A DNA stretch of 28,289 nucleotides from a virus. The DNA is taken from IMG/VR virus record IMGVR_UViG_3300010430_000377, positions 1-28,289 of that record; one strand, written 5' to 3'. The position numbers and the translations under genes were made by a program. This document shows, piece after piece, positions 1-28,289 of this stretch. Below the pieces are notes generated by a model, which worked only from the letters and a program-made list of their open reading frames with translations, did not search any database and had not been told where the DNA came from. Each line of letters opens with the position of its first letter. The stretch's first letter is position 1.

Positions 1-201
1 AGGAAACTTGTCTAGAAGCTTGTTTCCAGAGGAGGGATAGTAACTCATATCCCATCGTCTTATGCAGTGACGACACAACTGACACAGAAAGACTGCGCAT
101 CCTTGATGATTTGTTCATCAACTAAACATTTGGGCTTTGTCGTAATCCCACTAACGTTTGGCAGTGATTTTTGGGGTCAGCCAAACAACACCATCTAACA
201 A

Positions 202-273
202 GCGGGTAAGGGGAGTTGCACCCCTACTTTAAGCTTGGCAAGCTCACGTGCTACTGTTAAACACCATACCCGC
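202..273 (-). tRNA. tRNA-Gly(GCC)
   Basis: Full cloverleaf: acceptor GCGGGTA with TACCCGC, T-stem AGGGG/CCCCT, anticodon stem TGAGC/GCTTA and loop TTGCCAA, giving anticodon GCC. The T-loop is TGCAACT (G at 55) and the D-loop has AG instead of the usual GG. No CCA is encoded. Last recognisable tRNA of the array in transcription order. Confidence 0.88.
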
Positions 274-277
274 AAAG

Positions 278-370
278 AGGTATCATCACGTCGGGGAGTT
301 TCGAACCTCCATGATAAATCAGGAAACTGGTCTGTCTCCATCTGAATCACTCAGCGTGTGCCTGATACCT
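278..370 (-). ncRNA. Structured RNA element with T-arm-like hairpin
   Basis: The ends pair perfectly (AGGTATCA with TGATACCT). Inside is a hairpin resembling a T-arm (loop TTCGAAA, one stem mismatch) and, 72 nt apart, CACGCTG and CGACGTG that could form an imperfect acceptor. No anticodon stem can be drawn, so a functional tRNA is unlikely. It shares a 21-nt segment (19 identical) with 4417-4437, so it may be part of a repeated non-coding RNA. The stretch 371-574 holds short hairpins and nothing I can name. Confidence 0.35.
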
Positions 371-574
371 CATCTTTTCAACTGAGGAATGTTCTGCAGA
401 AACTATCCTCTGTTGGGACGTGACATGCCCCATCACCGGGGAATACCCTAACGGTGGTGACATCACCGCTCCAGCCATACCTCACTGGAAAGGAGTGTGG
501 ACCAAGTTAAGTCGGTTCCACTTAGACTACTCGTGTAGTTTTGGTAAGGTTAACGAGCCGCCGCCTAAAGACAT

Positions 575-646
575 CCGGATGGCGAGATTTGCACTCGCTA
601 CAACAGTCTTATGAGAACTGCGCCTATCTACTTCGGCCTCATCCGG
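575..646 (-). tRNA. tRNA-Met/Ile(CAT), elongator type
   Basis: Acceptor CCGGATG/CATCCGG is fully paired, T-stem GCGAG/CTCGC, anticodon stem CAGTT/GACTG with loop CTCATAA. C1 pairs with G72, so this is not the initiator. CAT could be elongator Met or, if C34 is lysidinylated, Ile; the sequence cannot decide. T-loop TGCAAAT with a D-loop lacking GG. Confidence 0.85.
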
Positions 647-729
647 TTGGATGCGGAGCCCTACTTCCCGATTGCAGGACTCCTAGTTGATGAAATGTTA
701 CAGAGGTGTTCCCTGTAACGTCCCTTCAA

Positions 730-1107
730 TTAAACTGTTTGACTAGGTAGTTCTACCAAGCCTCCATGCACTTTAGCATGGCAATTCATACAAATGCATA
801 TGCACTTGGCTAGCTCCTTCTTGAGCCTGTCTACTGAATAGCGGTTCGCGCCGTCAGCAACGTTAAACTCTTTAGTTCCTGGGTCAATGTGATGAGCTAC
901 TAAACAACACGTAGTTGTTTCATCGCATACAGCACATCCTGTTTCTTTCCAGCTTTCCACCAACTTCCTAGCCGTATCTCTTCTACGTGCATCACTGCGC
1001 TTAGAAGCAGCTAGTTGCTTGGCACGATACTCAGAATCATTTTCGTAACGCATTTTGTTATACCTACGGTGGTAGGCTTTGCGCTCTTCTGGATCCTTAA
1101 TTGGCAT
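730..1107 (-). CDS. HNH endonuclease
   Basis: 125 aa. Two zinc-binding cysteine pairs (CAVC near residue 58 and CMNC near residue 107) bracket the HHIDP motif; the final CMNCHAKVH supplies the last HNH residues. The N-terminal third is basic and rich in Arg/Lys, typical of a DNA-contacting arm. This is the usual composition of a free-standing homing-type or nicking HNH enzyme in phage genomes. It starts 7 nt after the stop of the preceding ORF (1115-1444) and sits alone with it inside the tRNA array, so a selfish homing role is likely. I see no group I intron core around it. Confidence 0.85.
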   Translation of the reverse strand: MPIKDPEERKAYHRRYNKMRYENDSEYRAKQLAASKRSDARRRDTARKLVESWKETGCAVCDETTTCCLVAHHIDPGTKEFNVADGANRYSVDRLKKELAKCICICMNCHAKVHGGLVELPSQTV

Positions 1108-1114
1108 CGTTAGC

Positions 1115-1444
1115 TCACTTGCCGGTGTTTAGATAGTCACCATGACCTCTAGCGAACCGGCACTCACCTGTGGTATCCAACAAGTAGGGTGGATACGTAG
1201 TCTTGGATGGATCAAAGCTAAAGCACTTATCATCAACAGACCCTGGTGTGTCTGGACAGATCCAGATAACACAGTTGGCTGCTTGAACAAGCTCCACTCT
1301 GACCCACTGGGCGTTCTCGTTGGAGCGTACGAAGAGGAACAACCCGCTCTTACGAGCCTGGCCCCAAACTGCTTGCCACAGTTTGATGTCTCTTGGGTCT
1401 TCCTTAAGACGCTCACATCCGAAGTTGCCGCTGTACTGTCCCAT
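1115..1444 (-). CDS. Hypothetical protein upstream of HNH gene
   Basis: 109 aa, no family recognised. Composition is protein-like (hydrophobic core segment LVQAANCVIWIC, then an acidic/aromatic tail), and the stop is 7 nt before the HNH start, suggesting one transcript. The ATG at 1444 is the first possible start because an in-frame TAG lies 2 codons upstream; no strong ribosome-binding site is visible. Alternative frames across the same stretch have less protein-like composition. Confidence 0.55.
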   Translation of the reverse strand: MGQYSGNFGCERLKEDPRDIKLWQAVWGQARKSGLFLFVRSNENAQWVRVELVQAANCVIWICPDTPGSVDDKCFSFDPSKTTYPPYLLDTTGECRFARGHGDYLNTGK

Positions 1445-1474
1445 GACTACATCATAGGTGTGTGTATGGTGCAG

Positions 1475-1482
1475 GACAAGTA
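1475..1482 (-). repeat. Cassette motif 2, representative copy
   Basis: A-C-Y-TTGTC-like octamer that follows each motif-1 copy. Others at 1784-1790, 3889-3895, 4578-4583, 5152-5157, 5359-5365 and a weaker one (CTCGTC) at 5616-5620. Confidence 0.55.
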
Positions 1483-1505
1483 GTGATAAGAAGGGTTATC
1501 GTTTG

Positions 1506-1582
1506 ACTCGTGCTCTACTAACTGAGCTACACCCCCGGTTAAGGGGATGACGGGAGTTGCACCCGCGTCCACAAGTTGGAAT
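1506..1582 (-). tRNA. Circularly permuted tRNA-Gly(TCC)-like gene
   Basis: The two halves are in reversed order. Transcribed first (1582-1543): anticodon loop end TTCCAA, stem CTTGT, T-arm GCGGG/CCCGT with loop TGCAACT, then acceptor strand CATCCCC. Six nt later (1536-1506): acceptor strand GGGGGTG, TA, D-arm GCTC/GAGC with loop AGTTAGTA, then stem ACGAG. Acceptor (7 bp, one G-T) and anticodon stem (5 bp, one G-T) both form only if the halves are joined in permuted order. T33 followed by TCC gives a glycine anticodon. An ordinary tRNA-Gly(TCC) exists at 5434-5503. Lies between motif copies at 1585-1606 and 1475-1482. Confidence 0.6.
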
Positions 1583-1584
1583 TA

Positions 1585-1606
1585 GATGTATTCCTATCAA
1601 GCATTC
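1585..1606 (-). repeat. Cassette motif 1, representative copy
   Basis: GAATGC, 4-7 variable nt, GG(A/G)ATACAT or GG(A)TTACAT. Copies at 1585-1606, 1891-1912, 4101-4122, 4800-4821, 5251-5272, 5402-5424 and 5651-5670, all in the same direction. Confidence 0.8.
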
Positions 1607-1613
1607 CTGCGAT

Positions 1614-1686
1614 GCTCCCCCTGGGATTTGCACCCAGACTCTTCAGAGTTTGAATCTGACGCCTTTGCTAATTTGGCCAGAGGAGC
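1614..1686 (-). tRNA. tRNA with Leu(CAA) anticodon, short variable loop
   Basis: Acceptor GCTCCTC/GGGGAGC, D-stem GCC/GGC, anticodon stem TCAGA/TCTGA with loop TTCAAAC, T-stem CTGGG/CCCAG with loop TGCAAAT. The anticodon CAA reads UUG, but the variable loop is only 5 nt, whereas bacterial leucine tRNAs are class II with a long variable arm. Its charging identity is therefore uncertain. Confidence 0.82.
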
Positions 1687-1691
1687 GAGAT

Positions 1692-1773
1692 GGTCCTGGC
1701 GGGAGTTGCACCCGCACGCCCGTAAGGGCAGAAGGGTTTAAGCCTTCCGTGTCTGCTGTTCCACCACAAGACC
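1692..1773 (-). tRNA. tRNA-Leu(TAA)
   Basis: Class II tRNA: acceptor GGTCTTG/CAGGACC, anticodon stem GAAGG/CCTTC with loop CTTAAAC, long variable arm with a GCCC..GGGC hairpin, T-stem GCGGG/CCCGC and loop TGCAACT. The long arm is what leucine tRNAs normally have, in contrast to the Leu-anticodon tRNAs at 1614 and 2940. Confidence 0.87.
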
Positions 1774-1805
1774 GTATTTGGTAGACAAGGTATTGCAGAG
1801 AGTAG

Positions 1806-1877
1806 TTTTTACTGGGGACTCGAACCCTCATCTCCTGCCCTACGAGCAGGCGCATTATCCAGTTATGCTAAGCAAGC
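1806..1877 (-). tRNA. tRNA-like element, GTA in anticodon loop, acceptor unpaired
   Basis: Good D-arm (GCAT/ATGC, loop AACTGGATA with GG), good anticodon stem CCTGC/GCAGG with loop TCGTAGG, and a T-loop TTCGAGT on a weak 3-bp stem. The expected acceptor strands GCTTGCT and GTAAAAA do not pair at all, and position 33 is C. Either a decaying tRNA-Tyr or a gene whose acceptor strand is encoded elsewhere; it lies inside one of the repeated cassettes (1912 to 1784). Confidence 0.4.
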
Positions 1878-1919
1878 GTAGTTGGTGCTTGATGTATTCC
1901 CTACTGGCATTCTACCAAT

Positions 1920-1990
1920 GACCTATCCGGGACTTGCACCCGGTTTTTATCCTTGAAAGGGATGTCTCTTACTACATAGAGGAAAAGGCC
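1920..1990 (-). tRNA. tRNA-Glu(TTC)
   Basis: D-stem CTCT/AGAG, anticodon stem CATCC/GGATA (outer pair mismatched) with loop CTTTCAA, T-stem CCGGG/CCCGG with loop TGCAAGT. The acceptor GGCCTTT/ATAGGTC has one T-T mismatch and one G-T pair. Confidence 0.75.
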
Positions 1991-1995
1991 GAGGT

Positions 1996-2067
1996 GGCGG
2001 GAGTTTGATGCCAAGTTACAGACTAGTCTTTGCTAGCAAGCGACTAAGCTTCTCTCTTGGCCCCGCC
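1996..2067 (-). ncRNA. tRNA-like element, degenerate
   Basis: A 7-bp acceptor-like helix (GGCGGGG/TCCCGCC) closes 72 nt, the length of a tRNA, but no T-arm or normal anticodon arm can be drawn; the centre forms TAGTC/GACTA around a 13-nt loop. May be a tRNA remnant or another folded RNA. Confidence 0.3.
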
Positions 2068-2077
2068 ATGTTGTCTC

Positions 2078-2390
2078 TTACATGAGAGTCACAGTCATCA
2101 GGTGTCCCTTAAGCGACGGCTTAGCCTTGCTCCGGGACAACGCAGTGAACTTGGCAAGCTTCTCTTCAGCAAGCCACATCATGGTCTTCTTCTCCCATCT
2201 TTTGAATAGGACTGATACCTTAACGTGATGTCCCTTATCTAGGAACTTCTTGGCCTGCTTTAGCTTGGTCTTCAGATCGTTCTCTGCCGTCTTAGGACGG
2301 AAGCGAATCTCTTTGACCTTGCGTGCCTTCTGCTTCTTCTTTTCTTGTGCCTTGTTAAAGGCACCTTGTTTGTTAAAAACTTCTCCTCAT
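2078..2390 (-). CDS. infC: Translation initiation factor IF3, C-terminal domain (needs +1 shift)
   Basis: The frame ending at TAA 2078 encodes a lysine-rich linker followed by KEIRFRPKTAENDLKTKL and FLDKGHHVKVSVLFK, the hallmark of the IF3 C-domain that binds the 30S subunit. The N-domain is absent; the C-domain alone carries most IF3 activity in other bacteria. No ATG, GTG or TTG exists in this frame upstream of the domain. The only well-placed start is ATG 2390, with AGGAG 7 nt before it, and that frame ends after MRRSF at TAA 2375-2373; skipping one T at TTT-T-AAC joins the frames to give 103 aa. Either programmed +1 frameshifting (an AGGAG lies just upstream of the shift) or one extra T in a T5 run. 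It sits among tRNAs and ends just before the element at 1996-2067. Confidence 0.8.
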
Positions 2391-2426
2391 CGTATGACTC
2401 CTGTCGTTGTTGAAAATGTAAGAGAT

Positions 2427-2499
2427 GACCCTAGGGGGATTCGCACCCCCGTTTCGAGCTTGAGAGGCTCGCGTCCTAACTAGACTAGACGATAGGGCC
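2427..2499 (-). tRNA. tRNA-Glu(CTC)
   Basis: Acceptor GGCCCTA/TAGGGTC, D-stem GTC/GAC, anticodon stem CGAGC/GCTCG with loop CTCTCAA, T-stem GGGGG/CCCCC with loop TGCGAAT. Anticodon CTC reads GAG. It ends 36 nt before the IF3 start codon. Confidence 0.88.
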
Positions 2500-2503
2500 A
2501 AAG

Positions 2504-2540
2504 AGTCCTTCGTTACTCCCACGAGTAACCCAGAAGGACT
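2504..2540 (-). other. Long two-part hairpin
   Basis: AGTCCTTC pairs with GAAGGACT and, inside it, GTTACTC with GAGTAAC around GTGG. No T-run follows, so it is not a standard terminator. A second hairpin at 2558-2593 pairs GTTGGTTGC with GCAACCAAC. Both lie between tRNA genes and may be processing or stability elements. Confidence 0.5.
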
Positions 2541-2613
2541 GTATGAGCACAGAACACGTTGGTTGCCTGCAACGCCAGGAGGCTGCAACCAACACCACAT
2601 CAAAAAACCCGTC

Positions 2614-2688
2614 GCTGAATGGCGGAATTGCACCACCGAACCATCAAGTTGCTTTGAATGTCCACATAGCCGTAACTAACTTGGCTTG
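2614..2688 (-). ncRNA. Degenerate tRNA-like element
   Basis: A clean T-arm (GGTGG/CCGCC, loop TGCAATT) is present, but the acceptor GCCAAGT/ATTCAGC has two mismatches and the anticodon arm (TCAA/TTGA, 6-nt loop) is irregular with no T33. Probably a tRNA pseudogene. The stretch 2689-2823 holds a perfect 7-bp hairpin TGATAGG/CCTATCA and nothing else I can name. Confidence 0.35.
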
Positions 2689-2823
2689 ATGTTCCCACGC
2701 GGTCCAGCAAGTGATAGGCTTTTCACCTATCAGGTCGATAACACTCTGGACGAGTCCGACTACCTCATCCCTGGCCTTCTGGTGGTTCGGGATTCCCCTC
2801 GGTCACCATCAATTGCCAACAAA

Positions 2824-2899
2824 AGTCCTGAGGGGACTTGAACCCCTGTCCTTTTAGTTCATTACGCTAAACGCTCTGGCCACACTGAGCTACAGGACC
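2824..2899 (-). tRNA. tRNA with 9-nt anticodon loop (AAT centre)
   Basis: Acceptor GGTCCTG/CAGGACT, D-stem GCTC/GAGC with GG in the loop, T-stem AGGGG/CCCCT with canonical loop TTCAAGT. The anticodon arm is 19 nt: stem TTTAG/CTAAA around CGTAATGAA. T33 followed by AAT would read isoleucine ATT with an unusual A34. The enlarged loop resembles those of frameshift-suppressor tRNAs; a 6th C-A opposition would restore a 7-nt loop. Confidence 0.75.
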
Positions 2900-2939
2900 A
2901 TCTCGTAGTGGGTTAACCATCCCTTGCAGGCACTACGAT

Positions 2940-3012
2940 GCTCTCCCCCGGATTTGCACCGAGAAACTCTACCGTCTCAGGGTAGCGGCTTTGCTAGTTT
3001 GCCCAGGAGAGC
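2940..3012 (-). tRNA. tRNA with Leu(GAG) anticodon, short variable loop
   Basis: Acceptor GCTCTCC/GGAGAGC perfect, anticodon stem CTACC/GGTAG with loop CTGAGAC, T-stem CTCGG/CCGGG with loop TGCAAAT. Its D-arm is nearly the same as in the CAA tRNA at 1614-1686, so the two are probably paralogues. The variable loop is 5 nt, unusual for leucine. Confidence 0.83.
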
Positions 3013-3140
3013 TTAATGCAGGGAGGATTCCAACTTCGTTCAAGTGCTCAACATCACCAATCCTATGGCAATTGCTAGGTAGCTCTGTCGAAGGTCTTCC
3101 GACAGTTCACCACCCCGCCTGACGATGGAGGCCCTGCAAT

Positions 3141-3228
3141 AGGGATACCAGGTAATGCTCCTGGCCTAGTCACCTTATCAGAGTGAAGATTGTGTATAAA
3201 TCAACCTCGCGCACTTGCGCCTATCCCC
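3141..3228 (-). ncRNA. Class II tRNA-like element without a TPsiC loop
   Basis: Acceptor GGGGATA/TATCCCT (7 bp, one G-T) is followed by a perfect T-stem CCAGG/CCTGG whose loop is AGCATTA. A 4-bp D-like hairpin GCGC/GCGC has only a 4-nt loop, the anticodon-like stem GATT/AATC carries loop TATACAC, and a variable-arm-like TCAC/GTGA hairpin is present. All helices are in tRNA order, but conserved T-loop bases and T33 are missing. The flanking stretch 3013-3140 folds into a long hairpin but shows no known RNA. Confidence 0.4.
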
Positions 3229-3808
3229 ATGTTGTGGAGCCAGTGATTTCCGCCACACCATCTACGTAACGACTTCGGGATTGAAGCCACGCATCTGTTG
3301 TCTTGTTATTGCACCCCATCCTGACTTAGCCCTTGTTAGGTTTCCGGCCTAACAACGGCAGAACACAAGCTCGGCAAAAAGTTTAAAAGGTAAACGCCAC
3401 ATACGTCAAAGATGGCGGTATTAAAAGTTGCCATCAAAGACACATTGTTTGTGCCACCGCCTTATACCGTCTGCTTCACCCACGGTAGTTCACTCCTACT
3501 TGTATTCCAACAGGACCACTGGAGGGTTGTGGACTCCACGTCTTTTTCGTCTAGCTCATCTTGGCTCCAGAGTTTCCTTACACCCCTATTTAGCAACAAC
3601 GCGCAATCTTATTTGGAACACGTTATCTTCCCCTTCAAAGGAGAACGTCTGGCGAACAGGATGTAGTTATTCACACCACCAACGTCTTGACGGATCTTCT
3701 TGCTGTTTGACGCAGACAACAACTCGTTTCACCATCTAGCACGAAAGGTAACTATTTAACGTCCGTTGGCACTCTGGGTGGATGGATTAAGCCCAAGCCT
3801 TCTGAAAA
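3229..3808 (-). ncRNA. Folded non-coding region, part of a possible large RNA
   Basis: 580 nt without a credible gene. It contains strong hairpins, e.g. TTGTTAGG/CCTAACAA with loop CCGGAAA (3333-3355) and GATGGC/GCCATC (3411-3435). Plus-strand ORFs here have non-protein-like composition. The orientation is assumed from the surrounding tRNAs. Large ornate phage RNAs next to tRNA arrays (GOLLD, ROOL) are one possibility; I cannot match either from memory. Confidence 0.3.
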
Positions 3809-3879
3809 GATCCGTCCCAGACTTGCACTGGGTTATCGAGGGTTGCAATCTCGTGCCGTACTACTATGGCTCACGAATC
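3809..3879 (-). tRNA. tRNA-Cys(GCA)
   Basis: Acceptor GATTCGT/ACGGATC, D-stem GCC/GGC with loop ATAGTAGTAC, anticodon stem CGAGA/CCTCG (one A-C) with loop TTGCAAC, T-stem CCCAG/CTGGG with loop TGCAAGT. Confidence 0.83.
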
Positions 3880-4828
3880 AAGTGGGTTGACAAGTATCGT
3901 TGAGAAATCTTACTGAGCCGCCACAAGACGTATGTCAGTAAGGTATATCTGAGAAGCAGTTATCTAGGAGGGAACTACTAATCTGCCTGTTTGATGATTT
4001 GACCAGTGGTTAGCCAGGCTATTCCACTGCCACTGGATTAGGCTACATCTTCTGTAACCGAGCAACCCGACTAGTAAGCCGGGGTCTATCGACCATAATT
4101 GATGTATTCCCAAACAGCATTCAACCCAATATGCCCATCACTGGACACAAATAACTCTGAGGGTTAGTTAGCCCTCAGAGCCATAGACAACCGAAAAGAA
4201 TCGGTGTGCGACGTAACTATGACGGGTAGCGAAATCCGTGTAACTGTTCCGTATGACCCGCACTACCTTAGGGCCGTAACCGGTTTCCCAGTCAACGCCA
4301 TCGGTTGTCTTTGCTGGTGTCGGGCACCAGCTTGTTTTGTTAACCCCTGCTGTCTCATCCGCACTTTCTAGGCTTTTCTCAACACGGGGCTTAATCCGCT
4401 GCTAGATTTCCTAGGAGTCTACATCTGAATCACCCAGGGGTAAGCAGATTCATCGGGCTCGCTTGGTATGCTCAGACCTACGCATTCCTGCCGAATTCAG
4501 GGCTTCCCTTAAGCAGTCGTCAGGGTCGCATTAACACCTAGGCCGAAGCCAGAGACTGCGTTAAAAAGATTGTGGCTGACAAGATTGGCGAGACAAGGTA
4601 ATTGCTTACCGCCGCCCTTACCGGGAAGATGCTTTAGGTAGAAAGGAGAGAAACACCCTAACATCAACTACCGGCAGTGGGCTGACACTCTCCATCTACT
4701 AGAGATGCAAGGTTTACCTACAAGACGCTATCTTGAAAGCTCCTCGGTGTCTGTCACTAGCCCCTCGCGGGACATCGCTACCTTAGGACCGTCATAGTTA
4801 TGTAATCCCAAACCAGCATTCAGCCTAC
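3880..4828 (-). ncRNA. Folded non-coding region with 23S rRNA-like segment
   Basis: About 950 nt with no credible protein or tRNA but many perfect stems: TTACTGA/TCAGTAA (3910-3941), CCAGTGG/CCACTGG (4003-4036), CTCTGAGGG/CCCTCAGAG (4155-4180), GCTGGTG/CACCAGC (4313-4331) and a GGC-TTCG-GCC tetraloop hairpin near 4545. Two repeated cassettes lie in it (4122-3889 and 4821-4578). The second contains, at 4800-4775, a near-perfect copy of the conserved 23S segment. The rest may be one or more large structured RNAs; no family identified. Confidence 0.4.
4775..4800 (-). other. 23S rRNA H69-H71-like segment
   Basis: Begins TAACTATGACGG and continues TCCTAAGGTAGCGA, 25 of 26 identical to the conserved 23S segment known as the I-CeuI site; upstream and downstream do not match 23S. 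Confidence 0.75.
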
Positions 4829-4902
4829 GAGCGTGAAGGGATTTGCACCCTCAACCGCATGATCGACAGTCATGCCCTCTACTAATTGGAGTGTACACGC
4901 CC
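4829..4902 (-). tRNA. tRNA-Asp(GTC), copy 1
   Basis: Acceptor GGGCGTG/CACGCTC, anticodon stem CATGA/TCATG with loop CTGTCGA, T-stem GAGGG/CCCTT with loop TGCAAAT. D-loop CAATTAGTA lacks GG. Followed 8 nt downstream by a copy of the recurrent GAATGC motif. Confidence 0.84.
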
Positions 4903-4995
4903 ATTATGTTCACTTTTGATGCATCTGGTCTTTCCTTCCATAGGAGCCATCGGAGCTACCGATTTTGGCTTGTGAACATCCTATGTTAGTCCGAC

Positions 4996-5070
4996 GCCCT
5001 ATACGGGGTTCGCACCCGTGGCCTCTACCTTGACAGGGTAGCACTCTAACTAAGACTGAGCTAATAGGGC
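4996..5070 (-). tRNA. tRNA-Asp(GTC), copy 2
   Basis: Perfect acceptor GCCCTAT/ATAGGGC, D-stem GCTC/GAGT, anticodon stem CTACC/GGTAG with loop CTGTCAA, T-stem ACGGG/CCCGT with loop TGCGAAC. It differs throughout from the Asp tRNA at 4829, so it is not a recent duplicate. Confidence 0.86.
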
Positions 5071-5176
5071 AGACGGATGGTTTTCGCTTCGTCGCAAGAG
5101 GCTTCTTAATGCCAAGTGCTTTCGTTTCGTCACCATCCTTGGATTGTGGCCGACAAGAGGTAGAAAGATGTTTTTT

Positions 5177-5252
5177 CGTGTGATACCACTTCACTACCTC
5201 CCGACGAATTGGGAGGGTCGGAATCGAACCGACGATCCGTCTTTATGATAGA
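5177..5252 (-). tRNA. Circularly permuted tRNA-Met(CAT) gene
   Basis: Transcribed first (5252-5209): TCT, loop ATCATAA (anticodon CAT), stem AGACG, variable GATC, T-arm GTCGG/CCGAC with loop TTCGATT, acceptor CCTCCCA and A73. After 5 nt (5203-5177): C then GGGAGG, TA, D-arm GTGA/TCAC with loop AGTGGTA, A, CG. Joining CG to TCT builds a perfect 5-bp anticodon stem CGTCT/AGACG, and GGGAGG pairs with CCTCCC. C1 faces A72, an initiator-type mismatch, but the stem lacks the three G-C pairs of initiators. D- and T-loops are canonical. Lies between cassette motifs at 5251-5272 and 5152-5157. Confidence 0.68.
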
Positions 5253-5279
5253 TGTAATCCTTCAAGGCATTCGACCAAC

Positions 5280-5350
5280 GAACCCACAAGGATTTGCACC
5301 CTGACTTAGTGGTTTGGAATCACTCGTGCTGCTGTTAACACTATGGGAAC
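5280..5350 (-). tRNA. tRNA-Trp(CCA)
   Basis: Anticodon stem AGTGA/CCACT (one A-C) with loop TTCCAAA, T-stem CAGGG/CCTTG with loop TGCAAAT, D-arm similar to that of tRNA-Gly(GCC). The acceptor GTTCCCA/TGGGTTC has two adjacent T-T oppositions, which is unusual and may reduce function. Confidence 0.75.
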
Positions 5351-5433
5351 TTGCTGCCGACAAGTATTTGATCTAGATATTTTGGTCTTTTTGCATAAAA
5401 GGATGTAATCCAAATCTAGCATTCGGCATCAAA

Positions 5434-5503
5434 GCGGATACTGGGATTTGCACCCAGATCGAGAGCTTGGAAGGCTCACAGTCTACTGTTGACGTATACC
5501 CGC
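5434..5503 (-). tRNA. tRNA-Gly(TCC)
   Basis: Acceptor GCGGGTA/TATCCGC, anticodon stem TGAGC/GCTCT (outer T-T) with loop CTTCCAA, T-stem CTGGG/CCCAG with loop TGCAAAT. Shares its acceptor 5' strand with tRNA-Gly(GCC). Ends 9 nt before a GAATGC motif copy. Confidence 0.84.
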
Positions 5504-5679
5504 AGAGCGGATGCCAAAACATACTGTCTTGGAGTGCCAGGATCCCAAGTGGGGGATAGGGGGGATGGGTTGTTGTTAGGAACCCCGGCAGGGTCATCCG
5601 CGTATTTGGTGCATTGACGAGGAGTTAATGAGATGTTCATGTTTTCGCTTATGTAATCCCATCGGCATTCAATGCTACT

Positions 5680-5757
5680 ACGGGATCCGGCATGATCCGG
5701 TAATGACTGCTGTTACACGCATCGTTAGAGTACGTTTCACAACATCATCGCTCCCGC
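5680..5757 (-). ncRNA. tRNA-like element with shortened T-arm
   Basis: Acceptor-like GCGGGA/TCCCGT encloses 78 nt and is preceded by CCGG-ATCATG-CCGG where a T-arm would be. No credible anticodon arm. A GAATGC motif copy follows directly. Similar in style to the element at 3141-3228. Confidence 0.3.
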
Positions 5758-5762
5758 AAAAT

Positions 5763-5846
5763 TACGGGCCTGTGTCTTGAACACAGAGGGATGGCTGCTT
5801 CGTCCTGCCTCTTGAGAGGGAAGGTCTCTGCACCATCACGCCCGCA
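5763..5846 (-). tRNA. Class II tRNA-like gene, anticodon unclear
   Basis: Acceptor TGCGGGC/GCCCGTA (7 bp, one G-T) and a perfect canonical T-arm CTGTG/CACAG with loop TTCAAGA over 84 nt, a Ser/Leu/Tyr-type length. The middle does not fold conventionally: CCTC-TCAA-GAGG or AGAG/CTCT stems compete, and no 7-nt loop with T33 gives a clean stem. Confidence 0.5.
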
Positions 5847-5928
5847 TTGGGCCGCCTAATTGTAAATGATCGACTGACTAGGTAACTGGCTGCGTTCCGA
5901 AGACTCTTCACCAGCTACTGTATCAAAT

Positions 5929-6001
5929 GGCGGAAGTAGGATTCGAACCTACGGCCTCCGGGTTATGAGCCCGACGAGCTACCTGACTGCTCCACTCCGC
6001 G
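5929..6001 (-). tRNA. Initiator tRNA-fMet(CAT)
   Basis: Starts CGCGGAGTGGAGCAG as bacterial initiators do; anticodon stem TCGGG/CCCGG contains the three consecutive G-C pairs typical of initiators, loop CTCATAA. Position 1 is unpaired with 72 (C facing C). T-loop TTCGAAT and D-loop AGTCAGGTA are canonical. First tRNA of the array in transcription order. Confidence 0.92.
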
Positions 6002-6018
6002 ACGTTGTTTTGTTTCCT

Positions 6019-6154
6019 TCAGTGCTCCAAGTAGACCAAATCAGCTGCCTCCTGTGAAGCGTAAAATGCTGATTTCTTAAATACTTTGAAGCCCCCAAGT
6101 TATGTTTTCGTAACCCTCAGTGTAGCTGTCACCAACATGATGGTCAAGGAAAAC
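6019..6154 (-). pseudogene. Possible broken small ORF after the exonuclease gene
   Basis: Two adjoining frames encode protein-like text: one, in frame with and directly after the exonuclease TGA, reads HVGDSYTEGYENITWG; the other reads FKVFKKSAFYASQEAADL to a TGA at 6019. They join if one G is removed from the G5 run (6092-6096). No normal start codon is visible. Either a decayed gene or a homopolymer error. Confidence 0.35.
6119..6147 (-). promoter_or_regulatory. Candidate sigma70-type promoter for the tRNA array
   Basis: TTGACC, 17 nt, TACACT, about 120 nt before the initiator tRNA. The -35 is 5/6 and the -10 is 4/6 to consensus. It overlaps the possible broken ORF, so confidence is low. 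Confidence 0.3.
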
Positions 6155-6811
6155 TCACTTAATGTCTAAGAACTTGGACTCTCTATCCTTTACCATCTGT
6201 TGCCAAATACATCCTTGTTCTCTAGCGTCATCTAGCGGATCGTGCGTGTGCGGGAGCTTAGTCGGATACTTCTTCTTGTAGCTGCGCTTGTTACTCTTCT
6301 GTCCCTTCATCCCATGCATACCCATAAAGTAGCTGCGCATGTCAAGTCCAGAGAAACCAAATTCAGGCATCTCCTGCATCACATACTGGTAGTACCAGTA
6401 GACCCACATGAAATCGAAAGACAGAGGAGCGCCTACTAGGTAAGGCTTCAGCCCTAGCTTCCTACCACGCTCGTGGAGCCACGCCTTGAAGCGAGCGAAG
6501 GCGTATGCTGGATCCTCACCACGCTTCTCATAGTAGCTGTAGAGAGCCGAACAGTTGACCACATCAGTCTCAGCCTCGTTCCATGTGAAATCAGGCGTGC
6601 CCTCTGCTACTACCTTCATAGCACCAGGGACATCATCCATAATGATGCCGTCTATTTCAGCAAAGCAACAGTCTAGCGGCTTAAGCAAAGCCTTGAAGCC
6701 ATCATTTATGTCATCGGTAGGACAGCACCCAAACGAAGGCATCCACCAAGGGCCTGGAATAGGCCCTGATGCCTCTACGTCGATACTGAAATACCTCTCA
6801 CCCTTAGCCAT
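6155..6811 (-). CDS. DEDD-family 3'-5' exonuclease
   Basis: 218 aa. ExoI motif FSIDVEASG near residue 8 supplies Asp and Glu, LVGAPLSFDFMW near residue 125 is ExoII, and HDPLDDAREQ near residue 192 is ExoIII with the histidine of the DEDDh type. The fold is that of DnaQ/RNase T exonucleases, which trim 3' ends of DNA or RNA. Placed 9 nt after the dCMP deaminase stop and just ahead of the tRNA array, so a role in nucleotide salvage or RNA 3' trimming is equally plausible. Substrate cannot be told from sequence. Confidence 0.85.
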   Translation of the reverse strand: MAKGERYFSIDVEASGPIPGPWWMPSFGCCPTDDINDGFKALLKPLDCCFAEIDGIIMDDVPGAMKVVAEGTPDFTWNEAETDVVNCSALYSYYEKRGEDPAYAFARFKAWLHERGRKLGLKPYLVGAPLSFDFMWVYWYYQYVMQEMPEFGFSGLDMRSYFMGMHGMKGQKSNKRSYKKKYPTKLPHTHDPLDDAREQGCIWQQMVKDRESKFLDIK

Positions 6812-6820
6812 TGTTTTTCC

Positions 6821-7312
6821 TTACGGTTTCCAAAGCTGCCCGTTAACTGTGATGGGAGCGCAGCCTATTAGTGGTATGTCTACTAGTTCAATCTCTACGT
6901 TACACTGACCCAGCATTTCCAGACTGTCGTCAACGTTTTTCTTCCAGCGGGGTGGAGTCATCTCCATACGCTGTTTGTGTCCGTATACCTTCTTAATCCC
7001 TGAGAGAATGATTGCTCGGGCGCAGTCAGAGCACGCGAACCAAGGGCAATACATCGTAGCACCCTTTAGAGCATGTCCGTGTCTGGCCGCAGTGAGGATA
7101 GCATCTCTCTCAGCGTGTTCGATGTAAAAGTATTTCTTCTCCCGGTTATTTACCAGTTCTGGTGTAGGCAAGATCCCAGGAGGGAACATGTTGCACCCAT
7201 AGGAGATGATATCATCATCGACAACTATCAAAGCCCCATTCTTATTGGATGGATCTGGACTAAGGTTGGCGTAGTTATAGCACCGGATTAGGTAATCCCT
7301 ATGCGTTAGCAC
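6821..7312 (-). CDS. dcd: dCMP deaminase (zinc cytidine/deoxycytidylate deaminase)
   Basis: The zinc site is complete: HAERDAI (His and catalytic Glu) and CPWFACSDCA (two Cys). SNKNGALIV precedes it as in deoxycytidylate deaminases, which convert dCMP to dUMP for thymidylate synthesis. I prefer the GTG at 7312, preceded by GAAGGAAGAAGG, because it starts right at the family N-terminus and overlaps the previous gene by only 14 nt; a longer frame from GTG 7372 would add 20 residues overlapping that gene's basic tail. Neighbouring exonuclease and the reductase upstream fit a nucleotide supply role. The symbol is a family label. Confidence 0.9.
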   Translation of the reverse strand: MLTHRDYLIRCYNYANLSPDPSNKNGALIVVDDDIISYGCNMFPPGILPTPELVNNREKKYFYIEHAERDAILTAARHGHALKGATMYCPWFACSDCARAIILSGIKKVYGHKQRMEMTPPRWKKNVDDSLEMLGQCNVEIELVDIPLIGCAPITVNGQLWKP

Positions 7313-7862
7313 TGGCCTTCTTCCTTCTAGTCTCTGCAGCCTTCTTAGCTGCTTGAGAACGCTTGATGGCACTCTGGTATTCTCTGGTCCTTTGACAGTT
7401 TTGGCACGTTACCTCAACCGCTGACACCGATGAGTTTAAACCAGGTGTGTAGTTGGTCTGCCAGCTGTTACACGCCATCCTATAAACAGATTTGGCGTAA
7501 TTTAAGTAGGTGCTCTTGGTTTCTACAGCAAAGTGAACCGTCTTCTCAACGTTTACATCTTCACCGTTAGCTGCTCTATACAACTTGGTGTTCTTACAGT
7601 TCCTACAAGAGACGTAGGCTACGTTGTCCGTAGAGTTGTCATCGTGAATGTTCTTGGAGTAGACATTCTCACAAGCAGTAGCCTTACTGCCATTCTTCCT
7701 GTGCAAGAGGTAGTGGACAGTGTTAGCCGATGGTATGTGCCGTTCCTTAAGGAGCGCTATGCACTTATCTCGAATCTCAATAAGCTTCTCGGTGTGCGTT
7801 CCCTCAGCCCCTCCTAAATAAAGGAAGGTGCGGAAACCTCTGCTCATTTCAACATCAGACAT
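7299..7862 (-). CDS. Hypothetical protein with two CxxC motifs
   Basis: 187 aa, family not recognised. CRNC (near residue 86) and CQNC (near residue 153) are spaced like the halves of a zinc ribbon, each followed by an aromatic-rich segment (TKLYR, TREYQ), as in an internal duplication. The C-terminus is a basic Lys/Arg/Ala tail. Start ATG 7862 has a strong AGGAGG 5 nt upstream. First gene after the tmRNA terminator. Confidence 0.8.
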   Translation of the reverse strand: MSDVEMSRGFRTFLYLGGAEGTHTEKLIEIRDKCIALLKERHIPSANTVHYLLHRKNGSKATACENVYSKNIHDDNSTDNVAYVSCRNCKNTKLYRAANGEDVNVEKTVHFAVETKSTYLNYAKSVYRMACNSWQTNYTPGLNSSVSAVEVTCQNCQRTREYQSAIKRSQAAKKAAETRRKKASANA

Positions 7863-7900
7863 AGTTCCTCCTAGGGAAGCATTTTACCGTACAAAGGCAA

Positions 7901-7928
7901 AGCCCCCTAGGATTTCTCCTAGGGGGCT
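7901..7928 (-). terminator. Rho-independent-type terminator after tmRNA
   Basis: Perfect 12-bp stem AGCCCCCTAGGA/TCCTAGGGGGCT with loop GAAA, followed on the minus strand by TTGCCTTTG. Lies 38 nt after the tmRNA 3' end and before the next gene, so it probably ends the tmRNA transcript. The T-tract is interrupted. Confidence 0.75.
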
Positions 7929-7965
7929 TAACCAGTGACGGTTGTTGGCAGACGCACGTCAAAAG

Positions 7966-8387
7966 TGGAGGCGCGGGGAGTCGAACCCCGGTGTCTGGCT
8001 AGCCCAACAATGAGCTTCTACGTGTGTAGTTTCTCGATTCTATCCCCATCAGGTTCCAAGAAACCCAAACCTTTGATGGTTAAGCTCTGCGTTTCAAAAA
8101 TTCACTTGCTTTGTCGAGCGGTCTCCACAAGCTACATCCCGTCCTGTCATAACCTACCCACTTCTCATCACACGGAATAACGAGAATCAAAATGAGTATC
8201 GCAAGCTACGCTTAAGCGACTGCGAGGGTGGAGCCGACCAACGCGTCAGCGTCAGCCATGCTCAGCCCTGCAGGGATGTCAACGTTATCGTTGGCAATTA
8301 AAGTTTTGATCGGATGTTAAGGAGCCTTCCGATCAACTCCTACACGCAACGCACCAGGTACTACCAGGTCGATGCCATTTCGCCCCC
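7966..8387 (-). ncRNA. ssrA: tmRNA
   Basis: 422 nt. The 5' end GGGGGCGAAATGGCATCGAC matches the tmRNA signature, and the 3' end has a canonical T-arm (CGGGG/CCCCG, loop TTCGACT); the acceptor GGGGGCG/CGCCTCC pairs over 7 bp with one G-T. The reading frame starts at GCC 8295 and ends at TAA 8212: the 27-residue tag begins ANDNVDIP and ends STLAVA, a degradation signal close to the usual ALAA. CCA is not encoded. It rescues stalled ribosomes and tags their products; the tag is long compared with the common 10-15 residues. It lies 25 nt after the VWA gene stop and likely shares its transcript. Confidence 0.95.
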
Positions 8388-8412
8388 AAGTTGTGAAAGA
8401 TCAGGAGTCGGC

Positions 8413-9186
8413 CTAAGCGTCGTCCTCAGTCTTCGTAGAGGTTACCACGTCAATGGGGTGTTCGCCAGCAGAAACTGTCTGACCACTAACGTCAACGCCT
8501 GCAGCAGTGTACTGAGCAACAGTCTGCTGTTGCACCTCAACTGAATCTGCGGTGCTCATGTGCCGTTGGTCAGCTGAGAAGTCCATCGATGGGGAGAAGC
8601 CCTTCTTGAGGTTACGAACGTTAGCGCTGCACGCAACGTAGGCATTCTGCACACCGATAGGACCAGATGTGTAGTTCATGGCGTGAGTGCCACGGATACC
8701 ATACTGCTGTGCCTCTGCGATAGCGTTCTGGTTCGCTGCCAGATAGATGATCTGCCAGTCCTCGTTGTTCTGCTTAGCCTGGATTAGCTCCAACACAGCA
8801 GAGCGAGTGAACTCCCTAGAGGCGTTCTCGTGACCATCAGTTACGATAACCAAGACAACCTTCTCAGGCTTCTCGTCCTCTGGCTGAGTAGTAATGTAAG
8901 AGGATGTGCGATTGATTGTCTTACCGATTGCATCCAGCAGCGCTGTGCTACCACGTGGTTGGAAAGTTTCTCTAGTGATGTCAGGCACCTCTACGATTGG
9001 GATGTTGTCATAGACAACATCATACTCAGTGTCGAACTGAGCGTAGGTGAACCTAACGTTCTCTGGGTCTTCCTTTTGGTCAGCCAGGAACGCGTTGATA
9101 CCACCGATAGTATCGTCTTGGATGGTTTGCATGGAACCGGAACGGTCCACAACCATAGCAATGAAGGTGCGCAAATTCTCAGTCAT
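8413..9186 (-). CDS. von Willebrand factor A-domain protein
   Basis: 257 aa. The N-terminus FIAMVVDRSGSMQ is a MIDAS DxSxS site; a threonine (RGSTALLDAIGK, near 79) and an aspartate (VIVTDGHENAS, near 114) complete the metal site. The C-terminal ~80 residues are low in hydrophobics and Gln/Ser rich. VWA domains bind partner proteins through a metal ion; in phages with TerY-like relatives the role is unknown. Start ATG 9186 has GGAGGA upstream and overlaps the stop of the preceding zinc-ribbon gene, so translation is probably coupled. Confidence 0.88.
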   Translation of the reverse strand: MTENLRTFIAMVVDRSGSMQTIQDDTIGGINAFLADQKEDPENVRFTYAQFDTEYDVVYDNIPIVEVPDITRETFQPRGSTALLDAIGKTINRTSSYITTQPEDEKPEKVVLVIVTDGHENASREFTRSAVLELIQAKQNNEDWQIIYLAANQNAIAEAQQYGIRGTHAMNYTSGPIGVQNAYVACSANVRNLKKGFSPSMDFSADQRHMSTADSVEVQQQTVAQYTAAGVDVSGQTVSAGEHPIDVVTSTKTEDDA

Positions 9187-9415
9187 CAGTCTCCTCCTTA
9201 GGAGTGTAGTGCAGGCAGATTGAACACGACTTGAGCCCTAGGCTCCTCCTATGGACCAAGACGCACTCACCATAAATCTTGCAGGCAAAGACCTTTGCCT
9301 TGATCTTAACGTTCTGTCAGCCCCGGCATTCTACTATGCGTAGAATGTCCTCGCCTCTAAAAACGCAATCTAATTTAGGACGAGACCGTGGCTTCTGGTT
9401 CCCAGATTTCGGCAT
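9179..9415 (-). CDS. Small zinc-ribbon protein with in-frame TGA (possible selenoprotein)
   Basis: 78 codons from ATG 9415 (AAGGTGG 9 nt upstream) to TGA 9179, with a single in-frame TGA at codon 33 (9319-9317). Protein text is continuous across it: FRGEDILRIVECRG, the TGA, then NVKIKAKVFACKIYGECVLV and SCSICLHY. The pattern C-x-x-stop ... C-x-x-x-x-x-C ... C-x-x-C is a phage zinc ribbon in which the TGA stands where the second Cys of the first pair belongs. A hairpin with loop GGTC starts 16 nt after the TGA, as in bacterial SECIS elements. It overlaps the DUF1508-like gene by about 40 nt and the VWA start by 8 nt. Alternatives: a Cys TGC/TGT to TGA mutation, or a sequence error. Confidence 0.65.
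9283..9300 (-). promoter_or_regulatory. Candidate bacterial SECIS element
   Basis: Stem AGGCAAA/TTTGCCT (7 bp) with apical loop GGTC, 23 nt from the TGA to the loop. The AGGUCU apex is the same as I recall for the E. coli fdhF SECIS, where the loop G and U contact SelB. Spacing is inside the 16-37 nt range described for bacterial SECIS. Confidence 0.55.
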
Positions 9416-9572
9416 ATGCGATGTCCACCTTCTTCAAGCGGGTGATAGCACGCTTAGCATCGCTCTTCCGAGAGTAGCCCTTGGACTGCGCTAACAGTGT
9501 GCCATTTTGATGGTAAAGATTCCATCGATACTTACCACAGTACAACTCAATTTCGAAACGAACAGCACTCAT
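9375..9572 (-). CDS. DUF1508/YegP-like small protein
   Basis: 65 aa. The pattern FEIELYCGKYRWNLYHQNG, then LAQSKGYSRKSDAKRAI follows the YegP-type repeat: a beta strand with aromatic W, NG turn, then S-x-GY and a helix. One repeat only, while bacterial YegP has two. Function of the family is unknown. It ends in TAA 9377-9375, inside the start region of the TGA-containing gene. Confidence 0.75.
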   Translation of the reverse strand: MSAVRFEIELYCGKYRWNLYHQNGTLLAQSKGYSRKSDAKRAITRLKKVDIAYAEIWEPEATVSS

Positions 9573-9601
9573 AACAGCCTCCAGCCAGCTATCGTATCAC
9601 G

Positions 9602-9835
9602 CTAATCGAAAAATGTGTCAACATCTTTCTGCAGCACGTAACCCACGTCGTGTCGGTAACTAGTCTCTACGTACTGAGGCGTTGGTCTTTCCCCGTATGG
9701 GTGGATGCCGCTTGTATCAATGTTCCTGCTACAAGCCCACTTGGAGAAGTCCTGTAGCTCAGTAGCATCACCTACTAAAGCACCGCTGGAGGTAACTCCG
9801 TAGAAGCGGAATTGCATTCTTGGCCAGCTGCTCAT
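9602..9835 (-). CDS. Hypothetical protein
   Basis: 77 aa, no family recognised. Aromatic and polar, no membrane segment and no cysteine cluster. Its ATG overlaps the stop codon of the preceding gene (9835), indicating translational coupling within the same operon as the reductase. Confidence 0.7.
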   Translation of the reverse strand: MSSWPRMQFRFYGVTSSGALVGDATELQDFSKWACSRNIDTSGIHPYGERPTPQYVETSYRHDVGYVLQKDVDTFFD

Positions 9836-10389
9836 TAGTTAGCTCCGTAGTATTCCCAAGAGGGGATATCAAACTTAGGGTCAGGATGGTCATCACTCCA
9901 TGCCACACCGTGGCCCATCGCTTCCATCGCTAAATAGTGTCCAAACAACTCCGGGGTTGGCTTGCGGTAACGTTTACCAGGAATCTGTAGAGCCGCCCAA
10001 TACATCTGATTGATGGTTGCTCTGTTGTTTTGCTCTAGTCTTCGGATGAAAGCTTTACCAGACCGTTTAGCTTTACGTGATGTAGGTGGAGCCTGGTTTT
10101 CAATAGGGCCTGGTTGTAACCCCGGCCCACCTTCTTCCTCTGCCCAGTTGGCCCAAGCTGTTAGGTGTAGCGCATCCGCAGCACCAGCCTGGGCCTCACT
10201 ACGAATGTCATCTACCTTCCTATCGGAAGGAGCATAAATTAGAAATGCAGCGCCTGGTGAGTTACCTGCCCTCTTCTCAGCATGTAGCCATCGTTTAGCG
10301 TCAATGTCGCTGCCAGTCTCCTGCCATCTCCTGTATAGAGCCCTACTGCTGGTATCAGCTTCGAATAGGTTATCCCACTTCAATTGCAT
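9835..10389 (-). CDS. Hypothetical protein downstream of NrdJ
   Basis: 184 aa, no family recognised. N-terminal half is helical and Ala/Arg rich, the centre has a proline-rich linker (PGLQPGPIENQAPP) followed by a basic patch (RKAKRSGKAF). Start ATG 10389 overlaps the reductase stop by 10 nt, so the two are translated together. Confidence 0.75.
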   Translation of the reverse strand: MQLKWDNLFEADTSSRALYRRWQETGSDIDAKRWLHAEKRAGNSPGAAFLIYAPSDRKVDDIRSEAQAGAADALHLTAWANWAEEEGGPGLQPGPIENQAPPTSRKAKRSGKAFIRRLEQNNRATINQMYWAALQIPGKRYRKPTPELFGHYLAMEAMGHGVAWSDDHPDPKFDIPSWEYYGAN

Positions 10390-12887
10390 TTAGTGAATCC
10401 GCAATCTGCACACTGAGGACAGCCATCTTGGTAAAGGATGTTTGGGCTGTCGCACTCTACACAGTTTACGGATGAACGAACCTTCTGTCCATTCTTGATG
10501 TATTTCTTCAGCACTCTAGCGATAACCTTGTTGAAGGCCATCAGCCCACCGTCTTTACCTAGTTGCTCCACTAGGAAGTCAATAGGTGTCCCGTGCCGTA
10601 AAGCGCTAGAAATGAGACGCGTAGTCCATCCCATCTCAGGAGTAGACAAGGCTTCCACGATGTCATCAATGATAATTGAGTCACCGTTCTTGCCGATGTG
10701 AAGACGATATTTCCCCTTGGCCTTTTTGATAAGCTTACCGCTCTTGTAACGCTTAGGGATAGATACTGCCCCAGGAAAGCCTCCGAAGAATTCGTAAGGC
10801 TCTCCCTCTAGAAGACCAACTACAGCGATGTAACTCTCACCCTTAACAGTTCGGTGGAAGATATCACACTCAAGGTCAGCAGGACGTTTAGGTGCTTGCA
10901 TCCTAACGATCTTCTGGGGGCGATCTGCTGTGCTTACTAGGGTCTTCTCAGCTGATAGCAGTACTCCGTCTCTGGATCCGTCTACGTAGACCGTGACACC
11001 TTTCAAACCGTTCTTCCAAGCATCTAGATAGATGTCTGCAACAACATCTGGTTTAGTTCCTCTGGGTAGATTGATTGTGGAGCTAATGCTGTGGTCGATA
11101 TACTTTTGTTCGATGCCTTGAAGCCTCACCCTTACAGCCGAGTCCACAGCAGCTGCCTCTACAAAGTAGTCAGGGAGGTTATCGGGGTCAGCACCCGGAA
11201 CATGGTCTAGGTAGTTCTGCACGTTGGCGTGGAACACATCGTATTCTTGCCAAGCATCTCCAAGATCATCCACGTAGTCTACACGGACATTATCATCAGA
11301 GCGATTGATCTTCTTACGTCTACGTCCACGGATCACATAGAGGGGCTCTACGCCGCTGGAAGTAGAGAAGCGGTTGAAGACCCTATTGGTCTTACTGCAG
11401 AGCGACACGGAGCCTGTGGGGGCCTGTGTGAGGCCCGCTATGTTCCTCCTACCGTGCTTGGCTACACGCTCCTGAATCTCAACAGGCAACCTCTTGATGA
11501 ATAGGTTATCCTTCTCAGTATCCCAGTCCCAAGCAGGGAACGGACCACGAGTAACAGCTAGATCGATGCTTGCGTTATAGACCTCGTTGCGGAACACGTC
11601 ATACAGACGATCTACGAACTTAAGGGCCGCATCTGTATCATACTTGATACCTAGCTGAGCTAACGTATCACCTAGTGCGTGTGTTCCTAGGCCAGTGCGT
11701 CTACCATCGGAGCCAGCCTTGTGAAGCTTCTTCCACAAAGATTCCTCGTGGGAGCTAGAGCACACAGACATGATGTTCTCAATACACTCAAGCTCTAGGT
11801 CAACTAGGTTGTCAGACATCTGCACTGCTATACCGATGTCGTTCTTAAACTTAGTCCAATCAAAGAAGGACTCACCACCTAGATTGAACGGGTGGTCTAC
11901 ATAACCAGTGAGGTTCATAGAGATGAGACGGCACGAGTCGTAGGGACTAAGGGCAATCTCACTGCAGGGGTTCGTGCTAGCTGTCTTGAACTGCGGGTAC
12001 GAATGCGCAGGAAGATAGCTAGTCATCGTATCCCAGAAGATACAGCCAGGCTCTGCTGAGTTAGTAGCTGCGTCTCTAGCTAGCTCCCAGACATCCCTAG
12101 CTCTGACCATCCTCTTGATTTTCGGAGTCTTGCTATCGACAGGCCAGCGTTGCTCATACTCAGTGTCGTTTACTACCGCCAGCATGAACTCATCGCTGTA
12201 ACGAACACTTATGTTAGCGCCGGTCACCTTCTTCTTATCAAGCTTCATCGTAATGAAGTTAGCGATATCCGGGTGGTGTACATCCATCGTGAGCATAAGA
12301 GCACCACGACGCCCAGACTGGCAGACCATACGAGTAACGTAGCTATAGAAGTCACAGAAAGACCACGCACCGCTGGTAGTCTTCGCTGCGTTGTTTACCT
12401 TCGTGCCCTCTGGGCGCAGAGTAGATACATCAAGTCCTACACCACACCGACGCTTCATCAACTGAGCTAGCTCTTCACCAGCCCTAATGATCCCCTCCAT
12501 AGAATCAGCTGGAGAGCCTATCACTACACAATTGGATGCGCTCATTACTTGGAACACATTCCCAATAGCAGCCATGGGGCTTCCCTGAGGGACTATGCGT
12601 TCGAAATTCTGGATGGCGTCTAGGTAAATTTGGTAGCGGTCGAAATGGTCAAGACCATACTTAAGAGAATCAATACGAGCAAACTCATACGCCAAACGCT
12701 GATGCATATGGTGCGGGTTACTCTCTACGTAGTCTCCGTTCTCATCGCGTAAAGCATACTTGTCTAAGAACACCTTCGTAGGAAGGTCTGCTCCATTGAA
12801 ATAATCGAGTGATGCTTTATGTGCTTCTTCGTATGTGAAACGACGGCTCAAGCTGGGACGGATCAAAACTCTCTTTGTGCTAACCAT
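10380..12887 (-). CDS. nrdJ: Adenosylcobalamin-dependent ribonucleotide reductase (class II)
   Basis: 835 aa. Reduces ribonucleotides to deoxyribonucleotides using coenzyme B12. Visible landmarks: NPCSE near residue 306 (active-site loop), TGLGTHALGDTLAQLG near 400, QAPTGSVSLC near 490, and a C-terminal zinc ribbon with CVEC, CPQC and CGFTKC. No ATP-cone or class I subunit pair is present, so it is the single-chain class II form. Free of oxygen dependence and of a second subunit, it is often found in large actinobacteriophages. Works with the dCMP deaminase to feed genome synthesis. Followed by small unknown genes in a tight operon. Confidence 0.93.
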   Translation of the reverse strand: MVSTKRVLIRPSLSRRFTYEEAHKASLDYFNGADLPTKVFLDKYALRDENGDYVESNPHHMHQRLAYEFARIDSLKYGLDHFDRYQIYLDAIQNFERIVPQGSPMAAIGNVFQVMSASNCVVIGSPADSMEGIIRAGEELAQLMKRRCGVGLDVSTLRPEGTKVNNAAKTTSGAWSFCDFYSYVTRMVCQSGRRGALMLTMDVHHPDIANFITMKLDKKKVTGANISVRYSDEFMLAVVNDTEYEQRWPVDSKTPKIKRMVRARDVWELARDAATNSAEPGCIFWDTMTSYLPAHSYPQFKTASTNPCSEIALSPYDSCRLISMNLTGYVDHPFNLGGESFFDWTKFKNDIGIAVQMSDNLVDLELECIENIMSVCSSSHEESLWKKLHKAGSDGRRTGLGTHALGDTLAQLGIKYDTDAALKFVDRLYDVFRNEVYNASIDLAVTRGPFPAWDWDTEKDNLFIKRLPVEIQERVAKHGRRNIAGLTQAPTGSVSLCSKTNRVFNRFSTSSGVEPLYVIRGRRRKKINRSDDNVRVDYVDDLGDAWQEYDVFHANVQNYLDHVPGADPDNLPDYFVEAAAVDSAVRVRLQGIEQKYIDHSISSTINLPRGTKPDVVADIYLDAWKNGLKGVTVYVDGSRDGVLLSAEKTLVSTADRPQKIVRMQAPKRPADLECDIFHRTVKGESYIAVVGLLEGEPYEFFGGFPGAVSIPKRYKSGKLIKKAKGKYRLHIGKNGDSIIIDDIVEALSTPEMGWTTRLISSALRHGTPIDFLVEQLGKDGGLMAFNKVIARVLKKYIKNGQKVRSSVNCVECDSPNILYQDGCPQCADCGFTKCN

Positions 12888-12895
12888 CTACTATC

Positions 12896-13681
12896 CTACG
12901 CTGTTACTAGCTGCTTTAACTTTGTTTTTGCTTTCTCCAGTAGACGTTTGGCCCACATAGCATAAATCCAGTCCAGTTCAAAAGAGATACTCCTACGAGC
13001 AGTCTTCAGCGCAGCAACAGCAGTAGTCCCTACCCCTGAGAAAGGGTCAACAACAAGGTCACCAGGGTTAGTGAAGACCTTGATTACATCCTCAAATAAA
13101 GCGTCAGGCTTCTTTGTGGGGTGCAGTATGTCTTGTTCCGTATTGTGGTAGAAGATGCCATCCTCGTAGCCCTTAGCTACTAGACGCCTTCCACACTCGC
13201 TACAAAAGCGCTCGTCAGCTAGCTCACCAGGGACGCAGCACTTCCGTGTTCTAACAGGAGCACCGTCCATGTGGAACGTCCATGAAGCTCCAGGCTTCAC
13301 AGCGTAGAGAGCATACTCCATACGCCCTATGACACGTCTGCTCATGTTACGAGGGATGGGATTGAACTTATACCAATGCAGGGGGCTCTTAACATCCATT
13401 CCCAGGATACGAAGAGCCTCTGATATGGTGGTCATGTTCTTCCAGTCGTTCCAGATGACAATAGCGCCACCAGGCTTGAGAGCATCAACCGCAGCTTTAA
13501 GCCACCCTACTTGATCGAACCCACCATCCCAGGAGAAGTCGATACCGCGTCTTCCCATCGTATCTAGGTTGTTAGGACGGCTAGTGTTGTAAGGTGGATC
13601 TGTAAGGACCAACGCCACAGACTCTGGTGCGAGCCTTTTGAGTAGGCGGAATGAATCCCCGCAGTAGATGCCCTCTTTCAC
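12896..13681 (-). CDS. DNA methyltransferase, DPPY type
   Basis: 261 aa. Catalytic motif IV DPPYNTS near residue 28 comes first and the AdoMet-binding motif DPFSGVGTTAVAAL near residue 217 last, the order of beta-group N4-cytosine/N6-adenine methylases. A cysteine-rich insert (CCVPGELADERFCSECGR) probably binds zinc. No restriction partner is adjacent, so protection against host restriction or regulation is more likely than a full RM system. 8 nt separate it from the reductase. Confidence 0.9.
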   Translation of the reverse strand: MKEGIYCGDSFRLLKRLAPESVALVLTDPPYNTSRPNNLDTMGRRGIDFSWDGGFDQVGWLKAAVDALKPGGAIVIWNDWKNMTTISEALRILGMDVKSPLHWYKFNPIPRNMSRRVIGRMEYALYAVKPGASWTFHMDGAPVRTRKCCVPGELADERFCSECGRRLVAKGYEDGIFYHNTEQDILHPTKKPDALFEDVIKVFTNPGDLVVDPFSGVGTTAVAALKTARRSISFELDWIYAMWAKRLLEKAKTKLKQLVTA

Positions 13682-13683
13682 GA

Positions 13684-14253
13684 CTATACCCTACATCCAG
13701 CCCAGTACTTGGGCTCAACATCGATGACGGCATAACCTTCATCTTGAACATCTGCTAATTTGGTTCCGTCTGGCAGTCTCCAATGAAGCTTGCGAACCAC
13801 CTGACGTTCCCTCCCCGTGGCTAAGCATACCAGGGTAACTGAGACCTCACCAGCCTGGGCAAGCAAAGGTGAGCAATTCGGACAATACAAGGACTTACAG
13901 TTGGGTCGGTGGTAACGTGGGCCACCGCATCTACTACAAGATCCTACTCGATCTTTTTGCCTGTAACAAGATGGACAAATAAGTGCTGGTGCGTTCCAGC
14001 TTTCTATGTGGTGCTTGTCATCGACCTGACAGTGAGGGTATTGGCATTGGTTGCCTTTAGTCTCTTTGTTGCGCTTCTTCTTGCGCTCGTTGTACCAACC
14101 GTTGGCCTTACTGACAGCCCTGTTCTTCTCCTTACGGTAGGCAATCCTACAACCCGGAGAACAATAGAGACGCTTGTTTGCTAACGAGCCTGGACCCCAA
14201 ACAATCTCAAACAACGCACCGCACTGAGGATAGTTGCAACGTCTTGTTTTCAT
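13684..14253 (-). CDS. Cysteine-rich zinc-finger protein
   Basis: 189 aa with at least 16 cysteines in CxxC-like groups: CNYPQC, CSPGC, CQYPHC, CPSC, CSRCG, CPNC. A basic segment (YNERKKKRNKETKG) sits between the first and second clusters. Several treble-clef/zinc-ribbon units in tandem suggest nucleic acid binding. Ends 2 nt before the methylase start. Confidence 0.75.
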   Translation of the reverse strand: MKTRRCNYPQCGALFEIVWGPGSLANKRLYCSPGCRIAYRKEKNRAVSKANGWYNERKKKRNKETKGNQCQYPHCQVDDKHHIESWNAPALICPSCYRQKDRVGSCSRCGGPRYHRPNCKSLYCPNCSPLLAQAGEVSVTLVCLATGRERQVVRKLHWRLPDGTKLADVQDEGYAVIDVEPKYWAGCRV

Positions 14254-14295
14254 CTGTTACCCCAAGCGATCCTCACACAGTATACCGTACATGCT

Positions 14296-14333
14296 GGGGC
14301 GGGGGTCTAGGAATTAACCCAGACCCCCGCCCC
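14296..14333 (-). terminator. GC-rich intergenic hairpin
   Basis: Perfect 13-bp stem GGGGCGGGGGTCT/AGACCCCCGCCCC with a 12-nt loop between the acidic-protein and zinc-protein genes. No T-run on either side, so it may act as a Rho-assisted terminator, a processing site or an mRNA stabiliser. Confidence 0.5.
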
Positions 14334-14356
14334 GCGCTAAGCTCGCTGGAAGGCGA

Positions 14357-15271
14357 CTACTCTTCGGTAGTCACATCCTCGACGGTGTTAGAAATCCACT
14401 CATCGCGCATCTCATCGAACTGCTCCACCAAGACGTTGGTGAAGGCGAAGACAGGCGCGATCTTACCACGCCGCTTCACAGCCCGCTTCTCAGACACGTT
14501 GATGTTGAGGACATACTTGCCCCCACGCGGACGCTTGACACCGCCGCCAGCCCTGGAGTCGTAATCCAGGTCGAAGCCAATGGCCTCCAAGCAGCGAGCG
14601 GTAACCAGGAGGTGAGAGATGTCCTCATACTCCTGCACGTGGGCGTAATCATCACCCACCAAAGCGGTGACCTCATCGAGAGAAGGAACACCAGTCTCCT
14701 CGTAAGAAGAAGTAGTGGTAGTCTTGGGCTTGTTCTTGGAACCCTTGGGGCGACCACGACGAGTAACAGGCTCTTCAGCCTCTTCCTCTTCCTCGTCATC
14801 TACCTCAACGGAATCCTCATCCTCGTCAAGCTCCTCTTCTTCCTCTTCCTCTTCTTCCTCCTCTTCCTCGTCGGACTCCTCCTCTAGGTCGTCCTCTTCT
14901 TCTTCCTCGTCTTCCTCTTCCTCCTCGTCAGAGTCGTCCTCAAGGTCGGCGTCGTCATCGTCCTCAGCCTCAACCTCGTCTTCGTCCTCGTCGGTATCCT
15001 CGTCCTCAAGCTCCTCAAGCTCCTCTTCCTCAAGCTCCTCTTCCTCTTCCTCAGCGAAGCGACCCTGAGCCTCAAGAGCGCTGTAGAAACGCTGCTTAAT
15101 GTTCTTCCGCTTCACCAGTCGCTGGATCAGGCTCTCAAAACGAGGGCTGTCCACCGTGTTGTCCTCAAGGAACGCTTCGAAGATGTCTCGAACAGCATCA
15201 GCCTTGGCGATACTGTACTTCTTGATGAGGGTGTCGAGCCACTTTGGCAGCTTAGTCGTTGTCTTACTCAT
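14357..15271 (-). CDS. Highly acidic protein with AT-hook
   Basis: 304 aa. Residues 1-70 form a helical, basic domain; about 72-165 are almost only Glu/Asp/Ser; RRGRPKGSKNK near 170 is an AT-hook; the C-terminal 120 residues are a mixed-composition domain. Such acid stretches mimic DNA or hold basic proteins, and the AT-hook binds the minor groove, so a DNA-organising or packaging-associated role is possible. Upstream TTGCCT/TATATT could be a promoter (19-nt spacing), with GAGGAG before the ATG. The plus strand shows a mirror Ser-rich ORF, which is a shadow. Confidence 0.75.
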   Translation of the reverse strand: MSKTTTKLPKWLDTLIKKYSIAKADAVRDIFEAFLEDNTVDSPRFESLIQRLVKRKNIKQRFYSALEAQGRFAEEEEEELEEEELEELEDEDTDEDEDEVEAEDDDDADLEDDSDEEEEEDEEEEEDDLEEESDEEEEEEEEEEEEELDEDEDSVEVDDEEEEEAEEPVTRRGRPKGSKNKPKTTTTSSYEETGVPSLDEVTALVGDDYAHVQEYEDISHLLVTARCLEAIGFDLDYDSRAGGGVKRPRGGKYVLNINVSEKRAVKRRGKIAPVFAFTNVLVEQFDEMRDEWISNTVEDVTTEE

Positions 15272-15410
15272 AGTGCGTGATTGCTCCTCTCGCAGGGGTT
15301 TTCCTTAGCTGGTCCCCATGACCCGCTACGAGCAATATAGTCGCAGACACCGACAAAAAGGCAAGCATGGAATAATGAAAATAAGGAATATCAGAAGTTC
15401 CTAAAGGCGA

Positions 15411-16292
15411 CTAACTTAGAGCAGCCTTCAGACGCCTTAGATGGGTTTCCCTGCTTACACCAGTGCGTAGACGATCAAAATACGCTTGACTCACTTGTCT
15501 AACCGCGATGGAGCACCTGCAGTTAGACAAGCAGCGGGTATGTCCCGATGCTGGCGTAATAGGGATGTTGAACTTCGTGAACGGAGATTGGGATGCCATG
15601 TACTTGCATTGAGGGCAGATCCTGTTGTCGATCTTGGATACCCAAAAGAGCGCATGGTTAGGAGGTGTTACTGCAACACGACCACTATAGTAGATAGACC
15701 CAACAGTAGACACATACATTCCAGTACGATGTGGCCACTTGTTTGGGAACTTATTGGTCTTGATGTCATTAAGGAACTGGTTGAGATAACGCATCTCCTG
15801 TCGGAACGCGCCTTCAACCCACTGGCGATCCTTAGAAGTAATGAGCTTGTTACCACCAGCTGTAAGGAAGGTAGACGAGCCTGTAGACCGTAGCCCTAGC
15901 TCGTAGCCTCTGTAGTAAGCGTCCTTCAGGATGCTCTTAAACTCCTTGGAGAAGTTCCTGAAGTTGGATCGCTTCTTCTTCTTGTAGTTATCAGTGAGGG
16001 CCAACAACCGTACATGCGTATCCTGCAACATCTTCTCCAGCTTCTTTCTAGCTGCAGATCGTGCCTTAGATTTACCCTTCTGGAAGGACGCACCTTTAGT
16101 GGTAGCGTAGGACAGCACCACGTCACGTTCGATGTCCGTGGCAACCGTACCTACAGCTTTACCCTCTAATAAGGTGGTTTTTACATCAAGGGAGATTCGA
16201 GAGTCATGTCCCTCTGGAAGCCCTTCGATGGACGGAACTTCAGCTGGACCCTGCGTGGTACAGTTACAGACTCCTTGAGTAGACCGCTCCAA
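15411..16292 (-). CDS. MuF/SPP1 gp7-like head morphogenesis protein
   Basis: 293 aa from a TTG at 16292. The C-terminal part has the family signature: WVSKIDNRICPQCKYM, then GHTRCLSNCRCSI, with paired cysteines. This protein normally sits with the portal inside the prohead. The start is unsure: the first 40 residues overlap the HU gene in another frame, and GTG 16121 is the next alternative. It follows portal and HU genes in the packaging block. Confidence 0.8.
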   Translation of the reverse strand: MERSTQGVCNCTTQGPAEVPSIEGLPEGHDSRISLDVKTTLLEGKAVGTVATDIERDVVLSYATTKGASFQKGKSKARSAARKKLEKMLQDTHVRLLALTDNYKKKKRSNFRNFSKEFKSILKDAYYRGYELGLRSTGSSTFLTAGGNKLITSKDRQWVEGAFRQEMRYLNQFLNDIKTNKFPNKWPHRTGMYVSTVGSIYYSGRVAVTPPNHALFWVSKIDNRICPQCKYMASQSPFTKFNIPITPASGHTRCLSNCRCSIAVRQVSQAYFDRLRTGVSRETHLRRLKAALS

Positions 16293-16474
16293 AACGTACG
16301 CTCCTGAGATACATGAGGGGTTAGGACTCCAATACCGGAGAGCCTTACCTCGTGGCCATCCATAAGAGAATCAGCTACAACATCAAACATGTCGTTAAGG
16401 ATACGATGAGCATCCTTCTTTGTGTAACCCTTCTCAGATAGAGCCTCAGTCAATTCTTTCTTGTTCATCTTCAT
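16181..16474 (-). CDS. HU/IHF-like DNA-binding protein
   Basis: 97 aa. MNKKELTEALSEKGYTKKDAHRIL and EVRLSGIGVLTPHVSQ follow the HU fold; the arm region and the C-terminal VQLKFRPSKGFQRDM match the family end. Bends and compacts DNA as a dimer. Location between portal and MuF-type genes hints at genome condensation during packaging. Overlaps the next gene by 112 nt if that gene uses its earliest start. Confidence 0.85.
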   Translation of the reverse strand: MKMNKKELTEALSEKGYTKKDAHRILNDMFDVVADSLMDGHEVRLSGIGVLTPHVSQERTFWSGLLKESVTVPRRVQLKFRPSKGFQRDMTLESPLM

Positions 16475-16481
16475 CTCACTA

Positions 16482-18059
16482 TCACACTTTCAACGGGGGT
16501 AGGGGGTTAAGAGCCCAATTGTCTGGGTATGTGTCACACATACTCTGACGAGCAAGTTTCCCTATCAGATAAGCCTCCATCAGCTTCTTCGAGTTTTCAG
16601 GGTTGCTTTGCACCAGCTGCACTAGCTTATCTGCATCTGGTGCAGACACTTGACCCTGGCCTTGAATGTCAGGAAGGTTACCCAGGAACATCTCAATGTC
16701 CTCATCGGAGAGGCGTAGGAAGTTCCTAAGGGTCCAGGTCATCCAGCGCTTCTGATCCATAATCTCAGCAGCTTGTAGACCTACGTTCATTGCCGTCTGC
16801 ACCATATCCATACGTAGCTGATAAACCTTACTACGCATTAGCTCATCAAGGTAGGAGACCGGAGCCATCCCAATCTTGAAAGCGTTCTTTGGATCCTCTG
16901 GATCTATGCCCTTATACACCAGCTGAATAGCAATCATTCTACGAACACCAGAAAGAAACGCCTTTCTGATCGACTTGATTGTAGACGCAAACCGCACGCT
17001 TTGTGAAGAAAGAGTTGACTCTCCTGAGAGGATGCCCTGGCTCTCCTCGAACCCCATGTAACCTCTAGGGATACGCAAGGATCCGAAGAGCTTGTTGCGC
17101 TGGTATTCAACATCAACAATGTCGCTAATGTTTGGTGTGCCGTTCAGCTTCTCTACACGAGACTGTGAACCCTCACGAACAGGCCAGAATAGCTCAGCAT
17201 CGATTGCAGACGGCTCCCATTGGGTTCTGAAGTCTCCAGAGCCTTTGTTTAGGTGCTCACGCTTCTTGATGGACTTACGCCACCTGTTAACGATGTCGTA
17301 AGCCTCTTCTGGAGTAGCATTACCAACATCGACGTAGTAGATCAGCCTGTCAGTAGCTCGCGTCATACGGTAGACAACTAGAGAGTCCTCTACCATCTTC
17401 AGCTGTTCCCAAGCCGTAGCGGCTGGGTACAGAATAGAGTCACCGTATAGGTTGTCTCGCTCTCTGGAAGGCATCCTGAAGTGAATGACCTCCCACGGAC
17501 GCCACTTGATTTCGCTACTGGTCTTCTTGATGGTCTTGTTCTTATTACCCTGCGCGTTGGGCCTGAACCCTAACAGCTTACCGTGCTCTTCTACACGAGC
17601 TATGTTAATCGGTGGAGGGGACATCATATGGATAATGTCTCCGGTCTCGCTGTTGTGGGTAAGAGCTTCGAAGTGGTCACCGTTCTTAATCATCTTGCGA
17701 ACAATGCCCTGGCCTTTCTCCTCCATACTGATCTGCTCTAGGAATTTCTTACCAACGCGAACTACATCAGCGTTGTCAGAATCAATCCAGATACTTGCAT
17801 CATGCTCTAGGTCGTAGACAAACGTTTCCTCAGCGTACAGATCCAGCGCACTAGCGATCAACTCATACTGATCCATCCGGTCCCAGCTACGATACCTAGC
17901 AGCCCTATCCCTAGGGCGGCGGGTCTGCTGGTTGTAGTATTTCCAAGCAGCATCAGCACCATACTGATCCGGTGCTCCTGAGAACGGATGCTTGACCTGA
18001 GTGACGGCCTGGTCTAGGCCGAAGTATCTTCTTACACCGAAGAAGTCTAGAAGTCCCAT
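16482..18059 (-). CDS. Portal protein (T4 gp20-like)
   Basis: 525 aa. The segment RLIYYVDVGNATPEEAYDI, followed by FRTQWEPSAIDAELFWPVREGSQSRVEKL and NISDIVDVEYQRNKLFGSLRIPRGYM, corresponds to the wing/stem of gp20-type portals. Forms the dodecameric ring at one capsid vertex through which DNA enters and the terminase docks. Starts 13 nt inside the terminase gene end, so the pair is coupled. Confidence 0.88.
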   Translation of the reverse strand: MGLLDFFGVRRYFGLDQAVTQVKHPFSGAPDQYGADAAWKYYNQQTRRPRDRAARYRSWDRMDQYELIASALDLYAEETFVYDLEHDASIWIDSDNADVVRVGKKFLEQISMEEKGQGIVRKMIKNGDHFEALTHNSETGDIIHMMSPPPINIARVEEHGKLLGFRPNAQGNKNKTIKKTSSEIKWRPWEVIHFRMPSRERDNLYGDSILYPAATAWEQLKMVEDSLVVYRMTRATDRLIYYVDVGNATPEEAYDIVNRWRKSIKKREHLNKGSGDFRTQWEPSAIDAELFWPVREGSQSRVEKLNGTPNISDIVDVEYQRNKLFGSLRIPRGYMGFEESQGILSGESTLSSQSVRFASTIKSIRKAFLSGVRRMIAIQLVYKGIDPEDPKNAFKIGMAPVSYLDELMRSKVYQLRMDMVQTAMNVGLQAAEIMDQKRWMTWTLRNFLRLSDEDIEMFLGNLPDIQGQGQVSAPDADKLVQLVQSNPENSKKLMEAYLIGKLARQSMCDTYPDNWALNPLPPLKV

Positions 18060-19990
18060 GTGTTTTCTCCCTGTTGGACACCCGTAACATAGCCATCCTC
18101 GGTCTTTACCCTACGATTGAACATTCGCTTAGCGAAGTTGCCCTTAACAGGCTTATCGTGGTGGCTCGGGTATATTGTGTTGTCTTGGATGCAGTGGAAG
18201 ACAGCACCAGCTACAGCATCAGATACGTCCTTGGACCCATCCTCAGGGTGGTCCACCTTGACCTTGGTCCCCTTAATGACTCTCTGTAGCTGACCAACCT
18301 CCTCTACGAACGGCTCGTAGTTGTACATTCGCAAGCGTTCTTCCATCAGTAGGTCTCGTAAGCAGTCATAAGAATCTGTCTTACGGTCAACAGAGTGTAG
18401 TTCAGACTTAAGCCCTGCTTTGTTAAGGTCTTGGATAGAAGACGCCGACTGGTAGCCATCATATGTTACTTTGCCAAATCTGTAACCGTTCCTTCTCAAA
18501 AAGAGGAAGAATTCTCTGATCGCAGAGATGTCTATCTCTCCTCCGGGCGCGGCCTTGACCTGTAGCATGAAATCAATGTTTACTTCTAGTGCTGCGACGT
18601 TGTAGTACAACTGGTCCTTAATGGTTCTACGCTCTCTACGCATACCAGATGAGTGCGCAACACAGATGCCTGCGCAGTCTCCGTTTAGAGCCAAGTCAAC
18701 GTGAGCATACCTTGTACAATCAGGGTTTACTCGTGGTGCGTAGCGAGACCCCACTACCTTACAAACATCTCGTATCTTAAACCAGTCTGAAATCTTGGGC
18801 ATCTGTGCGTAGTCAAGCTCAAGAGTCTCAACTGTAAACGGGTGCTGCCAATTAGCTGTGGAGCACTTGAGGAGCTTGGTGCGATCCTGCAAGTAGTTGG
18901 AGATTGCGTAGATAGGCAGACCAGCAATGTCACGAATAGCTTGGTCAATGTTGTTAGCGAACATGTCCATGTGCTCAATAGGCACATCAACTACCATCTG
19001 GTCTACAGGATTAGGTTCCTTCTCCTTCAGTATCCTAGATGGCTTGTACTTGTTACCAACGGCTACACGGAACGTATCACCGCTGTAGTAATCCGGTGGT
19101 CTGGTTTCCCACAGAGCATACTCAGACAGATGGACACCAGTCTGCCCAACGAAACGTTGGATGTGTTTTTCTAGGAAGTCCGTCTCTGTATTGCGGGATG
19201 ATATAACGCAGAGCAAACCAGGCGTGTGCCCACGATACTGATACTGACCAGTAATACGAGCGCGGATTTGGTAGTAGAGCTTGTAGGCTTCACCGATGGC
19301 TCCACCCTTCATAAAGTTAGCCTCATCGATGATTACGCAGATCATGGCACGACCGAGAGCGTGAAGCTCCTTAGAACCAAAATTGACGCGAATACGATGA
19401 GGAAACTCAAGACGGTAGTTAACCTTCTTATTCCTAGGGAAGTACTTCTTGAAGTAAGGGGATGTATCCACGAACTGCTTCATGTAATCGAAAGCAGTTT
19501 CCTCAGCTTCAGATAGGCGAACGGAGAAGATACCAAAATAGATGGCAGTATTAGGGTCACCTAGACCTAGGTAGGTCTGTGGGTTCTTCGTGCAAGACAG
19601 AAGGTAGAGCTTGTAGGTACAAGCTACTGCTGCGGTCCACGTCTTACCTCCACGGATAGCACCCGTGAAGATCCACTCAAAGATATCAGAACCAGGCTTA
19701 AAAACGTTGTTAAGCTCCTCCATCCATACTGGATATATCCCCTCACAGGACTTGCCCAAGTAGAACGGATCTTTAACGAACGTCTCGATGTCTACTGGCT
19801 CACGGATGTAGTCAATAGAATACATCTTGCTAAGCGTGTCAGACTTACCAAACTGCAGCTGCTCTCTGAGCATCTGGATAGCCCACTGTTGTTCCTCATC
19901 AGAGAGGTTCACCAGAATCTTGGCTATACGGTCGGCATCTACGCCCTCCGTAGCGCTTAGAGCTTTAAGAATCTCTTCCTGGCTCAACAT
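18047..19990 (-). CDS. terL: Terminase large subunit
   Basis: 647 aa. ATPase: Walker A TGAIRGGKTWTA near residue 110, Walker B MICVIIDEAN near 220, and SSRNTETD as a coupling motif. Nuclease: RYAHVDLALNGDCAG near 430 and the final acidic residues in DVSDAVAG near 595 form the RNase H-like metal site. Pumps DNA into the prohead and cuts concatemers. Overlaps both neighbours. Confidence 0.93.
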   Translation of the reverse strand: MLSQEEILKALSATEGVDADRIAKILVNLSDEEQQWAIQMLREQLQFGKSDTLSKMYSIDYIREPVDIETFVKDPFYLGKSCEGIYPVWMEELNNVFKPGSDIFEWIFTGAIRGGKTWTAAVACTYKLYLLSCTKNPQTYLGLGDPNTAIYFGIFSVRLSEAEETAFDYMKQFVDTSPYFKKYFPRNKKVNYRLEFPHRIRVNFGSKELHALGRAMICVIIDEANFMKGGAIGEAYKLYYQIRARITGQYQYRGHTPGLLCVISSRNTETDFLEKHIQRFVGQTGVHLSEYALWETRPPDYYSGDTFRVAVGNKYKPSRILKEKEPNPVDQMVVDVPIEHMDMFANNIDQAIRDIAGLPIYAISNYLQDRTKLLKCSTANWQHPFTVETLELDYAQMPKISDWFKIRDVCKVVGSRYAPRVNPDCTRYAHVDLALNGDCAGICVAHSSGMRRERRTIKDQLYYNVAALEVNIDFMLQVKAAPGGEIDISAIREFFLFLRRNGYRFGKVTYDGYQSASSIQDLNKAGLKSELHSVDRKTDSYDCLRDLLMEERLRMYNYEPFVEEVGQLQRVIKGTKVKVDHPEDGSKDVSDAVAGAVFHCIQDNTIYPSHHDKPVKGNFAKRMFNRRVKTEDGYVTGVQQGENTWDF

Positions 19991-20579
19991 CTATTACCTC
20001 TGCGTCTGTATCTAGGATTGGTAGCTCGGTAGCCGTGCCACCAAACGCGTTCAGAAGACCAGCCACAGCGTGCCTGATAGACTCTCGGGACTGCGCACTA
20101 GGAACGTCCTCGCGTGCTAGTGTGAGCGACCTAGCGTCTACCATGTTAATTAGGATCTGCGCACCAGTTGTGGCATCCTCAGTGGACTTGTTAACGAAGT
20201 CGATGTCTTCCTTAACTAGGCTCTGCACAATCTTCATAGCTTGAAGTAGCTCACCTGTCTCCATCATGGCCAGACGCTCAGGACGGAACAGGTTGTCTTG
20301 TATATCATCTGCGATGCCGATTAGGTTAGCTACACGCTTCATCCGCTGCATAGCTAGAACCGACATGAACATACTGGAGCGGTCACGAGACTCTGAAAGG
20401 AGGTGTCTTAAACCGTCTTTGGACGAGAGCTTAAGCTCATCACCCTTCGTAGCCCAGTTAGCAATCTTGCCAAGAATCTCTTTAGGCTCTTCGCTTACTG
20501 TGGTATGTATTTCCTTTGCCGGAAGAAGGTCTCCTCCTTCCTCCTCTATACTTACATCAATGAAGTCGTCTTCGCTCAT
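19965..20579 (-). CDS. Hypothetical protein before terminase; small terminase candidate
   Basis: 204 aa, mainly helical, with acidic N-terminus and C-terminus and a central helical block (about residues 60-130). No helix-turn-helix that I can define. Its end overlaps the terminase large subunit start by 26 nt. Position fits a small terminase subunit, but this is context only. Confidence 0.6.
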   Translation of the reverse strand: MSEDDFIDVSIEEEGGDLLPAKEIHTTVSEEPKEILGKIANWATKGDELKLSSKDGLRHLLSESRDRSSMFMSVLAMQRMKRVANLIGIADDIQDNLFRPERLAMMETGELLQAMKIVQSLVKEDIDFVNKSTEDATTGAQILINMVDARSLTLAREDVPSAQSRESIRHAVAGLLNAFGGTATELPILDTDAEVIDVEPGRDS

Positions 20580-20972
20580 TTAGAAATGTGCCTTCATGTC
20601 GTTGTAGATCCGTTGAACGTGTATCTCATCTATATCGTAGCGTGCAGCCAAATCCTTTACAACATCAGGCATTATCTTTTTCTTCTTTCCCGATGTGCGA
20701 GCTTTCTCCATCCCAAGATAGATGTATGTGTCTCTAATTGCATCCTCTAGAACCCGCTTGGTTGGCACCTTCACGGTTGTCCCTGCAAATATGTCTAAGA
20801 ACTGTAGTAGCTTTTCCTTACCAAAGATGTCATAAAGCTCTGGCAGCAAAGTGTTTTTACCCGCTCGTAATAGTGCTACTTGCAGGGCATCAATATGACT
20901 AAACGAACTACGATCAAAAATCGCAAACTGTGGAGTCTTCTTCGTTTTCTGTTTCCTCGTACTCATAATCAT
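20580..20972 (-). CDS. Helix-turn-helix-type protein
   Basis: 130 aa. Basic N-terminus (MSTRKQKTKK), a helical centre, and a C-terminal VVKDLAARYDIDEIHVQRIYNDMK that reads as a helix-turn-helix with recognition helix HVQRIYND. Could be a transcription regulator or the DNA-binding small terminase. Stop TAG abuts the next gene's start. Confidence 0.65.
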   Translation of the reverse strand: MIMSTRKQKTKKTPQFAIFDRSSFSHIDALQVALLRAGKNTLLPELYDIFGKEKLLQFLDIFAGTTVKVPTKRVLEDAIRDTYIYLGMEKARTSGKKKKIMPDVVKDLAARYDIDEIHVQRIYNDMKAHF

Positions 20973-21669
20973 CTAGCACCGCCACAAAGTGCTCTTCCTC
21001 ATTACCATACAGGAATGGAAGAGCATCACGCACCTTATACAACTCACTCCGCACGACAACTCGTGTGAAGTCCAGATAGAATTCCTGCCGCCTATACTCG
21101 ATGCCATACTTGTTAAGCAGCACTAACGGGCTAGGGAGCTTCTCTTTCATCAACGCTTCTGCGATGTAACGGCAAGCTTTCCTTTCATTAAAGTCCAACC
21201 TAGTATCGTGTTCCACATAGTCGAGAACTATCTCCTGCATCTCAGAGATGAAGATACGGTGCTCGATGTCAGCAGGAACTGCGAATGGTCTGTAGTTGAA
21301 AGACCGGATGGACTTGTCCCCATGCTCTGGCATGAAGGTCTTGTAAGCTTGCCTGACGAGGTTCCTTCGGACCAACACCTTGAGCCAATGGGCTAAGGAG
21401 TAGTCAATTGGAAGAGACTGCTCTGCAAACTTGAAGATGATCTTGTACGCGACCGGATCCATTACATCAAGATCAAACGGTCTAAAGCCAAAGAGCTTTT
21501 TCCAGCCCCAGCCAACGAACAAAGATATGACTGGTATAGCTCGCTCTACGTGCTCAAATTCTTCCGTAGCCAACCATCTAATGTAGTGGTTACGGATACC
21601 CATCCCCAGCTTAAGGAAACCGCTGCCGTTACCGTCCTCTGCATAAGTGAATGGGTATATGAATCTCAC
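20914..21669 (-). CDS. Hypothetical protein, sigma-factor-like tail possible
   Basis: 251 aa. Aromatic N-terminus, then mixed helices. The part FNERKACRYIAEALM and LLNKYGIEYRRQEFYLDF has the rhythm of a region-4-like helix-turn-helix, but I cannot assign a family. C-terminus is very acidic. Overlaps the following gene by 59 nt and the preceding resolvase by 4 nt. Confidence 0.6.
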   Translation of the reverse strand: MRFIYPFTYAEDGNGSGFLKLGMGIRNHYIRWLATEEFEHVERAIPVISLFVGWGWKKLFGFRPFDLDVMDPVAYKIIFKFAEQSLPIDYSLAHWLKVLVRRNLVRQAYKTFMPEHGDKSIRSFNYRPFAVPADIEHRIFISEMQEIVLDYVEHDTRLDFNERKACRYIAEALMKEKLPSPLVLLNKYGIEYRRQEFYLDFTRVVVRSELYKVRDALPFLYGNEEEHFVAVLDDYEYEETENEEDSTVCDF

Positions 21670-22214
21670 TCATTCAGTATAGAGGTGTCAGGCACAAGTT
21701 GCCCATCCCACTCACCGAATTCTTCGGGAACAGGGGTAACCACTATCTTAATGATGCCCTTTAAGTTCTTATGGGGAGGGGATTTGTAGGCATCTTCTAC
21801 AAAGGTATCAAGCTCACCATCAGGAACCCAACGTTTATGTCCGACTACCATGAAGTTCTGGCAATCGTCTACACCCCAGTGCTCAGCACAGGCATCCTCA
21901 ACTAGCTTGAAAAAATCAGTAACATCCCTTTTACGAACATTACCATTCTTAAAGTAGAAGGATGAGCGTTCCATTAGGAACAGAAAGCATACTGCGTAGG
22001 GGGGTTCAAAACTTAAAGGCCCGCCACACTCTGCATCTGTCTTCTCTAGATACTCCTTTATCTTAGCCTTGAACGCCTTGTAAGCGGGCTGCATGTATCT
22101 AATAGGGACAGTCTTCTTACCCTTTCGCATGACACGAGTTGAGTAAGCTTGGTTGTGGCTAGCAGGAGCAAAGGGGATGTTATAGATCCTCCGTTTTACA
22201 TCGCTCTCCGTCAT
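21666..22214 (-). CDS. RusA-like Holliday-junction resolvase
   Basis: 182 aa. The pattern KRDVTDFFKLVEDACAEHWGVDDCQ is the RusA catalytic block (Asp residues that bind Mg), and the start NIPFAPASHNQAY and the end GIIKIVVTP follow the family. Cuts four-way junctions made in recombination or replication before packaging; suits the nearby SbcC/SbcD-type genes. Confidence 0.85.
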   Translation of the reverse strand: MTESDVKRRIYNIPFAPASHNQAYSTRVMRKGKKTVPIRYMQPAYKAFKAKIKEYLEKTDAECGGPLSFEPPYAVCFLFLMERSSFYFKNGNVRKRDVTDFFKLVEDACAEHWGVDDCQNFMVVGHKRWVPDGELDTFVEDAYKSPPHKNLKGIIKIVVTPVPEEFGEWDGQLVPDTSILNE

Positions 22215-22365
22215 TTGGGCTCATTTCATCATCCCCTTTATTACGACGTTGCCACACTGAGAAGTGGTTGGCGCACAGGGATACGGTTGCTCCGTTTCCC
22301 ATCGTGACTGTTACGTATCCTTCTTCTTCGCAGAAGACGCATATTTGTTCATCACCTTGTCCCAC
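22180..22365 (-). CDS. Small zinc-binding protein
   Basis: 61 aa with CVFC and, 20 residues later, CANH: a zinc ribbon/knuckle of the CxxC...CxxH type, with a charged tail. It overlaps both neighbours (35 and 55 nt), the mark of a compact operon. Function unknown. Confidence 0.65.
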   Translation of the reverse strand: MGQGDEQICVFCEEEGYVTVTMGNGATVSLCANHFSVWQRRNKGDDEMSPNDGERCKTEDL

Positions 22366-22562
22366 TGTCTAAGCAGATCCTTCCAGAAGATGTAGTGCCC
22401 ATGCCGTTGACCAATGAGCATGTATTCATCCTCAACGATGTTGTAGAGGCTACTACAACCCCAGCAACCTATCTGGAGTATTTCGTGCTTACTGTAAGCA
22501 GGCTGAGTCCACCCAGCCCACTTGTTCTCACAGTAGTCACAGAGGCGCTTCGCTTCTTCCAT
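22311..22562 (-). CDS. Small zinc-binding protein
   Basis: 83 aa with CDYC near residue 8 and CWGC near residue 33, another four-Cys zinc site, followed by an aromatic helix (YIFWKDLLRQWDKVM) and a lysine-rich end. Function unknown. Confidence 0.65.
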   Translation of the reverse strand: MEEAKRLCDYCENKWAGWTQPAYSKHEILQIGCWGCSSLYNIVEDEYMLIGQRHGHYIFWKDLLRQWDKVMNKYASSAKKKDT

Positions 22563-23016
22563 AGACTCGCTCTAGGAAATACTCAAGAAGGCCCTTAAGC
22601 ATCTTCCCTACGATACCTCCACTAACGGAGTCGATAGGAACCTCTGCTCTGTGCAAACTGATGGGGTTATCGATTTCCCTCAACAACTTGAAGGTGACCA
22701 AGCAGATTGGCTTGTCATCACGAGAGATGATCTTAGTGTCAAACAAACTATCTATGTCAGCGATGATGGTCCCTGTGGTTCCATCATTCTTGAGATAGAC
22801 AATCTCAACTAGCTTGTCATCGCACCCCTTGCAGAATGAGTAACGAAACCCGTGCTTTTCTAGGTTAGCATCCCTGAACGTGGAACGACCCATTGGGGTT
22901 AGAACCTCACGCTGAGGTAGGCTCATGTCCTCAGCTGGTCCTGCTATAAGCCTAGGAGGTGGGTGGTCGTGGTTGTGTTCAGTCATCGAGTTTTCATCCG
23001 GATCGTGTACGTGCAT
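22537..23016 (-). CDS. Hypothetical protein with His-rich N-terminus
   Basis: 159 aa. The first 20 residues carry many His and Asp (possible metal binding); CKGC near residue 63 may be half of a metal site. The rest is mixed alpha/beta. No family recognised. An internal ATG (MTEHNH) is an alternative start. Confidence 0.65.
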   Translation of the reverse strand: MHVHDPDENSMTEHNHDHPPPRLIAGPAEDMSLPQREVLTPMGRSTFRDANLEKHGFRYSFCKGCDDKLVEIVYLKNDGTTGTIIADIDSLFDTKIISRDDKPICLVTFKLLREIDNPISLHRAEVPIDSVSGGIVGKMLKGLLEYFLERVYGRSEAPL

Positions 23017-23018
23017 AG

Positions 23019-23207
23019 TTAGCCTAGAAGCGGGTTTTCCTTGACGTTAACTGTGTCATCGTCAATGGACTCTACTTGGTAGCTCTTGAAAGTAGCATTA
23101 CCATCTTGGGTTCCGCTCTGCAGCTGAATGTTAGCTCCTGGCGTAGCCTTAACTTCTGTCTCGCCAATCTGACGACCCTCTAGGATGACCTTCTTTTTAT
23201 CACTCAT
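23019..23207 (-). CDS. Hypothetical small beta-rich protein
   Basis: 62 aa; alternates hydrophobic and polar residues as beta strands do, no cysteine. Start overlaps the SbcC-like stop by 4 nt. Function unknown. Confidence 0.65.
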   Translation of the reverse strand: MSDKKKVILEGRQIGETEVKATPGANIQLQSGTQDGNATFKSYQVESIDDDTVNVKENPLLG

Positions 23208-25027
23208 GTTAACTCCGTTGTTGATACACCGTTCTCTTGGGTTACGACTAAGATCCGCTCAACATTGTCCTTGACCGCATCCGTGTGGTCAATAAGGAAG
23301 ACAGTCATGCCTTGCTTAGTCTTTTCTCCAAGCATCTCTAGGATAGCATCCGTGCCTGTTTCATCAATACAATCAAGCACTTCATCACAGATAAGTAAGT
23401 TGATCCTATGTCCTGTGACCATGCTGGTTAGGTCTGACAACGCAAAGTGAACTGCTAGATCCATCCTCCTCTGCTGCCCACCAGACGCAGCCTTATAGCC
23501 TGCGCCTCCAGTAGATGCTTCAATGCTCATCTTCTCACGAAGCTCTCCAGATTTTAGTTTCGTCTGAGGAGCTAGTTGAATTGCTATCTCACCATCAGAG
23601 ATGGCACGGGAGTGGTGGTTCATACGCTCATTGAGGTAAATGATTACATCATCTAGTAGCAGCGACCGGATACCAGTGGTCGAGAAACCACGCTCCCAGA
23701 AGGCCAGGTAAGGCTCCTGAGCGAGCAGAGTGGAGAGACGTGACTCAACAGTCGCAAGACTCTTCTTAGCCTCTCTGAGGGCTTCCCTGAGGCTGTCTGA
23801 GGGTGCCAGGACGGAAGCTCGTCTCCTCTCGTTACCCGCATGTATCTGCTTGTTCTTTGAGATGAGCCCACTTAATCTGTTGACCTCGTATGTATGGCTC
23901 TGGTGCTCCTCCCTGGTCTTCATCCGCTTAGACTGGATAGCCTCTACTAGCTCCTGCTGCTCTTCTAACTGCTCACGCACCTCAAGTATCTCAAACCTGA
24001 TGGACTCTGCAGCATCCATGTGCGCTTTATTCTCTTCGGTTATTTCAGCTACCTTCAGATAGACGTGCTTCTTAGAGACAGCCTGCTCACACTCACCGCA
24101 AAGACTCATCTCTGAGAGCTTCTTCTCTCTGCGTTTGAGAGACCGCATGGCGGATTCTCTCTCAACGAGAGTCTTCTCCAACCCTCTGTGCTCCTTATTG
24201 AGGGAGTTGTATTCCACCTCAGCTTCGGCAAGCTGGTCCTTGATGTTCTCAAGACGCTTGTCGAAAGTGTCGCCCTTCTTAAGGTAGAGCTTCTTCTCCT
24301 TCTCTAGCTTAGCCTGTTGCTCAGCTATCTCAGCTTGTTCGACATCAAGCTCAGCTAGGGCAGCAGCACGTTGTGTGTCTAGGTCTCTTATACGTTCTTT
24401 GTGGTCATCGATGTTATCCTTCAGGACTTCCATCTTTCCCTCAAGGTTTACCTTCTCCAGGCGAAGCTCCTTAAGCTTCCTCTTGGTCTCCTTCTCAGCC
24501 TTGTTGAAGATGTCCAGACCTAGAAGCTCCTCAAGCAGCTGCTTACGCCCTGTGTCATTCAGCGCGAGGAACTTGTCTCCCATCCCCTGACCAAAATAAC
24601 ATACATGCTTGAACGCTGTATATGAGAGAGGGAGAAGGGCTCTGAGAGTTATCTCAGCGTCTGTTTGCTTGAACGGAGTTTTGTTCTTTCCGTTGATGAA
24701 GATGTGAAGCTTGTTCTTGTTCTTCTTATGCCCACGATGACGGACAATGGTTATCTCATCCGCTCCTACAACTAGGTCTAGCTCTACCCTTGTTCCTCCC
24801 TTAGAGCGGTTACTGATTACATCATCGTGGGACAGACCTTTGTAGGTCTTACCGTAGAGGCACCAGCAGACCGCTTCGAACAAGGAAGACTTACCTACAC
24901 CGTTAGAATCAGCACGCCCACCATCAACAGAGTAACCCAACACAAGGACTAGATCCTTGGCATCTAAAGGCACTTCCGCCTTCTTGATGATGAGAAAATT
25001 CTCTATTGTTGCTTTACGTAGTCTCAT
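23204..25027 (-). CDS. SbcC/gp46-like recombination ATPase
   Basis: 607 aa SMC-type ATPase. Walker A SNGVGKSS near residue 42, long coiled coils (about 170-300 and 330-420) joined by the zinc hook CGEC near 310, signature SGGQQRRMDLAVHF near 515 and Walker B NLLICDEVLD near 548. With its nuclease partner (25434-26492) it processes double-strand ends, as gp46/gp47 do in T4 recombination-dependent replication. Confidence 0.92.
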   Translation of the reverse strand: MRLRKATIENFLIIKKAEVPLDAKDLVLVLGYSVDGGRADSNGVGKSSLFEAVCWCLYGKTYKGLSHDDVISNRSKGGTRVELDLVVGADEITIVRHRGHKKNKNKLHIFINGKNKTPFKQTDAEITLRALLPLSYTAFKHVCYFGQGMGDKFLALNDTGRKQLLEELLGLDIFNKAEKETKRKLKELRLEKVNLEGKMEVLKDNIDDHKERIRDLDTQRAAALAELDVEQAEIAEQQAKLEKEKKLYLKKGDTFDKRLENIKDQLAEAEVEYNSLNKEHRGLEKTLVERESAMRSLKRREKKLSEMSLCGECEQAVSKKHVYLKVAEITEENKAHMDAAESIRFEILEVREQLEEQQELVEAIQSKRMKTREEHQSHTYEVNRLSGLISKNKQIHAGNERRRASVLAPSDSLREALREAKKSLATVESRLSTLLAQEPYLAFWERGFSTTGIRSLLLDDVIIYLNERMNHHSRAISDGEIAIQLAPQTKLKSGELREKMSIEASTGGAGYKAASGGQQRRMDLAVHFALSDLTSMVTGHRINLLICDEVLDCIDETGTDAILEMLGEKTKQGMTVFLIDHTDAVKDNVERILVVTQENGVSTTELT

Positions 25028-25043
25028 TGACCATACTTATGAC

Positions 25044-25460
25044 GTGAACCTAACTGAAGCACTCCGGGCCATTCTACAACAGACCTCCGTCAACGAAGTG
25101 GTAGATTCTTTGGTAGAGGGTAAAGGAACGCCCGCAGAGCAAATTGCTGCTGCTATCGACTACCTAAAGCGAGAACCAGGAAGCATCAAAAACTGGGACA
25201 ACGTTTACCTGCTCCTCAGGAAGTACGCTAAGAACTTGATAGTTAAAGTAAGGAAGCACGGCACCTTCTACATGTATGGGTCGCACGGATCTAAGAGCAG
25301 CATCATGCCTGTAGGGCCTATCCAGGGTTACTCTGCTTTGACGCTACACAGATGGCCAGCCAAGACCAGATTAAGATATGGCGACACCATGTCCGTGGGC
25401 GTTAGTCGTTTGAAGCAGTTCGCATCTGACGAACTACTTGACCTCAGCGCTTCCAAGTAG
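25044..25460 (+). CDS. Hypothetical protein on the opposite strand inside the SbcDC locus
   Basis: 138 aa from GTG 25044. Composition is protein-like: an N-terminal helical part (NLTEALRAILQQ, AAAIDYLKR) and a basic end with KVRKHGTFYMYG. It fills the 406-nt gap between the two nuclease genes, divergent from SbcC and overlapping the SbcD 3' end by 27 nt. No strong ribosome-binding site. No ORF exists on the minus strand here. The only credible plus-strand gene in the window. Confidence 0.5.
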   Translation: MNLTEALRAILQQTSVNEVVDSLVEGKGTPAEQIAAAIDYLKREPGSIKNWDNVYLLLRKYAKNLIVKVRKHGTFYMYGSHGSKSSIMPVGPIQGYSALTLHRWPAKTRLRYGDTMSVGVSRLKQFASDELLDLSASK

Positions 25461-26492
25461 CGACTGTCCCATCTTTAGAAGCTCCTTCTTGTTGAGCCCC
25501 TTTGGGACACCCTTGTTCTTGACGTAGGACTTCATCGCTTCTTCAGGGTCAGCGTCTACCTTAACGGAGTGTGCTCGTGAGACCTCCTGGGTCTCCTCGC
25601 TGACTCCTACTACGGCTAGCGAGATAAGCTTAGGGAAGCTTTCTCTAAGGTCTTCCTTTACCTGCTTGACCTTCTTGACATCGCACTTGACCCTAAGGTG
25701 CATCCGCTCTTCGAAAAGACCGTAGAGCTTGATCGTCTCTAATCTGCTTCGCTGTTTAGTCCAATCGGCTTTGTGGTAGATGGTGGTGTGTGGGTTGGCT
25801 TTTCGGGTCTCTCGGATTGTTCCATCCTCATCAATCTCAAGTAGAAGTATTCCCCTAAAGCGTTCTTTAACAACACGATCAGTGAAATTATGGTGCAGAA
25901 CACTGCCCACAAAACTAATTGGTCCAACATCGTGAGGATGGTGATAGTGCCCACCATAAATAGGACCAGAGAAGTCATCGGCATCAATCCCTATATCTGA
26001 ATCATGTCCTGAGAAGAAGCTTGCTTGTTTAACGTCTAAGTGGATCAGAGATACTTGAGCTTTAGCTTCCAACTCCTTAAGCCACTTAGTGGCCATCGCT
26101 GGGTTCTTGTTGTAGGGCATGGCACCGAATACATCATCGTAAACGGTAGGCTTCCAAACAACCTCTAGTCCTTGATTCTGGAATGCCTCCAACGCGGAGT
26201 AGTCCATACTGTAGGCATCGTGGTTACCGGGTATGACAACAAATCGTGCAGCACAACCCTTGCACGCTTTCTGTATGATGTCCATGACCCTAACCCCTGT
26301 ACAGAGGCTAGGGACATCAATGTTCGAATGTGAATCAAAGGTATCGCCTAGATTGACGACAGCATCAGGGAAGAAGTCCTTGACCTCTTCAGCGATCCAG
26401 TTGGCTGTTCTAATACACTCATCCAAGCGACGTATGGTTCTGCGCCCCTTGGATGAGATGTGATAATCGCTAAAGAGTAGAAGCTTGTACAT
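25434..26492 (-). CDS. SbcD/gp47-like nuclease
   Basis: 352 aa metallophosphoesterase. DYH near residue 9, NLGDTFDSH near 47, PGNHDAY near 89, a His (LIHLD) near 152 and GGHYHHPH near 180 give the five conserved blocks. Nuclease partner of the SbcC-like ATPase. Confidence 0.92.
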   Translation of the reverse strand: MYKLLLFSDYHISSKGRRTIRRLDECIRTANWIAEEVKDFFPDAVVNLGDTFDSHSNIDVPSLCTGVRVMDIIQKACKGCAARFVVIPGNHDAYSMDYSALEAFQNQGLEVVWKPTVYDDVFGAMPYNKNPAMATKWLKELEAKAQVSLIHLDVKQASFFSGHDSDIGIDADDFSGPIYGGHYHHPHDVGPISFVGSVLHHNFTDRVVKERFRGILLLEIDEDGTIRETRKANPHTTIYHKADWTKQRSRLETIKLYGLFEERMHLRVKCDVKKVKQVKEDLRESFPKLISLAVVGVSEETQEVSRAHSVKVDADPEEAMKSYVKNKGVPKGLNKKELLKMGQSLLGSAEVK

Positions 26493-26494
26493 CC

Positions 26495-26809
26495 CTAGTG
26501 GACGTGCTCACCTACGAGGTAACACCCACCACCCTGCTGATGGCTATGGGAGCAAACGAAATCGTCGCTAACCTCAAGGATCATTGGAATGCCGTTCTTG
26601 TCATCAGAGAAGGCATGGACTATCCCACGTAGGGAACCAATGGTCTCTGTTGCACGAACACGCTCTGCTGTGTGAGCGCGGCGCATGGCTTCCAGGTTCT
26701 TCTTGTTGCTCTTAGTCAGCACTAGATACATCAACACGTTGTTTAAGAACAACAAGGTGAAGATGCCTACTGGCTGGCTGGTGATTACGTTAACTACTTG
26801 TTCCCACAT
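26495..26809 (-). CDS. Small membrane protein
   Basis: 104 aa with one hydrophobic segment near residues 15-31 (GIFTLLFLNNVLMYLVL), a charged helical middle and a His/Cys-rich end. Topology with a short outside N-terminus is likely. Function unknown. Confidence 0.65.
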   Translation of the reverse strand: MWEQVVNVITSQPVGIFTLLFLNNVLMYLVLTKSNKKNLEAMRRAHTAERVRATETIGSLRGIVHAFSDDKNGIPMILEVSDDFVCSHSHQQGGGCYLVGEHVH

Positions 26810-26812
26810 GGT

Positions 26813-27034
26813 TCATCCTCCAAATATCTCACAGAGTGCTACTACAGCCAATGGTATCAGAAATGGTGCCAATAGCGATAGCTGAATTGCTATGTCTTTA
26901 GTTCTTTTCCAGCCTTCCTTTACCTTATACCATTTGATGTGTAGAAGGAACCCTCCGATACCGAAGAACCAGAAGAAAAGGAACACCCACAAGAAGACTT
27001 GGAAACCGAAGACTACTGTCTCAGCTTCCATCAT
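26813..27034 (-). CDS. Small membrane protein, two helices
   Basis: 73 aa with two hydrophobic segments (about 8-31 and 51-69) and a basic loop between them (KWYKVKEGWKRTKD). Location next to the 104-residue membrane protein suggests a pair; a lysis-related or superinfection-exclusion role is possible but unsupported. Confidence 0.65.
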   Translation of the reverse strand: MMEAETVVFGFQVFLWVFLFFWFFGIGGFLLHIKWYKVKEGWKRTKDIAIQLSLLAPFLIPLAVVALCEIFGG

Positions 27035-27158
27035 TCTTCTCAGTCTTTACAGGCTCCTGGTAGTACTCACAGTGAGGCCCATGCGGGTGGATGTACATAT
27101 CTCCAACGCTGCAGAAGTAACCTCCACAACCCTCAGTCTGGCAATAGTAGATACCCAC
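27021..27158 (-). CDS. Short Cys/His-rich protein
   Basis: 45 aa from GTG 27158, which overlaps the TAG of the methylase gene, to TGA 27021. Sequence YYCQTEGCGGYFCSVG then HPHGPHCEYY has four Cys and three His, enough for a zinc site. It overlaps the next gene start by 14 nt and leaves no gap in the operon, which supports it. Confidence 0.6.
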   Translation of the reverse strand: MGIYYCQTEGCGGYFCSVGDMYIHPHGPHCEYYQEPVKTEKNDGS

Positions 27159-27745
27159 TACTTGTGCTTCCTAAAGATGGTCACCACGCGGAAGCGGTGA
27201 TTCGTTGACCGCACAAAGCCTATAGAGCCTACCATCTCAAGCTCGTCCTTTCTGAACATCGGTAGAACTTGATCTAGCCATACGAGGAAACCGCCTGGCT
27301 TAAGCACCTTATTGCACTGCTTTATTACTAGGTTCCTGTTGCAGTGGGGCGTGCCATACTTATCGGCATCCTCGTTCGTGTAAGGAGGATCTGCGTAGAT
27401 GATGTCATAGTGGTTGTTCTCAACGTGGTCCGCTAGCTCGTGAGCACTACACGTATACTCAGCACCGTTGTCTGGGTTCATATCCACACGGTCGTAGTCA
27501 CCAAGCGGTAACGAGCCGCTGAACAAGTGCATGACCTCTTCGCAGTCAGGGAACATTGTTGTGATGCGTTTTAGATAACCTGCTGGGTAAGCTCCGTAGT
27601 ATCCGCTACCTTTGTAGTTCTGTCCTCCGAACCACATCCCGTAGAATCTAGTTCCGGCCTCACCTACATACAGATGTGAGTCAGGGTATTGAGGAAACGC
27701 AGCAGCGTAAAAATCACATCGTGTTTGTAGGTCAAGGTCTTTCAT
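27158..27745 (-). CDS. DNA adenine methylase-like protein
   Basis: 195 aa. DPPYTNEDAD near residue 118 is motif IV; MHLFSGSL near 71 corresponds to the AdoMet-binding motif I, and LKPGGFLVWLDQV follows as motif V-VI. Order motif I then IV is the alpha/gamma arrangement, different from the methylase at 12896. Its target base is probably adenine. Confidence 0.85.
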   Translation of the reverse strand: MKDLDLQTRCDFYAAAFPQYPDSHLYVGEAGTRFYGMWFGGQNYKGSGYYGAYPAGYLKRITTMFPDCEEVMHLFSGSLPLGDYDRVDMNPDNGAEYTCSAHELADHVENNHYDIIYADPPYTNEDADKYGTPHCNRNLVIKQCNKVLKPGGFLVWLDQVLPMFRKDELEMVGSIGFVRSTNHRFRVVTIFRKHK

Positions 27746-28221
27746 TACTGCCTTAGTTTGTAGATGATTACATCACCACTAACTACCTCTGAGAATTGAA
27801 GTAGGTGGTCCATGTAATCGTCCCAGTTGCCTCCAGCTGCGCCACACCCAATACGCCAGGGAAAGGCGAAGCTCTCAGTCAGCACAGAGTCACTTAATTC
27901 TACCATGCTACTAAGACATCTCTTGAAGTACAAGAGGCGAGCCGAGAACCCATCCTTTTTTGAATCCTCAAAACGAACCTCTCCTGGGTAGTATTGAGCC
28001 AGCATGTTAACTACAGGCCGCTCTGGCTCCCCCCATTCTCCTCTGACCACTATGGTCCCCGGCACATCTGGAGACGCCCTCCCAGTGTAAATGTCAGCAT
28101 GAGGAAACATCTCGAATACAGCTTTGGACAAATGTGCAGACCTACTGGTTACACAGTTAACCTGATGACAAAGATAAGTCTCCGTGGCCTTTAGAAGGTC
28201 ACCATGAATTACTCGAAGCAT
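27745..28221 (-). CDS. Macro-domain protein
   Basis: 158 aa. GDLLKATETYLCHQVNC near the start and the end block FPWRIGCGAAGGNWDDYM correspond to the two loops that bind ADP-ribose in macro domains of the Appr-1''-p phosphatase/Poa1 type; VVNMLAQYYPG lies between. May remove ADP-ribose from tRNA-splicing products, proteins or nucleic acids. Its methylase neighbour starts at the same nucleotide. Confidence 0.8.
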   Translation of the reverse strand: MLRVIHGDLLKATETYLCHQVNCVTSRSAHLSKAVFEMFPHADIYTGRASPDVPGTIVVRGEWGEPERPVVNMLAQYYPGEVRFEDSKKDGFSARLLYFKRCLSSMVELSDSVLTESFAFPWRIGCGAAGGNWDDYMDHLLQFSEVVSGDVIIYKLRQ

Positions 28222-28289
28222 TGCAGCATCTCAAAGACAGCCTCATACGTCAGGAAATAGATCCCAGGAGCCTTATTCTCTCTGCTGCC
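28209..28289 (-). CDS. Partial gene (C-terminal end only)
   Basis: The last 26 codons of a gene continuing off the window; it ends EAVFEMLQCFE and TAA 28209, overlapping the macro-domain start by 13 nt. Too short to identify. Confidence 0.6.
   Translation of the reverse strand, partial: GSRENKAPGIYFLTYEAVFEMLQCFE

Follow-up and report, generated by a model that had tools for sequence, protein, structure and literature searches.

Bacterial selenoproteins with a coding-region SECIS element, such as E. coli fdhF, have an in-frame UGA followed by a hairpin, and they have Cys-containing homologues. Virus-encoded selenoproteins that depend on the Sec machinery of the host are also known, namely the poxvirus glutathione peroxidases of molluscum contagiosum and fowlpox (PMC8310308), but these are captured host enzymes of known function in eukaryotic viruses with a SECIS of the eukaryotic type. 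Among phages, genes for tRNA-Sec have been reported in Basilisk-like phages (PMC6145125) and in huge wastewater phages (PMC10747093), which suggests that phages use selenocysteine, although these reports name a tRNA gene and no selenoprotein gene. Searches of open full-text papers returned no report of a phage selenoprotein, although subscription papers and preprints were mostly outside these searches and priority is therefore not certain, and a 2026 review of prokaryotic selenoproteins does not mention viruses or phages. Here, we describe a small cysteine-rich gene of an uncultured bacterial virus in which a stop codon appears to be read as selenocysteine. Like fdhF, this gene has an in-frame UGA, a hairpin within the published bacterial SECIS (bSECIS) limits, an AGGUCU apex, and Cys-containing homologues. 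It differs from fdhF in that it is a phage gene of a protein family that we did not see named among those of bacterial selenoproteins, its stem is a plain 7-bp hairpin without an evident bulged U, and the host machinery has not been identified. It differs from the phages with tRNA-Sec genes in that there is a candidate selenoprotein with a SECIS-like hairpin but no tRNA-Sec in the DNA analyzed.

The stretch of DNA that we analyzed (the window) is a linear IMG/VR viral record of 28,289 bases, IMGVR_UViG_3300010430_000377. The original prediction described an ORF with a single in-frame TGA at codon 33 in place of the second Cys of a zinc-ribbon CxxC, a 7-bp hairpin with a GGTC apex downstream of it, and gene ends that overlap the neighboring genes. 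We find that this description is accurate, although it did not state the strand. The ORF lies on the minus strand, whereas a plus-strand reading of the same interval is not open. It reads MPKSGNQKPRSRPKLDCVFRGEDILRIVECRG-U-QNVKIKAKVFACKIYGECVLVHRRSLGLKSCSICLHYTPKEETDD-stop, with one internal TGA. The hairpin, AGGCAAA-GGTC-TTTGCCT, is a perfect 7-bp stem with a 4-nt loop, and it lies 16 nt (stem) or 23 nt (loop) after the TGA, exactly as had been stated. The start of the gene overlaps the upstream gene by 41 nt and its end overlaps the start of the downstream gene by 8 nt.

Coordinates of the candidate selenoprotein gene, its surroundings, and features of related loci (window coordinates unless a locus is named)
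Feature	Position	Strand	Description
Candidate selenoprotein gene	9179-9415	-	78 codons read through one internal TGA; terminal TGA stop at 9181-9179
In-frame TGA	9317-9319	-	codon 33, proposed selenocysteine codon
SECIS-like hairpin	9283-9300	-	loop at 9293-9290
Truncated ORF	9317-9415	-	32 aa, expected if the TGA is read as stop
Upstream neighbor	9375-9572	-	65 aa, DUF1508 (PF07411); syntenic in L013
Downstream neighbor	8413-9186	-	257 aa, von Willebrand factor A (VWA) domain; syntenic in L013, 49% identity
Rest of the shared gene block	9602-12887	-	g77, g184, adenosylcobalamin-type ribonucleotide reductase (RNR)
ORF-poor stretch	1-6100		13 tRNA genes by Rfam, none with anticodon UCA
tRNA gene	5279-5350		Trp CCA anticodon
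YrlA-like matches	5144-5277 and 1482-1598	-	33.9 and 33.5 bits (gathering score 69), next to tRNA genes
tmRNA	7963-8387	-	Rfam RF00023, 100.8 bits; predicted 27-aa tag
Glu/Asp-rich ORF	14357-15271	-	304 aa, long low-complexity stretch, between structural genes and the methylase; 37% identical counterpart in L008
TGA homologue	L013:1492-1725		TGA at the same codon
Seven-Cys domain before glycosyltransferase (group 1) domain	L077:3595-5226 and L115:1720-3060		in viral contigs
Split terminase and portal genes of relatives	L008:1097-2289 and 4807-5777; L009:10321-10892 and 13449-14503; L010:2469-3556		insertions at several places, probably inteins or introns; the window's copies are uninterrupted

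Given that the hairpin had been proposed as a SECIS element, we next asked how often such a structure would arise by chance. Both this hairpin and that of the relative described below satisfy the published bSECIS constraints, which are a loop of 3-9 nt, a stem of 4-16 bp, a G among the first two loop bases, a distance of 16-37 nt from the UGA, and an MFE of -7.5 kcal/mol or lower (PMC13188914); the predicted MFE values are -9.6 and -10.1, with unremarkable z-scores of -0.96 and -0.73. These rules are permissive, since a hairpin that passes them follows 450 of 1010 TGA triplets in the window, so this match alone is weak evidence. However, a stem score of 7 or more follows only 34 of 1010, and the AGGTCT apex on such a stem occurs once. 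When the same peptide was recoded at random with the phage's own codon usage, a stem of 7 bp or more was obtained in 3.7% of trials and this exact hairpin in 0.1%. The predicted resemblance of the apex to fdhF was also borne out, as E. coli fdhF has the apex GCAGGTCTGC after its Sec TGA, while fdnG has AAGTCT. The E. coli fdhF element has a bulged U in its stem. No bulge appears in the predicted fold here, but a bulge is not part of the general bSECIS model, and on this feature the comparison gives no answer either way.

To determine if the TGA is conserved, we searched for homologues. Relatives of the terminase led to a second IMG/VR record, IMGVR_UViG_3300009149_003717 (G007; the locus is referred to here as L013), which encodes a 61%-identical product with one TGA inside. 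The order of the genes around it (RNR, g184, g77, a DUF1508-like gene, this gene, VWA) matches that of the window, apart from one extra 144-aa ORF between g184 and g77 in G007. In the alignment, at 60% protein identity, TGA stands opposite TGA at exactly the same codon. Of the 39 nucleotide differences after the TGA in the main aligned block, 10, 7, and 22 fall at the first, second, and third codon positions, respectively, and pN is 0.23 and pS 0.81 in the read-through frame, whereas pN exceeds pS in both other frames. The part before the TGA behaves in the same way (pN 0.28, pS 0.59), indicating protein-coding selection on both sides of the TGA. A pseudogene or a sequencing error, in which an ancestral TGC or TGT was lost or misread as TGA, is conceivable because a single substitution separates TGC from TGA and both records are metagenome assemblies. 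This reading is very unlikely, since the same TGA is found in two independently assembled and diverged records, the sequence after it is still under purifying selection, and the hairpin is unchanged. Likewise, two separate small proteins, with a real stop after codon 32 and a restart downstream, are mechanically possible because both ORFs exist. However, the first possible start codon after the TGA is TTG at codon 53 in the window or GTG at codon 54 in L013, yet codons 34-52 are among the best conserved, and the homologues are one continuous domain across the site. This explanation is therefore very unlikely as well, and ribosomes must cross the TGA.

The original prediction had named TGA-bearing homologues without a hairpin as evidence that would count against it. 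In the one TGA homologue found, the 18-nt hairpin is identical letter for letter (18/18 nt). Its six codons (codons 39-44; AAG GCA AAG GTC TTT GCC) are all unchanged, while the synonymous codons on its borders (37, 38, and 45) differ. With codon identity in eight neighboring gene pairs as the background, the expected probability of six identical codons of six is 0.0085. This exact conservation is a stronger point than the fit to the bSECIS rules.

It had also been proposed beforehand that homologues be compared for Cys codons at this position. A sequence pattern that leaves the third base of the critical codon free (TGN) found five further, more distant homologues in viral contigs: L072, L089, and L078 as separate genes, and L077 and L115 in front of glycosyltransferase domains. 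By our reading of its ORFs, which include terminase-, portal-, and head-like proteins, L089 looks like a phage contig. All five carry TGC at the codon and have best stems of only 0-5 at the place of the SECIS. Because the pattern required TGN at the site, homologues with other codons there could not be found by it, and two other hits of the pattern, L016 and L017, were chance matches. The family can be written as C..RGE...C..CGG...KVFAC..HGEC...C..C, and the five Cys homologues share all seven Cys positions and the VF.C...G.C motif. Across the seven sequences, 10 columns are invariant, including all seven Cys/Sec positions (C17, C30, 33, C45, C51, C64, and C67). A profile built from the five Cys proteins alone finds both TGA genes (E 2.5e-11 and 9e-15 among the fetched loci) and aligns the TGA with Cys. 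Pairing of TGA with Cys together with a SECIS is an accepted criterion for new bacterial selenoproteins (PMC12013277).

Other searches for homologues gave little. Scans of viral contigs with the single protein and with the alignment returned no further TGA homologue; only one TGA homologue was found. No homologue was found among INPHARED phages, PLSDB plasmids, or the genome contigs searched, the read-through protein had no match in PHROGs, and its matches in Pfam were all below threshold. An AlphaFold model based on seven sequences was too weak to use (mean pLDDT 58.5), and no fold search was run.

ALTERNATIVES. Given that phages with reassigned stop codons are known (for example code 15, PMC9523058), we considered local or global reassignment of TGA to a sense codon (code 4-like) in this phage group. 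Global reassignment is contradicted: 8 of 29 main genes end in TGA, as does this gene itself, and no tRNA with a UCA anticodon was credibly found. A scan for other TGA codons conserved between the window and its relatives gave many hits, but all except this gene lie in antisense shadow frames of real genes, so that on the coding strand this is the only internal TGA conserved in frame. We consider reassignment highly improbable. In the course of the RNA searches, we also found a phage-encoded tmRNA with the long predicted tag ANDNVDIPAGLSMADADALVGSTLAVA, and two matches to the Y RNA-like family YrlA that are possibly diverged phage Y RNAs.

Programmed read-through of the UGA without selenium, in which a near-cognate or suppressor tRNA (Trp, Cys, or Arg) decodes the UGA at a set rate with help from the hairpin and gives a short and a long product, would explain the conservation of the downstream frame and of the hairpin, and the phage carries many tRNAs, including one with a Trp CCA anticodon. 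This explanation remains possible but is unlikely. The residue replaced is an invariant Cys position across the seven homologues, the classic Cys/Sec exchange, and Trp or Arg there should break the site; in addition, no UCA-anticodon tRNA was credibly found, and the hairpin fits the spacing and apex of a SECIS.

We next looked for selenocysteine machinery. No tRNA-Sec was found above cut-off in the window or its relatives; in the window there were only a tRNA-Met-like match and two weaker ones, all below cut-off, and a 'tRNA-SeC' with a 653-nt intron on the other strand from a permissive ARAGORN run is noise. No sel gene was seen in the window. The presence of SelB in the host, which had been named as a test, was not examined because the host is unknown, and SelA, SelC, and SelD are likewise not shown. 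A search of genome contigs for terminase relatives gave one 28% match in an Atribacteria MAG, which is too distant to name a host, and the best SelB-like match of that MAG was below the cut-off.

Taken together, these data support the interpretation of the original prediction that the gene encodes a selenoprotein, and selenocysteine is the best explanation, in which we have high confidence. In this view, the gene encodes a small phage selenoprotein of a cysteine-rich, zinc-ribbon-like family, and the hairpin in the phage mRNA would be bound by the host's SelB carrying Sec-tRNA-Sec, so that the ribosome inserts selenocysteine at UGA33 and continues to the 78-aa product; without it, a 32-aa fragment would be made. 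Our analysis itself establishes that the read-through frame is under protein-level selection, that the TGA sits at an invariant Cys position, and that the hairpin is conserved beyond what the protein requires. Decoding by SelB and selenocysteine as the residue are instead deduced from the TGA/Cys exchange and the SECIS-like hairpin, as there is no biochemical evidence and the selenium content of the protein was not measured. That the machinery would be the host's follows from the lack of a tRNA-Sec above cut-off in the phage records. More weakly inferred is that the CxxU pair is a redox or metal site of higher reactivity than the Cys form. The function of the protein is open. The seven conserved Cys/Sec suggest a zinc-ribbon-like metal site, and CxxU is a typical redox pair, so a thiol/selenol redox role is our guess; the nearby ribonucleotide reductase makes an electron-donor role conceivable, but the Cys relatives fused to glycosyltransferases speak against a link limited to RNR.

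It is likely, though less certain than the selenocysteine reading itself, that a lineage of uncultured phages has evolved a selenoprotein of its own by Cys-to-Sec exchange in a phage-borne protein family, together with a de novo SECIS element, and so depends on the host's selenium machinery. If so, it would be the first phage selenoprotein gene supported by TGA conservation, Cys homologues, and a conserved SECIS hairpin. Standard gene callers cut such genes at the TGA, so others may sit unnoticed in viral databases, across which the TGA/Cys plus hairpin test used here can be run. Since a related virus keeps both the codon and its RNA signal unchanged, some bacterial viruses probably borrow their host's selenium-insertion machinery. 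Selenocysteine insertion works only in hosts with SelA, SelB, SelC, and SelD, so a phage gene that needs it ties infection to selenium-using bacteria and would predict host range.
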